NCBI GenBank assembly: GCA_030550025.1 | Contig: JAUQQC010000002.1 | Span: 1,625 to 65,624, forward strand | From: Acidobacteriota bacterium | Lineage (GTDB): Bacteria; Acidobacteriota; Blastocatellia; HR10 | Direction: 5' to 3' | Length of the DNA stretch: 64,000 nt | Shown here: positions 1-64,000 of the stretch, piece after piece | Position numbering within the stretch: the first letter of the stretch is position 1 | How the letters are laid out: each line of letters opens with the position of its first letter | Position numbers and translations under genes: made by a program | The notes under the pieces: model-generated | What the model was told of the DNA's origin: nothing | Database searches by the model: none | The model's input: only the letters and a program-made list of their open reading frames with translations

Positions 1-496
1 ACCATTCCCAACGACATCAGTCCGGGGAGTTACTACATCTGGGTGATCCTGGATGTCAACAGTACAGCCAACCAGAGCGATGAGAGCAATGACCGGGCCA
101 ACATTCCCTTCACAGTGACGGCACCACCAGCCCGGTCGGATTTGATTGTGCAGAATCTATCGGTGAGTCCGACCAGCGGGTGGGCGGGGTCGAACGCCAC
201 TGTCAGCTTCACCATTCGCAATCAGGGCAATGGGACGGCCAACGCTTCCACGACCAACATTCGGCTGAACACCTCCAGCAGCAATGTGACGACCGGTGAT
301 CGGTTGCTGGCCAGCATCAGCACACCAAGCATTGGAGCGGGCGGCACCTACACTGTCAGCCAATCGGTGACCATTCCCAACGACATCAGTCCGGGGAGTT
401 ACTACATCTGGGTGATCCTGGATGTCAACAGTACAGCCAACCAGAGCGATGAGAGCAATGACCGGGCCAACATTCCCTTCACAGTGACGGCACCAC
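1..496 (+). repeat. Perfect 127-bp direct repeat inside the CARDB array
   Basis: Bases 1-127 and 370-496 are identical. The offset of 369 bp is exactly 123 codons, so both copies encode the same end of a CARDB module in frame. Silent positions are also identical, which implies recent duplication or gene conversion of whole CARDB units. The array probably continues upstream of the window. Confidence 0.9.
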
Positions 497-3400
497 TCGA
501 GCCTACTACTCCAAGAGCTGATTTCACCTGGACACCGAGCGACCCGAAACTGGGCCAGTCGGTGCAGTTTACCAATGCCTCAACCGGTGCATCGCCGCTC
601 ACATACTCCTGGGATTTCAATGGTGATGGGATTGCGGATTCCGCAACACAGAATCCAACGTATGTATTCACAAGCTCAGGTCCGTACCAGGTCACTCTCA
701 CAGTAAGCAATGCTTATGGCAGAGATAAGGTAACGAAGGTCGTGAACGTTGGGGCAACCGCAAGTGTTCCAACCATCACTAGTGTGCGCCGCCAATACCC
801 CGGGTTCTTCCTTGCGGGTAGCAGCTTTAACAACACCTTTGAGGTCACGGTCGACTGGAAGGGCACCCCGGGTACAGTGAGCTTCTCTGTAAATGGAGGT
901 CCTGCTGTTTTCGAAAGGGGCACATCGAATGGTGCTTCGCATACCTTCCAGATGGACAGGGATTTCCGGCCAAGCTGGTCTCCTTCAACGGTGATCATCG
1001 TCCCGACTAACGGCGAGGGAAGAAAGGGGGATGCTTGGCGAGAATATGTATACGTGTTTCCTTATCCACACTGGCTGGAAATTGCTGCAAGTAAGTATCC
1101 GATTCAATTCACGGTTGGCGACGGTGAGGTAAGGGCTCGGTTCTATGCCGATTTCCCGAACCCCCCTCTGGCTAAAGATGGACCAATCCATATTCCAGAC
1201 TGGGTCCCCTTTGTTGGCGGTAAGTTTGGGCTTGGAGAGACCTTTGGTCAGATTACGGCGGAGGTTTCCAGCAATGGTACCGGTAGCCTGACCCTTTCAG
1301 GCCAGTCAAGCTTCGAGGCCATGGGGCAATCCTTAAATGTTGACGTCTCTGGCAGCGGGTACTTCCGCCTGTTTGCGCCGAGAGGTTTGGAATTGACAGG
1401 AGCATCCTTCACAGTCGGGCTGGGCGGTACAATCTCCAAAAGCATTGGTATCGCTGATGCGATTCCCATAGATTTGCCAAATTGGGGTCCGATCCGCTGG
1501 CTCAATGAAAGGGCTACGTTGCTAGGAAAGCTCTCTCCGTCCCTTCAATTTGCTGCGAATTTTACACAAGAGGATGGCAAACTTAGGTTCAGCGAAGCGA
1601 CTGGCGATTTGGGCCTTAGGCTTAGTGGCATACTCCAAGCGAACGTCATTAACGACCACTTGTTTGCCAAGGGTTGGGTGGAAGGCAATGGGAACGTCAC
1701 TGTTGGCGTGCCGGATCCCTTCATGCGCCAGTTGAGGCTTGGTTTTCAAACTGGTGTTGAGTTTACAGCGGATGCTTCTTTTTCTATAGCCGGTTGGGAC
1801 ATAGGCGTCGGCGCAAGAAAGCGATACACATTTGGCGTCGGCTGTACTTGGGTTCCGAATAGTGAAATAAATTGTAGCAAGGTGGACTCTTCATCACAGC
1901 ACTTCATAGCCGAAAGCAGTTTAACTGAGGGCTCAGTTTCACTCATTGAGCGTGACTACAGTCGCTTTGGCCCCTACTCTTTGTTCGAGCCGGTAGGACG
2001 GCTCAAGGCTGCTAGCTCACAAATCCCCGCTTCTGTACAAGAAGTCACCCTGATCAGGAACATCTTTCCAGGCGCTTCGCCCACGGTTATCGAAGTTGGG
2101 AATGGCAAACTCTTGCTATGGGAGCACCAGGATCCGGCACTACCGGTCCCACAGGCTACCGACATCTCATGGTCGTACAACGACGGGAGTAGTTGGAGTA
2201 GCCCAGCCCGAATCGCCCAAGATACCCAGATGGAGCTTTCCCCCGTGGCCGCCGTTGATCGCAACGGGAAAGTGGTCGCCGCGTGGCTGCGCATCAAGGA
2301 GCCAGCCTTCTCCGCGCCCATCAACACAATCAGTGATTTGGCTCTCTTTTATACCAAGCTCGAAGTAGTTAGTGCCATCTTTGATCCGCTCACTCGAACC
2401 TGGGGACCAGTCACTCAACTGACCAACGACACGGCTTTTGATACCAGTCTGCGCCTGTCCTCTGATGGCGAGGGGAATCTACTTTTGAGTTGGCTCTCCA
2501 ACCCGTGTGGAGAGCTTATCTCAACCGCCACCTGTCCTTCGACCCTAAAATATAGCTTCTGGAACGGCTCAAGCTGGAGTCCTCCTGCCGCAGTCGCCAG
2601 CGGCCTAGTTGGCGTGAGCACTCACGCAGCCGCAATACGGGGGACTAGGGCCTTCATTGTCCTGCCTCGTGATCCTAATCCCAATGTTGCAGGGGATGGC
2701 GTACTCGATCTGTTCACATGGAACGGATCAAGTTGGAGTACAGCTCCGCTTTTTGCATCCGGGGGTGTGGAGAACCGTCTTGCCTCAGTAGCCTATGACG
2801 GTGGTGGTCAAGGGCATATTGTTTGGCTGCGCGGTGACGACTTGGTCCACGCGACTTTGAGCGATCCGAGGCCGCGTGTAATACGGCCGGGCAGTAGATC
2901 GCTGGGTTTCTACAGCGCACGGCTGCTCAGTAACCGGCAAGGTAATTTGACGCTCGTTTGGCAGGAAGTGACGGACGACGGACCGGCGAACATCTTCGCC
3001 ATGATTTATGACCCTGCATCGCAAACCTGGAGTGCAGATCGCCGACTTAATCAAGACCCGTGGCTAGCGCATAGCGTTTCTGGATACTATGGAAGTGATG
3101 GAAAGCTCCACCTGGTCTATCTTGCCACACAGATTGAGATGACCAATGAAACGGTAGTGCTCGGCGGCGAAACTTTGACAATAAGCGGTAATCCTCAAGA
3201 TGGCCGGACAGACCTACGCTTATTGGAGCATTCGTTAGTTATTGATCTAGCGGTTACGGATGATGATATAAGAGTCGCTCCCACCCGTCCCCGTCCAGGC
3301 GATTCCGTCACAGCAACAGTTACCGTTCATAACGCAGGGGACTACCCGGTGGGTAATTTCTTGGTGAATCTCTACGTGGGCAATCCTAATGCTGAGGGTG

Positions 3401-4662
3401 TGCTGGTCGGTAGTTCCAGGGTGGCGGGTCCTCTGCGGGCTGGTGCCAAGCGGATCCTTAGGTTCTCGTTCACGTACCCTGAGGGCGGTGGGAACATCGT
3501 AGCTGTAGTGGATGCTAATAATGATATCACTGAGCTGACTGAAGCCAATAACCGCGCAACCTTCTATCTTGATAACACTGCTCCCGTTGTGAGAGTAGTC
3601 GCCAGCGTTACGAGTGGACCAGCACCCTTAAGAGTGAACTTTGATGCCTCAGCAACCTTCGACAGGGAAGGCGACGCGATGTCATTCGCTTGGGCCTTCT
3701 CAGACGGTAGTCCAAGTGCTAGCGGTGTAACGGTCTCGCATACCTTCACCAGGACTGGGCGCTATCCAGTAACTGTAGCTGTCACTGATGCCCGTGGTGC
3801 AGTAGGAACGGCGATAGTGATGATCACTGTAGACGCAGCGTGCACTTATTCGATTTCACCTTCGAACCGAAGCTTCCCGGCGAGTGGGGGAAGCGACGAC
3901 GTGAGTGTGACAGCACCCGATGGTTGTCCCTGGCAGGCAGTCAGCAACGCAAGCTGGATCACAATCACTTCGGGCAGTAACGGCAGCGGCAATGGGACCG
4001 TCAGCTATACAGTGGCCGCTAATGCGAGTGCAACACCACGCACTGGAACGATGACGATAGCTGGACAGACCTTCACAGTGACGCAGGAAAAAAGTTCTTG
4101 CAGCTACTCGATTTCCCCCACCAGCCAGTCGTTTGGGTCAAGTGGTGGGAGCGGCAGTGTGAGTGTGACCGCCGGGAGTGGTTGTGGCTGGACGGCTGTA
4201 AGCAATGCTGCATGGATAACAATCACATCAGGAAGCTCTGGAACAGGCAGTGGCACTGTGAACTATTCGGTTTCTGCTAATACAAGTACAAGCTCAAGAA
4301 CAGGAACAATGACCATTGCGGGGCAGACCTTCACAGTTACGCAAGCACCGGCTAGTTCAGTGCCTTCTGTACCGACTGATCTGTCGCCTGGGAGTGCCAA
4401 TCCGGACGGCTCGGTTAGAATCACCACAACACCGGTAACATTGAGGTGGAATGCGTCTTCTAGCGCCGACCGATACGAAGTCATAGTCTTCTACTGGAGT
4501 GGCTCCGCATGGGTCTACCACAACACATACACCACCTCAGCAAACTTACTGTCCTACTCGCCTCAGGTGAATAACACGCACTATGCCTGGAGTGTTCGAG
4601 CGGGTAATGCGAGCGGTTGGAGCGACTGGTCTAGCTGGGCCTACTTTTACTTTCAGCGATGA
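1..4662 (+). CDS. Giant secreted CARDB/PKD/BACON-domain protein, 5' end outside window
   Basis: The frame is open from base 1, so the gene is truncated by the window edge; the first ATG (43) lies inside a domain. About 1,553 residues are visible. In order they contain: the end of one CARDB domain and a full second one (to about base 490); a PKD domain (about 510-765, with WDFNGDG); a long region with repeated W-x-x-P strands that looks like a beta-propeller (about 2050-3230); a third CARDB (about 3245-3570); a second PKD (about 3580-3835); two BACON domains (about 3840-4090 and 4093-4345, both with the AGQTFTVTQ ending); and a C-terminal fibronectin-like module. These are extracellular beta-sandwich modules, so a surface or secreted adhesive or glycan-binding role is likely. 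No catalytic motif was recognised. The stop at 4660-4662 is natural, 51 bp before the IS element. Confidence 0.9.
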   Translation, partial: TIPNDISPGSYYIWVILDVNSTANQSDESNDRANIPFTVTAPPARSDLIVQNLSVSPTSGWAGSNATVSFTIRNQGNGTANASTTNIRLNTSSSNVTTGDRLLASISTPSIGAGGTYTVSQSVTIPNDISPGSYYIWVILDVNSTANQSDESNDRANIPFTVTAPLEPTTPRADFTWTPSDPKLGQSVQFTNASTGASPLTYSWDFNGDGIADSATQNPTYVFTSSGPYQVTLTVSNAYGRDKVTKVVNVGATASVPTITSVRRQYPGFFLAGSSFNNTFEVTVDWKGTPGTVSFSVNGGPAVFERGTSNGASHTFQMDRDFRPSWSPSTVIIVPTNGEGRKGDAWREYVYVFPYPHWLEIAASKYPIQFTVGDGEVRARFYADFPNPPLAKDGPIHIPDWVPFVGGKFGLGETFGQITAEVSSNGTGSLTLSGQSSFEAMGQSLNVDVSGSGYFRLFAPRGLELTGASFTVGLGGTISKSIGIADAIPIDLPNWGPIRWLNERATLLGKLSPSLQFAANFTQEDGKLRFSEATGDLGLRLSGILQANVINDHLFAKGWVEGNGNVTVGVPDPFMRQLRLGFQTGVEFTADASFSIAGWDIGVGARKRYTFGVGCTWVPNSEINCSKVDSSSQHFIAESSLTEGSVSLIERDYSRFGPYSLFEPVGRLKAASSQIPASVQEVTLIRNIFPGASPTVIEVGNGKLLLWEHQDPALPVPQATDISWSYNDGSSWSSPARIAQDTQMELSPVAAVDRNGKVVAAWLRIKEPAFSAPINTISDLALFYTKLEVVSAIFDPLTRTWGPVTQLTNDTAFDTSLRLSSDGEGNLLLSWLSNPCGELISTATCPSTLKYSFWNGSSWSPPAAVASGLVGVSTHAAAIRGTRAFIVLPRDPNPNVAGDGVLDLFTWNGSSWSTAPLFASGGVENRLASVAYDGGGQGHIVWLRGDDLVHATLSDPRPRVIRPGSRSLGFYSARLLSNRQGNLTLVWQEVTDDGPANIFAMIYDPASQTWSADRRLNQDPWLAHSVSGYYGSDGKLHLVYLATQIEMTNETVVLGGETLTISGNPQDGRTDLRLLEHSLVIDLAVTDDDIRVAPTRPRPGDSVTATVTVHNAGDYPVGNFLVNLYVGNPNAEGVLVGSSRVAGPLRAGAKRILRFSFTYPEGGGNIVAVVDANNDITELTEANNRATFYLDNTAPVVRVVASVTSGPAPLRVNFDASATFDREGDAMSFAWAFSDGSPSASGVTVSHTFTRTGRYPVTVAVTDARGAVGTAIVMITVDAACTYSISPSNRSFPASGGSDDVSVTAPDGCPWQAVSNASWITITSGSNGSGNGTVSYTVAANASATPRTGTMTIAGQTFTVTQEKSSCSYSISPTSQSFGSSGGSGSVSVTAGSGCGWTAVSNAAWITITSGSSGTGSGTVNYSVSANTSTSSRTGTMTIAGQTFTVTQAPASSVPSVPTDLSPGSANPDGSVRITTTPVTLRWNASSSADRYEVIVFYWSGSAWVYHNTYTTSANLLSYSPQVNNTHYAWSVRAGNASGWSDWSSWAYFYFQR

Positions 4663-4713
4663 CCACAACTGGGAAGAATCTTCGCGGTGACGAAAGAGTG
4701 GGGTAACAATTTA

Positions 4714-4733
4714 CTGCCTCGTTAGGTTAGATC
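4714..4733. repeat. Left terminal inverted repeat of the IS630 element
   Basis: Reads CTGCCTCGTTAGGTTAGATC. It matches the reverse complement of the right end at 15 of 20 positions. The flanking TA is at 4712-4713. Confidence 0.8.
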
Positions 4734-5854
4734 CTGCTCTTTTATAACCGGATAGAGTCGCCTGAGCTTGATGCGGGCATCGGCAGTAGTGAACTGCCAC
4801 ACCACCTTGACACGCGCCTGGTTGCGACGCTTCTGCCAGGCTGCCACCTCGCGGATCAGCGTCTGCTTGTCCGGAATGCGCCGGTCCACACATCGCCTCG
4901 CCGGCACCAATAGCTCACACTCGGCGATGTTCAGCCAACTGCCGTGTTCCGGGGTGTAATGCCATTCGAAGCGCGCCGCCAGACGATGGGCTTCTTCCGG
5001 CGCAGAGGCCTCATAGAGCGCACCCGGCCCATGGGTGTTCAGGTTATCCACGACCAATACGATGCGCCGGGCATGGGGGTCGTCCTCCTCCGCCCGTTGG
5101 CGCAGTTGTTCGGCGAAGTCGCGCTTGGTGCGCCGATCGGTGACCCGCCCCTTGCGCCATCCCCGCAAAGGCTCAATGGCCAGGAGGAGGTTAGCCACGC
5201 CGTGCCGTTCATACTCGGAGTCCTGGCGAACAGGCTGCTCGGTCTGCAAGGGCAGGCTGCCGCGTGGCGTGTAGTTCCTTGCCGGCTTCGCCCAGACAAA
5301 CGACCGGGCAGGCGGGATCATACGGTCGTTGGTATACGTCCAAGACGTCTTCCATCTTGGCCACATAGCTTCCCAAAGGCTTGCCGATGCACTCGGACTT
5401 CACCCGCCAAAGCTTGAGCGCGTTTTTTTAGTATCTCCCGCACAGTGACATGGCTGATGGAGTCTACGTAGCCCAGCTCGACCATCTTGTCGGCCAGCAG
5501 ACGTAACGTCCAACGCGCCGCCCCCTCCGGCGGATCGCTGCACGCCAGCATGGTCAGCGTGGCTTCGACGTCTCCGGTGAACTTGGGCTTCGCGCCAGGC
5601 CAGCCCTTATCGTACAAAGCGGACGCCAAGCCACCGCTGAGAAAACGGCGGCGCACGTTGACTACAGTGCTCTTGCTGCACAAGACCGCATCGGCAACTT
5701 CTTGGTCCGTGCGCTTCTGGCCCTGGCTGCGGTCGCTCAGAAGCAGGATACGCGCTCTGGTGTCGGTCCGGGTCGGAGCGTCGCCGGTGCGAATCAATCG
5801 CTCTAATTCTGTCCGCTGTTCGGTGGTCAATTGGATAGGTGTATGCTTGCCCAT
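4722..5854 (-). pseudogene. IS630-family transposase, two frameshifts and a lost catalytic Asp
   Basis: Translation starts at 5854 with a helix-turn-helix domain (SKSTVVNVRRRF). The frame breaks at an A7 run (5422-5428, minus strand), where six A would restore the family-typical KKNALKLW. A second frame continues to about 5270 (MEDVLDVYQRPYDP). A third frame then carries the rest, including VDNLNTH, HYTPEHGSWLN and the C-terminal TADARIKLRRLYP. Both breaks equal one extra nucleotide. The first acidic residue of the DDE triad, normally in CLDET, is Gly here (VVCLGEAG). Together these indicate an inactive transposase. A programmed frameshift is unlikely because the shift needed is +1 rather than -1. 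A single sequencing error could explain one break but not both plus the missing Asp. Confidence 0.88.
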
Positions 5855-5889
5855 GCCACACAGTTTAGCAGCGTCGTCCGGAAATCTGA

Positions 5890-5909
5890 AATCTAGCCGA
5901 ACAAGGCAC
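5890..5909. repeat. Right terminal inverted repeat of the IS630 element
   Basis: The reverse complement reads GTGCCTTGTTCGGCTAGATT and pairs with the left end. The flanking TA is at 5910-5911. Confidence 0.8.
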
Positions 5910-5940
5910 TAGTCTTCGTCTTGGGGATGACTCATATGGC

Positions 5941-6753
5941 GTGATTCCAAGCCCATTTCCGATATTCTTCGCAGGGATCGGCGTCACGGACTTGCTCGTC
6001 AGCAGTAACGGATATCTGATGCCTGTTGCCCCTTGGTTTGTTTCAGCACTGCCCTCTAATCAACCTCTTCCGTTCTCCAATGTCTTTACTCTTGTGGCTC
6101 CCTTCTGGGATGACCTCTATCTCGACCCCAGGACGGACCAGAATGTCTTCTGGGCGGTGCTTGGTGAGGCTCCCAACCGGGAGTTAGTCATCGAGTGGCG
6201 CAATGCGAGGCATTACTCTTGCCGTGCGGACAGCACGGCTACTGTCAGATTCCAAGTGGTTTTCTTCGAGGGAAGAAGTGAGATCCTCTTCAATTACGCC
6301 GATACCGTCTTTGGAGGAAAGTGCGCCCTTGCCGATCGGGGACAGTCGGCCACAGTGGGGATTCAAGTGGCTCCAGGCAGTGGGACTCAGTTTAGCCATA
6401 ATGCGCCGAGCTTGCGTGATGGCACTGCGCTGGCGTGGGCCATTGCCCAGCCGATTCTCACCGTGACGCCTCAGTCTCTGGACTTTGGCACGGTCATCGT
6501 CGGACGCTCCGTAGATAGAGAATTCATCGTGCAGAACCTCGGGGGGGCTGTCCTAATGGGCACCGCTTCTGTTCCTCCTCCTTTCAGCATCGTCTCGGGC
6601 ATTCCTTTCACCCTCCGTGCTGGTGAGAGCCAGATCGTCTCCGTGCGCTTTGCTCCGACTTCTTCAGGGACCTTCGAGAGTAATGTGACCGTCGCGAGCA
6701 ACGGTGGTTTTCTCAACCTGAAGGTAGTAGGAAGAGGGGCGACCTCTCCGTGA
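5941..6753 (+). CDS. Secreted choice-of-anchor-type protein fragment lacking its 5' end
   Basis: The frame is open from the IS border (about 5890). It reads GDDSYGVIPSPFPIFFAGIG before the first possible start, GTG 5941, which has no Shine-Dalgarno and no signal peptide. The first half resembles extracellular modules of the 'VSSNGYL' type found in adhesion and protease proteins. The second half (about residues 170-270, starting LTVTPQSLDFGTVIVG) is an ASPM/SPD-2/Hydin-like 'choice-of-anchor D' immunoglobulin-fold module. If the IS is removed in silico the frame meets a TAA at 4704-4706 with no start in between. The gene therefore lost its 5' part by more than simple insertion, and is probably a non-expressed remnant. 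Function unknown. Confidence 0.6.
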   Translation: MIPSPFPIFFAGIGVTDLLVSSNGYLMPVAPWFVSALPSNQPLPFSNVFTLVAPFWDDLYLDPRTDQNVFWAVLGEAPNRELVIEWRNARHYSCRADSTATVRFQVVFFEGRSEILFNYADTVFGGKCALADRGQSATVGIQVAPGSGTQFSHNAPSLRDGTALAWAIAQPILTVTPQSLDFGTVIVGRSVDREFIVQNLGGAVLMGTASVPPPFSIVSGIPFTLRAGESQIVSVRFAPTSSGTFESNVTVASNGGFLNLKVVGRGATSP

Positions 6754-6782
6754 TCGGGGAGATAAGGTGAGGGTGGCCGAAG

Positions 6783-6835
6783 GGGATGGCTTTTCTTGCT
6801 TTGAGTCATCTGCTGCAGGACCTTTAAGCCATCCC
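6783..6835. terminator. Long inverted repeat between convergent genes
   Basis: GGGATGGCTT (6783-6792) and AAGCCATCCC (6826-6835) are perfect 10-bp inverted arms separated by 33 nt. They lie in the 139-bp gap between the plus-strand fragment ending at 6753 and the minus-strand protease ending at 6893. The position suits a bidirectional terminator, but there is no clear T-run and the loop is long. Confidence 0.4.
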
Positions 6836-6892
6836 TCAAGATGATCTCGGCTCCGTGCTAGAGGTCCGTTGAATAACGGTCTCGCCGATCCC

Positions 6893-9800
6893 TTATTGGA
6901 TGGTGAGGGTGATCTCGTAGGTGAAAGTCGGGCCACCGCGATTGTGCGTTTCGGTGAGGCGCACGAAGTAGCGGCCGAAAAGCGGCAGCGTCGCGAAGGT
7001 GAACGTGGGATCGCGGGTCTCTGAACCGACGCTCTCCCCCAGCTTCACCGTCCCGAGGAAGAGCTCGAGTTTGAGCACGGCCGGAGATGGAGGGGTGAGG
7101 GTTTTTGCTCTCACGGTGATGGTCACCATGCGTCCTCGTTCGCTGTCGAAGAAGAAGACGTCGGCATCTCCGGCGGGATCGATCGTTCCCCTCAGGGGCG
7201 TATCCGACGGGAGTTGGTTTGCTTGCGCGAAGTGATCGTTCGGCTCCGTCTCCTGCGGACGCGTCGCGCCCGTGAGTGTCACCGTGGCCCGGTAGACGTA
7301 GTCCGGCCCGCCCTTCCCGTCGAAGCTGCGCACGCGGAAGAAATACCGGCCATCGGCTGGGATCGTGAACCGGAGCAGGGAGTCGGTTGAGCCTTCCGCG
7401 TCATCATTTTCGGCGAGTTGCTGGCCGCGGCTGTCAAAGAGCGTGACGACCGTATCCAGCGGCGACGGGGGGGTGAGCGAGCGGGCATCTAAGTCAATGA
7501 CGAGCTGCTGGCCGCGTCTCGCTTCGAAAGCGAAGAAGTCCACGTCCCCCGCCGGATTGATCGCCCCGCTCACAGTCGCTGGGGGCGTGATCGCGTTCGC
7601 TTGTGCCAGCGAATTATTCGGCTCGGATTCCATCACTATGCCGGGTGGAGGCGGAGCGGCTCCCGTCAACGTGATGAGCGCCTCATACGTATAGGACGAG
7701 CCACCTTTCGGACTGAAGTTACGAATGCGCACGAAGTATTGTCCCGAGCGTGGGATCTCGAATGTGAGGAACGAATCGAGCGAACCTCCGGCATCATCAT
7801 TCTCCGCGAGCTGTTGTCCATTGCTGTCAAAGAGCGTGACGACCGTATCCGCCTCAGACGGCGGCATGAGCGACCGCGCGTTGATGTCCACCGTCAGCCG
7901 TTGACCGGCATTGGCCCGGAACGAGAAGACGTCCACGTCGCCGGCCGGATCGAGCCTACCCACAACGAGGACGTCGGGCGTGATCGCTTGCGCTTGGGCG
8001 AGTGTATTATTGGGCTCAGATTCGTTCACTCGCGCGGGCGCGCCTCCAGTGAGCGTGACTGAAGCTTCGTAGGTGAAGTCTCGCCCCCCTTTGTTTCCGA
8101 AATCGCGGATGCTGAAGAAGTAGCGTCCGGTCGCGGTGAAGGTGAATTCGAGTAGGGAATCGAGCTGTCCGGGCGCGCGATCATCGTTCTCGGCCAGTTT
8201 TCTCCCGCTGCTGTCGAAAAGGGCGACGACCGTATCGGCCGCCGATGGAGGGGTGAGTCGCTTCGCCGCGACATCAATGCGCAAGCGTTGCCCGGCATTC
8301 GCTTGGAAGGCGAAGAAATCCACATCGCCCGAGGGATCGAGTGCGCCGCGGATCGTCACGTTCGGCGTGATCGAATTCGCTTGAGCGATGGAATTGTTGG
8401 GCTCGGATTCGATGAAGCGGCTGGACGGAGCTCCTCCCGTGAGGGTCACGCGCGCGCGATAGGCGAAGTTCGGCCCGCCGCGCTGCGCGACGTCGCGGAT
8501 GCGAAAGACGTATCGGCCTGCCGTCGGCACGGTGAAGCGCAAGAGCGAATCTCGCGTGTCCAAGGACTCGTCATCGTTCTCGGCGAGTTGTCGTCCACTG
8601 CCATCATAGAGCGTGACGACCGTATCGGCTGGCGATTTCGGCGTGAGCGATTGTGCATCCACGTCAATGGTCACCTGCTGCCCAGCGCTGGCCTCGAAGG
8701 CGAAGAAGTCCACATCCCCCATCGGATTGAGCGTGCCCGTGATGGTGATGTCCGGGGCGATCGAATTGGCTGTCGCAAGCGTGTTGTTCGGCTCACTCTC
8801 GTTCACTGTCCCATCGCCCATCGTCTGGAAAGATGGCACCGCCGATGGGGAGAACGGCCCGCTTGTACTGCTGAAGCGGAAGGTGAAGACGAGCGTCGCT
8901 CTTTCTGGTTGGGAGACCGGCCCGCCTGCGCTCGTGATCTCGATGAGGTAGGTCGTCCCCTGTCTCACGCTCATCGTGAGCTGAGTAGTGGGCAGGATCC
9001 CCCAATCGTCGGCACAGGCGACCTCTCGAAGCGCCGCACATGAACCCGTATAGACGGCGATGGCCGTATCGTATCCGCTCCCGAGTGTGCTCAGTGTGAT
9101 CGTCCCGTTGCTCGGAGGGGTGAAGCTGTACCATACGCTTTGGCTGTTTCGTCTCCCCTGAGTGCAAGATTGCGAGGGATCGGTCGCCGCCGACGTCGCC
9201 GTCCAGACATTCACCTGGTCTACGAATGACGTGCCGGAGATCGGCGTCGCCGAAGCGCACTCGTCGTTCGGCGGGCGCGTGACCGACGCATTCAGGATGA
9301 TATCCACGCCTTCGATGGTCATCCCGGGGAAGACGGTGATGAGAGCACGATCGTTGGGGTCATCGCGATCGGATTCACCGGGACCGCTGTAGAACTCACG
9401 TGGCGCCGGAAGGGGAGGAGGGGGATCGAGCGGACCGACGCGCGCGGCACCGGCGAAGCGCGGATCAATAGGTTCGACCTCGACCGTGTAGGTGCCAGGG
9501 GGGAGCCCTCGCAGCTCATAGTATCCGAGCAGGTCGGGATCGTCCGAACCCACGTATCCCAATCGGAACGACTTGTCCGTTGGGACGGTGCCGATATGTC
9601 GGTAGCCGGAGATGGTGGAGATGGCCGTGAGCTGCGGGTCATCCACTTTCCGCGCGATGACGTTCGCACCCATGAAGCCATTGCCGTCGGCATAGCGGAT
9701 GCGTCCGCGAATCGTCCCGGTCGTCAGATCGAATTCGGGGGCAGGATAAAGGCTGGAGATCGCCGCTTGGTCGTCCAGATGCAGTGTGGCCCATTCCTCC

Positions 9801-10462
9801 ACGCGAAATTGCGAAGTGAAGAAAGGGAACATCGTGGGGACCGTATGATCGTTCGTCGGGTCGGAGTCGAAGACGGCTTCCGTGTTGAGCTGCGAGTGAT
9901 CGAGACCGAGGAAATGTCCGACCTCATGCGTGAGAATGCCGCGAAGCCGATCGAGGGATGTGGCGAACCGCCCGTTGATGATGATGATGCCTTGGATGAT
10001 CTCCGTGTCCGTCATCGTGAGTGGTGCCGCCCACGCCGCCAGGCGCATACGGCTGCCCAATCCGAGGAGAGCGTCCATGACGCTTCCATCGGAATCGAAG
10101 ATCACAGGGTTCTTGCAAAGGCGCTGCTCCTTGCACTGGCGGATGAGGATGTCCATGAAGGCGAGCACGTTCGCGCCGGTCACGTCTACGCTCGTGAAGC
10201 CGTCCATTTGAAATCGAATGCGCGCCGTGGGGACGCTCGCCCAGGTCTGGAAAGCTTGCTCGACGAGTGCCACCGCTTGTTCGTGGGGGAGCGGACCAAG
10301 CGGCCCTTGATCGAGCAGGTATGTGATCGGCCGCATCGGATTCCAGCGGAACGGCGAACCTTCTCGGGTGACGGCCAGAGGGCCGCCGGCTCGAAGGCGG
10401 AGAGGGTGGAAGGGGCCGAAGAGAACCATCAAACTGATGATGAGAGCGATTCGACGAGTCAT
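6893..10462 (-). CDS. Secreted matrixin-like metalloprotease with C-terminal PPC repeats
   Basis: A 1,189-residue protein with an N-terminal signal peptide (residues 1 to about 25). The zinc site HEVGHFLGLDH (His179, His183, His189) is the extended HExxHxxGxxH motif of metzincin/matrixin proteases. A carboxypeptidase-regulatory-like beta-sandwich follows (about 240-400), then a divergent PPC-like domain with Cys pairs (about 410-520). Five copies of a roughly 120-residue pre-peptidase C-terminal (PPC) module follow, each with an ESEPNN-type start, a DVDFFAF-type core and an AENDD strand. PPC modules are usually secretion-linked and trimmed off. The start at 10462 has a good Shine-Dalgarno (GGGAGG). 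It lies 18 bp downstream of a small exported protein, apparently in one operon. Role: extracellular protein degradation; substrate unknown. Confidence 0.9.
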   Translation of the reverse strand: MTRRIALIISLMVLFGPFHPLRLRAGGPLAVTREGSPFRWNPMRPITYLLDQGPLGPLPHEQAVALVEQAFQTWASVPTARIRFQMDGFTSVDVTGANVLAFMDILIRQCKEQRLCKNPVIFDSDGSVMDALLGLGSRMRLAAWAAPLTMTDTEIIQGIIIINGRFATSLDRLRGILTHEVGHFLGLDHSQLNTEAVFDSDPTNDHTVPTMFPFFTSQFRVEEWATLHLDDQAAISSLYPAPEFDLTTGTIRGRIRYADGNGFMGANVIARKVDDPQLTAISTISGYRHIGTVPTDKSFRLGYVGSDDPDLLGYYELRGLPPGTYTVEVEPIDPRFAGAARVGPLDPPPPLPAPREFYSGPGESDRDDPNDRALITVFPGMTIEGVDIILNASVTRPPNDECASATPISGTSFVDQVNVWTATSAATDPSQSCTQGRRNSQSVWYSFTPPSNGTITLSTLGSGYDTAIAVYTGSCAALREVACADDWGILPTTQLTMSVRQGTTYLIEITSAGGPVSQPERATLVFTFRFSSTSGPFSPSAVPSFQTMGDGTVNESEPNNTLATANSIAPDITITGTLNPMGDVDFFAFEASAGQQVTIDVDAQSLTPKSPADTVVTLYDGSGRQLAENDDESLDTRDSLLRFTVPTAGRYVFRIRDVAQRGGPNFAYRARVTLTGGAPSSRFIESEPNNSIAQANSITPNVTIRGALDPSGDVDFFAFQANAGQRLRIDVAAKRLTPPSAADTVVALFDSSGRKLAENDDRAPGQLDSLLEFTFTATGRYFFSIRDFGNKGGRDFTYEASVTLTGGAPARVNESEPNNTLAQAQAITPDVLVVGRLDPAGDVDVFSFRANAGQRLTVDINARSLMPPSEADTVVTLFDSNGQQLAENDDAGGSLDSFLTFEIPRSGQYFVRIRNFSPKGGSSYTYEALITLTGAAPPPPGIVMESEPNNSLAQANAITPPATVSGAINPAGDVDFFAFEARRGQQLVIDLDARSLTPPSPLDTVVTLFDSRGQQLAENDDAEGSTDSLLRFTIPADGRYFFRVRSFDGKGGPDYVYRATVTLTGATRPQETEPNDHFAQANQLPSDTPLRGTIDPAGDADVFFFDSERGRMVTITVRAKTLTPPSPAVLKLELFLGTVKLGESVGSETRDPTFTFATLPLFGRYFVRLTETHNRGGPTFTYEITLTIQ

Positions 10463-10480
10463 GATGAAAAGACCTCCCTG

Positions 10481-11047
10481 CTAGCGAGATGCGCTCGCCC
10501 ATCGCGCGATGAGCGCGGCGAACGCCTCGTACTCGATAGGGCCACGCTCATAGTGGGTGACGAGCGCGCGCTCGGCCGCTGAGCGCGCAGTGGGACCGTC
10601 GAAGAGCCCCAGGTTGTCGAAGCCATTGACGACCATCCGCCGTTTCATCTGCCGATCTCGAAAGATGCGGAATTTCCCGGCAGCTCCAGCGACGGGGCTC
10701 GTCAAGCCGTAGCGGCTCTCCGGATAGAGGAAGAGCACGACCTCCTCGCCTTCCCGATAGTCAGGCAAGTGGAACGGACGAAAGGTCTTCGAGCCGCCGA
10801 TCTGGAAGAACGTGAAGGAGCGTCCTTTCACGCTCCCTTTGAACGGGCGTTCGACGGCGAGCGTGATGCGCGTGACGATCAGGTGCGGATATTGTGGATG
10901 GGGTTCTTCGCGAACTTCGAGAACGCGTCCGGCGAGGATCGTGCCCGCGCCTTCGACGAGCTCTGCGAGCGTCGCTGGCGCATGTTGCGATCGCGTCGAG
11001 GGCGTGAGGAGTCCAAGGAGAAGGAGAACGAAGAGAGCGCGTCTCAT
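10481..11047 (-). CDS. Exported protein of unknown function upstream of the metalloprotease
   Basis: 188 residues starting at ATG 11047, chosen because GGGAGG sits 6-7 nt upstream and a clean signal peptide follows (RRALFVLLLLGLLTPS). An in-frame start at 11080 would put 11 hydrophilic residues ahead of the signal peptide. The mature part has an OB/beta-barrel-like alternation (AGRVLEVREE, VERPFKGSVKGRSFTF) resembling small exported proteins that often accompany matrixin-like proteases, but no family was named with confidence. The 18-bp spacing to the protease suggests co-expression; a chaperone or inhibitor role is only a guess. Confidence 0.75.
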   Translation of the reverse strand: MRRALFVLLLLGLLTPSTRSQHAPATLAELVEGAGTILAGRVLEVREEPHPQYPHLIVTRITLAVERPFKGSVKGRSFTFFQIGGSKTFRPFHLPDYREGEEVVLFLYPESRYGLTSPVAGAAGKFRIFRDRQMKRRMVVNGFDNLGLFDGPTARSAAERALVTHYERGPIEYEAFAALIARWASASR

Positions 11048-11225
11048 GGCCTTTCCTCCCGCGTGAAGATCGTCGCACACGGCGTGTCAGTGCGCGAAAG
11101 TTTCGTTTGCCGACGGATTCGCTTCATCGTCTCATCTCTCCCCATCTTCGACCGCCATCGTAGACCGGACATCGAGCGTCGGCAAGAGGGTTCTCTCCGG
11201 GCGATCGCGTGGTGAGCGCGCCAAC

Positions 11226-11255
11226 TTGCGTAGCTTCGGAGGCGGCTTTTATGAT
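11226..11255 (+). promoter_or_regulatory. Candidate sigma-70 promoter giving a leaderless transcript
   Basis: TTGCGT (11226-11231), an 18-bp spacer and TATGAT (11250-11255). The ATG of the next gene begins only 8 nt after the -10 box and has no Shine-Dalgarno, so transcription would start at or next to the start codon. Confidence 0.45.
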
Positions 11256-11263
11256 CAAGGGCG

Positions 11264-11785
11264 ATGGAGCCGAATGCCGCCTCCGAGCGAAGAGGGCCGT
11301 TGGGGCGCATGCGCGCGCGGGTGCAAGCGATCGAGCGCGAGATCTTGGAGGAGTTCCCGGAATTGCCGCGGTGGAAGCAGCGCGCGCGGCGATGGGGGAT
11401 AATCGGTCTCGTATTCGGCCTTGGGGCGCTCGCGCTCGCTGAGTTTCTCGGATGGTTCGCGCGGCAGGAAGAGCTCCAACGGCAGCGGGAGCGCGCGCGG
11501 ATCATTCAACTCATCAGTCCGGTGAGCGAAGTGCGCGAAGAGAGCATCGAGTTCGTCTGGCGGCCTTCGCCGATCGCCGATCATTATGTTGTGGAATTGA
11601 GCGACACGAGCTATCGGTTGATCTGGCGGAGCCCTCCGGTGCGGGAGGTCGAGCTGCGATTGCCCGATGCCGTGCGGCGGCAGCTCCAGCGCGGAGAGCT
11701 TTATCTCTGGCAAGTGCGAGGCTTCGACGCGGAGGCGCGCGAGGTGGCTAACTCGCTCTTCGAGGAGATCCGCATCGTGCGGTGA
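11264..11785 (+). CDS. Single-pass membrane protein with fibronectin-like exterior domain
   Basis: 173 residues. An N-terminal charged segment with coiled-coil character (RARVQAIEREILEEFPELP) is followed by one transmembrane helix (about residues 45-66) and a juxtamembrane charged helix (ARQEELQRQRERAR). A C-terminal domain follows with an FVWRPSPIADHYVVEL core, typical of fibronectin type III-like modules in envelope proteins. The segment before the helix resembles the anti-sigma/zf-HC2 membrane-proximal arrangement, but no zinc ligands are present. Function unknown. It leads a run of plus-strand envelope genes. Confidence 0.72.
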   Translation: MEPNAASERRGPLGRMRARVQAIEREILEEFPELPRWKQRARRWGIIGLVFGLGALALAEFLGWFARQEELQRQRERARIIQLISPVSEVREESIEFVWRPSPIADHYVVELSDTSYRLIWRSPPVREVELRLPDAVRRQLQRGELYLWQVRGFDAEAREVANSLFEEIRIVR

Positions 11786-11935
11786 AGGAGGCGTCGAGGA
11801 GATCGGCATCGTTCATGGGGATGAAGCCGTTCACGCCCGATGGCGCGTTGGTAGATAAAAGAGCGCTTCCTCTGGTACCATTTGAGCGTGCGGCTTGGGT
11901 GGCATCTGGCACGATCGGACGGTCGGAGGAGGCGC

Positions 11936-12550
11936 ATGTGGAGCAAGGGCGGCATGGCCTTGGCGCTCGTCGGGGCTTTCCTGATGGGCGTGTGGGCGCG
12001 CGGTGAACTTTCGCCCGGCGAAGCGCGGCGCTTGATCGCCACGGTCGGGGGGCTTCGATTGCCCAAGGAGAACGTACACATTCGGCGGATAGATAGCCTC
12101 GGCGGGCGCGATGCCGTCGTGGAGGCCTTCGTCCTGACGGCATTCAAATTCACGCGGCGAGACGATGAATGGGAGATCACCGAAGTGCGCGTCGGCGATC
12201 GTCAGTGGGAGAGCGTTGAGCTAGTGACAGCGGCCGTGCGCGCGGAGAAGATTCGGCGCACGATCGCCGATTTGCGGGAAGTGGCGGCGGCCGTTGAGGC
12301 CTTCCGAAGAGAGCGCGGCTTTTATCCCTCGGTCGCCAATTTCGCCGCCTTGGTGGATCAGCTCACGCCAACCTATCTCAAGCGAGTGATTCGCGAGGAC
12401 TGGTGGCATCGTCCGTTCCTCTATGCGGTCACGACGAGAGGTTATCGGCTGGAATCCCTCGGGCCGGATGGCAAGCCGGGCACCCCTGATGACATCATCT
12501 TGGAGAACGGGGAGGTCATCGCACCGCGTCATGAAGGGAATGAGGGATGA
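11936..12550 (+). CDS. Membrane-anchored protein with GspG-like (pseudopilin) C-terminal domain
   Basis: 204 residues from ATG 11936, which is preceded by GGAGGA 8 nt upstream; in-frame TTG 11882 is rejected. An N-terminal transmembrane anchor (ALALVGAFLMGVWA) is followed by a small alpha/beta region. Then comes a helix and loop pattern of the type II secretion major pseudopilin: LREVAAAVEAFRRERGFYPS, then REDWWHRPFLYA and the SLGPDGKPGTPDDI ending that is the calcium-loop region in GspG. There is no prepilin peptidase site (no GFTLIE-type sequence), so this is a GspG-type domain on a normal membrane anchor. Overlaps the next gene by 11 bp. Confidence 0.7.
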   Translation: MWSKGGMALALVGAFLMGVWARGELSPGEARRLIATVGGLRLPKENVHIRRIDSLGGRDAVVEAFVLTAFKFTRRDDEWEITEVRVGDRQWESVELVTAAVRAEKIRRTIADLREVAAAVEAFRRERGFYPSVANFAALVDQLTPTYLKRVIREDWWHRPFLYAVTTRGYRLESLGPDGKPGTPDDIILENGEVIAPRHEGNEG

Positions 12551-13016
12551 GCTCACACATTTCCAAGCGCGCCATCGGCTCGCGGTGATTCTTCATCTGA
12601 CCCTTCTGTCGAGCGGGCTCGTCGCGTTTCTGGTGAGTTATCTCTTCAGCCAGACGATCGGCGTTTCGATCGCCTCGGCAGCCGAGCACCGGGCGCTCCG
12701 GCAAGCGATCTACGGTGCCGTCTTCGTCCTGAGCATCGGCGTGATCGTGCTGCGCCGCTGGTTGTTCGGCGCAGGACGCTTGGGACGCATCGCCGAACGG
12801 CGCGGGATCGAAGGCGTCATCGAACATCTGCTGAGGGCGACGCTGGTCCTTGGGGGGACGAGCGAAGCGGTGGTGCTTTTCGGGTTCGTGCTGAGCGTGC
12901 TCACGCGCGTGTTTGAAGACATGTGGCGCTTAGGGGGGATCGGGCTGATCCTGCTGCTCTACACGTACCCTTGGCGCTCGATGTGGTCTCGTGCGATCGA
13001 GCGCGCACAGCCATAG
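12540..13016 (+). CDS. Small integral membrane protein, unknown function
   Basis: 158 residues from ATG 12540 (ATG 12531 is also possible). Four hydrophobic segments are visible (about residues 11-33, 50-72, 88-108 and 118-134), suggesting a four-helix inner-membrane protein. It overlaps the end of the pseudopilin-like gene, so the two are translationally coupled. No family motif recognised. Confidence 0.7.
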   Translation: MRDELTHFQARHRLAVILHLTLLSSGLVAFLVSYLFSQTIGVSIASAAEHRALRQAIYGAVFVLSIGVIVLRRWLFGAGRLGRIAERRGIEGVIEHLLRATLVLGGTSEAVVLFGFVLSVLTRVFEDMWRLGGIGLILLLYTYPWRSMWSRAIERAQP

Positions 13017-13026
13017 GGAGGCGAAG

Positions 13027-15051
13027 ATGTGTGAGATCGGGAAACGACTGTGGAGGTTCACGGGGGGGATCAGTGTCCTGCTTCTGCTGGGGAGCGGGAT
13101 GCCAACGGGGGCGCAGGTGATTCTCCGAAAGAAGCCGGAGGCGCCGGCGGAGCGGCGCGAGGAGCCTAAGCGCAAGCCGCGCGTCGAGGCGCTGGTGACC
13201 TATGGGGAAGCCATGCGGGCGGCCATGCGGGGCGATTACATGCGCGCCCTCGAGCTGTTTCGGAAAGTGGCGGCGCTCGATCCGACGGCACCTCAGCCAC
13301 ATGTCGCCATGGCGGAGCTGTACTATCAGCTTCAGAAGTATGCCGAGGCGCGGCGCGAGGCGGAATTGGCATTGGAGTTAGATCCGAAAGAGATCGGCGC
13401 GCATCGCCTTCTGGGGAGGTTGCTTCGCGAGGAGGCGCTCGCTGAACGCAATCGGGAGAAAGCCCGTCGCGCGGTCGAGGCGTTTCGTCGGGTCGTGGCC
13501 GAAGACGATTTGGACGTCGAGGCTTGGCAATCGCTCGCGCAACTCTATGCGTTTTTGGAAGACACGGAGGGGTTGAAGGAAGCCCTGGAGCGGTGGACGG
13601 GGAACGACCCGACGGCCGATGAAGCGTTCTATCGGCTGGCGTTGATCTACTTCGATCGGCGGCAGTATCGGCAAGCGGCTGAGAATGCGGCGCGCGCGCT
13701 GATGAATCAGCCGGAATCGGAATATGCCATCTTGCTGGCGAAGTCGCTCCTTTATCAAGGGCACACGACCGAGGCACTTCAGACGTATCGCGAAGCGCTC
13801 GAGCGCGATCCGAGCAATAGCGAACTGCGGATCAACTATGCCGAAGCCCTCATCTTCTCCGGGAAGTATGACGAGGCCATTGAGATCCTGCAGCGCATTC
13901 TGACCGAGCAACCGAGGAACCTGGAAGCCTTGCGTTTGACGGCACAAGCACATCGCCGCGCAGGACGTCGCGCCGAAGCTATCGAGACCTTAAGGGGCGC
14001 GCTTCGGCAAAGCCCGCCGGATGAGGGTCTGAACGTGCGCTTCGTCCTGGCGCAGACGTACGAGGAGATCGGACAAGTGGATGAGGCCATCGCGACGTAT
14101 GAGGAGATCTTGAAGGTGCTCCTTGCTCCTGATGGGACGGCACCCGAACGTCATCGGGAAGCCGTCGAAACGGTGTTGACGAACATGGCGCTCGCATATC
14201 GGCATGCCGGACGACGCGAGGAGGCCTTTCGCCTGTTCGAGCGCATGCGACGCGTCCTGGGGGAGAAGAATCCGCAAGCGGATCTCTTGATCGTGGATAC
14301 CTTCCGTGAGGAACGGAATTTCGAAGCCATGCTCGCGCATGCTCAAGAGGCGGCCGCGCGATATCCCGAGGAGCGTCGCTTTCGGCTCCTACAGGCGCAG
14401 GCCCTCGGACGCTTGGGACGGGTGGACGAAGCACTTCGGTTGCTCGATGGCTTGCTCACTGGGCTTGGCGAAGACATCGAGGTGCTCTCGACGAAGGCCC
14501 TCGTGCTCAGCGATGCCGAACGATATGCGGAGGCCGAGGCCGTCGTGCGGGAAGCCCTGCAGCGCGATCCCCGCAATAACGGTTTGCTCATTCAACTGAG
14601 CTTGGTCCAGGAACGATTGGGGCGCTTCGCCGAAGCGGAGGCGACGTTGCGACAGGTGCTCGAGCGGGATGCCGATAATGCGACGGCTCTCAACAACCTC
14701 GGCTATTACCTGGCCGAACGAGGCGAGCGGTTGGAGGAGGCGCTGGAGCTGATCCGTCGTGCGGTGAATATCGAGCCGAACAACGGCGCGTTCCTCGATA
14801 GCCTCGGATGGGTTTACTTCCAGATGGGGAATCTCGACGAGGCCGAGCGGTATTTGGAGCAGGCCGTGCTCTACCAACCGCGCGATGCGACGATCCATGA
14901 ACATCTGGGCGATCTCCATCAACGTCGGGGCCGGCTCGAGCAAGCCCTTCACGCCTATGAGCGTGCTTTGCAGTTGGCGACCGAATCGCGCGAGCGCGAG
15001 CGCATCCAGCAGAAGTTGGAGAAGCTGCGTCAGGCGATGGGGCGAAAATAA
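13027..15051 (+). CDS. Exported tetratricopeptide-repeat protein
   Basis: 674 residues. ATG 13027 is preceded by GGGAGG; a signal peptide follows (WRFTGGISVLLLLGSGMPTGAQ). At least twelve TPR units fill the rest, each with the W/Y-G-A-Y-F-A-P spacing (for example GDYMRALELFRKVAALDP and GRFAEAEATLRQVLERDADN). The last helix contains LEKLRQAMG. TPR superhelices are protein-interaction scaffolds, and an exported one probably organises envelope assembly. Begins 10 bp after the membrane protein, probably in the same operon. Confidence 0.88.
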   Translation: MCEIGKRLWRFTGGISVLLLLGSGMPTGAQVILRKKPEAPAERREEPKRKPRVEALVTYGEAMRAAMRGDYMRALELFRKVAALDPTAPQPHVAMAELYYQLQKYAEARREAELALELDPKEIGAHRLLGRLLREEALAERNREKARRAVEAFRRVVAEDDLDVEAWQSLAQLYAFLEDTEGLKEALERWTGNDPTADEAFYRLALIYFDRRQYRQAAENAARALMNQPESEYAILLAKSLLYQGHTTEALQTYREALERDPSNSELRINYAEALIFSGKYDEAIEILQRILTEQPRNLEALRLTAQAHRRAGRRAEAIETLRGALRQSPPDEGLNVRFVLAQTYEEIGQVDEAIATYEEILKVLLAPDGTAPERHREAVETVLTNMALAYRHAGRREEAFRLFERMRRVLGEKNPQADLLIVDTFREERNFEAMLAHAQEAAARYPEERRFRLLQAQALGRLGRVDEALRLLDGLLTGLGEDIEVLSTKALVLSDAERYAEAEAVVREALQRDPRNNGLLIQLSLVQERLGRFAEAEATLRQVLERDADNATALNNLGYYLAERGERLEEALELIRRAVNIEPNNGAFLDSLGWVYFQMGNLDEAERYLEQAVLYQPRDATIHEHLGDLHQRRGRLEQALHAYERALQLATESRERERIQQKLEKLRQAMGRK

Positions 15052-15081
15052 GGCGTCTTGAAACGCAGCCACTGGGTGACG

Positions 15082-15600
15082 ATGAGGCGGAGCCGCGTCG
15101 TACGTTTCGCGTTCGGTGTGGCCATTGCCGGTTTGGCGCTCCTTGTGCATCCGCAAGCGGAGGAGGGGGCCGCCGGCGCCAGGGACGAGCTCGTTCGATT
15201 CTCGCCCGCGCACCTGGAGGCGTGGATCTTCGAGGGGGTCAATCGGGAGCGAGCGATGCGCGGTCTTCCCCCCCTTGTGTGGGATGCGCGGTTGGCTGAG
15301 GCCGCGCGCCGGCACAGCGAGGATATGGCCGCGCGCCGATTCTTCGGGCACCTCACGCCAGAAGGGGAAGACCTCGATGCGCGCGTGCGGCGAATGGGCT
15401 TCACCCGTTACCGCTCGGTGGCCGAAAATCTCGCCCTCAACTTCGATCCCGTCTATCCGGTGGGCACGACGATCCACCAGTGGATGGTGAGCCCCTGGCA
15501 TAAGCGAAACGTCCTCGGGCCGTTCCGATATACGGGCGTCGGCGTGGCTATCGCTGCGACCGGAGCGCATTATATCACGCAAATCTTCCTGGATCCGTGA
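15082..15600 (+). CDS. Exported CAP/SCP-domain protein
   Basis: About 172 residues from ATG 15082; TTG 15058 is an alternative that adds eight residues. A signal-like hydrophobic stretch (VRFAFGVAIAGLALLVHP) is followed by a CAP domain: FEGVNRERAMRGLPPLVW, HSEDMAARRFFGHLTPEG (the CAP histidines), VAENLALN and MVSPWHKRNVL, ending in YITQIFLDP. This is the bacterial YkwD-type CAP architecture, with conserved His and Glu that can bind a metal. Extracellular; its biochemical role is not settled in bacteria. The last base of its stop codon is the first base of the ispE start. Confidence 0.85.
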   Translation: MRRSRVVRFAFGVAIAGLALLVHPQAEEGAAGARDELVRFSPAHLEAWIFEGVNRERAMRGLPPLVWDARLAEAARRHSEDMAARRFFGHLTPEGEDLDARVRRMGFTRYRSVAENLALNFDPVYPVGTTIHQWMVSPWHKRNVLGPFRYTGVGVAIAATGAHYITQIFLDP

Positions 15601-16547
15601 TGCGCTTGAGCGTCCCCGCTTTCGCGAAGATCAACTGGATGCTGGAGGTGCTTGGTCCGCGCCCGGATGGGTATCACGAGATCCGCACGGTGTTGCAGAC
15701 GATCGCCCTCGCGGACGTGCTTCACGTTGAGCGAACGGAGGGGGGGATCGAAGTCGCGTGCGCGCATCCGCAGGTTCCAGCCGGATCGGCGAACCTCGTC
15801 TTTCGAGCGGCCGAACGGCTACGTCGCACAAAGGGCGTGAAGGCCGGGGTTCGAATTCAGATCGAAAAGCACATTCCCGTGGCGGCGGGGCTTGGGGGCG
15901 GCAGCAGCGATGCCGCTGTCGCGCTGTTGGCGCTTATGCGGCTTTGGGAGATTGCGCTCGATCCTGAGGAGCTGCTCGACCTGGGGCGAGAGCTCGGTGC
16001 CGATGTCCCGTTCTTCTTCGTCGGGGGGACAGCGTTAGGGATCGGGCGTGGCGATGAAGTCTATCCGCTACCGGAGGTGCATGCCGACGTCCTAGTGCTG
16101 GCCAATCCCGGCTTCGCCATCTCGACCTCTTGGGCCTATGGGCAATTGACAAAACGGGGCATCCCAGGTAACATTTCGGTTTGCGCAAGGGCTTGGCATC
16201 GCGCTGTGGGGGTGTGGCCCACGGTACGGCGGGATGAGGGGGGGAAAGAGGCCGTGCCCCTCTCCGAGATCGTCGCAGGAAATGATTTCGAGGCGCTTGT
16301 GCGAGAGCGGTATCCGGAGCTGACGCGCGGGCTCGATCAGTTGTGGGCGTGTGGAGCGTTGTGCGTCGGCCTCTCGGGAAGTGGGCCGACGATCTTCGGG
16401 GTCTTTGAAAGCGAGCGCGAGGCGAAGCGGGCGGAATCGGCCTTCGCGGCGCTCGGTTGGTGGCGAGCGCGAACGCGGACGGTGGATCGGCCGGAGTATC
16501 GAACGCGCCTTATGGCCAGCCTTTCGGGCGAAGCCAGCGGCCCTTGA
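15600..16547 (+). CDS. ispE: 4-diphosphocytidyl-2-C-methyl-D-erythritol kinase
   Basis: 315 residues. Catalyses ATP-dependent phosphorylation of CDP-methylerythritol, the fourth step of the MEP isoprenoid pathway, in the cytoplasm. GHMP-kinase features are visible: FAKINWMLEVLGPRPDGYHE at the N-terminus, the glycine-rich ATP loop PVAAGLGGGSSDAA (about residues 99-112), DVPFFFVGGTALGIGRG and the C-terminal GLSGSGPTIFG motif. It starts on the last base of the preceding stop codon (TGATG). It is followed by tRNA-Gln, prs and rplY, a common bacterial neighbourhood. Confidence 0.95.
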   Translation: MRLSVPAFAKINWMLEVLGPRPDGYHEIRTVLQTIALADVLHVERTEGGIEVACAHPQVPAGSANLVFRAAERLRRTKGVKAGVRIQIEKHIPVAAGLGGGSSDAAVALLALMRLWEIALDPEELLDLGRELGADVPFFFVGGTALGIGRGDEVYPLPEVHADVLVLANPGFAISTSWAYGQLTKRGIPGNISVCARAWHRAVGVWPTVRRDEGGKEAVPLSEIVAGNDFEALVRERYPELTRGLDQLWACGALCVGLSGSGPTIFGVFESEREAKRAESAFAALGWWRARTRTVDRPEYRTRLMASLSGEASGP

Positions 16548-16578
16548 GAGAGCTCGCAGGTTGGATGATCGGAGATGC

Positions 16579-16653
16579 TGGAGGGTGGTGAAACTGGCAT
16601 CACACCGGCCTTTGGAGCCGGGTTTGAAGGTTCGAGTCCTTCCCCTCCAGCCA
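16579..16653 (+). tRNA. tRNA-Gln (anticodon UUG)
   Basis: A complete cloverleaf: acceptor TGGAGGG (16579-16585) pairs with CCCTCCA (16643-16649). The anticodon stem CCGGC/GCCGG encloses the loop CTTTGGA with anticodon TTG. The T-loop is GGTTCGAGTCC. The discriminator G is followed by an encoded CCA (16651-16653). It lies between ispE and prs. Confidence 0.95.
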
Positions 16654-16757
16654 TTCCCCTCCCGAAGGCTCCGTGCCGACGATCCGCATATCCACGAGGA
16701 CGAAAGCGGCCGCCATTGCGGCGGTGAAGGACTCTCAGGAGGGCGAGGGCGAAACGG

Positions 16758-17696
16758 ATGAATGGGATGAAGATTTTCTCTGGGAACTCGAACCGAGCCT
16801 TGGCCGAGGAGATCTGTCGGTACCTGAAGGTCCCCCTGGGCGATGCGCTCCTTGGGCGCTTCAGCGATGGCGAGATTCAGTTTCAGATCCTGGAGAACGT
16901 GCGCGGCGCCGATGTCTTCGTCATCCAGTCCACCTGTCCTCCGGTGGATTCCAATCTGATGGAGCTGCTCATCATGCTAGATGCCTTTCGGCGCGCGTCG
17001 GCACAGCGGATCACGGCGGTGATCCCCTACTTCGGCTATGCCCGGCAAGATCGAAAGGACAAGCCGCGCGTGCCCATTTCGGCCAAGCTCGTGGCCGATC
17101 TGCTGACGACGGCGGGCGCTTCGCGCATCTTGACGATGGATTTGCATGCCGGCCAGATTCAAGGCTTCTTCAGCATCCCAGTGGATCATCTCTTCGCCGC
17201 GCCGGTGCTCGTCGAGTATTTTCGCCGGAAGGCGATTCCGGACTTGGTCGTCGTCTCTCCGGATGCTGGTGGGGTCGAGCGCGCGCGCGCCTATGCGAAA
17301 CGCTTGAACGCGGAATTGGCCATCATTGACAAGCGGCGCGAACGGGCCAACGTCGCCGAGGTCCTTCATATCATCGGGGAGGTTAAGGGGCGCACGGCGC
17401 TCATCGTGGATGACATGATTGATACGGCGGGCACGCTGACCGAAGTGACCGAGGCCTTGCTGGAGGGAGGGGTGCGCGAAGTCTACGCGTGCTGCACGCA
17501 CGCGGTCTTCTCCGGACCGGCCATCGAGCGGATCGAACATGCGCCGTTGCGGGAAGTCGTCGTGACCAATACGATTCCGCTCTCCCCGCGCGGCCAACAA
17601 GTCGCGAAGATCACCTGCCTGAGCGTCGCCCCGCTGCTGGGCGAGGCGATCCGCTCGATTCACGAGGAGACCTCCGTCAGCCGGTTGTTCATTTGA
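16758..17696 (+). CDS. prs: Ribose-phosphate pyrophosphokinase (PRPP synthetase)
   Basis: 312 residues, the normal class I length. Makes PRPP from ribose 5-phosphate and ATP for purine, pyrimidine, His, Trp and NAD synthesis. Visible motifs: [15 protein letters not shown] at the N-terminus, the flexible-loop region [14 protein letters not shown], the [11 protein letters not shown] region, [15 protein letters not shown], and the PRPP-binding loop [11 protein letters not shown] (about residues 218-228). ATG 16758 is used; ATG 16767 would trim three residues. The nicotinate phosphoribosyltransferase gene nadC, elsewhere in this window, uses its product. Confidence 0.96.
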
Positions 17697-17722
17697 AGGG
17701 TGTCGCCAGAGGAGGACGTCCT

Positions 17723-18361
17723 ATGCGTGACGTGACATTGTCCGCGGAGATTCGGACGCGCTTAGGCAAGGGGGGGGCGCGACAGTTGCGCCGCGCCGGG
17801 AAGGTCCCGGCGATCCTCTACGGAGGTGCGGAGCCACCGGTTCCGATCGCCGTGGAGAAGGCGCGGGTGCTGGAGATCTTCCGGAAGTATGGGCACACGA
17901 GCATCTTCTCGCTCGCCCTGGATGGGCATACGGTGCCGGTGATCATTAAGGATTGGCAACTGGATCCAATCACGGGTGTGCTCCTGCATGTGGATTTCCT
18001 GCGCGTGGATCTCAGTAAGCCCACGCGCGTGAAGGTCCCGGTGGAGCTCGTGGGCGAGGCCAGTGGCGTCCGACGCGGTGGGTTGCTCGACTTCGCCACG
18101 CACGAGCTGGAGATCGAGTGCTTGCCGATGGAGATCCCGTCGCGCCTTCAAGTGGACGTGAGTGCATTGGAGATCGGCGATCACATCGCCGTGAAGGACC
18201 TGCAGCTTGGCGACCGCATTCGCGTCCTCGATGATCCGGAGCGCGTGATCGTGAGCGTGCTCGCGCCGCGTGTGGCCGAAGAAGAGGCAGCGGTCGCACC
18301 GACGATGCCGGTCGAGCCCGAAGTCATCAAGAAGGGGAAGGCGGAAGAGGAGAAAGAATGA
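17723..18361 (+). CDS. rplY: 50S ribosomal protein L25 (general stress protein Ctc type)
   Basis: 212 residues, the long Ctc/TL5 form rather than the short E. coli form. The N-terminal 5S-rRNA-binding domain contains LGKGGARQLRRAGKVPAILYGG. The C-terminal beta domain contains LEIECLPMEIP and ends in an acidic/lysine tail after about residue 180. Start ATG 17723 has GGAGG upstream; a longer open frame that overlaps prs is rejected. It ends in an ATGA overlap with pth, the usual rplY-pth arrangement. Confidence 0.93.
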   Translation: MRDVTLSAEIRTRLGKGGARQLRRAGKVPAILYGGAEPPVPIAVEKARVLEIFRKYGHTSIFSLALDGHTVPVIIKDWQLDPITGVLLHVDFLRVDLSKPTRVKVPVELVGEASGVRRGGLLDFATHELEIECLPMEIPSRLQVDVSALEIGDHIAVKDLQLGDRIRVLDDPERVIVSVLAPRVAEEEAAVAPTMPVEPEVIKKGKAEEEKE

Positions 18362-18978
18362 AGTTGATCGTCGGACTCGGCAATCCTGGCCCGGCGTATG
18401 CCTGGACGCGGCATAACTTGGGGTTTCGCGTGGTGGATCGCCTGGCGGAGAAACTCGGCGCGACCCTGACGCGGCGGGAAGCCCACGCGCTCGTCGGAAT
18501 GGCGCCAATGGACGGGTTCTCCCTCTTGCTGGCCAAGCCCCAGACGTACATGAATCTGAGCGGGCGCGCTGTAGGGGAATTGGTTCGACGATACGAGATT
18601 CCCTTGGAGGAACTTTTGGTCGTGCTCGACGATTTGGACCTCCCCTTGGGGACGATTCGGATTCGCCGCAGGGGGAGCGCGGGCGGCCATCGCGGGTTGT
18701 CCTCGGTGATCGAGGCGCTCTCTAGCTCCGAATTCCCACGCTTGCGACTGGGGATTCGGCCGAATGCTTCGATCGCGGATACGGTTGCGTTCGTCCTCTC
18801 TCCGTTCGAACCCGAGGAGGAACCGATCGTGGAGGGAATGATCGAGCGCGCCGTCGCGGCCGCATTGCTCTGGGCGCGGGAGGGGATCGAGCGAGCGATG
18901 GCCGAATTCAACGCGCGAAGGCCGGTGCTCGAAGAACCTTCGCCGGTCGTCGACTGTCCTGAGATTGGGAAGGGATGA
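18358..18978 (+). CDS. pth: Peptidyl-tRNA hydrolase
   Basis: 206 residues. Recycles peptidyl-tRNAs released prematurely from the ribosome. Diagnostic residues are present: GLGNPG (6-11), the catalytic His in TRHNLGF (residue 20), KPQTYMNLSG, the catalytic Asp in VLDDLDLPLG and the GSAGGHRGL loop. Overlaps rplY by 4 bp and is followed by rpsF after 70 bp. Confidence 0.96.
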   Translation: MKLIVGLGNPGPAYAWTRHNLGFRVVDRLAEKLGATLTRREAHALVGMAPMDGFSLLLAKPQTYMNLSGRAVGELVRRYEIPLEELLVVLDDLDLPLGTIRIRRRGSAGGHRGLSSVIEALSSSEFPRLRLGIRPNASIADTVAFVLSPFEPEEEPIVEGMIERAVAAALLWAREGIERAMAEFNARRPVLEEPSPVVDCPEIGKG

Positions 18979-19048
18979 AGGAGACTCCTCGCTTCGCCCA
19001 ACGGGCGGGGCTGTTCGGAAAATGACGAACATCCGTGAGGAGGAAGAG

Positions 19049-19468
19049 ATGAGAAAATACGAACTGCTCTTCATCGTTCGTCCGACGTTATCCGATCAGG
19101 AGACGGCGGCCCTCACTGAGCAGGTGAAGGGGCACATCGCGAATTTAGGGGCGACCATCACCAACGTCCAGAACTTAGGGCGTCGTCAACTCGCGTATGA
19201 GATCGATCACGTGCGCGAGGGGACGTATGTGCTCATGCATTTCGAGGGGAATGGGACGGAAGTGGCGGAATTGGATCGCCGCTTGCGCGTCTCGGACGCC
19301 GTTCTGCGCCATATCATCATCCGGATAGATGAGGAACTGCGACGGGCGGAGCGGATGAAGCGCCGACGGCAGCGAAAGGCGGCGCGTCGGGCGCAAGCGG
19401 CCGCCTCGCGGCAGGTGCGAGAGCAAAAATCCGGACGGGGCAAGGGTGGAGAAGATGCGAAGTCGTGA
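19049..19468 (+). CDS. rpsF: 30S ribosomal protein S6
   Basis: 139 residues from ATG 19049 (GGAGGA 6 nt upstream). MRKYELLFIVRPTLSD and LGRRQLAYEIDHVREGTYVL are characteristic of S6. A basic Arg/Lys/Ala tail (about residues 100-139) extends the core. S6 pairs with S18 on the 30S platform, and rpsR follows 41 bp downstream. Confidence 0.95.
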   Translation: MRKYELLFIVRPTLSDQETAALTEQVKGHIANLGATITNVQNLGRRQLAYEIDHVREGTYVLMHFEGNGTEVAELDRRLRVSDAVLRHIIIRIDEELRRAERMKRRRQRKAARRAQAAASRQVREQKSGRGKGGEDAKS

Positions 19469-19509
19469 GATCCTTGCCAAAGAGGTTCCAATGAGGGGGG
19501 GGATCGAAG

Positions 19510-19776
19510 ATGGCTGAGACTGTGAACGTCACATCGGCGACGACCGGTGGGATGACGCCGCAACGGATCCGTCGTCGTCGCGAATGTCGATTCTGCCGGG
19601 AGAAGGTGGATCTGATCGATTACAAGGACGTCGAGACGTTGAGGGCCTTCATCCCCGAGCGAGGGAAGATCATGCCGCGCCGCCTCTCCGGCGTCTGCGC
19701 GCCGCATCAGCGCATGTTGACGCGCGCTATTAAGCGGGCGCGCAATATGGCGCTTCTGCCGTATGTGACGGATTGA
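19510..19776 (+). CDS. rpsR: 30S ribosomal protein S18 (zinc-ligand form)
   Basis: 88 residues. [23 protein letters not shown] and [18 protein letters not shown] are S18 signatures. Four potential zinc ligands (CRFC and VCAPH) mark this as the C-plus paralogue type, the form whose Cys-free counterpart is often induced under zinc limitation. Sits between rpsF and rplI in the classical order. Confidence 0.95.
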
Positions 19777-19811
19777 GCCGTAGAGGTTTTGCGCGCAAGG
19801 AGGGATCTCAT

Positions 19812-20282
19812 ATGGCGACGGTCGAAGTCTTGTTGCGGGAAGACGTCGAACATTTGGGACGACGAGGGCAGATCGTACGAGTGAAGGCCGGCTATGCGCG
19901 GAATTATCTTCTGCCGCGCGGGCTAGCTGTGCTCGCTACGGCGGCGAATGTGAAGGTGATCGAGCAAGAGAAGCAACGGCTTGAGCGCCGGGAGGCGCGC
20001 GAGCGAGCGCAGGCCGAAGCCGTAGCCGAACGGCTTAAGGAGCTGGTCCTCACGTTCCCGCGCAAGGTCGGGGATCAGGATATGCTCTTTGGTTCGGTCA
20101 CGGCGATGGACATCGCCGCGGCACTGGCCGAGCGGGGGATCGAGGTGGATCGGCGAAAGATCCTCCTCGAGCATCCGATTAAGTACCTGGGTGAGTACAC
20201 GATCCCGGTGAAACTCCATCGCGAGGTGACGGCCGAAATTCGGATTCAGGTCGTGCGTGAGGAGAGCGAACCCAAGGAGTAA
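19812..20282 (+). CDS. rplI: 50S ribosomal protein L9
   Basis: 156 residues from ATG 19812. The N-terminal domain signature is VEVLLREDVEHLGRRGQIV and VKAGYARNYLLPRGLA. A long connecting helix follows (about 45-75), then the C-terminal domain with DMLFGSVTAMDIAAAL. The gap to the next gene (20283-20399) contains a short perfect inverted repeat, ACCACC/GGTGGT (20282-20287 and 20301-20306), without a T-run; any terminator here is weak. Confidence 0.95.
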   Translation: MATVEVLLREDVEHLGRRGQIVRVKAGYARNYLLPRGLAVLATAANVKVIEQEKQRLERREARERAQAEAVAERLKELVLTFPRKVGDQDMLFGSVTAMDIAAALAERGIEVDRRKILLEHPIKYLGEYTIPVKLHREVTAEIRIQVVREESEPKE

Positions 20283-20399
20283 CCACCCTCAGTCTTTCGC
20301 GGTGGTGGACCTGGCCTGCGGCTTGTGTGCGGAAGGGCAAGCCATCTCAACCTGAGAGCGCGGCTGAGAGTCCTCTCGCCCATCCTCCCCTGGCCCGCT

Positions 20400-23387
20400 T
20401 CAGAACACCACTTTCACGGCGAGTTGTAAGATTCGGGGATCGAAGGTCTCTGTAGGCGTGCCGAAGTCGGTGCGACGTACGAGCTTTCCCGCGTTGGGTC
20501 CGCTTGTGGCAAGCGTGTAGAGGATCGCGTTCACGCTCGGCAGGGCACCGGAGAGGGAGATGGTCCGGAAGTTCGTCCGATTGAGAATGTTGAACCCTTC
20601 AAAGATGAAGTGGAGTTTCACCTTCTCCCCGAAGGCGATCTCGCGCGTCAGACGCGGGTCGAGGCTGACGAAGTTGAATCCCCGAAATGTATTGCGTCCG
20701 AATCCGGGCGCACGATCCGTTCGTGCATTGGTATCATTGTTGAGGTCGGTTCCCACGAGCGCCGAATACGCCGGGGCGGACTGTGCCGTCAGGATGCCGC
20801 TCGCGGACCATCCGCCCAGGATCGCTCGCGCGACACGATTTTGAAGGTTCCGCGCATAGGCGAGATCCCAGATCCAGCTCAGGACGAACCGTTGCGGAAT
20901 GTCCGTGTAGCTGATTCCCCGATCGTCGCGGAGATTAAAGGGATCCTGCACCTGCTTCGCGTCATCGCCACTGCTGAAAGCGACGACGGACGTCGCGTCC
21001 GGTGTGTCGTCAATTGCTTTGGAGACCGTGTAAGAGAGAAGGAACTGGACGTTGTGCGAGAACCGTTTGTGAAGGTGAAAGACAGCACCGTGATAGATCG
21101 AGTTCGCCGTGCTCTCGAAGAGACTGATGCGAACGAACTGCGGGAGCAAACGCCCTGGGAAACGGCGATATGTTCGGACTCCTTCTCCGACGATCTCGAT
21201 TTGGGCGAGCACTGGCGGGAGCAGATTGATATTGCGCGTGCGCTGCAGGTGGGTGCCTTTGACGACGAGGTAGCTCGCCGAGATCGAGAGATTGGGCATG
21301 AGCTCGTATTCCATCCCGAGGCTCCCCTGCTGTACGTAGGGGTTCACGTAATCTGGGGCGAAGACGAAGATGCTCGGCGGCGATGGGATGCCTCCAGTCG
21401 GAGGCCGGTCGAACCGTTGCGGATATGTGGGGACGAGATCGCCTGTGAAGGTGAGCACGCGAACATTAATGGCATTCTGGGAGTGGGCTTGAGCCGCCAT
21501 GATCGAGGGAGTCCGAGCATAGAAGACGCCATAGCCGCCACGAATCACCAGCCGATTGTTCGCCAACGGGTTCCAGGCGAATCCGAACCTTGGCGCGAAG
21601 TTGTTCGCGTCGAGGTTTATTCGATCTGTTCGAAGGCCCAAAGCCGCAAGTCCCTGATCGGGATTCCGCACTGGGGGATCGGCGATGTTTTGAATGTCGT
21701 AGCGCACGCCGAGGTTGAGCGTCAGACGTGGGGTCACGCGCCAGTCGTCTTGAAAGAATCCCGCGAATTCCGTGTTGTGAGGAAACGTCAACGGTCCGGT
21801 CGTCCCTTCGCCAGCGAACGCCTGCACATAGCGGGAGGGCTTGCCGGTGGCGAATTGCGCGAGGCTATCGAAGAAATACTGTCCACCGAATTGGCCAGGG
21901 AAGAAGTTCTTGATGCGATCTATATTGATGTCCACTCCGAACTTGAGACCATGACGGCCGATCAAGGCGGAGAGGGTATTGACGAACTGGTACCGGCGGA
22001 TCGTCGTCTCGCGAGGACTGAAGAAGTTGCGGCCGATGGTCATCACGACGCGCCCACGTTCGCGGATCTCCGCTTCGGGCCTGTCGCTATTGGCCTTTCC
22101 CGGCTGTTTATCGCGAGCAATCTGGAAGCGAAATTCGTTCAGCCACCGCGTTGTGAGCGTCGAGGTAAGCGAGAGGGTGAGCGTATCGGTCCAGACCAAA
22201 CTATCCCCCGTGTGTTCGAGCGCGCTCGTCTGGCCGGGATTCTCTAAGTTCCCGCCGGTGAATCGTTGGGCATTATATCGCCCATTCAGACGATGAGCGG
22301 AAGAGATCTGCCAATCCCCCCTTCCCATGTAGACGTCTTGATCGAATGTGCGGGTGTAACTCTGCGCCAGAGCCAGAAGCGATTGCCAGGCCCGTTGAGA
22401 GTCCGGATCAGCAGGGGGGGTAAATCCCGGGCCTCCTGGGATGACGACGTTGGGAAGCTTCTGCCGTTGTCCATCGTAGAGGAAGAAGAAGAAGGCCTTA
22501 TCCCGGACAATCGGACCGCCAATGCTGCCGCCGAATTGGTTGATGTGAAACGGAGGTTTCGGCAAACGACGAGCGTTGCTGAAGAAATCGTTGGCATTGA
22601 GCGCTCGATCGCGATAATACCAGAAGGCCGTGCCATGAAAGACATTCGTGCCCGATTTCGTCACGACGTTGATAACGGCTCCTCCGGCTCGACCGAATTC
22701 AGCTGAATAGCTGTTCGTATTGACTTGGAACTCTCTGACGGCATCGATGCTGAACTGATAGGGGGCGCGTCCAGAACCCGTGCGCCCAAGCGTCTGACCG
22801 AAGAAGGTGTTGTTATTGTCGACACCATCAATTTGCAAACTGTTCAGTGGCCCGCGCAACCCGCCAAAGCTGAGGTCGCCAGCGCGATGATCACGGGTGA
22901 CCCCTGGCGTCAGGAGGATGAAGTCGAGAAAGTTTCGGCCATGCGCCGGCAGATTAGCTACGGCCATATCGTTGACGGAGGCGGCAACATGGGTGCGTGT
23001 GACTTCGACCGCGGGAGGTTCAGCCGTCACCGTCACGACTTCAGCGACGGCCGCGACCTGAAGCGTGAGGTCGAGCGTAAGTGTTTGTCCCACCATCAAT
23101 CGGATTCCGCCGCGCTTAATCACAGCGAACCCGGGCGCTTCCGCCCTCAACTCGTATTCGCCGACAGGCAGAAACGGGAGATAGTAATGTCCGGATTCGT
23201 TAGTCACCGTCGTGCGCTCGAGACCGGTGTTTAAATTCCGCACGGTGATCCTCGCGTTCGGGACCATTGCCCCGGTTTGATCCATCACGGTCCCTTTGAG
23301 GATCGCATCTGCGGATTGAGCGAACACCATTCCCGGAAGAAGCAGAATCCCAAGGACGAGCCCTCGCATACCTCCCCTGCGATCCAT
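20400..23387 (-). CDS. Oar-like TonB-dependent outer-membrane receptor
   Basis: 995 residues from ATG 23387 (AAAGGAGG 6 nt upstream; the in-frame start at 23426 lacks a site). Signal peptide MRGLVLGILLLPGMVFAQ. A carboxypeptidase-regulatory-like domain follows (about 25-105, LKGTVMDQTGAMVPNARI and LPVGEYELRAEAPGF), then a plug-like region with QIDGVDNNNTFFGQ and VVTKSGTNVFHGTAFWYYRD. A long beta-barrel ends in the aromatic C-terminus VKVVF expected of BAM substrates. Proteins of this class are abundant in acidobacteria; ligands are mostly unknown (proteins or large polymers are guessed). Transcribed alone, divergently from the sensor kinase. Confidence 0.9.
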   Translation of the reverse strand: MDRRGGMRGLVLGILLLPGMVFAQSADAILKGTVMDQTGAMVPNARITVRNLNTGLERTTVTNESGHYYLPFLPVGEYELRAEAPGFAVIKRGGIRLMVGQTLTLDLTLQVAAVAEVVTVTAEPPAVEVTRTHVAASVNDMAVANLPAHGRNFLDFILLTPGVTRDHRAGDLSFGGLRGPLNSLQIDGVDNNNTFFGQTLGRTGSGRAPYQFSIDAVREFQVNTNSYSAEFGRAGGAVINVVTKSGTNVFHGTAFWYYRDRALNANDFFSNARRLPKPPFHINQFGGSIGGPIVRDKAFFFFLYDGQRQKLPNVVIPGGPGFTPPADPDSQRAWQSLLALAQSYTRTFDQDVYMGRGDWQISSAHRLNGRYNAQRFTGGNLENPGQTSALEHTGDSLVWTDTLTLSLTSTLTTRWLNEFRFQIARDKQPGKANSDRPEAEIRERGRVVMTIGRNFFSPRETTIRRYQFVNTLSALIGRHGLKFGVDINIDRIKNFFPGQFGGQYFFDSLAQFATGKPSRYVQAFAGEGTTGPLTFPHNTEFAGFFQDDWRVTPRLTLNLGVRYDIQNIADPPVRNPDQGLAALGLRTDRINLDANNFAPRFGFAWNPLANNRLVIRGGYGVFYARTPSIMAAQAHSQNAINVRVLTFTGDLVPTYPQRFDRPPTGGIPSPPSIFVFAPDYVNPYVQQGSLGMEYELMPNLSISASYLVVKGTHLQRTRNINLLPPVLAQIEIVGEGVRTYRRFPGRLLPQFVRISLFESTANSIYHGAVFHLHKRFSHNVQFLLSYTVSKAIDDTPDATSVVAFSSGDDAKQVQDPFNLRDDRGISYTDIPQRFVLSWIWDLAYARNLQNRVARAILGGWSASGILTAQSAPAYSALVGTDLNNDTNARTDRAPGFGRNTFRGFNFVSLDPRLTREIAFGEKVKLHFIFEGFNILNRTNFRTISLSGALPSVNAILYTLATSGPNAGKLVRRTDFGTPTETFDPRILQLAVKVVF

Positions 23388-23418
23388 AAGAGCCTCCTTT
23401 TTTGTCGTAGCTAAAGCA

Positions 23419-23446
23419 GGTATCATATGAGCATCACTTATGTCAA
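23419..23446 (-). promoter_or_regulatory. Candidate sigma-70 promoter of the Oar-like receptor gene
   Basis: On the minus strand a perfect -35 box, TTGACA (23441-23446), is followed after 16 bp by GATACC (23419-23424), overlapping an alternative TATGAT. The start codon at 23387 lies about 25 nt downstream of the expected start site. Confidence 0.45.
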
Positions 23447-23514
23447 GCGATTCATCCTGGGACGGCTACGGTGATCAAGGGGAAAGGCTTGAGCGGGCAC
23501 AAAGGCCCTGGGTT

Positions 23515-23523
23515 TGATACAAT
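23515..23523 (+). promoter_or_regulatory. Extended -10 element just upstream of the sensor kinase ATG
   Basis: TGATACAAT is an extended -10 (TGn plus TACAAT) that ends 10 nt before ATG 23534. No convincing -35 is seen, and the start has no Shine-Dalgarno. A leaderless or near-leaderless transcript would result. Confidence 0.35.
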
Positions 23524-23533
23524 TTCCCCGCTT

Positions 23534-25756
<2,223 letters not shown>

Positions 25757-25762
25757 CCACTT

Positions 25763-27118
25763 ATGGCGCATTCGATCTTGATCGTGGACGACGAAGAGGG
25801 GATTCGACAGTCGCTCAAATCCATCCTCGAAGACGAAGGATTCGTCGTCGAGGCCGTCGAAAGCGGCGAGGCGTGTCTGGCGGCGTTCGAGCGTCGGCCA
25901 TATAGTTGCGTGCTCCTCGACATTTGGCTTCCTGGGATGGATGGCTTGGAGACGCTGCGACGGTTGCGCGAGCTGGCGCCGGATGTGGCCGTGGTGATTA
26001 TCTCCGGGCATGGGACGATTCAAACGGCCGTGCAGGCGACTAAGCTCGGCGCGTTCGATTTCTTGGAGAAGCCGCTCTCGTTGGAGAGGACTCTGCTCAC
26101 GGTCAGGAATGCGATCGAGCAGAAGCGCTTGGAGCGAGAGGCGCGGGAGCTGCAGGAGCGTCTGGTGCGCGATTATGAGATGATCGGCGAGAGCGTTCCC
26201 ATGCGCGCGCTCCGACAGCAGATCGCCCTGGTCGCGCCCACGGATGGGCGCGTTCTCATCTACGGGGAGTCCGGCACGGGGAAGGAGTTGGTCGCGCGCG
26301 CGCTGCATGCTGCCTCGCGGCGCGCGGCGAAGCCGTTCGTCGAGGTCAACTGTTCGGCCATCCCAGAAGAGCTGGTGGAATCGGAGCTGTTCGGACACGT
26401 CAAGGGAGCGTTCACCGGAGCGACGACAGCGCGTCAGGGGAAGTTCGAGCTGGCCGATGGGGCAACGCTCTTTCTGGATGAGATCGGCGACATGAGCCTT
26501 CGCACGCAAGCGAAGATCTTGCGCGCGCTCGAAGAGGGACGGATTCAGCCGCTCGGCAGCAACGTGTGGATCGACGTGGACGTGCGCATCATCGCGGCGA
26601 CGAATAAGAACCTGCAGCGACTCATCGAGCGGGGCGAGTTTCGCGAAGACCTCTTCTATCGGTTGAACGTCATCCCCTTCGTCGTTCCTCCCTTGCGCGA
26701 GCGCGTGGAGGATATTCCGCTGCTCGTGGAGCATTTCAATCGGAAATTCTCCCGCGCCTACATGCGCACGCCGAGGGAATTCACGCCGGCGGCGATCGCT
26801 CGGTTGCAGGAATATCATTGGCCGGGGAACGTGCGCGAGCTGCGGAACATCGTCGAACGCATCGTCATCATGTGGGCGCGCCCGGTCGTGGACGCCGACG
26901 ATCTCCCCCCCTTGCTCGGCGAGCCCCTGGCGTTCACCGAACGCGCCGAGTACAAGACCTTTCAAGAAGCCGTCGAAGCCTTCGAGCGCCAGTACATCTT
27001 GCAGAAGCTCGCCGAACATCATGGCAACGTCACGCGCGCGGCCGAGGCCATGGGGATGGATCGCAGCCATCTCTATCGGCGTATGCGCGCGCTCGGCATC
27101 TCCCCTCCGAGGCCGTGA
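25763..27118 (+). CDS. NtrX/NtrC-type sigma-54-dependent response regulator
   Basis: 451 residues. Receiver domain with phospho-accepting Asp53 (LLDIWLPG). AAA+ domain (about 140-380) with Walker A GESGTGKE, the sigma-54-contacting loop GAFTGA (exactly conserved), Walker B LFLDEIGD and the arginine-finger region [11 protein letters not shown]-terminal Fis-type helix-turn-helix ([23 protein letters not shown]). The intact GAFTGA loop means it should activate sigma-54 promoters directly; two candidates are noted in this window (27130-27146 and 63965-63980). Co-transcribed with the kinase. Confidence 0.93.
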
Positions 27119-27129
27119 GCGTCCGTCGC

Positions 27130-27146
27130 TCGGCCCGCGCCTTGCT
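27130..27146 (+). promoter_or_regulatory. Possible sigma-54 (-24/-12) promoter
   Basis: TCGGCCCG-N4-TTGCT: GG at 27132-27133 and GC at 27144-27145 are separated by the obligatory 10 bp, and TTGCT matches the -12 consensus. The -24 half matches 6 of 8 positions. It lies between the sigma-54 activator gene and the TPR gene starting at 27206. Because the sequence is GC-rich, a chance match is possible. Confidence 0.35.
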
Positions 27147-27205
27147 CGCCGGTAAGAGAGTCAGGTACCCTTTATCTGAACATCTCACGATGAAGAGGAG
27201 GCCTT

Positions 27206-28693
27206 ATGGGGAAGACGAGGACGATCGCAGGGTTCGTCCTGAGCCTGTGCCTCGCGTGGGGAGCCTCGCGGGCGCTGGCCCAAGGAGCGGGGACGCTCGT
27301 GATCACGTGCGTGGACTCGGCGGGCCAGCCGCTCAAGGACGTGACCCTCACGGTGATGAGCCTACAGGTGCAGAAGGTCCTGGAGGCTAAGAGCGATAAG
27401 GAGGGGAGAGCCGTCTTCAAGAAGCTCGATTCGGGCGTTTATCGCGTGATCGGACGGCGTAAGGGATATGATCCCATCGCGCGCGAGCCGCTCACGGTGG
27501 TCGCCGAGAAGGAGACGGCCGTGACGCTTCACTTCCAAACGGGGGAGATGACCAAGAAGCTCTACTTCGAAGATCCGGCGCTCATTCAGCAGGCGAATCA
27601 ACTCTTGCAAGAGGGCTTCCAAGCGCTGCAGCAACAGCGCTTCTCCGAAGCGGCCGAGAAGCTCGAGCGACTGCTACAGATCGCTCCCGGGAACACCGAA
27701 GCGCGATTCTTCTACGGCGTGGCGCTCGCGCAGCAGCGAAAGTGGGACGAAGGGGAGAAGCAGATTCGCCTGGCCGTCGAGATGAACCCTAACGAATCGC
27801 GGTATCGAGAGGTGATGGAACGGCTGCCGGAATTTCGCAAGCGCGATGAGCTGCACGAAGCGGGACAGCAAGCGATGCAGAATCGCGATTTCAAGACGGC
27901 CATCGCGAAGTTCTCCGAGCTGCTGGCCCTGCAGCCGGAGAATACGGATGTCCGCTATAATCTCGCTCTCGCTTACGCCAACGATGGCCAATACGACAAG
28001 GCCATCGAGATCATTGACGAGGCGATTCGGCAGCGACCGCAAGAAGCCGAGTATCAGCGGCTGAAGAGCCAGATCCTCGAACATAAGGAGTACGCCACGA
28101 TTCAGAAGGCGAACGAGATCCTGGCCGAGGGCGACCAACTGCTGCGCGACGGGAAGTATCAGGAGGCATTGCAGAAGTACGAGACGGCGCGCCAGATGAT
28201 CGCGCGCGAGGAGCCCTCGATCTGGTTCGCCATGGGCCGATGCTATGTCGGCCTGCAGCAGATGGACAAAGCCATCGCCGCCTATCGCAAGGCCATCGAG
28301 CTGAACCCGCGCAAGCCGGAGTATCATCAAGCGCTCGCCTTGCTCTATTTGAACGAGGGGCGTTTGGCCGATGCCATCCACGCCTACACGGAAGCGTACA
28401 CACAGTTGGGTGAGCCGGTGGATGAACGCCTCTTCGAGCTGGGCCAACGGCTCATTCAGGAGAACAAGCTCGATATGGCCGCCCAAGTCTTCGAACGGGT
28501 GCTCGAGTTGAATCCGAATCATGCCGAGAGCTACTACGAATTGGGCGTCTACAACTTCTATAACGCCGACAAGGGGCGAGCGCGGGCGCTTTTGACGAAA
28601 TACGTGGAGCTCGGGAAGGATCCCAAGCACCTGGAGGACGCCAAGAATATCCTCGCCGTCATGGAGCGGCAAGCGCGGCCGCGACGACGGTGA
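27206..28693 (+). CDS. Exported TPR protein with N-terminal carboxypeptidase-regulatory-like domain
   Basis: 495 residues, ATG 27206 with GAGGAGG upstream. Signal peptide (VLSLCLAWGASRALAQ), then a beta-sandwich domain (about 27-115; LVITCVDSAGQPLKDVTLTV and GVYRVIGRRKGYDP) of the kind that carries extracellular ligands. About eight TPR units follow (for example KTAIAKFSELLALQPENT and MDKAIAAYRKAIELNPRK). Probably a periplasmic or surface scaffold. Its stop codon and that of the convergent aldo/keto reductase gene lie within one 12-bp palindrome. It may be controlled by the adjacent sigma-54 activator. Confidence 0.85.
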   Translation: MGKTRTIAGFVLSLCLAWGASRALAQGAGTLVITCVDSAGQPLKDVTLTVMSLQVQKVLEAKSDKEGRAVFKKLDSGVYRVIGRRKGYDPIAREPLTVVAEKETAVTLHFQTGEMTKKLYFEDPALIQQANQLLQEGFQALQQQRFSEAAEKLERLLQIAPGNTEARFFYGVALAQQRKWDEGEKQIRLAVEMNPNESRYREVMERLPEFRKRDELHEAGQQAMQNRDFKTAIAKFSELLALQPENTDVRYNLALAYANDGQYDKAIEIIDEAIRQRPQEAEYQRLKSQILEHKEYATIQKANEILAEGDQLLRDGKYQEALQKYETARQMIAREEPSIWFAMGRCYVGLQQMDKAIAAYRKAIELNPRKPEYHQALALLYLNEGRLADAIHAYTEAYTQLGEPVDERLFELGQRLIQENKLDMAAQVFERVLELNPNHAESYYELGVYNFYNADKGRARALLTKYVELGKDPKHLEDAKNILAVMERQARPRRR

Positions 28694-28694
28694 T

Positions 28695-29549
28695 CTAGAT
28701 CATCGGCAATGGACCCTCTCGCGTCGGCGGGGGGAAGACTTCATCCAGGGCCGCGAGGTCTTCGGGAGTCAAGGTCCAGCCGACGGCTTCGGCGTTCTCC
28801 CGAACGTGCTCAGGACGGCTGGCTTTCGGGATCGTGAACAGGTTCGGTCTTCGCGTGAGGAAGTTGAGCGCCACCTGATGCGGCGTCTTCCCATATTTCG
28901 CGCCGATCTCGGCGAGCACGCGCCCGCCACGACTCCGAGGCGACGGAAAATCCCCACTGCCGAAGGGAGAATAGCCGACGACGGCGATGCCGTGCTGTTC
29001 GCAATAGGGGAGCAGGCGGAGTTCGATCTGGCGCGCCTTCAAGTGATAGCAAACTTGATTGCACACGATCCGCTCGCGCGTCAGCGCGCGCTGGGCGCGC
29101 TCCAATTGCTCGATGGTGAAATTGCTCACTCCGATGAAGCGAATCTTCCCAGCTGCGACCAAATCCTCCATCGCGCGCATCGTCTCCTCGATGGGATGGC
29201 GATCGCTCCACCAGTGGACGAGATAGAGATCGAGGTAATCGGTGCGCAGGCGGCGTAGGCTCTGCTCGCACGCACGAATCGTCCCCTTATAAGAGGCGTG
29301 CTCGGGAGACACTTTGCTCGCGAGGAAGACTTCGTGGCGGCGCCCGGCGATCGCTTTCCCGACCAATTCCTCCGTGCGTCCGTTCCCGTAGATCTCGGCC
29401 GTGTCAATGTGCGTGAGGCCGAGATCGAGCCCCAAGCGCAAGGTTTCGATCTCCTCCCGCTCGCGCGCGGCGTGTTCGCCCATGCGCCACGTCCCCTGGC
29501 CGATGATCGGAATGCGGACGCCCGTGCGGTCCAATTCGCGCGTGAGCAT
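28695..29549 (-). CDS. Aldo/keto reductase
   Basis: 284 residues. NADPH-dependent reductase fold with the full catalytic tetrad: Asp and Tyr in DTAEIYGNG, Lys in FLASKVSPEH and His in YLVHWWSD. The C-terminal IPKASRPEHVRENAEA is the cofactor-phosphate-binding region. Physiological substrate not predictable. It begins 16 bp after sufT and is the last gene of the SUF transcription unit, an unusual passenger that might serve a redox or carbonyl-detoxification role linked to oxidative stress. Confidence 0.9.
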   Translation of the reverse strand: MLTRELDRTGVRIPIIGQGTWRMGEHAAREREEIETLRLGLDLGLTHIDTAEIYGNGRTEELVGKAIAGRRHEVFLASKVSPEHASYKGTIRACEQSLRRLRTDYLDLYLVHWWSDRHPIEETMRAMEDLVAAGKIRFIGVSNFTIEQLERAQRALTRERIVCNQVCYHLKARQIELRLLPYCEQHGIAVVGYSPFGSGDFPSPRSRGGRVLAEIGAKYGKTPHQVALNFLTRRPNLFTIPKASRPEHVRENAEAVGWTLTPEDLAALDEVFPPPTREGPLPMI

Positions 29550-29565
29550 GGATCCCCCTCCGCGC

Positions 29566-29967
29566 TCACCACCAGCCCAGTTGCAGGCGCGCCGCCTCGC
29601 TCATTCGGTCCGGCGTCCACGGCGGATCCCACACCAGCTCCACGCGCGCGTCGGTCACGCCTTCGAGACTGCGCAACTTCGTCTCGACCTCGACGGGAAG
29701 CGAGAACGCGACTGGGCATCCCGGAGCCGTGAGCGTCATGCGCACGAGCACCGCCCCCTCGGGCGTGATCTCGATGTCGTAGATGAGGCCGAGATCATAG
29801 ATGTTGACCGGGATCTCCGGATCGTAACAGGTCCGCAGCACCTCGATGACCTTCTCCCGCAAATCCGCCGTCGGCGTTGCCGACGCAGCAGGTTCCTCCG
29901 AAGCATGGGACTCCGCGGGCGTCGCCTCCGTCGGTTCCGAGGGCAATATCCCCTGCATGTCTTGCAT
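29566..29967 (-). CDS. sufT: SufT-type Fe-S assembly factor (MIP18/DUF59 family)
   Basis: 133 residues from ATG 29967 (GGAGGGG upstream); the longer frame from 30063 overlaps sufU and is rejected. A variable Glu/Ala-rich N-terminal segment of about 35 residues precedes the family core: LRTCYDPEIPVNIYDLGLIY, then VRMTLTAPGCPVA with the conserved Cys, and VELVWDPPWTPDRMSEAAR. Members of this family act in Fe-S cluster maturation or insertion. Placement directly after sufU in a suf operon supports the SufT assignment. Confidence 0.9.
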   Translation of the reverse strand: MQDMQGILPSEPTEATPAESHASEEPAASATPTADLREKVIEVLRTCYDPEIPVNIYDLGLIYDIEITPEGAVLVRMTLTAPGCPVAFSLPVEVETKLRSLEGVTDARVELVWDPPWTPDRMSEAARLQLGWW

Positions 29968-29990
29968 AACGTCCCCTCCTTCCGATGGCC

Positions 29991-30443
29991 TCATTCGGTC
30001 GAGACCGTTTCGGTCTTCTGTTCGAGAGCCGCGCGCAAGGTGTGCCATGCCAGCGTCGCGCATTTGACGCGGACGGGATATTTTCGCACGCCGGCGAAGA
30101 TCGTGAGCTTCCCCAATTCGGGCGCCTCGGCCGCGTCTGGCTCTTTGCCCGTGAGCAGTTCGTGGAAGCGCTCAAACAGCGCTTCCGCTTCCGCGCGCGT
30201 CTTCCCTTTCACGCTCTCGGTCATCATTGAGGCCGAAGCTTGTGAGACCGCGCACCCTTGTCCCTGAAACCGAATCTCGGCGATGCGATCGCCCTCCATC
30301 CGCAAGTAAATGACGACCTTGTCTCCGCAGAGTGGATTATGACCGACGGCCGTGTGATCGGCATCGTCCAAGACGCCGAAATTTCTCGGTCGTTTGCTGT
30401 GATCGAGCAACACCTCTTGGTAGAGATCGCGCAGATCGGTCAT
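29991..30443 (-). CDS. sufU: SufU Fe-S assembly protein / sulfur acceptor
   Basis: 150 residues. NifU-N-like fold with three conserved cysteines (HNPLCGDKV, GQGCAVSQAS and VRVKCATLAW) that bind zinc or receive sulfur from SufS. Starts at ATG 30443 (GTG 30446 also in frame), overlapping the sufS stop, so the donor and acceptor are translationally coupled. The C-terminal region has the SufU-typical insertion before the last Cys (about residues 85-115). Confidence 0.93.
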   Translation of the reverse strand: MTDLRDLYQEVLLDHSKRPRNFGVLDDADHTAVGHNPLCGDKVVIYLRMEGDRIAEIRFQGQGCAVSQASASMMTESVKGKTRAEAEALFERFHELLTGKEPDAAEAPELGKLTIFAGVRKYPVRVKCATLAWHTLRAALEQKTETVSTE

Positions 30444-31705
30444 CACCCGAATACCTCTCGCACTTTCTCCAAAGCCCTCACGAGCGCGTCCACCTCCGCT
30501 CTCGTATTGTAGAGGGCGAAGGAGACGCGCGCCGTCGCCGGCACGCCGAAGCGCTCCATGACCGGTTGCGCGCAGTGATGACCCGCCCGAATGGCGATCC
30601 CCTCTTGATCCAAGATCGTGCCGATGTCGTGAGGATGGACGCCCTCGAGCGTGAACGAAAGAATGCTCGCCTTCTCGCGCGCGGTGCCGATCAAGCGCAG
30701 ACCCGGAATTCCCGAGATGGCCTCCGTCGCATACGCGAGCAGATCACGCTCGTGAGCGGCAATCGCCTCCAGGCCGAGCGCCGTCACATATTCGATCGCC
30801 GCGCCCAAGCCGATGGCGCCGGCGATGTGCGGCGTCCCCGCCTCGAACTTGTAGGGCAGTCGGTTGTAGATCGTCTTCTCAAACGTCACCGAGCTGATCA
30901 TATCCCCCCCACCTTGATATGGGGGCATCGCCTCGAGCCATTCCGCTTTCCCGTAGAGGACGCCGATCCCCGTCGGCCCATAGAGCTTGTGGCCGGAGAA
31001 GGCATAGAAGTCGCAGTCCAGCTCCTGCACATCCACGCGCAGGTGGGCGACCGCTTGCGCGCCGTCGAGCAGGACGGGGATGCCGCGTTCGTGAGCGAGC
31101 CGGACGATCTCTCGAACGGGCACGATCGTTCCCAGCGCGTTCGACAGATGCGTGATGGCGACCAGCCGCGTACGCGCACTGAGAAGCCGCTCGAATTCCT
31201 CCAGCAGCAATTCCCCCTCCTCGTTGATCGGCGCGACGCGCAGCCGCGCCCCTGTCTCCTCGCAGAGGATCTGCCACGGCACGATGTTCGAGTGGTGCTC
31301 CATGGCCGAGATGAGGATCTCATCGCCGGCGCGCACGCGTTGCCGACCGAAACTGTGGGCCACCAGGTTAATCGCCTCGGTCGTCCCGCGGACGAAGATG
31401 ATCTCCTCCTCAGATCGAGCATTGAGGAATCGCCGAACCAGCTCGCGCGCGCGTTCGTAAGCTTCCGTCGCCCGCTGGCTCAGTGTGTGAACGCCCCGAT
31501 GTACGTTCGAGCAATCCTCTTCGTAGAAGCGCCGCAGCGCGTCCAGGACCGGACGCGGCTTCTGCGTCGTCGCGGCGTTGTCGAGATAGACGAGCGGTCT
31601 CCCATTCACCTGCTGTCGCAGAGCGGGGAAATCCTCCCGAATGCGCTCCACATCGAGCGCGCGCGACGGGATGGGCGAACACACGGAATCCCCAGCCGGA
31701 CTCAT
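30443..31705 (-). CDS. sufS: Cysteine desulfurase SufS (type II)
   Basis: 420 residues from ATG 31705 (AAGGAG upstream, ATGA overlap with sufD); a longer frame to 31918 is an overlap artefact. PLP enzyme producing persulfide sulfur from cysteine. Visible: [14 protein letters not shown], the HHSN motif stacking on PLP, GAQAVAH, the Schiff-base Lys in [11 protein letters not shown], and the catalytic Cys in the short RAGHHCAQP loop that defines type II. Works with the neighbouring SufU. Confidence 0.95.
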
Positions 31706-33051
31706 AGTAGCTCCTTGAGCATCTCCCCTTCGGGCCACTCCGTCAGGACCCACTCTCCGACGGAGCGTCGCAAAGGACCGAATGCGATCGTATTGAGGAT
31801 ATCTGAAGCGAACGCATACGTGAGCATCTCGCGCGCGGTCTCCGCATCCAAACCGCGCGAGCGGCAGTAAAAGAGCGCATCCTCGTCCAGATGGCCGATG
31901 GTCGCGCCATGGCTGCACTTCACATCGTCGGCGAGAATCTGCAGGCGCGGATTCGTGTTGACCAGCGCATCGGTCGAAAGCAGCAGATTCTTGTTCACTT
32001 GCCGCGCGTCGGTCTTCTGCGCTCCCGGGCGCACGATGATCGTCCCATCGAAGACACCGCGCGCCTCATTGTCGAGAATGCCTTTGTAGAACTCTCGGCT
32101 CGTGCCGTGCGGCGCCGCGTGTTCGATCACCGTATGGTGATCCACGAGCTGTTGATCCCGCGCCCAGTAGAAGCCGTTCAGCGTGCATTCGGCGCCCTCG
32201 CCCTTCAGGATCGCCACGATGTCTGTCCGCGCTAACGCCGCTCCGAGGGCGATGGAGAAATCGAGGGCCATCGCCGTGCGTTCCTCCGCAATGCGCACGC
32301 TCGCGATGTGAAAGGCCGCGCGGCTCTCGCGTTGTACCTTGTAATGCTGCAGGATGGCGTTCTCCCCGACCCAGATCTCCGTGACGGCATTGGTGAAGTA
32401 CTGCCCGTCGCCGAGGCTCACATAGCTCTCGATGATCGTCGCCTGGCTGTTCTCCTCGGCGAGGATCACGTTTCGCGGATGGGTGACCGCGGGCATTCCC
32501 TCCTCAAGCGTGAGGAAAAGCAGATGGATGGGCGTCTCCAAGACGGCGCCACGCGGGATGCGCACGAATGCGCCATCGGTGAGGAAGGCTGCGTTCAACG
32601 CGGTGAAGGCACTGGAGGCGTCCTCCGCGAAGCGCACCAAGTGCGGCTCCAGGATTTCCGGCTCCTCGTGGAGGAGCGCGCGAATTCCGCGCGCGAGAAG
32701 TCTGGGCGGGCGATCGTCGGTCGGAAGCTCTCCCGCGAAATGGCCGTTCACGAAGACGAGATGATAGGCCGCCCATTCCCGATAGGGGGCGAGCCACTCA
32801 TCCGGAAGCGGACGTTCCGGCCACGCGGCGGCCAGTCGAAACGGCACGCGCAGCAAGGGGGCGATGTTCGTGAAGCGCCATTCCTCTTGGCGCGGCGTCG
32901 GGAATCCCAAAGCCTCGAAGCGAGCGAACGCTGCTTCTCGACGAGCCCGTAGCCACGCCGGTTCCCGCGCGCCGAGGCGCTCATTCCACTGAGCGAAATG
33001 GGTTCGATAGAGCGCTTGCTCTTGCCTGTGATCGAGCCTCATGTCTTTCAT
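31702..33051 (-). CDS. sufD: Fe-S cluster assembly scaffold protein SufD
   Basis: 449 residues. Right-handed beta-helix protein of the SufBC2D scaffold complex. N-terminal helical region with [16 protein letters not shown]; core with [25 protein letters not shown] near residues 380-410, the most conserved part, containing the Cys and His implicated at the SufB-SufD interface. Start 33051 overlaps the sufC stop (ATGA). ATG 33042 is a less coupled alternative. Confidence 0.93.
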
Positions 33052-33823
33052 GAGCGCGCCGATCCGATGATCTCTTCGGCGATCCATCCGTAGCCTTTCT
33101 CTTCCAGCTCCAGGGCCAGCTCTTTCCCCCCCGACTTCACAATGCGCCCATCGTAGAGGACATGCACGACGTCCGGGGTGACATAGTTGAGCAACCGCTG
33201 ATAGTGCGTGATGAGGACGATGGCGCGATCCGGATGGCGCAGGGCGTTGATCCCCTGCGCGACGACGCGGAGGGCGTCAATATCCAAACCCGAATCCGTC
33301 TCATCCAGGATGGCCAGTCGAGGCTCGAGCAGAGTCATCTGGAAGATTTCGTTCCGCTTCTTCTCGCCGCCGGAGAAGCCATCATTCACTGCGCGCTGCA
33401 ACAGGCTCTCATCCAGCTCGACGAGCTTCGCCTTCTCGCGGGCGAGCGCCAAAAACTCCATGGCATCTAGCTCCGGCAACCCTCGCTGCTTGCGGACGGT
33501 GTTCACGGCAGCCTTGAGGAAGTAGAGATTGCTCACGCCCGGAATCTCGACCGGATATTGAAAGGCAAGGAAGATGCCGCGACGCGCCCGCTCTTCGGGC
33601 GACATCGGCAGCAGATCCTCTCCGTCGTAGAGGACTTCTCCCTCGACGATCTCGTAGACCTCGCGTCCGGCCAGCACCTGCGCGAGCGTACTCTTGCCAG
33701 AGCCGTTCGGGCCCATGATCGAATGGACTTCCCCCGGATACACGGCGAGCGTGATCCCTTTGAGGATCTCCTGCCCGTTGATGCGAACGCGAAGGTTCCG
33801 AATCTCCAAAAGCGGCCGCCTGT

Positions 33824-33827
<4 letters not shown>
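33048..33827 (-). CDS. sufC: Fe-S assembly ATPase SufC
   Basis: 259 residues. ABC-type soluble ATPase driving conformational change in the SufBC2D scaffold. Walker [10 protein letters not shown] (about 37-45), Q-loop [10 protein letters not shown], signature [10 protein letters not shown], Walker [13 protein letters not shown] and switch His in LITHYQR. Start ATG 33827 overlaps the sufB stop (ATGA). Confidence 0.96.
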
Positions 33828-35275
<1,448 letters not shown>

Positions 35276-35327
35276 GGCCCTCTCCCTCAATCCTCACTAA
35301 AAAGTCATCATTGCGCGCAAAAAAACT

Positions 35328-35795
35328 TCATACGGCGATGAAGCTCGCTCGACCCGTCTCCATGAGATCGCGCTCGACCTTTTGCTCATCATGAAGCAAG
35401 GCCGAGAGGGGGATGCGATCGAGCATGCTCTGAATGTAAAACGCCACGCGCCAGAGCGGTCGAATCCCACAGTTATTCACATGGACGCAGCAGTCTAAGT
35501 TCCCCGTGAACTGATTGCAGATCTCAATATCGGAGGCGAATCCCCCGAGGGCGCGGATGATCTCCCCGAGCGAGATCTCCTGCGGCGAGCGGCTCAGACA
35601 ATAGCCGCCGCTTTGCCCGCGCACGCTGCGGGTCAGGCCGGCGCGACTGAGCAGGTGCAAAAGCTTCTCCACGTAAGCCGTCGAGAGCCCTTCGCGCCGG
35701 GCGATCTCGCGAACCGTCAACGGTTCCCCTTCCGGCTGCAACGCCAGTTGCAGCAGGCAGCGAAGGCCGTATTCCTCCTGTGCCGTAATTCGCAT
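35328..35795 (-). CDS. Rrf2/IscR-type transcriptional regulator of the suf operon
   Basis: 155 residues. Winged helix at the N-terminus (YGLRCLLQLA, VREIARREGLSTAYVEKLL, SVRGQSGGYCLSR). The cysteines typical of Fe-S-sensing family members follow at about residues 93-109 (ICNQFTGNLDCCVHVNNCG). The protein probably senses cluster status and controls sufBCDSUT, as IscR or other Rrf2 members do elsewhere. A palindrome overlapping its own -35 box suggests autorepression. Whether it binds 2Fe-2S cannot be told from sequence alone. Confidence 0.9.
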   Translation of the reverse strand: MRITAQEEYGLRCLLQLALQPEGEPLTVREIARREGLSTAYVEKLLHLLSRAGLTRSVRGQSGGYCLSRSPQEISLGEIIRALGGFASDIEICNQFTGNLDCCVHVNNCGIRPLWRVAFYIQSMLDRIPLSALLHDEQKVERDLMETGRASFIAV

Positions 35796-35834
35796 CGCCC
35801 CCTCCGAGAAAGACCATGCTCAAGTCTGGCAAAA

Positions 35835-35852
35835 CCTGACTGATTTGTCAAG
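35835..35852 (-). promoter_or_regulatory. Candidate suf promoter with Rrf2-type operator
   Basis: CCTGAC-N6-GTCAAG is an imperfect inverted repeat (one mismatch in six). It overlaps a perfect minus-strand -35 box TTGACA (35846-35851). A weak -10, CAGACT (35823-35828), lies 17 bp further. The arrangement fits a regulator that represses its own operon by covering the -35. Confidence 0.45.
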
Positions 35853-35980
35853 TTTCGCCGACCCTTCCCGATGGTGGGCCTCTGGGAGGGGGGTTCAGAT
35901 CGCTCGCCTGCTTGTCTTCCCAAGGAGTCACCGATAAGATTAATGCTTTCGCGCGATGTTGATGATCGCGCGGCTGTGTG

Positions 35981-36736
35981 ATGATCTACGAACGCGTCAC
36001 TGAGGCGCTCAAAGAACGATTTCGTGAGGCGTGGGCGGTCGCCGTGTTGACGGGCGCTGGGGTATCGGCAGAAAGCGGCGTGCCGACGTTTCGCGGGGGA
36101 GGCGGCGCGCCCGTGTGGAAGGGACTGCCGGTGGAGAAGATCGCGACTCCGGAGATGCTGCGCGCGGATCCGGTCACGTTCTGGCAGTGGTATGCCTATC
36201 GTCGGGAAGTGATCGAGCGAGCTGAGCCCAATCCCGCGCATCGAGCGATCGCCGCGTGGGAGCGGCATTTCGAGCGGCTCGCCGTGATCACGCAGAACGT
36301 GGACGGGTTGCATCAACGGGCGGGGAGTCACAACGTGCTGGAGTTGCATGGCAGTCTCTGGCGCGTTCGCTGTACGCAGTGCGGTCTGAAATCGGAGGAT
36401 CGCCGTGTACCGCTTCCGGAGATCCCACCGCTTTGTCCCGCCTGTAGAGGGCTCTTGCGACCAGATGTCGTCTTGTTCGGAGAAGCCGTGCCAGAAGACG
36501 TCTTCTCTCAAGCGATGGCGGCGACGGCGACCTGCGATCTTTTTCTCGTCGTCGGGACATCGGCGGTCGTATATCCGGCGGCCGCGCTTCCCGTGCTAGC
36601 CAAGCAGAATCGCGCGTTCGTGATCGAGGTGAACCCGGAGGCGACGCCGGTCACGGAAATCGCAGATGTCACGATCCTCGGCCGAGCGGGGGAGATTCTG
36701 CCGCTGCTCTCCCCGCCGGAGAGCGGAGCTGAGTGA
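35981..36736 (+). CDS. NAD-dependent protein deacylase, Sir2 family
   Basis: 251 residues. Removes acyl groups from lysines using NAD, forming nicotinamide and O-acyl-ADP-ribose. GAGVSAESGVPTFRG (NAD loop), TQNVDGLHQRAG, the catalytic His in LELHGSLW, the zinc module CTQC plus CPAC, and VVGTSAVVYPAA. Start ATG 35981 (GTG 35978 also possible) has no clear Shine-Dalgarno, but a perfect 8-bp hairpin (35950-35972) lies just upstream. First of five coupled genes ending with the EEP nuclease. Confidence 0.93.
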   Translation: MIYERVTEALKERFREAWAVAVLTGAGVSAESGVPTFRGGGGAPVWKGLPVEKIATPEMLRADPVTFWQWYAYRREVIERAEPNPAHRAIAAWERHFERLAVITQNVDGLHQRAGSHNVLELHGSLWRVRCTQCGLKSEDRRVPLPEIPPLCPACRGLLRPDVVLFGEAVPEDVFSQAMAATATCDLFLVVGTSAVVYPAAALPVLAKQNRAFVIEVNPEATPVTEIADVTILGRAGEILPLLSPPESGAE

Positions 36737-37944
36737 TGGTGCGCACGCTCTATTTCGACTGTTTTGCGGGAGCGAGCGGCGACATGATCCTGGGGGCGCT
36801 GCTGGATCTCGGCCTGGATTTCGAAGCGCTCAAGCGCGAGTTGGCCAAGCTCCCGCTTCGTGGCTATGAGCTGCGGCGGACTGAGGTCCGCCGCGCGCAT
36901 CTGCGGGGCACAAAATTTGACGTGTGGATCGAGGGGGAGGATCAGGGGCATCATCACGCACCTGGACATTCGCATCGGCGGCTGGAGGAGATTCTGGAGC
37001 TCATCCGATCGTCGGCGCTCTCGGAAGGAGTGAGGGGGCGAGCGGAAGAGGTCTTTCTGCGGCTGGCGCAGGCGGAGGCGCGAGCGCATGGGTGCTCGGT
37101 CGAAGAGGTCGTGTTTCATGAAGTGGGGGCTGTGGACTCGATCGTGGACATCGTGGGGGCGTGTGTGGGCTTCGAGCTGCTGGGGATCGAACGATTTCTC
37201 GCCTCGCCGGTTCATCTGGGACGCGGATTCCTGGGCTGCGCGCACGGACGGTATCCGGTTCCCGTCCCGGCGACGGCGGAGCTGCTCAAAGGGGCGCGCG
37301 TGTACACGAGTGAGATCGAGGGGGAGTTGGTGACGCCGACGGGGGCAGCGCTTCTGGCGACGTTTTGCGAGGATTTCGGCCCGATGCCGGAGATGCGTCT
37401 GGAGGGGATCGGCTATGGAGCGGGGACGCGGGATTTCCCCGATTTTCCCAATCTGCTGCGCGTGCTGCTTGGGGAGGCGCGCGCGACGTCCGGGCACGAA
37501 CGCTTGCTCATGCTCGAAACCAATTTGGATGATGCCAGCCCGCAGATCCTCGGCCACGTCTTGGAGCGAGCGCTGCGAACAGGCGCGCTTGAAGCCTTCG
37601 CCATCCCCGTGGTGATGAAGAAAGGGAGACCGGGGACGCTGCTGGTCCTCCTCTGTCGGCCGGAGGATCGGGAGGCGTTGCTGACGCTTCTCTTTCGCGA
37701 GACTCCGACGCTCGGCGTGCGCTTTTACGAAGTCGAACGGCGCGCACTGGCCCGCGAGGTGCTCTCCGTAGAGACGCCCTACGGATCGATCCCCGTGAAG
37801 ATCGCTACTTTGGGAGGTGAGATCGTGAACGCGGCCCCGGAGTTCGAGGCCTGTCAGCAAGCGGCCGAGCGCCATCGGGTGCCGGTGCGAGAAGTCATGC
37901 TGGCGGCGCTTGTGGCATTCCGGCGCCGCGAGAGGGAGGGCTGA
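36736..37944 (+). CDS. larC: LarC-type nickel insertion protein
   Basis: 402 residues as a single frame. LarC inserts nickel into the pincer cofactor used by lactate racemase and related enzymes. Diagnostic N-terminus YFDCFAGASGDMILGALLDL, a His-rich stretch HHHAPGHSH (about 73-81), FHEVGAVDSIVDIVG, and the C-terminal METNLDDASPQ-type region with MKKGRPGTLLVLL. No larB, larE or larA gene is present in this window. The start codon begins on the last base of the sir2 stop. Confidence 0.9.
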   Translation: MVRTLYFDCFAGASGDMILGALLDLGLDFEALKRELAKLPLRGYELRRTEVRRAHLRGTKFDVWIEGEDQGHHHAPGHSHRRLEEILELIRSSALSEGVRGRAEEVFLRLAQAEARAHGCSVEEVVFHEVGAVDSIVDIVGACVGFELLGIERFLASPVHLGRGFLGCAHGRYPVPVPATAELLKGARVYTSEIEGELVTPTGAALLATFCEDFGPMPEMRLEGIGYGAGTRDFPDFPNLLRVLLGEARATSGHERLLMLETNLDDASPQILGHVLERALRTGALEAFAIPVVMKKGRPGTLLVLLCRPEDREALLTLLFRETPTLGVRFYEVERRALAREVLSVETPYGSIPVKIATLGGEIVNAAPEFEACQQAAERHRVPVREVMLAALVAFRRREREG

Positions 37945-39896
37945 TGAAGACGTTCTACGTCACCACGCCCATCTACTACGTCAATAGCTTCCCGCATCTG
38001 GGGCATCTCTATTCGACGCTGGTGGCCGATACGCTCGCTCGCTACAAGCGGCAATGCGGATATGACACGTTCTTTTTGACGGGCACGGATGAGCATGGGC
38101 AGAACATCGAGCGCATCGCGCGCGAGCGAGGCGTCACCCCGCAGGCGCATTGCGATGAGATGGCCGAGGCGTTCAAAGGGATGATTCGCGACTTCGGCCT
38201 GGAGCCGAACTATTTCATTCGCACGTCGGACGCCTATCATCATCGTGGGGCGCAAGCGCTCTGGCGGCGCGTGCGCGAGGCCGGGTACATCTACAAGGGG
38301 CAGTACGAGGGGTGGTTCTGCCCGGCCTGTGCGGAATTCAAAGAGGAGGAAGAGCCGGGGCGTCCACCGCTCTGCGAGTTGCATAATCGTCCGGCCGAAC
38401 GCGTGGCCGAGGAGAGTTACTTCTTTCGCCTCTCGGCGTTTCGGGATCGGTTGCTGGACTTCTACCGGGAGAATCCCGAGTGCGTGCGTCCGGCCTCCCG
38501 CTACAACGAGGTGGTGAGTTTCGTCAGGGGTGGACTGCGGGATCTCTCGATCAGCCGGGTTTCGGTCCGATGGGGGGTACCGGTCCCCGAGGATCCACAG
38601 CACACGATGTACGTATGGTTCGATGCCCTGTCGAATTACATCACGGCGCTGGGGTGGGGGAATGAGGGGGAACATTTGCGGGCGGCGGGCATCAGCGAGG
38701 GCCCGATCTTCGAACGGTATTGGCCGGCCGATGTGCACATTGTGGGCAAGGATATTCTGCGCTTTCACGCCGTCTATTGGCCGGCGTTTTTGATGGCGGC
38801 TGGACTGCCGCTGCCGCGCACCGTCTATGCGCACGGGATGTGGCTCTCGGGCGGGCGCAAGATGTCCAAGACGCTCGGCAATGTCATTGACCTGGCGGTG
38901 CTGCGCCGCTTCTTCTCGCGTGACGTCGTACGCTACTTCTGCTTGCGCGAGATGGTCTTCGGCGAGGATGCCGATTTCACTTACGGGGCACTCATTGAGC
39001 GCGCGAATGCGGATCTGGCCGATGGGTTGGGGAATCTCGTCAGTCGCACGCTCACGATGGTGCAGCGGTTCTGCGCCGGGAGCCTCCCCGAGGTCTCGGC
39101 GCACGCGTGGGGAGGATATGAGGAGGAGCTGCGCGCGACCGTTGAGGCGACGATCCGCGCGTTCGTGGCCGAATTCGACGCCTACAATTTCAGCCGGGCG
39201 TTGGAGGTCGCCTGGGGGGTGATCGCGCGCGTGGATAAATATCTCTCGGACATGAAGCCGTGGGACCTCGCGCGTCGTCCTCAGGAGCGCGCGCGCGTGG
39301 AGACGGTGCTTGCCGTCGCCGTGCGCGCGTTGCGCGTGTTGGCCGTGTTGCTCGCTCCGGTCCTTCCGGAGACCGTGCGCGCGCTCTGGGCGCAATTGGG
39401 GCTTCCTGGAGAGCCCGCTCGCGTGAATCCGCTCGCGCTCGAGTTCGAGGCGCCGATGGCAGGCGTGCGTATCGGTGAGGTGAAACCGCTCTTTCCTAGG
39501 ATAGACAAGGAGAAGGTTATGGCGGAGATTGAGCACCACCGTCAGTCGGAAGCACCGTCGTCGTCATGGATCACCATCGAGGAATTCGCGCGCGTGGACT
39601 TGCGCGCGGGGACTGTGGTCTTCGCGGAGAAAGTGGCGGGAGCGGATAGGCTCCTGCGGCTTCTGGTGGACATCGGTGAGGCGGAGCCGCGACAGGTCGT
39701 CGCGGGGATCGCACCCTACTACCGTCCGGAGGAGCTGATCGGGCGGAAGGTGATTCTCGTGGCGAACCTGCAACCGCGGAAGGTGCGGGGGATTGAGTCG
39801 CGCGGCATGGTATTGGCGGCCGTCGTCGGACCGGAGGAGCGTCCGGTGCTGGCCGGATTCGTGGAAGACGTGCCGGACGGGGCGAAGTTGCGATGA
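37944..39896 (+). CDS. metG: Methionyl-tRNA synthetase with C-terminal tRNA-binding domain
   Basis: 650 residues. HIGH-like motif PHLGHLYSTL (about 17-26) and KMSKS motif GGRKMSKTLGN. A zinc site is formed by CPAC and PLCELH. Anticodon-binding helices about 390-510. A C-terminal OB-fold domain (about 545-650; RVDLRAGTVVFAEKV, GESRGMVLAA-like end) dimerises the enzyme or adds tRNA affinity. TGATG overlap with larC and ATGA overlap with tatD, the frequent metG-tatD pairing. Confidence 0.96.
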   Translation: MKTFYVTTPIYYVNSFPHLGHLYSTLVADTLARYKRQCGYDTFFLTGTDEHGQNIERIARERGVTPQAHCDEMAEAFKGMIRDFGLEPNYFIRTSDAYHHRGAQALWRRVREAGYIYKGQYEGWFCPACAEFKEEEEPGRPPLCELHNRPAERVAEESYFFRLSAFRDRLLDFYRENPECVRPASRYNEVVSFVRGGLRDLSISRVSVRWGVPVPEDPQHTMYVWFDALSNYITALGWGNEGEHLRAAGISEGPIFERYWPADVHIVGKDILRFHAVYWPAFLMAAGLPLPRTVYAHGMWLSGGRKMSKTLGNVIDLAVLRRFFSRDVVRYFCLREMVFGEDADFTYGALIERANADLADGLGNLVSRTLTMVQRFCAGSLPEVSAHAWGGYEEELRATVEATIRAFVAEFDAYNFSRALEVAWGVIARVDKYLSDMKPWDLARRPQERARVETVLAVAVRALRVLAVLLAPVLPETVRALWAQLGLPGEPARVNPLALEFEAPMAGVRIGEVKPLFPRIDKEKVMAEIEHHRQSEAPSSSWITIEEFARVDLRAGTVVFAEKVAGADRLLRLLVDIGEAEPRQVVAGIAPYYRPEELIGRKVILVANLQPRKVRGIESRGMVLAAVVGPEERPVLAGFVEDVPDGAKLR

Positions 39897-40714
39897 GCGT
39901 CTTCGTGGATGCGCACGCGCACCTGAACGCTCCCGAATTCGATGCCGATCGCCACGCCGTGCTCGCGCGAGCGCGGGCCGGCGGCGTCGTCGTGATCCTC
40001 GACGTCGCGTTGAGCGGACCGGAGCCGACGTTCGAGCGCGCACTCGCCCTGGCGGAGGCGCATGAGGGAATCTATCTGGCGCTCGGCGTTCATCCCCATG
40101 ATGCGAAAACGTACACGGCGGAGGTGGAGGAGCGACTGCTCGAGATGTCTGCTCATCCCAAGGTCATCGCCTGGGGGGAGATCGGGCTCGATTATCACTA
40201 CGATCATTCCCCCCGCGAGGTGCAGCGCGAGGTCTTCCGTCGGCAACTGCGAGTGGCCGAGCGTCGAGGACTTCCTGTCGTCATCCATTCGCGCGAGGCG
40301 GAGGCCGATACGCTCGCCCTCTTGCGGGAGCAGGGGCCTCGCCTGCGCGGCTTCATGCACTGCTTCACGGGGAGTCGCGAGCTGGCGCGCCAATGTGTGG
40401 AGTTGGGCTTGTACATCTCCTTCTCGGGCATCCTCACGTTTCGGAACGCGTGGGCGCTGGTCGAGGTCGCTCGCGACCTGCCGCGCGAGCGCGTCCTGAT
40501 CGAGACCGATTGTCCGTATCTGGCGCCTGTCCCCTATCGCGGGAAGCGGAACGAGCCGCTCTTTGTGCGCGAGGTCGCCCGTCGGCTCGCCGAGGTATGG
40601 GGGGAATCGCTGGAGGCAGTCGCCTGGCAGACGACGGAGAACTTCCTCGCGCTCTTCGCCGATCATCTGGATCCCCACGATGCGCGGCGTTTGCGGGAAG
40701 GGAGCGCTTGGTGA
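39893..40714 (+). CDS. tatD: TatD-family metal-dependent DNase
   Basis: 273 residues. TIM-barrel hydrolase with all metal ligands: DAHAHLNAPEFD, the Glu in WGEIGLDYHYD, VIHSREAE, MHCFTG and LIETDCPYLAP. Family members act as 3'-5' exonucleases on DNA or RNA or as quality-control deacylases. Fully coupled with metG upstream and the EEP gene downstream. Confidence 0.94.
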   Translation: MSVFVDAHAHLNAPEFDADRHAVLARARAGGVVVILDVALSGPEPTFERALALAEAHEGIYLALGVHPHDAKTYTAEVEERLLEMSAHPKVIAWGEIGLDYHYDHSPREVQREVFRRQLRVAERRGLPVVIHSREAEADTLALLREQGPRLRGFMHCFTGSRELARQCVELGLYISFSGILTFRNAWALVEVARDLPRERVLIETDCPYLAPVPYRGKRNEPLFVREVARRLAEVWGESLEAVAWQTTENFLALFADHLDPHDARRLREGSAW

Positions 40715-41946
40715 GGCCCATCGAGAGGGCGCTCAAATTCCATCGGGCGAGGAGACCGAGGATGCGTAAGGAGCGGGAGATCGCGCATGCGGATTTGATT
40801 CGGGGATTGAGACAATTCGCGACGTTGCGGGCGCTCTACGCTTCGGACTTCTATCGTCGGCACGCCGAGCGGCTGCGCGCGCTTCTGGAGACGGTGCACT
40901 GGTACGTGTGCGAGAGCGTGCGGCCGCGCGTGCGCGCGTTCTTGCGCGCCGTTCAGTGGAACATCGAGAAAGGGAAGAACTTCGAGGGTCTGCGCCATCT
41001 TCTGGCGACGCATCCCATTTTGCGAGAGGCCGATCTGCTCTTCCTCAACGAGGTGGATCACGGGATGAATCGGTCGGGGAATCGGGACATCACTGGGGAC
41101 CTCAGTCGTTCGCTCGGCATGCATGGCGTCTTCGCGCCCGCGTATGTGGAGTTGACTAAAGGCGTTGGGGCGGAGCGCGAGTTGCCCGGGGAGAATACGA
41201 CGGCGCTACAGGGCAATGCCATCTTGTCGCGGTATCCCGTGCGCACGGCGCGGATTTTGCCGCTGCCGCAGTGCTTCGAGTACTTCGAGTTCAGCGAGAA
41301 GCGCTTCGGTCGGCGGATCGCCTTGATCGCGGATGTGGAGCTGCCGGGGGGGAAGCTCTTGCGCACCGTCTGCACGCACCTGGAGACGCGGACCACACCG
41401 CGAGGTCGTGCGCGACAGATGGCGGCGATCCTGGATGCGCTGGAAGGGGTGGACGTCCCCGTGCTGCTGGCTGGCGATTGGAATACGAGCACGTTCGCTC
41501 GGGGCACGCGTTGGCGCGCACTGCGGGAATTATTGCGCATTCTGCTACGCTCGGTTGAGCACATGCAACGCGATCTCCGCCATCCCGATCGCGGGCGCGA
41601 GCCGCTCTTCGACATGTTGCGCCAGCGCGGATATCGCTATCGCGAATGGAACGATGAGACGCCGACGCACGTCCTTCCGGTCGAGGTGGCGGAGGATGCT
41701 CACTATGTGCCGGGGTTCTCGCATGCGTGGGTGATCCGCAAGTACCAGCCATATGGGTGCCGGATCGGGCTGCGGCTCGATTGGTTCGCCGCGCGAGCGC
41801 TGCGTCCGCTCGCTGAGGGAGAAGTTCAGGATGGGGAGTCCGGGATCTCGAGCGTGCGTCCGCAGACGATTTCGGGTCTGACGTATCGGGGGCGTCCGGT
41901 TTCGGATCACGCGCCTATTGTTGTGGATGTGGCGCTTCCGTCCTGA
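40711..41946 (+). CDS. Endonuclease/exonuclease/phosphatase (EEP) family protein
   Basis: About 411 residues from GTG 40711, chosen because AAGGGAG lies 6 nt upstream and it overlaps the tatD stop (GTGA); ATG 40762 is an alternative. An N-terminal helical region of about 65 residues precedes the EEP fold: VQWNIEKGKNFEG, FLNEVDHGMNRSGNRD (metal Glu), TALQGNAILSRYPV, CTHLETRTTPRGRARQM, AGDWNTSTF (catalytic Asp/Asn) and the C-terminal SDHAPIVVDV. The exact substrate (DNA, phospholipid or inositol phosphate) is not deducible. Confidence 0.88.
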   Translation: MRPIERALKFHRARRPRMRKEREIAHADLIRGLRQFATLRALYASDFYRRHAERLRALLETVHWYVCESVRPRVRAFLRAVQWNIEKGKNFEGLRHLLATHPILREADLLFLNEVDHGMNRSGNRDITGDLSRSLGMHGVFAPAYVELTKGVGAERELPGENTTALQGNAILSRYPVRTARILPLPQCFEYFEFSEKRFGRRIALIADVELPGGKLLRTVCTHLETRTTPRGRARQMAAILDALEGVDVPVLLAGDWNTSTFARGTRWRALRELLRILLRSVEHMQRDLRHPDRGREPLFDMLRQRGYRYREWNDETPTHVLPVEVAEDAHYVPGFSHAWVIRKYQPYGCRIGLRLDWFAARALRPLAEGEVQDGESGISSVRPQTISGLTYRGRPVSDHAPIVVDVALPS

Positions 41947-41985
41947 GAGGGGTCGTGTTACACTTCACGGGCAAGGGAGGGGGAG

Positions 41986-42504
41986 ATGCGGCGGTTGCTG
42001 AGCCTGGGGCGCGAGCTTTCGATCATCGCGAGCGCACTCGTCGTCTTTGTCCTGAGCGCGTCGGTGGCGATGTATCTCGTGCTGCGTCAACCGGTCGTGC
42101 GAACGCCGGCCCTGGTAGGCAAGCCGCTCTCGGAAGCCGAACGTATGGCCGAACACGCGGGATTGAGGCTCCAGGTGAGGAATACCCTCTATGACGAGCG
42201 CTATCCGGCGCAAGTCATCATCGAGCAATGGCCACCACCGGGGATGAGCGTCAAGCGCGGTCAGCCGTTGCGCGTCAACGTGAGCTTAGGGCCACGTCCT
42301 TCCGGGAAAGCGTCCGTGTCGGAGGCATCGGAGCGAAAATCCGTCGGTTCCGGCGAACCCCGGGTCTCTCCCGAGGCGGAAGGGGCGCGGTCTCGCCCAT
42401 GGACTCCCTCGCCGGCAGAAGAGCGTCCGTCCTCAGCTGCAGGCGAGCCGAAGGAGCGCGGTGAGTCTTCCGAACCCTCATCGCCGAGGAGGCCGGAGCG
42501 ATGA
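41986..42504 (+). CDS. Membrane-anchored single-PASTA-domain protein
   Basis: 172 residues, ATG 41986 (GGGAGGGGGAG upstream). One transmembrane helix (about 11-33), then a single PASTA domain (about 36-102: TPALVGKPLSEAERMAEHAG, IIEQWPPPGMSVKRG, LRVNVSLG). A Ser/Pro/Glu-rich tail follows without predicted structure. PASTA domains usually sense cell-wall fragments on kinases or penicillin-binding proteins; here the domain stands alone. ATGA overlap with rpe. Confidence 0.82.
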   Translation: MRRLLSLGRELSIIASALVVFVLSASVAMYLVLRQPVVRTPALVGKPLSEAERMAEHAGLRLQVRNTLYDERYPAQVIIEQWPPPGMSVKRGQPLRVNVSLGPRPSGKASVSEASERKSVGSGEPRVSPEAEGARSRPWTPSPAEERPSSAAGEPKERGESSEPSSPRRPER

Positions 42505-43178
42505 TTCACATCGCCCCATCCATTCTCTCGGCGGATTTCGCGCGTTTGGGGGAGCAGATCGCTTTGGTGGAGCGAGCCGGGGCCTCGCTCATTCACATTG
42601 ACGTGATGGATGGGCGCTTCGTCCCGAACATCACGGTCGGACCTCTGGTGGTGGAAGCCGTTCGTCGAGTGACGGCGCTGCCGCTGGACGTGCATCTGAT
42701 GATCATCGAGCCGGATCGTTATCTGGAGAACTTCGCGCGCGCAGGAGCGGATTACATCTCGGTCCATGTGGAGGCGAGTCCGCACCTGCATCGAACGCTC
42801 ACGCGGATTCGCGAGCTGGGGTGCCGCGCGGGCGTCGCTTTGAATCCCGTCACGCCGCTGTGGGCCATCGAGGAAGCGCTCGCCTACGCCGATTTCGTCC
42901 TGCTCATGTCGGTGGATCCGGGATGGGGAGGGCAGCGGTTCATCCCTGCGTCGCTTGAGCGCGCGCGGCGCCTGCGCGCGATGATCCGCGAGCGCGGCCT
43001 TCCGACGCGGATCGAGATGGATGGCGGGATTGGGGTGGAGAACCTCATGGAAGTCCTGGAGGGTGGGGTCGAGATGGTCGTGGCCGGATCGGCGATCTTC
43101 GCCGCGCCCGACCCTGCCCAAGTCGTCGCGGAGATGGTAGAATTAGCTCGACGTTTCGAGAGGCGAACAACGTGTTGA
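42501..43178 (+). CDS. rpe: Ribulose-phosphate 3-epimerase
   Basis: 225 residues. TIM-barrel enzyme interconverting ribulose 5-phosphate and xylulose 5-phosphate in the pentose phosphate pathway. IAPSILSADFARLGEQI, HIDVMDGRFVPNITVG (metal His/Asp), DVHLMI, MSVDPGWGGQRF and MDGGIGVENL are all present. Coupled to the PASTA gene. Confidence 0.96.
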   Translation: MIHIAPSILSADFARLGEQIALVERAGASLIHIDVMDGRFVPNITVGPLVVEAVRRVTALPLDVHLMIIEPDRYLENFARAGADYISVHVEASPHLHRTLTRIRELGCRAGVALNPVTPLWAIEEALAYADFVLLMSVDPGWGGQRFIPASLERARRLRAMIRERGLPTRIEMDGGIGVENLMEVLEGGVEMVVAGSAIFAAPDPAQVVAEMVELARRFERRTTC

Positions 43179-43187
43179 GGAGAGTAC

Positions 43188-44348
43188 ATGGGGGACAAAC
43201 GGCTTGCGCTGATCGTCCTGCTCACTTCCGCCGCCCTGCTCCTTGGTGGGTGCGGTCGCGGCAAGAAGGTCGTCCTGGAGGAGGCGCGACCCGGACGCGA
43301 TAAGGAGCTGTTCGAGCAGGGATTGACGGAGTTGAGCAAGAACAAGTTCATCGTCGGGCGTTTGCTCCTGCAAACGCTCATCACGACGTATCCGGATAGC
43401 CCGTATCTGCCGATCGCCAAGCTCGCCATCGCGGACTCGTTCTATCTGGAGGGGACCTCGGAAGCGCTCGCGCAAGCGGAGGTCGAATACACCGATTTCG
43501 CGAATTTCTTCCCCACTCATCCGTTGGCCGATGATGCGCTCCTGCAGGTGGCGCTCGCGAAGATGCGGCGCATTCAGCCGCCGGATCGCGATCAGAAGCC
43601 GACGCGCGAGGCCGAGCGACGGTTGTTGGCTGTCCTGCAGCGTTATCCGAACACGGATCGCAAGGACGAGGTGCAGCAGTGGCTGAAGGCCGTTCGAGAT
43701 ATCCTCGCCGAGCACGAGATGTACGTCGCCCGCCACTATATGATCCGCGAGCGTCCACGTGGGGCGAAGCGTCGGCTGATGACGATCATCGAGCGCTATC
43801 CCACCTATTCGAAGTTCGACGAAGCGCTCTATCGGCTCGGCACGGTCCTCTTCCAAGAGGAGGAGCCGGAGGAAGCGGCCAAGTATTTCGCGTGGTTGGT
43901 GCGCGAGTTCCCAAATAGCGAATATCGGCGTCAGGCCGCCGAGATGCTGGAGCGTATTGGCAAGCCTGTGCCCGAAGCGGACCCCGCTGGGATCGCCCGC
44001 ACCGATGGGTCGGCGAACAAAGGCCTCCTCGGCGCGATGTGGGGGAAGATGAAGACGGTATTGGGGATCGTGGACCTGGATGTGCCCAAAGAAGGCGTGT
44101 TGCTCAAGCGTGGCGAGACGGCGGAGGAGCTGATCGCTTCGGCGACGGCGCTTCTGCCGACGCAGACCGTCATCACGCCACAGGCCACGACGGTCGTCGT
44201 CGGTCCGACCGCGCCGGCCGGAGCCGGGGGGACAGCGCAAGGACGGCAGGAATTGCGCATCGGCGTGACGTCGAGCTCCGATGCCTCTACGTCCGAGACC
44301 AAGGCGAAGGAGAAGAAGGACGAGAAGAAGAGGCCGGAGAAGAAGTGA
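43188..44348 (+). CDS. bamD: BamD-like outer-membrane assembly lipoprotein
   Basis: 386 residues. Lipoprotein signal with lipobox LLGGC (Cys at about residue 22). TPR-like BamD/YfiO core (about 40-270): LTELSKNKFIVGRLLLQTLI, YPDSPYLPIAKLAIADSFY, EVEYTDFANFFPTHP and YLGTVLFQEE-type helices. The extension beyond residue 270 is longer than in E. coli (about 245 residues) and ends in an acidic/lysine run. BamD helps insert beta-barrel proteins such as the two Oar-like receptors of this window. Confidence 0.88.
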   Translation: MGDKRLALIVLLTSAALLLGGCGRGKKVVLEEARPGRDKELFEQGLTELSKNKFIVGRLLLQTLITTYPDSPYLPIAKLAIADSFYLEGTSEALAQAEVEYTDFANFFPTHPLADDALLQVALAKMRRIQPPDRDQKPTREAERRLLAVLQRYPNTDRKDEVQQWLKAVRDILAEHEMYVARHYMIRERPRGAKRRLMTIIERYPTYSKFDEALYRLGTVLFQEEEPEEAAKYFAWLVREFPNSEYRRQAAEMLERIGKPVPEADPAGIARTDGSANKGLLGAMWGKMKTVLGIVDLDVPKEGVLLKRGETAEELIASATALLPTQTVITPQATTVVVGPTAPAGAGGTAQGRQELRIGVTSSSDASTSETKAKEKKDEKKRPEKK

Positions 44349-44455
44349 GATGGGGGTCGGTCTCGGCCACAGCCATCACGAGCGTCGTCAGAGTGGTTCA
44401 CGAGCGCTCGCGCGGGCAGGATGAGCGATTCGCCCGCGGGGGCACTTCATCCACA

Positions 44456-44497
44456 GGGGATCAGCCGAGAAAGTCGCGCGCGATCCCCGATTTTTTT
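44456..44497 (+). terminator. Intrinsic terminator or attenuator in the valS leader
   Basis: GGGGATC (44456-44462) pairs perfectly with GATCCCC (44482-44488) and is followed, after GA, by seven T (44491-44497), ending only 14 nt before the valS ATG. A second perfect hairpin, CGCGGGC/GCCCGCG (44411-44438), lies upstream. It could simply end the bamD transcript or act as a valS attenuator. Confidence 0.65.
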
Positions 44498-44511
44498 GAG
44501 GGGGGAAGTTG

Positions 44512-47199
<2,688 letters not shown>

Positions 47200-47226
47200 T
47201 TCACGTCGGGGACGGAGGATGGGCCG

Positions 47227-48078
47227 ATGCGACTGAATCCGTCTGACCTCTTCAAACTGGCGGGGGATTTCCTGGCTGAGGATGTCGGTCGGGGGGACAT
47301 CACGACGGAGGCCGTCGTGCTGCCTGGGGTGAGAGCGCGTGGCCGATTCGTCGCCAAGCAAGATCTGGTCGTCGCCGGACTCGAGGTGGCCGATGCTGTC
47401 TTCGCCGTCCTCGACTCCTCGGTGGAGATTGAGGCGTTCGTCACCGATGGGGATCGCGTGAGCGCTGGCCAGATCTTCGCGCGCGTGGAGGGTCCGGCTG
47501 AGGTTCTCCTTGCGGCTGAGCGCACGGCGCTCAATCTCCTGCAGCATCTCTCCGGCATCGCGACGCTGACGCGCGCCTTCGTCGAGGCCGTAGCGGGGAC
47601 GCGCGCGCAGATCGTGGATACGCGCAAGACGTTGCCGGGACTGCGGATGCTCCAGAAATATGCGGTGGCCGTGGGCGGCGGACGCAATCATCGGTTCGGC
47701 TTGGATGATGGCATCCTGATCAAGGACAATCACATCGCGCTGGCCGGGAGCGTGCGCACGGCCGTCGAACGCGCGCGCAAGTATGCCGGTCACATGCATA
47801 AGATCGAGGTCGAAGTCTCCAACCTGGACGATCTGCGAGAGGCGCTCGAGGCTCGGGCCGATATCATCCTGCTCGATAACATGTCGCCGGAGATGGTGCG
47901 CGAGGCCGTGCGCTTGGTCCGCGAGCGCGCCCCCGAGGTGCTCGTGGAGGCCTCCGGGGGGATCACGTTGGAGAACGTGCGGGCCTATGCCGAAGCGGGC
48001 GTGGACTTCATCTCCATCGGCGCGTTGACCCATTCGGCGCCCGCTGCCGACATCAGCATGAAGCTGACGACGCTCTAG
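47227..48078 (+). CDS. nadC: Nicotinate-nucleotide pyrophosphorylase (carboxylating)
   Basis: 283 residues. Makes nicotinate mononucleotide from quinolinate and PRPP in NAD synthesis. Family motifs EDVGRGDITTEAV, AERTALNLLQHLSGIAT, DTRKTLPGLRMLQKYAV, GGGRNHRFGLDDGILIKDNH and EASGGITLENV. Starts 27 bp after valS. Confidence 0.95.
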   Translation: MRLNPSDLFKLAGDFLAEDVGRGDITTEAVVLPGVRARGRFVAKQDLVVAGLEVADAVFAVLDSSVEIEAFVTDGDRVSAGQIFARVEGPAEVLLAAERTALNLLQHLSGIATLTRAFVEAVAGTRAQIVDTRKTLPGLRMLQKYAVAVGGGRNHRFGLDDGILIKDNHIALAGSVRTAVERARKYAGHMHKIEVEVSNLDDLREALEARADIILLDNMSPEMVREAVRLVRERAPEVLVEASGGITLENVRAYAEAGVDFISIGALTHSAPAADISMKLTTL

Positions 48079-48163
48079 GCGAGGGCCATCAGGTGGGCAC
48101 TCAAAGATGTAACCGAGCTTTCCAACTGGACGTCTGAAGGAACGTAGCCTTGGGAGGAGACCT

Positions 48164-48697
48164 ATGCGGCGAGCGATCGGCCTCATCGGATTCGCGTTGA
48201 TCGTCAGTGCGATCGGGAGTGTGCGCCCGGAGCAAGCGCCAAGAAGCGAGCGCGGCGCGGCGCCGATCATCCCGGTGACGGCGCACGAATTGCTCAACCG
48301 GGTGCGCGACGGGAAGGCCCGGGTGACCGTCGTCAACCTTTGGGCGACTTTCTGCCAACCCTGCGTCGAGGAGTTCCCGGACTTGGTTCGGCTGGAGAAG
48401 GCCTATCGGGATCAGGGCGTGCGCGTGTTCTTCGTCTCGGTGGATTTCGATTCGGAGCTTCCGGCCGTGCGCCGATTCTTGCAGAGGCAGGGCGTGACGT
48501 ACCCGACGTTCCTGAAAGCCCAGGATGATGATAATGCCTTCATCACAGCGCTTCATCCGGACTGGTCGGGTGCTCTTCCGGCTACGTTCATCTATGATGC
48601 TCAGGGCCGATTGCGCCATTTTCACGAGGGCAAAGGTGATTTCACTCTGTTTGAGCGGTTGGTTCAAGAGGTGTTGCAACACCCCAATCCCCAATGA
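48164..48697 (+). CDS. TlpA-like exported thiol-disulfide oxidoreductase
   Basis: 177 residues. N-terminal hydrophobic signal or anchor (IGLIGFALIVSAIGSV), then a thioredoxin fold with active-site WATFCQPC (CxxC about residues 64-67), FFVSVDFDSE and the cis-Pro region GALPATFIYD. Probably reduces periplasmic disulfides, for example in cytochrome maturation. Followed 12 bp later by another thioredoxin-fold gene. Confidence 0.88.
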   Translation: MRRAIGLIGFALIVSAIGSVRPEQAPRSERGAAPIIPVTAHELLNRVRDGKARVTVVNLWATFCQPCVEEFPDLVRLEKAYRDQGVRVFFVSVDFDSELPAVRRFLQRQGVTYPTFLKAQDDDNAFITALHPDWSGALPATFIYDAQGRLRHFHEGKGDFTLFERLVQEVLQHPNPQ

Positions 48698-48709
48698 GGA
48701 GGTGCGAGT

Positions 48710-49330
48710 ATGAGACAACGTGCGTTCGCATGGGTGATATTCTTGGCTTTCCCCTTGGTCGTTGGGGCGCAGAATACGCCCAAGCTCAAGCCCGGGGACA
48801 CGATCCCCGCCTCCGTTAAAAGCGTCAAGATGCTCAGCGTCACGGGCCATCAGCTCTCCATCGCTGATGTCAAAGGGCCCAAAGGGACGCTCGTGATCTT
48901 CTCCTGTAACTCGTGTCCGTGGGTCAAGGCCTGGGAGACGCGCATCGCTGAGGTCGGCAACTGGGCGCAAAAGCAGGGCATCGGCGTGATCATGATCAAC
49001 CCGAACGATCCGGCGAAGAACCCGGAGGACAGCTACGAGGTGATGCAGCAGCGGGCGAAGGAGCGCGGGTTTGAGTTCCCCTACGTTGTGGATGCCACAA
49101 GCGATGTGGCGCGAGCGTTCGGCGCGACGCATACGCCCGAATTCTTCCTCTTCGATGCTACGGGGAAGCTCGTCTATACTGGCGCACTCGATGATAACGC
49201 GCGCAATCCCGAGGCTGTGAAGGAGCGGTACGTCAAGAACGCCATCGAGGCGCTCTTGGCCGGCCGACCCATTCCGGTCGCGCAAACCCGGAGCATCGGC
49301 TGCACGATCAAATTCCGCGAGAAGATCTGA
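48710..49330 (+). CDS. Exported redoxin/thioredoxin-like protein
   Basis: 206 residues. Signal peptide (AWVIFLAFPLVVGAQ), then an AhpC/TSA-like redoxin domain: GTLVIFSCNSCPWVKAWETR, where CNSC replaces the usual CxxC spacing context, VIMINPNDPAKNPEDSYEVM and THTPEFFLFDATGKLVYTGA. Homologous exported proteins of this kind are often called thioredoxin family proteins with unknown partners. The last residues contain a second Cys (SIGCTIKF). Confidence 0.87.
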   Translation: MRQRAFAWVIFLAFPLVVGAQNTPKLKPGDTIPASVKSVKMLSVTGHQLSIADVKGPKGTLVIFSCNSCPWVKAWETRIAEVGNWAQKQGIGVIMINPNDPAKNPEDSYEVMQQRAKERGFEFPYVVDATSDVARAFGATHTPEFFLFDATGKLVYTGALDDNARNPEAVKERYVKNAIEALLAGRPIPVAQTRSIGCTIKFREKI

Positions 49331-49373
49331 CGCGCGAGCGCAAGCGGCTCGTTCGCGCGCGATCGAGATCGTC

Positions 49374-49410
49374 GGGACCCGTCCGTATCCGGTGCGATGT
49401 GGCGGGTCCC
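49374..49410. terminator. Perfect inverted repeat between convergent genes
   Basis: GGGACCCG (49374-49381) and CGGGTCCC (49403-49410) are perfect 8-bp arms with a 21-nt loop, in the 222-bp gap between the redoxin gene (ends 49330) and bpsA (ends 49553). There is no T-run on either side. A bidirectional terminator is plausible. Nothing else recognisable lies in this gap. Confidence 0.35.
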
Positions 49411-49552
49411 ATCTCATACTGAGGCAGTCCATCGAGCGACCGACTCCGACCGAACGCGGGAATTCCGGCTCCCGTAAACCAGCGGACGAACGAGAGACGT
49501 CCCCTTGCGAGCTTTTCGGCGGCTCGCTTCCTCTGAGAGGATCTCCATGACC

Positions 49553-50608
49553 TCACCGCACGTCAGGGCGCGGCGTGGCCAGCGTCTCCTCGTCGAAGTA
49601 GAGTTCCGTTTCCGAGAGGGTGCATTCTCCAAGGATCGTCGGCTGAGGCGCCGCTATGGCCTCAACGCGGAAGAACGAAGAACGATACCAGTCGCGATCG
49701 GGCAAATGGCCCTCGATTCGAAAGAGCGACATCATGGCGTAGCTCGCGTAGAACCGCTCCCATCGGTTCTCGCGCTCCGGGTAAATGCTGAAATCTCGGA
49801 GGACATCCGTGATGACGAGGTTCATTCGAAGCAGCAATTGTTGCAGGCGATGCCATTTCACGAGCGAGGCTTCGAGCGTCGTCAATCCGAAATATCCGGC
49901 GGCATACCGACCGCGCAGGCTCGCCGCCGCGCGCGAGAGGAACAGCTCGAATCCGGGCACCGTCTCCACCGGATCGGTGACGAACGTATCGAAGCTTGCC
50001 GTGAGATCGGGGGGGAGGGGGCGTCGAATGTCTAGCGGGCGGAATTCAATGACGAATCCCTGCTCGCGATTCACGCGTTCGAGGAAAGCGCCCAAGCGCT
50101 CGTCCACATCAATGACGACAATGCGCCGCGGCCATCCCGTTATGGCGAGCGCGATGCTGACCAGATCATCATCGCCAATGAGCACGATGTCGCGATCGGC
50201 CACATCGCCCATTCGGTGCATGAAAGCGACGCGCGCCAGGGCATCGTCCGATCGCATGAAGCCTTGATCGTATTCGGCCACCGGCAGCGGGCGTTCCCGC
50301 GTCAGCTCCAGAAACCGTCGTCGCCAGGCTTCAGGCACGCGAAGTCCCTTCCCCTGACAGGCCGAGCAGGAAAAATCCTCCCCTTCCGGTCCCGCGATCG
50401 CCAAGCTCCGACTCGCCTCACGACCGCGCTCCGTCAAGTGAATCTGTGTCCCCTGGTTGCTCGACCGTTCGACCCACCCTTCCGTCTGCAAGCGTTCGAG
50501 CGTCTCGCACAACTCGCGAATCGAGTACGGCCAGCGGCTCAGGATGTCCCACAGGCTTCGCGGACCGTCTCGTAGGAGGGTGAGGAGAAGACTCCCAGGC
50601 TTTTCCAT
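49553..50608 (-). CDS. bpsA: Branched-chain polyamine synthase, BpsA family
   Basis: 351 residues. N-terminal winged-helix-like region (LLTLLRDGPRSLWDILSR, HLTERGREAS), a Cys pair (CSACQGKG), then an S-adenosyl-type methyltransferase fold with the active-site segment LIGDDDLVSIAL and VVIDVDERLGAFL. In Thermococcus, BpsA adds two aminopropyl groups from decarboxylated SAM to spermidine to give N4-bis(aminopropyl)spermidine. The SAM decarboxylase gene upstream supplies exactly that donor and overlaps this gene by 70 bp. Branched polyamines are associated with growth at high temperature. Confidence 0.85.
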   Translation of the reverse strand: MEKPGSLLLTLLRDGPRSLWDILSRWPYSIRELCETLERLQTEGWVERSSNQGTQIHLTERGREASRSLAIAGPEGEDFSCSACQGKGLRVPEAWRRRFLELTRERPLPVAEYDQGFMRSDDALARVAFMHRMGDVADRDIVLIGDDDLVSIALAITGWPRRIVVIDVDERLGAFLERVNREQGFVIEFRPLDIRRPLPPDLTASFDTFVTDPVETVPGFELFLSRAAASLRGRYAAGYFGLTTLEASLVKWHRLQQLLLRMNLVITDVLRDFSIYPERENRWERFYASYAMMSLFRIEGHLPDRDWYRSSFFRVEAIAAPQPTILGECTLSETELYFDEETLATPRPDVR

Positions 50609-50949
50609 GATACGCCTCGGTCAAGGATCTTACGATCCACCTCCACCGGAGCCAGCTCCTTGCAGATCGCCTCGAACGCACGCAGCGCCTGCTCTTCCGA
50701 ACTGCAGCTGAAGATGTCCAGCGCGATGTACGACTCTTCGGGCCACGTGTGCACGCTCACATGCGACTCCGCCAGAAGGACGAAACCCGTGACGCCGAAG
50801 GGTTGAAATTGGTGGAAAGAACTGGTGAGGATCTTGAAATCGTGATCGCGGAGAATCTTTAAAAGGAGTGGCTCCAAGTGTTCGACGTAGCTGAGGGTGC
50901 GTTGATCAACGCCATACAGCTCCCCGAGGATGTGAATGCCGATGGCCAT
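50539..50949 (-). CDS. speH: S-adenosylmethionine decarboxylase proenzyme
   Basis: 136 residues. Pyruvoyl enzyme making decarboxylated SAM, the aminopropyl donor for polyamines. The self-cleavage site and catalytic region LLAESHVSVHTWPEESYIAL (about 60-79) is intact, with the Ser that becomes pyruvoyl, the processing His and downstream FSCSS with the catalytic Cys. The N-terminus, GIHILGELYGVD, is typical of the class 1B bacterial form. GAGGAGGG 9 nt upstream is the ribosome-binding site. Its 3' end overlaps bpsA by 70 bp in a different frame. Confidence 0.94.
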   Translation of the reverse strand: MAIGIHILGELYGVDQRTLSYVEHLEPLLLKILRDHDFKILTSSFHQFQPFGVTGFVLLAESHVSVHTWPEESYIALDIFSCSSEEQALRAFEAICKELAPVEVDRKILDRGVSWKSLGVFSSPSYETVREACGTS

Positions 50950-51060
50950 GTCTCTTCGCCCTCCTCAGATCGGAATCGTGATCACCTCCTTCGTTCAACC
51001 AACAAGAAACGAACCTGAATTCTCAGGTTCCCCTCCTTGCCGGTCTCATGATTCGGCAAG
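50950..51060 (-). promoter_or_regulatory. Structured 5' leader of speH
   Basis: About 110 nt between the predicted start site and the speH ATG contain two perfect hairpins: CTTGCCG/CGGCAAG (51036-51042 and 51054-51060) and GAACCTGA/TCAGGTTC with a 4-nt loop (51011-51030). They also contain AAGGAGGTGATC (minus strand, 50980-50991), a full 12-nt complement of the usual 16S rRNA 3' end, 30 nt upstream of the ATG and therefore not in the normal position. A second, well-placed site, GAGGAGGG, lies at 50959-50966. Confidence 0.5.
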
Positions 51061-51067
51061 ATGATTG

Positions 51068-51096
51068 AATATAGTCGCAATGGGGAAGGAAATCAA
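51068..51096 (-). promoter_or_regulatory. Candidate sigma-70 promoter of speH-bpsA
   Basis: On the minus strand TTGATT (51091-51096), a 17-bp spacer and TATATT (51068-51073), a good sigma-70 match. Its -35 box lies 7 bp from the -35 box of the oppositely oriented FHA operon promoter. Confidence 0.55.
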
Positions 51097-51103
51097 GAGT
51101 TTT

Positions 51104-51132
51104 TTGCTGCCTGCGCGGTTTTGTGCTATTCT
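51104..51132 (+). promoter_or_regulatory. Candidate sigma-70 promoter of the FHA signalling operon
   Basis: TTGCTG (51104-51109), a 17-bp spacer and TATTCT (51127-51132) preceded by TGC (extended -10). The ATG at 51170 follows with CAGGAGG, giving a leader of about 30 nt. Confidence 0.5.
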
Positions 51133-51169
51133 AAGCCGAGAAGCCGATGACGCAGGAGGCGCGTGTTCG

Positions 51170-51706
51170 ATGCGGCGGTGTCACCGGTGCGGAGCGGAGA
51201 ATCTGGAGGACTCGGTCTACTGCGACGAGTGTGGGGCGCATCTTTCTGCTGCGGCGGAAGCGAAGTCCCCGACTTCCGAGGCCGAAGCGACTCTCGGAGG
51301 GAGGCCTTCCGTCTCCTCCTCTTCCTCGATGGCCGATGAGGAGCTCTCGGCGTCATCGTCCGGTGCTCGTCCGCGCGCGAAATTGGTGCTGCTGCGCGGC
51401 GGTCGCGTGGGACGGGAATTCCCCGTGACGGAGGCGGAGGTGATGATCGGTCGGTGGGATGCCGAGCACGGGATCTTCCCGGAGATCGATCTGGACGAGG
51501 AGGATCCGGAAGCGAAAGTCTCTCGACGCCATGCGCGCCTCTTTTATCGGGACGGACGATTCTGGATCGAGGACCTGGGGAGCTTGAACGGGACGTTCGT
51601 GAATCGCGGACCTCGACTCCGTCCAGGTCAAGCGGTGCCATTGAAGCACGGCGACGAGATCATCGTGGGGAAGACGTTCTTGCGCTTTCTCATCGAGGGG
51701 GTATGA
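51170..51706 (+). CDS. Zinc-ribbon plus FHA-domain adaptor protein
   Basis: 178 residues from ATG 51170 (AGGAGG 9-10 nt upstream); an in-frame start at 51065 is rejected because it lies upstream of the promoter. N-terminal zinc ribbon (CHRCGAEN and CDECGAHL), a Ser/Glu-rich linker, and an FHA domain (about 85-178) with the phosphothreonine-contact residues GR, SRRHA and the LGSLNGT loop. FHA domains read phospho-Thr marks, so this looks like a soluble adaptor for the kinase encoded next. ATGA overlap with the kinase gene. The region upstream to speH (50950-51169) holds only the two promoters and the speH leader. Confidence 0.85.
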   Translation: MRRCHRCGAENLEDSVYCDECGAHLSAAAEAKSPTSEAEATLGGRPSVSSSSSMADEELSASSSGARPRAKLVLLRGGRVGREFPVTEAEVMIGRWDAEHGIFPEIDLDEEDPEAKVSRRHARLFYRDGRFWIEDLGSLNGTFVNRGPRLRPGQAVPLKHGDEIIVGKTFLRFLIEGV

Positions 51707-53205
51707 AGTTCTGCGCGCGGTGCGGATCGTCCGTTCAACCCGACGATCTCTTCTGCGGCGAATGCGGGGCGCGGCAGATCTCCTCCGCGTCGCTGGAGGA
51801 GAGACCTCGTGGGGGCGTCTTCCCACCGCTGGCGGAGCTGCCGCCGGGGGCGGTCTTGCGCGATCGCTATGAGATCGTCCGGCGCGTCGGCGGCGGAGGG
51901 ATGGGCAACGTCTATCAAGCTCGCGATCTTCATCTGCAGGGAGCCGTGCGCGCCGTCAAGGAGATGATCGAGATGTTCTCCGACCCCGTCCTGCGGGAGA
52001 AAGCCGTGCGCGATTTCCAACGCGAGGCGCGCCTTCTGGCCAGCCTCCGGCATCCCTCGATCCCGATCATCTACGATCACTTCGTCGAAGGCGGGCGGTA
52101 TTACCTCGTCATGGAGTTCATCGCGGGGGGGGATCTGGCCACGCGGCAACAGTTGGTCGGCGGGCGCTTCGACGAACTGACGGTCACGATGTGGGCCATT
52201 CAAATCTGCGACGTGCTCGACTATCTGCACACGCGGCAGCCGCCGATCATCTATCGAGATCTCAAGCCGGCCAACGTGATGATTGATCCCGAGGCCAATC
52301 GCGTCGTGCTCATCGATTTCGGGATCGCGCGCGTGGTCGCGCCGCGGGAGAGGGGGGTAACGGCGATCGGGACGATGGGATACGCGCCGCCGGAGTTATT
52401 CGCCGGACAGGCCGAGCCGCGCTCGGACATCTATTCGCTTGGTGCCACGATGTTCCATCTGTTGACGGGCGTGGATCCGCGCGACCAGCCGCTGCTGATC
52501 TTCGACTTCACGAGGAATCCGACACCGCGTCAACTCAATCCCGAACTGACGCCTGAGATGGAGCGCATCCTCATGCGCGCCGTCGCGCACGCGCCGGAGG
52601 AGCGGTTCGCCTCGGCGCGGGAGATGAAGGGCGTGTTGGAAGCGCATCTGACCCTCTTGCGCGAGCGATACGGCGATCGCCTGGAGCAGGCCTATCGGAT
52701 GGCGTTCGGTGATCTCGTCCGCCGCGTGGGCGCGGACGTCGCACCTCGAATCGGCCCAGTCGTCGAGACCGTCTACTGCAGCTATTGCGGGGTGAGCATT
52801 GGCGCCGATGATCTCTATTGCGCGTACTGCGGCGCGCGACAGCCGATCGAAGTCGAACCCATGCGCGCGAGCGCGCGCCTGCTCGTCCTCGATGCGCGCT
52901 CGGGTGAAGCGCGGGCGACGCATGCGCTGTTGAAGGAATCGAATCTCATCGGTCGCGCCGATCCGATCTCCGGCGTCTTCCCGGACGTGGATCTTTCGCC
53001 TTATGATCCGGGAGCGAAAGTCTCCCGTCGGCACGCGCGCATTTGGCGCGCGGAGGGACGCTATTGGATCGAGGACCTGGCGAGCGTCAATGGGACGTTC
53101 CTCAACGGGCGACGGCTTCTACCCCCGCGAACGCCTCATGCGTTGAACGATGGTGATCGCTTGCGGATCGGCGAAGTGCCGCTGCTCTTCCGGCACGGAG
53201 AGTGA
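51703..53205 (+). CDS. Zinc-ribbon Ser/Thr protein kinase with C-terminal zinc ribbon and FHA domain
   Basis: 500 residues from ATG 51703. N-terminal zinc ribbon (CARC, CGEC; Cys4, 7, 18, 21), kinase domain about 56-320: G-loop VGGGGMGNVYQA, Lys86 in AVK, catalytic loop YRDLKPANVM (Tyr for the usual His), LIDFG, GYAPPELF and SDIYSLG. A second zinc ribbon follows (CSYCGVSI, CAYCGARQ), then an FHA domain very similar to the first gene's (IGRADPISGVFPDVDL, SRRHA, LASVNGT). No transmembrane helix, so cytoplasmic. Kinase-active by sequence. It probably phosphorylates or is read by the other FHA proteins of the operon. Confidence 0.9.
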   Translation: MKFCARCGSSVQPDDLFCGECGARQISSASLEERPRGGVFPPLAELPPGAVLRDRYEIVRRVGGGGMGNVYQARDLHLQGAVRAVKEMIEMFSDPVLREKAVRDFQREARLLASLRHPSIPIIYDHFVEGGRYYLVMEFIAGGDLATRQQLVGGRFDELTVTMWAIQICDVLDYLHTRQPPIIYRDLKPANVMIDPEANRVVLIDFGIARVVAPRERGVTAIGTMGYAPPELFAGQAEPRSDIYSLGATMFHLLTGVDPRDQPLLIFDFTRNPTPRQLNPELTPEMERILMRAVAHAPEERFASAREMKGVLEAHLTLLRERYGDRLEQAYRMAFGDLVRRVGADVAPRIGPVVETVYCSYCGVSIGADDLYCAYCGARQPIEVEPMRASARLLVLDARSGEARATHALLKESNLIGRADPISGVFPDVDLSPYDPGAKVSRRHARIWRAEGRYWIEDLASVNGTFLNGRRLLPPRTPHALNDGDRLRIGEVPLLFRHGE

Positions 53206-53208
53206 GCG

Positions 53209-53841
53209 ATGGCTACCCTCTGCCCGCGATGTCAAGCGCCACAGCGACCGACGGCGCGATTCTGCCGGATGTGCGGGGCTTCGCTTGGTGAGCCCTCGCT
53301 CATGACGACGAGCGAAGGCGTCGTCCGAGCGCGCGAGAGCGCGAAGGGGTCCATCAAAGGGGCGGGGGAATTCGCCCTCCCGTTGCCTTGGACGGAAGAG
53401 GAGCGACCTCGGGTGCATGCGTTCTCGCCGGCCTCGCCTCTTCTCCGACTCGAAGCGTTCTTCTTCGATCTCTTCCTCGTTCTGGGCGCCATGCTGGTAG
53501 CGGTCATCGTAGCCGTCGCCGTGCGGGAGCGACTCCTGCTGGTGGAGATGGCCTTGTGGAGCGCGCTCGCGGCCGGCTTGGTGTGGGGCGCGAACCATCT
53601 CATACTCTGCAGCGTGCGTGGGCAGTCGGTGGGGATGGCGCTTGTGGGCATTCGCATCGTGCGCGCCGATGGTCGCCCCATATCCTGGGGGCGCTCGCTC
53701 TTACGTCATACGATCGGATATGGGCTCGCGGGGCTCTCGCTCGGGCTCGGCTTCCTCTGGATGTTCGTAGATAAGCGAGGACGAGGATGGCCGGACCTAG
53801 TGAGCGGGACTTGCGTCATTGAGGAGGTCTCCGATGATTAA
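53209..53841 (+). CDS. Zinc-ribbon RDD-family membrane protein
   Basis: 210 residues. N-terminal zinc ribbon (CPRCQAPQ, CRMCGASLG), a linker with a Lys-rich segment, then an RDD domain (about 80-200) with RLEAFFFDLFLVLGAML, a transmembrane helix around residue 125, and RGQSVGMALVGIRIV plus RSLLRHTIGYGLAG in the family-typical order. RDD proteins are membrane proteins, some of them transporters; here the module is tied to the zinc-ribbon theme of the operon. Starts 3 bp after the kinase stop and overlaps the phosphatase start. Confidence 0.87.
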   Translation: MATLCPRCQAPQRPTARFCRMCGASLGEPSLMTTSEGVVRARESAKGSIKGAGEFALPLPWTEEERPRVHAFSPASPLLRLEAFFFDLFLVLGAMLVAVIVAVAVRERLLLVEMALWSALAAGLVWGANHLILCSVRGQSVGMALVGIRIVRADGRPISWGRSLLRHTIGYGLAGLSLGLGFLWMFVDKRGRGWPDLVSGTCVIEEVSDD

Positions 53842-55561
53842 GCTCTTGGTTCGCACTCCGGGTCATCCTCCGGTCACATTCGAGGTCACCAAACGTCGGA
53901 TCGCCATCGGACGCTCGGCGCACAACGACCTGTGTCTGGAGGATCCGTTCGCCTCTCGCGTGCATGCCGAACTGCGCCGCGAGGGGCCGACGTATTGGCT
54001 GACGGATCTGGGGAGCGCCAACGGCACCTATATCAACGGCATACGCATTCGCGAAACGGTGCCGATCGCTCCCGGCGATCGTCTCCAGATCGGGGAGACG
54101 ATCCTCGAAGTCCTCTCGGGCGTGGACGTCCCTTCTGGGGTGGCCTCTCTGGCGGGCGAATCCGTGCGCGAGGTCATCGCGCGTCCGGAGATGGAGATCT
54201 CTTCGGCGGAGCGTCCACCCATGGCGCCCGAAGTCTTCTCGGTGGTGGATTCGATACGTACCGTGTCAGTCGGTCTCGCACCGGAGGTGGAACAGGGCCG
54301 GAAGCTGCTCACGGTCATCAGTCAGGTTGGGGTGGCGTTGCTCTCTTCGCTCTCGCTCGAGGAGGTGCTCAAGCAGATCGTCGGGCTTGTGCTGGAAGCC
54401 GTGCCCGCGGAGCGCGTCTTCCTGCTCCTGAAAAATGCTCAAGGCGAATTGGTGTGTAAAGTTGCCTGTTATCGGGGGCAGGAGCCTTCGGAGGTCGAGC
54501 GCGCCGTGCGCATCAGTCGTTCGATCACCGAAGAGGTCATTGGGCGCGGGCGCTCGGTGCTCACCTCCGACGCGCAAGTGGACGAGCGCTTTCGGCAGTG
54601 CGACTCGATCCTGCTGAGCGGCATCCGCTCGATCATGGCCGTCCCGCTTTCGGTGAATCGGCGAGAGGGTTCATCGGCACCTCGGTCGATCATCGGGATG
54701 ATCTACGTGGACAATCCTATGAACGCTGGCGCGTTCACGGAAGGGGATCTGCAGCTTCTGACGATGATCGCGTCGGTGGCGGCGATCAAGATCGAGAACA
54801 CGCTGCTGCTGGAGCAGCGATTGGAGAATGAGCGGATCAAGCAGCAGATGGCGCAGGCGCGCGATCTGCAGTTTCAGCTTCTGCCCATCACGCCTCCGGA
54901 AGTCGAGGGCTACGATCTGACGGGCATCAGCTTCCCGTGTTACGAGGTCGGGGGTGATTATTTTGACTTCATTCGCCTGCCCGATGGAGCGCTCATCCTC
55001 ACGTTGGGCGATGTGTGCGGCAAGGGGATGGATGCGGCCATGCTCATGTCGGCGTTGCACGCGAGCGTGCGCGCGCAGGCGATGGCCTCCGGTTCGGTCG
55101 CTGAGATGGCGGCGGCCATCAATCGCTATCTCGTCGAGACGACGGCTCCGAATAAGTTCGCGACGCTTTGGCTCGGACGCCTGGATCCGCGCGCGCACGA
55201 ACTGTGCTCTACGAATGCCGGGCATAACCCTCCGCTTCTCTTGCGCGCCCGTGGGGACGTGGAGTTTTTGAAGAAGGGGGGGATCCCCGTGGGCGTTTTG
55301 GGGGAAGCCGTCTACGAGGAAGAGCGCCTGCACCTGGAGCCGGGAGATGTGCTCGTCGCCTTCAGTGATGGGATCAGCGAGAGCATGAACGAGCAGGGCG
55401 AGGAGTTCGGCGTCGCGCGCCTGGTGGACGTCGTGCGGCGTCATCGCGAGTTGCGCGCAGCGTCCTTGCGCGATCGGATCGAGGAAGCGCTCAGCCTCTT
55501 CATCGGGAAGGGGCGTCCGGTCGACGACATGACGCTCCTCATCTTGAAACGGACGGCGTGA
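53834..55561 (+). CDS. FHA-GAF-PP2C (SpoIIE-type) phosphatase
   Basis: 575 residues from ATG 53834 (GAGGAGG upstream). N-terminal FHA domain (about 1-95: IAIGRSAHNDL, FASRVHAEL, LGSANGTYIN), a GAF domain (about 165-330: VAERVFLLLKNAQGELV, GIRSIMAVPLSVN, MIYVDNPMNAG), then a coiled linker and a PP2C/SpoIIE catalytic domain (about 350-575) with YEVGGDYFDFIRL, LGDVCGKGMDAAM, NAGHNPPLLL, FSDGISE and DDMTLLIL. All metal-binding Asp/Gly positions are kept. Likely removes the phosphates written by the kinase or acts on an anti-sigma antagonist, as RsbU does. Confidence 0.92.
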   Translation: MIKLLVRTPGHPPVTFEVTKRRIAIGRSAHNDLCLEDPFASRVHAELRREGPTYWLTDLGSANGTYINGIRIRETVPIAPGDRLQIGETILEVLSGVDVPSGVASLAGESVREVIARPEMEISSAERPPMAPEVFSVVDSIRTVSVGLAPEVEQGRKLLTVISQVGVALLSSLSLEEVLKQIVGLVLEAVPAERVFLLLKNAQGELVCKVACYRGQEPSEVERAVRISRSITEEVIGRGRSVLTSDAQVDERFRQCDSILLSGIRSIMAVPLSVNRREGSSAPRSIIGMIYVDNPMNAGAFTEGDLQLLTMIASVAAIKIENTLLLEQRLENERIKQQMAQARDLQFQLLPITPPEVEGYDLTGISFPCYEVGGDYFDFIRLPDGALILTLGDVCGKGMDAAMLMSALHASVRAQAMASGSVAEMAAAINRYLVETTAPNKFATLWLGRLDPRAHELCSTNAGHNPPLLLRARGDVEFLKKGGIPVGVLGEAVYEEERLHLEPGDVLVAFSDGISESMNEQGEEFGVARLVDVVRRHRELRAASLRDRIEEALSLFIGKGRPVDDMTLLILKRTA

Positions 55562-55562
55562 G

Positions 55563-56831
55563 ATGGAGACGCTCGCCCTTTCGCTCATCCCGTGTTGGCT
55601 GTGGCTTCTGTGGTTCTGGTTCCAGGATTGGTATGATCGGGAGCCACTGCGCACGATCCTCGTGACCTTCCTGTTGGGTGCGCTGGCGACGCTTCCGGCG
55701 ATGCTCTTCAACGCCGTTGGGGTGCTTGTGCTCTCTGGATTGCTCGGCGCGAGCGTGATGAGCGAGTGGCTGATCCTCTTTCTGGTCGTCGGCCCGGTGG
55801 AAGAAGCGATGAAGCTCTGGGCCGTTGCTCGCTACGCCTATCGGCGGCCGGAATTCGATGAACCGGTGGATGGGGTCGTCTACGGCGCGGCCGCCGCTTT
55901 GGGGTTCGCGGCGGCCGAGAACGTGCTCTACCTCAGTCGGTTTGGGAGCGAGATCTTCCTTGTGCGCGGCATCCTCTCTAATCCCGGGCACGCGCTGTTT
56001 GCCGCCTTCTGGGGCTTGGCGCTCAGTCGGGCCAAGATGCTCCCGAATGTGGGGAGTCTGCGGGCGCGGACGATCGCGCGGGGGTGGATGCAGGCGGCGC
56101 TGCTGCATGCGCTCTTCGATGCGCTGCTTTCAGCCGGGCAGCATCGTCTCTTGCCGAACGTCGTCGTCATCGGGATCGTAGCGCTGCTCATGCTCGCCAT
56201 CTTCGCATACGTCGAGATTCGAACCGTGCGGCATGTCGCGGGCTCGCCGCATCGGCGGGGGACGATGGTGCTCGCGGGATTAGCGCCGTGTCCGAACTGC
56301 GGACGCGTGGGAACGGTTGGTCACGCGTGCGTGGGGTGTGGGATGAGGATCCCCGAAGCCGATGGACGCCACTGCCCGGCATGCGGAAAACCGCAACGCG
56401 CGGGCGTGACGATTTGTCTGGAGTGCGGCGCGAGCCTCTCGCCGCAACCTTCGACTCCGCCGCGCGTGCGCGAGCCGCATCTGGTGCGGTTGCTGCCGGA
56501 TGGTCGGGAGGAGATCGCCTTCGTCTTGGATCGCCCGGTGGTCACCGTCGGCAAGACCCTCGATAACCATTTCGTCATTGACGATCCGACCGTCTCCAAG
56601 CATCACGCGAAGTTCGTCTGGCATCCGAGCGGCGGCTTCGTCGTCGTGGATTTAGGAAGCACCAATGGCACCTACGTCAACGGACAGCGCGTGCGCGAGA
56701 ATCTTCTGCGAAACGGATTCGAGATTCGCTTCGGGCGCGCGCGCTTCATCTATCGCGCGCTGGAGCGGTCGGTCCCCCTCGTGGAAGAAGGATCTCCACC
56801 GTCGCGCCTCGATCCACGCCCAACGCCGTAG
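55563..56831 (+). CDS. PrsW-type intramembrane protease fused to zinc ribbons and FHA domain
   Basis: 422 residues. N-terminal PrsW-like multi-helix domain (about 1-225): GPVEEAMKLWAVARYAY with the catalytic EE, FAAAENVLYLSRFG and ALLHALFDALLSAG with the His ligand. Then zinc-ribbon modules (CPNCGRVG, CVGCGMRI, CPACGKPQ, CLECGASLS), and a C-terminal FHA domain (about 310-400; TVGKTLDNHFVIDD, SKHHAKFV, LGSTNGTYVN). PrsW proteases cleave anti-sigma factors. Fusion to FHA implies that cleavage or recruitment depends on Thr phosphorylation. Its 3' end overlaps the convergent DUF62 gene by 86 bp. Confidence 0.9.
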   Translation: METLALSLIPCWLWLLWFWFQDWYDREPLRTILVTFLLGALATLPAMLFNAVGVLVLSGLLGASVMSEWLILFLVVGPVEEAMKLWAVARYAYRRPEFDEPVDGVVYGAAAALGFAAAENVLYLSRFGSEIFLVRGILSNPGHALFAAFWGLALSRAKMLPNVGSLRARTIARGWMQAALLHALFDALLSAGQHRLLPNVVVIGIVALLMLAIFAYVEIRTVRHVAGSPHRRGTMVLAGLAPCPNCGRVGTVGHACVGCGMRIPEADGRHCPACGKPQRAGVTICLECGASLSPQPSTPPRVREPHLVRLLPDGREEIAFVLDRPVVTVGKTLDNHFVIDDPTVSKHHAKFVWHPSGGFVVVDLGSTNGTYVNGQRVRENLLRNGFEIRFGRARFIYRALERSVPLVEEGSPPSRLDPRPTP

Positions 56832-57576
56832 CGGCTGAACCTTGACGAATGGCGATCTCCACGCGTCCCGTGCTCCCGATGAGGGCGAAGACTTCTCCTT
56901 CCGCGGCTTCCTGATAATGGGTGCGGAGCGCGGAGACTTCGTGTCCGTTGACCAGGAGCTTCCCTCCTTCCCGCAGCGCCTCCAATGGAACGTCTCGTGT
57001 CGTCACATTCGTGATGAGATTCCCGAAGCGATCCACGTGGATGACCTGGCCGCGCCAGTGCGTCTCGCTGAGCTGTTCCACAGGCGGGATCGGCAGGCGC
57101 ACCACGTTGGCGATCTCTGGCCCGAACTCCGAAGGGGGGATGCCACGGGCGAGCCAGGCGGCGACCGGTGCGAAGACATCGCGACCATGAAACGTTCGAC
57201 TCACGGGGTGGCGGAAAAAGCGCTCATTCGTGATGTGAATCACGCGCTGCGGGGGATCATCCTCCAGAGCGAGCGTGAAGAGACCATTGTCCGGGCCGAC
57301 GAAGAAAGCGCGCGCGGTCTCAATGAGCACGGCCCGCCGCTTGGACCCAACGCCCGGATCCACGACGGCCACGTGGATCGTCCCTTCGGGGAAAGTCCTC
57401 GAGCTCTCGGCGAGCGTGAGCGCGGCTCCCCAGATATCCTGCGGAGGGATCAAGTGCGTGAGATCCACGATCGTGGCCTCACGATGGATGGAGAGGATCA
57501 CACCCTTCATCGCCCCGACGAAGAAATCGGCGAGGCCGAAATCCGTCAAGAGCGTGATCACGCCGCTTGGCCGCAC
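56746..57576 (-). CDS. SAM hydroxide adenosyltransferase (DUF62 family)
   Basis: 276 residues from GTG 57576 (GTG 57561 is an alternative); a longer frame to 57717 would run into the divergent gene. LLTDFGLADFFVGAMKGVIL, HLIPPQDIWGAALTL, VVDPGVGSKRRAVLIE, FFVGPDNGLFTLAL, GRDVFAPVAAWLA and HVDRFGNLITNV define the family, which hydrolyses SAM to adenosine and methionine. No Shine-Dalgarno; possibly leaderless. It shares an 86-bp antisense overlap with the PrsW/FHA gene. Confidence 0.9.
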   Translation of the reverse strand: MRPSGVITLLTDFGLADFFVGAMKGVILSIHREATIVDLTHLIPPQDIWGAALTLAESSRTFPEGTIHVAVVDPGVGSKRRAVLIETARAFFVGPDNGLFTLALEDDPPQRVIHITNERFFRHPVSRTFHGRDVFAPVAAWLARGIPPSEFGPEIANVVRLPIPPVEQLSETHWRGQVIHVDRFGNLITNVTTRDVPLEALREGGKLLVNGHEVSALRTHYQEAAEGEVFALIGSTGRVEIAIRQGSAATALGVDRGATVEILLPRGGPTAPARDR

Positions 57577-57577
57577 A

Positions 57578-57612
57578 TTGCAAATTCTACGGGGACGCGG
57601 CAAAATTTTCCA
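57578..57612. promoter_or_regulatory. Divergent overlapping promoters with leaderless starts
   Basis: Plus strand: TTGCAA (57578-57583), 17 bp, CAAAAT (57601-57606), then GTG 57615 after 8 nt. Minus strand: TGGAAA (57607-57612), 17 bp, TAGAAT (57584-57589), then GTG 57576 after 7 nt. Both genes lack a Shine-Dalgarno, so both transcripts could begin at or near the start codon. Confidence 0.45.
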
Positions 57613-57614
57613 TC

Positions 57615-58817
57615 GTGAGGCGCATCTACCTGGACAATGCGGCGACGACGCGGCTCGATCCCGAGGTGCTCGAGGCCATGCTCCCCTATTTGCGAGAGGA
57701 GTATGGCAATGCCTCATCGGTTCATTCCTTCGGACAGCGGGCGCGCGCGGCCGTCGAAGAAGCGCGCGTGCGCGTCGCCGAGCTGATCGGCGCCGATCCG
57801 TCCGAGATCATCTTCACAAGCGGTGGCACCGAATCGGATAATCTCGCGATCAAGGGGATCGCTGACGCGTACGGGCACGTCGGCCGGCACATCCTCACAT
57901 CACAGATCGAGCATCCGGCCGTGCTCGAAAGCTGTCGGGCGCTCGAACGGCGAGGGTTCGAAGTGACTTATCTGCCCGTCTCCTCCGATGGACTCGTTCG
58001 CGTCGAGGACGTGCGCGAAGCGTTGCGTCCGGACACGATCCTGGTCAGCATCATGCTCGCCAATAATGAGATCGGCACGATCCAACCGATCCGCGAGATC
58101 GCCGAGCTTCTGGCTCGCGTGCGAGCCGAGCGACGCCAACCCCATCCGTATCTCCACACCGATGCGGTGCAAGCCGTTGGAAAAATCCCCGTGTGGGTGC
58201 GGGAATTGGGCGTGGACCTACTGACCTTCTCCGCTCACAAGATTCACGGGCCGAAAGGCGTCGGGGCCCTCTATCTGCGGCGTGGAGTTCGGATCGTGCG
58301 CCAGATGGATGGCGGCCATCATGAGCGGGATCGGCGCTCGGGGACGGAGAACGTGCCGGCCATCGTCGGCTTCGGGCGAGCGGCCGAGTTGACGCGCGCA
58401 CAGCTTGACCAGCGCATTCCGCACATGCGCGCGCTGCGCGATCGGCTGGAACGAGGGATTGAGGAGCGCATCCCCTTCGTCCACCTGAACGGTCATCGGG
58501 AGCATCGCGTCCCTCACATTTGCAATTTCAGCTTCCAGTTCGTCGAGGGGGAGGCGCTCATGATCCGACTCGATCTGCGAGGCGTCGCCGTCTCGACCGG
58601 CGCCGCATGTTCTTCAGGATCGCTCGAACCCTCGCATGTGCTATTGGCTCTTGGACGCCCGCGCGATCTCGTCCAGGGAAGCGTGCGCTTCTCTCTGAGC
58701 AAGGACACGACGCCGGAGGAGATCGAGTACGTGCTCAAAGTGCTTCCCGAAGAGGTCGAACGCCTGCGGGCGATGTCGCCGCAATATCTAGAGCTGACGA
58801 CCGCTCGGCGCGGGTGA
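57615..58817 (+). CDS. Cysteine desulfurase, IscS/NifS type (class I)
   Basis: 400 residues from GTG 57615. Mobilises sulfur from cysteine using [50 protein letters not shown], the Schiff-base Lys in FSAHKIHGPKGVGAL and the long catalytic loop GAACSSGSLEPSHVL with the active Cys, which distinguishes class I from the SufS enzyme elsewhere in this window. Might supply sulfur for tRNA thiolation or cofactors. It is not next to iscU or mnmA here. Confidence 0.93.
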   Translation: MRRIYLDNAATTRLDPEVLEAMLPYLREEYGNASSVHSFGQRARAAVEEARVRVAELIGADPSEIIFTSGGTESDNLAIKGIADAYGHVGRHILTSQIEHPAVLESCRALERRGFEVTYLPVSSDGLVRVEDVREALRPDTILVSIMLANNEIGTIQPIREIAELLARVRAERRQPHPYLHTDAVQAVGKIPVWVRELGVDLLTFSAHKIHGPKGVGALYLRRGVRIVRQMDGGHHERDRRSGTENVPAIVGFGRAAELTRAQLDQRIPHMRALRDRLERGIEERIPFVHLNGHREHRVPHICNFSFQFVEGEALMIRLDLRGVAVSTGAACSSGSLEPSHVLLALGRPRDLVQGSVRFSLSKDTTPEEIEYVLKVLPEEVERLRAMSPQYLELTTARRG

Positions 58818-58821
58818 CGCT

Positions 58822-59325
58822 TCAGTGCGCGTGGACGATTCGCACCGGCAGCGTGCCGGAGAAGGGCGTCTCAGCCACGAGAAGGCCTTTCAGCACATAC
58901 CGCCCGGCCGGGAGGATGCCCCGGGTGGAGTCCGGGAGGGAGAATGTCGCCTCATAGATGAGAGCTTCTCCGGGCTTCACGATCTCCCGCTCGAGCACGG
59001 GCAGGAAGATCTTCCCATCGGACCACCGGAAGACGACTTTTCCCCGCTCGTCCTCTAGGAGGAAATCGAAGCGCTGAGAACTGGAGAAATCTAGCCGCAG
59101 CTCCTCGGGGGATTCGTTCAATAGTCGGATCTGTGCGCGCACGATCGGGCCAGGGATCGTCGGAGGAAGCGGGGGCATGAGGTCATAGACGTATTCGAGC
59201 CGATCCGCGCTCACCTCAAACGCAATTCGACCGGACGCCACAGACACCGGCTTGGAATCCTCGTGCCAAAGCGCAGGCGCCATCAGGAGCGCCGCCAAGG
59301 AGAAGATCTTCGCGCATCGGAACAT
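58822..59325 (-). CDS. Exported BsuPI-domain protein
   Basis: 167 residues from ATG 59325 (GGAGG 6 nt upstream). Signal peptide (IFSLAALLMAPAL), then a beta-sandwich with SSSQRFDFLLEDERGKVVFR, WSDGKIF and a C-terminal GRYVLKGLLVAETPFSGT region. This is the layout of the BsuPI-related family (named for an intracellular proteinase inhibitor of Bacillus), though the bacterial exported members are mostly uncharacterised. Its start overlaps the phosphodiesterase gene by 43 bp, and its stop lies 4 bp from the convergent desulfurase gene. Confidence 0.8.
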   Translation of the reverse strand: MFRCAKIFSLAALLMAPALWHEDSKPVSVASGRIAFEVSADRLEYVYDLMPPLPPTIPGPIVRAQIRLLNESPEELRLDFSSSQRFDFLLEDERGKVVFRWSDGKIFLPVLEREIVKPGEALIYEATFSLPDSTRGILPAGRYVLKGLLVAETPFSGTLPVRIVHAH

Positions 59326-59951
59326 TTTGATCCTCCTTTCCGAAAAGGGCGCTTCAATTGCCACTCCCGCAAGATCACGCGGCAGGTGCAGAAGCGCCCG
59401 AGTTGACACACAGCGATCCGATCCGCCGTGAAGGAGAAGGGGGCGATCGGTTCGGTCACGATGCCCTTGCCGAGCGTGATATGCGGGAAGTAGTGCCGTC
59501 CGGAAGCTCGCGCGCGATAGTTCCGGACCCATTCGAGGTCGCGCGGTCGGGGTGGCTCATCACCATTGGCGAAAGCCTCGGCCGGCCCGTCTCCTTCATC
59601 AAACGGCGCGAGGGCTTCCATGAGACGCTCGTGCAACCGCTGGAGCTCCGGATGCGGCGCGATGACAAATTGCGCGGTCTCACCTCGCGTCTCGACGTGG
59701 GAGACCGTGAGCGTCAAGGGGAGGAAATCGCCGAGGACGACCTCCACGGCGGCGAAGATGTCCGGGAGGCTCGCTCGCTGGACGAATTGCTGAACGAGCG
59801 TGATGTGTGGCAGATGCGTCTCATCAAAGCGAAATCCCTTCGGGCTTTGTTCCCAAAGCGTCGCGTTCACCGCGAGGGCGCGAGCCTGAGCCTGCTCCGG
59901 GAGCAAGAACGCGACATCAATGGCGATGAGTGGCGCTTCCATGGGCGTCAT
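59283..59951 (-). CDS. thpR: RNA 2',3'-cyclic phosphodiesterase / LigT family
   Basis: About 222 residues from ATG 59951 (ATG 59942 also fits). Two HxT motifs that form the active site, LPHITLVQQF and FPHITLGKGI, in the typical bilobal arrangement; AFLLPEQAQARALA at the N-terminus. Members open 2',3'-cyclic phosphate ends of RNA and may ligate tRNA halves. The C-terminal part ends in a basic tail overlapping the BsuPI gene. The next feature upstream is tRNA-Leu, only 34 bp away. Confidence 0.88.
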   Translation of the reverse strand: MTPMEAPLIAIDVAFLLPEQAQARALAVNATLWEQSPKGFRFDETHLPHITLVQQFVQRASLPDIFAAVEVVLGDFLPLTLTVSHVETRGETAQFVIAPHPELQRLHERLMEALAPFDEGDGPAEAFANGDEPPRPRDLEWVRNYRARASGRHYFPHITLGKGIVTEPIAPFSFTADRIAVCQLGRFCTCRVILREWQLKRPFRKGGSKCSDARRSSPWRRS

Positions 59952-59985
59952 CCGGTTCCAGGGGAGGGGGCGATTAAGACTCGCT

Positions 59986-60073
59986 TGGTGGGGATGAGAG
60001 GACTCGAACCTCCACGGACGCAATGTCCACAGCGTCCTGAGCGCTGCGCGTCTGCCAATTCCGCCACATCCCC
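59986..60073 (-). tRNA. tRNA-Leu (anticodon CAG)
   Basis: On the minus strand the acceptor GGGGATG (60067-60073) pairs with CATCCCC (59990-59996). The anticodon stem CAGCG/CGCTG encloses CTCAGGA, giving anticodon CAG. A long variable arm typical of tRNA-Leu is present, and CCA is encoded at the 3' end (59986-59988). Confidence 0.94.
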
Positions 60074-60178
60074 ACCCAACTGCTTCATAGTTTAGTGAGC
60101 GAGCCCGAGGACGTCAAGCTAGGAAGAAAGGGACCTCGGTGGGGGAGAGGGATCGCTAAGGCCGGAGGGAAAGGGCAC

Positions 60179-60203
60179 GGGGGCGACCCTGGGGATCGCC
60201 CCC
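60179..60203 (-). terminator. Strong hairpin after the second Oar-like receptor gene
   Basis: GGGGGCGA (60179-60186) and TCGCCCCC (60196-60203) are perfect 8-bp GC-rich arms with a 9-nt loop, 10 bp beyond the stop of the receptor gene (60213). No T-run follows on the minus strand, so efficiency is uncertain. The gap 60074-60178 shows nothing else. Confidence 0.5.
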
Positions 60204-60212
60204 GTTGTCCCT

Positions 60213-63200
60213 TCACCAATTGATACGCGCGCCGAATTGCACAATCCGTGGATCGTACGCGCCGTTATGGCCGCTGATGCGACCGAAGTTGACGCTGTTG
60301 ATGTCGGTCGTCGGCGCGCCGAAACTCACGGCGTTGAAGAGATTGAAGAACTCAGCTCGGAACTCAAAGGTCATCGCCTCGGTGATCCGAACGCGCTTGA
60401 GCAAGTTGAAGTCGAAGCGCCAATAGCCGGGCGTGTTCAAGATGCCGAACCCGAGCGAGCCCAACCGTCCGGGCTGCGGGTTGGCGAAGATGCTCGATGA
60501 GGCACGCCCATCGGGCCCAATCAGCGAGGGATCGAAGTAGAAGACGCCGGAGCCCGTCTTGCGCACTCGGGTGAGCTTCTTCAAATCTTCCGCCGTCATC
60601 CCGATGAGGTCTACGGTGTTGCCGCCCGAACGCCCCACGCGATTGATCGTCCCACGCCCGGAGAAGATCGAGAGCGGTTGTCCCGTATAGGCGATGAAGA
60701 TCCCACTCATCTGCCAGTTGCCGAAGAGTTTGTCCACCCATCCGCTTGTGTTCAGGAAGCGCTTGCCCGAGCCAAAGGGTAGCTCGTAGATGAAGTAGGC
60801 GTTGACCCGGTGCCGCGTATCGAAGCTCGCGCGTCCATACTCGTAGCGCGGATCGCGCAGGGTGATGAACGCCGCGAAGTTCGTGCTCGATCCTCCGAAG
60901 TCCGTGAGCGCTTTGCCAAAGGTGTAGTTGGCGTTGAACTGCAATCCCTGCGAGAAGCGCCGACGGACCTCCACCTGCAGCGAGTGGTAGTTGGACGAGG
61001 AGCCGTTGGTGATCAGGTCCGAGAAGAACGCTTCGGGATTGACGACGAAGAAGTTGATCGGGAGATTGCCCCGTGGGCCGGTCAGGGCATTCAGGAAATT
61101 CAGGAAGAGTTGACTGGCCAGCTCTCCCGCTTCATTCTGGTCTAGCCGCAGGATGAAGGTCGAGTTGCCGAAGCCCGAGGAGAGTGGCAGCCCAGCAAAC
61201 AGCGTCTCGAAGATCGGCAGCGGGACCTGCCCGGGCAATCCCTGATTATCAAACCGAGCCCCGCGTCCCTGGGCCCGACTGATCGCCAGGTTCCGTTGGG
61301 CGTTCAGGAACTCTTGCAGGAAGCCGTTCTCGAAGATGTTCGTCTCGTTGAGGTCAATGCCGCGCCAGAGCTTCACCCCGCGATTACCGACGTAGCTGAT
61401 CTCCAGGGCCAGATTGGGTGTCAGCTCGCGTCCGTAGCTGAGCGACCACGTTTGCACGTAGGGTGTGCGCAGGTTCTCGGCGAAACCAAAGATACCGCTG
61501 GTCCGACTCGTGCGGAAGTTCTCGAGTTGCGGGATCGGTACCTGGAACGTCGGTACGGTCGGTTTCGGCCATCCGTTGCGCAGCGAGGTGAAGTTCGCCC
61601 CGCCCTGAATCCCTTGCGCAGCCGTCGTCAGCGAGATCGTCTTGGTGAACCCCTGGTTGCTTCCCAGGGCATTCGTGATCACGCTCACGCTCTCGAGCGA
61701 GTAGGCGATCGAGTACCCCCCTCGGATGACGCCCTTGCCCGGTCCTCCGAAGAAGATGCGGGTGAACCAATTCCGGCTCTGCGGCGACCAGGCCAGGCCA
61801 AAACTCGGTGCGAAGTTGTTCAAGTCTTCGTTGAAGAATTTCCGCCCGTTGGAGGAACTCGCCAGATCGAGCATCACCGGGGATCCGGTCATCACGCCGG
61901 GCCGGAAGAGGTTCCCCTTGCCAGAGATGCCGAAGTATGCCGCTTCACCCCCGACGGGCTGCAGCGCCAGCCGGTTCAACTGATCCGGCACGGTCATGTA
62001 CTCGTATCGGATGCCGTAGTTGAGCGTCAGATTCGGGCGCGCGCGCCAGGAATCGGAGAAGTAGAAGCCCCAATACCGCTGCCGAATCTGATTGCGGAAG
62101 AACTCGCCCTCGACGAAGCCCGACTTCGGGTCCTTCACGTTGAACGTCTGCGAGACGCCGGCGATCTGCCCGATGAGGATCGCATAGACGTTTTGCGCCA
62201 GGGAGCGCGTCGCCGTCGTGCTCGCCGGGAAGGCCGCCGTCGGCAAGGGCGAGGGATTCGCCGTGCCGAAGCCAATCGTGAGCGTGGGGATCGTCCCGGT
62301 CGTATTCGTCGTCTGATTCCCGACAATCGAGCGGAAGTCGCCACCAAAGCGAAGCGTGTGTCGCCCACGAATCCAGGCGAAATTGTCGAGCCACTGGAAG
62401 TTCGACGTGTTGCGCCCGCTGGTGATCCCGATCAGATGCGGATCGGTGATCGTGGGGAAATCCAGCCAGTAGAACTTCCCCCCCAACTCGAAAGCGTCGA
62501 ATTCGCGGCCGAAGATGACCGGAGCGCGCTGGAATCCAAATCGCGCTTCGTTCACCTTATTGGGGCCGAACGTCGAGCGCACCGCGAACGAGCCGGTCGA
62601 GCGCCAGGAATCTTGAAACCCGCCCTTCATGCCGGGGAACATCGGCTCGAAGCCGTTGAGCGTGTCGTTATCCGTGTCGAAGCGAACGAGGTGATAGATC
62701 GCTTCGGCCGTGTGCGTATCGTTGATGCGCCAATCCACGCGCCAGCTCGGTCGGATGACGCGGCTGAACGTCGGGACGTTCCATCGGAATCCGCCCGTGA
62801 CCAGCCCGTCTCCAATCTGGAAGTTATTCGGCAGCGGATACCGCTCGTTGATGATCCGCATGATGAAGGGGTCCGGCCCGATGCCGCCCGCTTGGAAGAG
62901 ATCCACCGTCCGAATCTGTCCGCTCGTGTCGCGATACCGGAAGATCCCCTGCCGCGCTTCGGCCGTCAGCACCGTGCGGTTTCGCGTGACTTCGCTCGCT
63001 GAGGTCGTGATGTCAAGCGAGGTGAACATGAAGATCTTGTTCTTGACGATGGGGAAGCTGGCGCGTCCGCCGAATTGATTGCGAATGAGCTTCTCACGCG
63101 GCGTGCCCGTCAGGTTGTTGAAGAACGAATTCGCATTCAGGACCGTGTTCCGGTGGAACTCGAAGAGGCTGCCGTGGAACTCGTTGCTGCCGCTCGGCGT

Positions 63201-63914
63201 CACCAGGCGGATGAAGACGGCACCGCTTCCGGTCGCCGAGGCATCCGTCGTGCTCGTCGTGATGGTGAACTGCTCGACGTTCTCCACTGTCGGCGAAGAG
63301 ATGATGAAGAATCCGTCGCCCGAGCGGAGGAAGTTATCCTGTACATTGATCCCATCCTGCGTGATGTTGATGACCGATTGGCGCAGGCCATTGATTCGCG
63401 ACGCCCGCTCGCCACCCGAGGTCGTGACCCCAGCCGCCAGTGTCGCCAGCGTGATGGGGTTGCGGGCGACCAACGGCATGTCCAAGATCGGACGCCGACT
63501 GATAACCGTCGTCAGCTCTTGGCTAGTCTTGCTGATCACTTCCTCGCCGGTCGAAGTGACGGTGACTTCTTCCACAACTCCTCCTACTTCCAGTTTGACA
63601 TCCACCGAAGCGTAAACGGCCACGTCCACGCGAATGTTCTCGCGCACGAACTTCTTGAATCCCGGAGCCTCAACCGTCAACGTGTAGGTGCCGACTGGAA
63701 GGACCGGGAAGATGAACACACCTTGGGCATTGGTTTGCGTCGTCCACTTGGCGTTGGTGCCCGTGTTAACCACTTCCACCTTCACCCCAGGCAGATACGC
63801 GCCCTGTGGGTCTTGCACGGTTCCATCCAATCGCCCCGTATTGGCCTGTCCCCAAACGGTGGGGAAGAGCCCGAGCAGAAGAAGGAGCAAAATCACCGAA
63901 AGTCGTCTCAGCAT
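60213..63914 (-). CDS. Oar-like TonB-dependent outer-membrane receptor
   Basis: 1,233 residues. Signal peptide SVILLLLLLGLFPTVWGQ, carboxypeptidase-regulatory-like domain (about 24-110: LDGTVQDPQGAYLPGVKV and LPVGTYTLTVEAPGFKKFV), plug region with NGLRQSVINITQDGINVQDN and IRLVTPSGSNEFHGSLFEF, then a long beta-barrel ending VQFGARINW with the aromatic C-terminal residue. Larger than the receptor at 20.4 kb and not closely similar in the barrel. Preceded by a sigma-54-type promoter and a hairpin that encloses its own Shine-Dalgarno. Its substrate is not known. Confidence 0.9.
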   Translation of the reverse strand: MLRRLSVILLLLLLGLFPTVWGQANTGRLDGTVQDPQGAYLPGVKVEVVNTGTNAKWTTQTNAQGVFIFPVLPVGTYTLTVEAPGFKKFVRENIRVDVAVYASVDVKLEVGGVVEEVTVTSTGEEVISKTSQELTTVISRRPILDMPLVARNPITLATLAAGVTTSGGERASRINGLRQSVINITQDGINVQDNFLRSGDGFFIISSPTVENVEQFTITTSTTDASATGSGAVFIRLVTPSGSNEFHGSLFEFHRNTVLNANSFFNNLTGTPREKLIRNQFGGRASFPIVKNKIFMFTSLDITTSASEVTRNRTVLTAEARQGIFRYRDTSGQIRTVDLFQAGGIGPDPFIMRIINERYPLPNNFQIGDGLVTGGFRWNVPTFSRVIRPSWRVDWRINDTHTAEAIYHLVRFDTDNDTLNGFEPMFPGMKGGFQDSWRSTGSFAVRSTFGPNKVNEARFGFQRAPVIFGREFDAFELGGKFYWLDFPTITDPHLIGITSGRNTSNFQWLDNFAWIRGRHTLRFGGDFRSIVGNQTTNTTGTIPTLTIGFGTANPSPLPTAAFPASTTATRSLAQNVYAILIGQIAGVSQTFNVKDPKSGFVEGEFFRNQIRQRYWGFYFSDSWRARPNLTLNYGIRYEYMTVPDQLNRLALQPVGGEAAYFGISGKGNLFRPGVMTGSPVMLDLASSSNGRKFFNEDLNNFAPSFGLAWSPQSRNWFTRIFFGGPGKGVIRGGYSIAYSLESVSVITNALGSNQGFTKTISLTTAAQGIQGGANFTSLRNGWPKPTVPTFQVPIPQLENFRTSRTSGIFGFAENLRTPYVQTWSLSYGRELTPNLALEISYVGNRGVKLWRGIDLNETNIFENGFLQEFLNAQRNLAISRAQGRGARFDNQGLPGQVPLPIFETLFAGLPLSSGFGNSTFILRLDQNEAGELASQLFLNFLNALTGPRGNLPINFFVVNPEAFFSDLITNGSSSNYHSLQVEVRRRFSQGLQFNANYTFGKALTDFGGSSTNFAAFITLRDPRYEYGRASFDTRHRVNAYFIYELPFGSGKRFLNTSGWVDKLFGNWQMSGIFIAYTGQPLSIFSGRGTINRVGRSGGNTVDLIGMTAEDLKKLTRVRKTGSGVFYFDPSLIGPDGRASSSIFANPQPGRLGSLGFGILNTPGYWRFDFNLLKRVRITEAMTFEFRAEFFNLFNAVSFGAPTTDINSVNFGRISGHNGAYDPRIVQFGARINW

Positions 63915-63931
63915 ACTGAGCCCCCCTCAGT
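63915..63931 (-). promoter_or_regulatory. Hairpin sequestering the receptor Shine-Dalgarno
   Basis: On the minus strand ACTGAG-GGGGG-CTCAGT is a perfect 6-bp stem with the ribosome-binding G-run in its loop, abutting the ATG at 63914. Such a structure could limit translation initiation. Confidence 0.45.
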
Positions 63932-63964
63932 TTGGTTTTCACCACTTCTTCCGTTCTTTTTGTA

Positions 63965-63980
63965 AGCAAATTCCATGCCA
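63965..63980 (-). promoter_or_regulatory. Sigma-54 promoter (-24/-12) of the Oar-like receptor gene
   Basis: On the minus strand TGGCAT (63975-63980) and TTGCT (63965-63969) have GG and GC separated by exactly 10 bp, matching the TGGCAC-N5-TTGCT consensus with one core mismatch. The expected start is near 63954, about 40 nt before the ATG. The window also encodes a sigma-54 activator with an intact GAFTGA loop. Confidence 0.6.
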
Positions 63981-64000
63981 CGACTCGCTGAGAAGCTTGG

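Follow-up and report, generated by a model that had tools for sequence, protein, structure and literature searches.

In Actinobacteria, the locus fhaA-fhaB-pstP-rodA-pbpA-pknA-pknB groups Hanks-type kinases with a phosphatase and at least two FHA readers, and this clustering is conserved at the level of a high-ranking taxon (PMC6554272). The T6SS threonine-phosphorylation pathway (PpkA-PppA-Fha/TagH) likewise unites a kinase, a phosphatase and an FHA reader in one cluster, and in Agrobacterium an FHA protein recognises phosphothreonine on an inner-membrane protein (PMC3953482). Ser/Thr kinases with an FHA domain carrying the GR, SxxH and NG motifs have been described in cyanobacteria and Chloroflexus (PMC1262709), and zinc-ribbon-fused kinases adjoining a protein phosphatase gene occur in kinase-phosphatase-vWA conflict neighbourhoods (PMC7159879). 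Among intramembrane proteases, the relevant system is PrsW/RsiW/SigW of Bacillus subtilis. The five-gene operon analysed here shares features with each of these systems; it comes nearest to the actinobacterial fha-pstP-pknB locus without being a member of it.

The host is a hot-spring-type acidobacterium of the class Blastocatellia, and the operon lies in a 64-kb stretch of its DNA, the whole of which is referred to as the window. It consists of five tightly packed ORFs (Table 1) with spacings of -4, +3, -8 and +1 bp, much as the preliminary description had stated, except at the 5' end: for gene 1, a TTG at 51104 had been taken as the start, and the conserved ATG listed in the table (MRRCHRCG) is more likely because M1 is invariant in 45 orthologues. 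A promoter and terminator scan returned no more matches than were obtained in shuffled sequences. The count of four FHA-bearing genes and four with zinc ribbons, the kinase having two, agrees with Pfam and with the CxxC...CxxC sites of gene 5.

Table 1. The five genes of the operon, with positions in the window and supporting Pfam matches.
Gene	Predicted product	Position	Strand	Length (aa)	Pfam evidence
g1	Zinc-ribbon + FHA adaptor	51170..51706	+	178	FHA 7e-17; Zn_Ribbon_1 8.5e-7
g2	Zinc-ribbon, Ser/Thr kinase, zinc-ribbon, FHA	51703..53205	+	500	Pkinase 1e-38; FHA 8e-18; two Zn-ribbon stretches
g3	Zinc-ribbon + RDD membrane protein	53209..53841	+	210	RDD 1e-18; Zn_Ribbon_1 7.7e-6
g4	FHA-GAF-SpoIIE phosphatase	53834..55561	+	575	SpoIIE 7e-50; FHA 2e-20; GAF 3e-14
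g5	PrsW intramembrane protease + double zinc ribbon + FHA	55563..56831	+	422	PrsW-protease 6e-40; FHA 1.6e-20

The zinc, FHA and catalytic residues of genes 1, 2 and 4 are strictly conserved. Gene 2 appears to encode a catalytically competent Hanks-type kinase, with the catalytic lysine, the alpha-C Glu, YRD, DFG and activation-loop Thr all present, and K86, E108, Y184-R185-D186, K188, N191, D205-F206-G207, T220 and T224 are invariant in 45 sequences. The same protein retains, in 45 orthologues, the cysteines C359, C362, C373 and C376 and the FHA residues G417, R418, S441, R442, H444 and N463. In gene 1, four Cys and the FHA residues G94, R95, S118, R119, H121 and N140 are invariant (45 orthologues), and in gene 4 the FHA residues G26, R27, S41, R42, H44 and N63 together with D375, D393, D512, D564 and D565 (46 orthologues). 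The FHA motifs GR, SxxH and NG are kept in genes 1 and 2 (45 orthologues each) and gene 4 (46), gene 5 being the exception. In a tree of FHA domains, genes 1 and 2 cluster and genes 4 and 5 fall in separate clades, which bears out the earlier view that the first two are close relatives and the others different. A fold search of the PDB gave a confident match for the FHA part only; the closest structures were the kinase-linked readers GarA/OdhI, and FhaA was matched too. Gene 4 had been called a PP2C phosphatase with GAF and FHA domains; phosphatase, GAF and FHA all stand, and the label is to be corrected to SpoIIE type (PF07228), not PstP-type PP2C.

Orthologues of the kinase were found in 155 of 162 Blastocatellia genomes and those of the phosphatase in 148 of 162; the two genes are adjacent in 128 of the 135 genomes with both, and on separate contigs in the remaining 7. 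In a sample of the phylum, the kinase orthologue was present in all 47 genomes of the class, against 0 of 349 other Acidobacteriota. Gene 1 precedes the kinase at every mapped locus where the contig leaves room, and gene 3 separates the kinase from the phosphatase in almost every family, being absent from two f6 g16 genomes and from G103, in which kinase and phosphatase are fused in frame. These gene 3 exceptions aside, the order g1-g2-g3-(TPR)-g4 recurs across nine families, so the arrangement is not due to chance; the TPR position is occupied by a ZnR-TM-TPR protein that is part of the operon in several families. A ZnR-kinase-PP2C protein is encoded upstream of the operon in families f6, f7 and f9. 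The conserved unit is genes 1-4, near-universal in the class. Conservation of gene order in related genomes, earlier set as a check on all five genes, thus holds for these four; the PrsW gene is accessory. The unit is mostly single-copy per genome, and families are monophyletic in a tree of kinase and phosphatase, from which vertical inheritance of the operon follows. An operon extending across the phylum was considered and rejected: the FHA-GAF-SpoIIE architecture alone is phylum-wide, and the other operon genes are missing at 17 of 17 outside-class loci examined, the three best matches included. Flanking genes vary by family (polyamine and NifS genes in f1, the family of the window; an HlyD-type gene in f5; a methyltransferase in f2 and f3) and therefore give no functional clue.

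Set against the actinobacterial locus, the operon has neither a PASTA kinase nor a PstP-type PP2C (PF13672/PF00481), and no rodA or pbpA was recognised among the ORFs read, a minority of the neighbours having been compared with a family library. What it has in their place is a phosphatase of SpoIIE-GAF-FHA composition, zinc ribbons on the majority of its proteins, membrane proteins of the RDD and TPR types and, in part of the families, PrsW. Assignment to the T6SS TagH/PpkA/PppA module was rejected, gene 1 scoring 50.1 bits against TIGR03354 (TagH), for which the cut-off is 120.25, and no T6SS genes were recognised adjoining the operon. For the cyanobacterial and Chloroflexus FHA kinases, that work describes neither zinc ribbons nor the conserved operon, orthologues of gene 2 having been sought within Acidobacteriota. 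Unlike the kinase-phosphatase-vWA conflict neighbourhoods, the operon has no vWA, GTPase or effector domain.

On this evidence, the operon probably encodes a phosphothreonine write-read-erase hub, ancestral and vertically inherited in Blastocatellia, with PrsW as an optional phosphothreonine-gated output. The linkage of phosphothreonine writer, readers and eraser, which the preliminary description had put forward, is strongly supported at the sequence level by the conserved order and the conserved catalytic and phosphate-binding residues. The hub itself is read from composition, conservation, linkage and invariant active-site residues, from which we infer all binding, phosphorylation and cleavage steps. 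In the proposed mechanism, the cytoplasmic kinase would autophosphorylate on its activation loop (at the invariant T220/T224), and the gene 1 adaptor and the kinase's own FHA domain would bind activation-loop or other phosphothreonine sites, with the zinc ribbons possibly acting as assembly joints or as redox- or metal-responsive ones. The RDD protein, together with the ZnR-TM-TPR protein where present, may anchor the complex at the membrane. Gene 4 would recognise the mark through its FHA domain and remove it when the GAF domain is in the right ligand state. STAS proteins are frequent substrates of SpoIIE-type phosphatases, and the genome encodes at least one RsbW-like ATPase; both points count against the hub.

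The PrsW-ZnR-FHA gene is found in 19 of 162 class genomes. It is the last gene of the operon in f1 and f8 and is unlinked in f6 and f9; since it is absent from 143 genomes and unlinked in these two families, its coupling to the kinase rests on the linkage in f1 and f8. The earlier proposal that the pathway ends in regulated proteolysis accordingly does not apply in general and is plausible where PrsW is present. The window's PrsW protein, the only one in its genome, scores 137.4 bits against PF13367 (PrsW-protease; cut-off 23.5) and 116.4 bits against the NCBIfam PrsW equivalog NF033739, below the curated cut-off of 225, making it a member of the PrsW family and not an equivalog. It shares with B. 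subtilis PrsW the fold family and the invariant glutamates and histidines, and differs in its C-terminal double zinc ribbon and FHA domain and in having no linked anti-sigma gene. Among 17 orthologues, E80, E81, K84, E119, N120, H143, H182 and D186 are invariant, as are the eight Cys of two CxxC...CxxC sites, although no Pfam ribbon model scored above its cut-off there. In the FHA domain, H348, N368 and G369 do not vary and S345 hardly does; the first motif, at the phosphate-binding position, is GK in the window's genus instead of the canonical GR, which is present in f8. The predicted structure (mean pLDDT 73.7) comprises eight helices followed by an FHA sandwich. PrsW also occurs in polymorphic toxins (PMC3482391), and a PrsW-dependent toxin was rejected here, the C-terminal part of gene 5 being double zinc ribbon and FHA with no toxin domain. 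A second FHA-PrsW architecture, with the FHA domain N-terminal, is present in other families of the class; the two domains were probably joined independently in opposite orders. Outside the class, a GTDB-wide pattern scan found no PrsW-ZnR-FHA protein; the 64 other PrsW ORFs have no FHA domain, and a few of them carry zinc ribbons.

A phosphothreonine-gated intramembrane protease, in which a membrane client tagged by the kinase is captured through the FHA tail of PrsW and then cleaved, wiring Ser/Thr phosphorylation directly into regulated intramembrane proteolysis, is a tentative proposal that we consider a real possibility. In f1 and f8, the FHA tail would recruit either tagged membrane proteins or the complex of the kinase to the protease, limiting cleavage to the time that the mark persists. 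The most probable client is a membrane anti-sigma factor encoded in this genome, with a site-2 protease completing its cleavage. The genome contains eight zf-HC2 anti-sigma ORFs adjoining ECF-sigma genes and a strong site-2-protease homologue, all unlinked to the operon; the earlier statement that no sigma/anti-sigma pair is present is thus correct for the operon and the 64-kb window and not for the genome. The absence of such a pair from operon and window and the GK motif both weigh against a hub with PrsW output.

The strongest alternative, unlikely yet worth weighing, is that the hub controls envelope growth or division, with PrsW a lineage-specific passenger for general membrane-protein clean-up whose FHA domain merely localises it. 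The core is near-universal and not tied to PrsW, the operon includes RDD and TPR membrane proteins, and in actinobacteria cell wall and division are under the control of the analogous locus with its FHA readers, kinases and phosphatase (PMC6554272). Nevertheless, among the ORFs read, a minority of the neighbours having been compared with a family library, nothing resembling rodA/pbpA and no wall gene of another kind was recognised within the operon or beside it; flanking genes vary between families, and Pfam finds no PASTA domain in the kinase.

It is less probable still that partner switching is the main role of gene 4, whose SpoIIE domain would dephosphorylate a STAS anti-anti-sigma protein encoded elsewhere and would be tuned by the kinase and FHA proteins. 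A SpoIIE domain with a GAF sensor is indeed the combination of RsbU/RsbP-like regulators, proteins of FHA-GAF-SpoIIE architecture are common in the phylum apart from the operon, and the genome encodes at least one RsbW-like ATPase (HATPase_c_2 matches). However, none of the mapped families has a recognised STAS or RsbW gene in its operon, and the strict adjacency of gene 4 to a Hanks-type kinase, together with the G103 fusion, points to the kinase or its products as the substrate. A conflict or defence system combining kinases, phosphatases and zinc ribbons was rejected as highly improbable: despite PADLOC matches (PD-T4-6 and MAD6), zinc-ribbon kinase/PP2C/vWA neighbourhoods described in conflict systems (PMC7159879) and PrsW in polymorphic toxins (PMC3482391), the PADLOC match is limited to the generic kinase domain, Pfam finds no vWA, nuclease or toxin domain, and the operon is near-universal, mostly single-copy and vertically inherited.

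Literature searches found no earlier description of the phosphothreonine hub, of the five-gene operon or of an FHA-PrsW protein, and the occurrence, in some families, of a membrane protease with its own phosphothreonine reader in the operon suggests a new means by which phosphorylation could switch on membrane proteolysis. A whole class of bacteria that are common in soil and hot springs appears to keep one mostly single-copy phosphothreonine hub, absent in such form from other sampled acidobacteria. The five proteins encoded by the operon in the window form a small, testable set of one kinase, one phosphatase and four readers. If the FHA tail does gate PrsW, Hanks-type kinase signalling would meet intramembrane proteolysis, two pathways that have mostly been studied separately.

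The five ORFs of the operon lie head to tail (spacings of -4, +3, -8 and +1 bp) in a genome of 3.17 Mb. The preliminary description placed the first start at 51104, whereas the ATG at 51170 is the most likely one; its view that the FHA domains of the first two genes are close relatives was borne out, as these cluster together and share an insertion of about 9 residues, with those of the phosphatase and PrsW proteins forming distinct clades. No zinc-ribbon model passes on the ribbon region of the PrsW protein; a double zinc ribbon is assigned because its two four-cysteine sites have all eight cysteines invariant in 17 orthologues.

Features of the window and of related loci from Blastocatellia (f numbers denote families of the class)
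Location	Coordinates	Strand	Feature	Basis
Window	51170-56831	+	Five-gene operon	
Window, gene 1		+	Zinc ribbon, FHA	Pfam
Window, gene 2		+	Zinc ribbon, kinase, zinc ribbon, FHA	Pfam
Window, gene 3		+	Zinc ribbon, RDD	Pfam
Window, gene 4		+	FHA, GAF, SpoIIE	Pfam
Window, gene 5		+	PrsW, FHA	Pfam
Window	49553-50949	-	Divergent pair upstream of operon, SAM decarboxylase-like and branched-polyamine-synthase-like; kept beside the operon within the genus only	
Window	60213-63914	-	Large TonB-dependent-receptor-like protein, N-terminal carboxypeptidase-regulatory-like part	Sequence reading
L016	934-2460		N-terminal-FHA PrsW	
L019	1123-2964	-	N-terminal-FHA PrsW	
L021-L023			N-terminal-FHA PrsW	
L117	788-2638		Upstream zinc-ribbon kinase (f6, f7, f9)	
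L118	681-2513		Same	
L119	1758-3569		Same	
L120	670-2487		Same	
L139	1366-3168		Same	
L133	3124-6423		Kinase-phosphatase single frame (G103)	
L146	2578-5169		Enlarged f5 kinase	
L147	2436-5183		Enlarged f5 kinase	
L146	7573-11155		HAMP/HD-GYP-type protein adjoining operon	Pfam
L147	7581-11127		HAMP/HD-GYP-type protein adjoining operon	Sequence reading
L037	10928-12751		HAMP/HD-GYP-type protein adjoining stand-alone f6 PrsW-FHA	Sequence reading

About 47 loci, drawn from each of the class's nine families, were mapped with simple ORF calls. In relatives the proposed five-gene order holds for genes 1 to 4 in every family, the first gene preceding the kinase wherever the contig extends far enough; PrsW follows the phosphatase in the window's family (f1) and f8. 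A zinc ribbon-TM-TPR (or TM-TPR) gene is inserted between genes 3 and 4 in f8 and parts of f5 and f9, and the RDD gene is absent from two f6 genomes of one genus and from G103. In the latter, kinase and FHA-GAF-SpoIIE phosphatase form a single 1100-aa frame, which may be an assembly error, the contig being short. In f6, f7 and f9, a zinc-ribbon kinase gene lies upstream of gene 1; the two products scanned (L117 and L119) also bear a PP2C domain, combining kinase and phosphatase in one protein. Many f5 kinases are enlarged to 640-920 aa by long extra sequence, and HAMP/HD-GYP-type proteins adjoin the operon in some f5 genomes.

Full-length kinase orthologues occur in 155 of the 162 class genomes, phosphatase orthologues in 148 and the PrsW-zinc ribbon-FHA protein in 19. 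Both kinase and phosphatase are listed for 135 genomes; in 128 of these the kinase lies no more than 5 kb upstream of the phosphatase, in the same orientation, and in the other seven, all fragmented assemblies, the two are on separate contigs. In an evenly drawn sample of 396 Acidobacteriota, the kinase (E <= 1e-100, a cut-off at which diverged relatives could be missed) was found in 47/47 class members and 0/349 others. FHA-GAF-SpoIIE proteins occur throughout the phylum, with no other operon gene beside them at the 17 outside-class loci examined, including the three most similar. A GTDB-wide scan for PrsW-zinc ribbon-FHA proteins, made with two short peptide patterns that diverged cases may escape, found none outside the class.

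The working residues are conserved. Across 45-46 sequences, kinase K86, E108, Y-R-D 184-186, D-F-G 205-207, T220 and T224, the FHA motifs G-R, S-R-x-H and N-G of genes 1, 2 and 4, the five SpoIIE aspartates, and the cysteines of the gene 1 ribbon and second kinase ribbon are invariant; the first kinase ribbon is not present in every family. PrsW E80, E81, K84, E119, N120, H143, H182 and D186 are invariant in 17 sequences, and its FHA is the sole departure from the motifs (GK in the window's genus, GR in f8).

A reader-bearing Hanks kinase, a small reader and a reader-bearing phosphatase share one conserved operon, a combination that fits a putative self-limiting phosphothreonine hub. The nearest FHA structures are GarA/OdhI and FhaA, which are readers tied to PknB-type kinases. 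Nearest in logic is the actinobacterial fhaA-fhaB-pstP-rodA-pbpA-pknA-pknB locus (PMC6554272), to which the operon does not belong, its kinase having no PASTA match and its phosphatase being of the SpoIIE rather than the PstP-type PP2C kind; the T6SS PpkA/PppA/Fha likeness is in logic only. FHA kinases have been described from cyanobacteria and Chloroflexus (PMC1262709), and no literature on an FHA-PrsW protein or this operon was found in the open-access papers searched. The RDD protein could act as a membrane anchor or sensor, a role suited by the reported intramembrane binding site of this domain, which faces the cytoplasm (PMC12419801). The FHA tail of PrsW, which follows an eight-helix membrane part in a structure model, probably faces the cytoplasm and could capture phosphothreonine-tagged clients or the kinase complex. 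The host genome holds the remaining parts for a proposed proteolytic cascade: its one PrsW, a site-2 protease homologue (E 4e-60) and eight zf-HC2 ORFs adjoining ECF sigma genes, nearly all with one TM. Neither the site-2 protease nor the zf-HC2/ECF pairs are linked to the operon, and the PrsW client is therefore a guess.

Outside f1 and f8, where it follows the phosphatase gene, the flanks of PrsW-zinc ribbon-FHA were read in two genomes, one of f6 and one of f9, and in both it stands alone without the operon; in a second f9 genome it lies on a short contig fragment. In the kinase-plus-phosphatase tree each family is one clade; the tree of PrsW proteins resolves f1, f8 and a joint f6 and f9 group as separate. 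As f1 and f8 are not sisters (f2 and f5 being nearer f1) and share the PrsW position, an old linkage later lost in f2 and f5 is suggested; transfer may instead account for it. A second FHA-PrsW design, of about 510-610 aa, with an N-terminal FHA, a C-terminal PrsW and no zinc ribbon, occurs in f6 and f9, including two-contig f6 genomes. Its FHA forms a separate clade, so FHA-PrsW coupling probably has more than one origin, and this adds weight to the view that the coupling matters.
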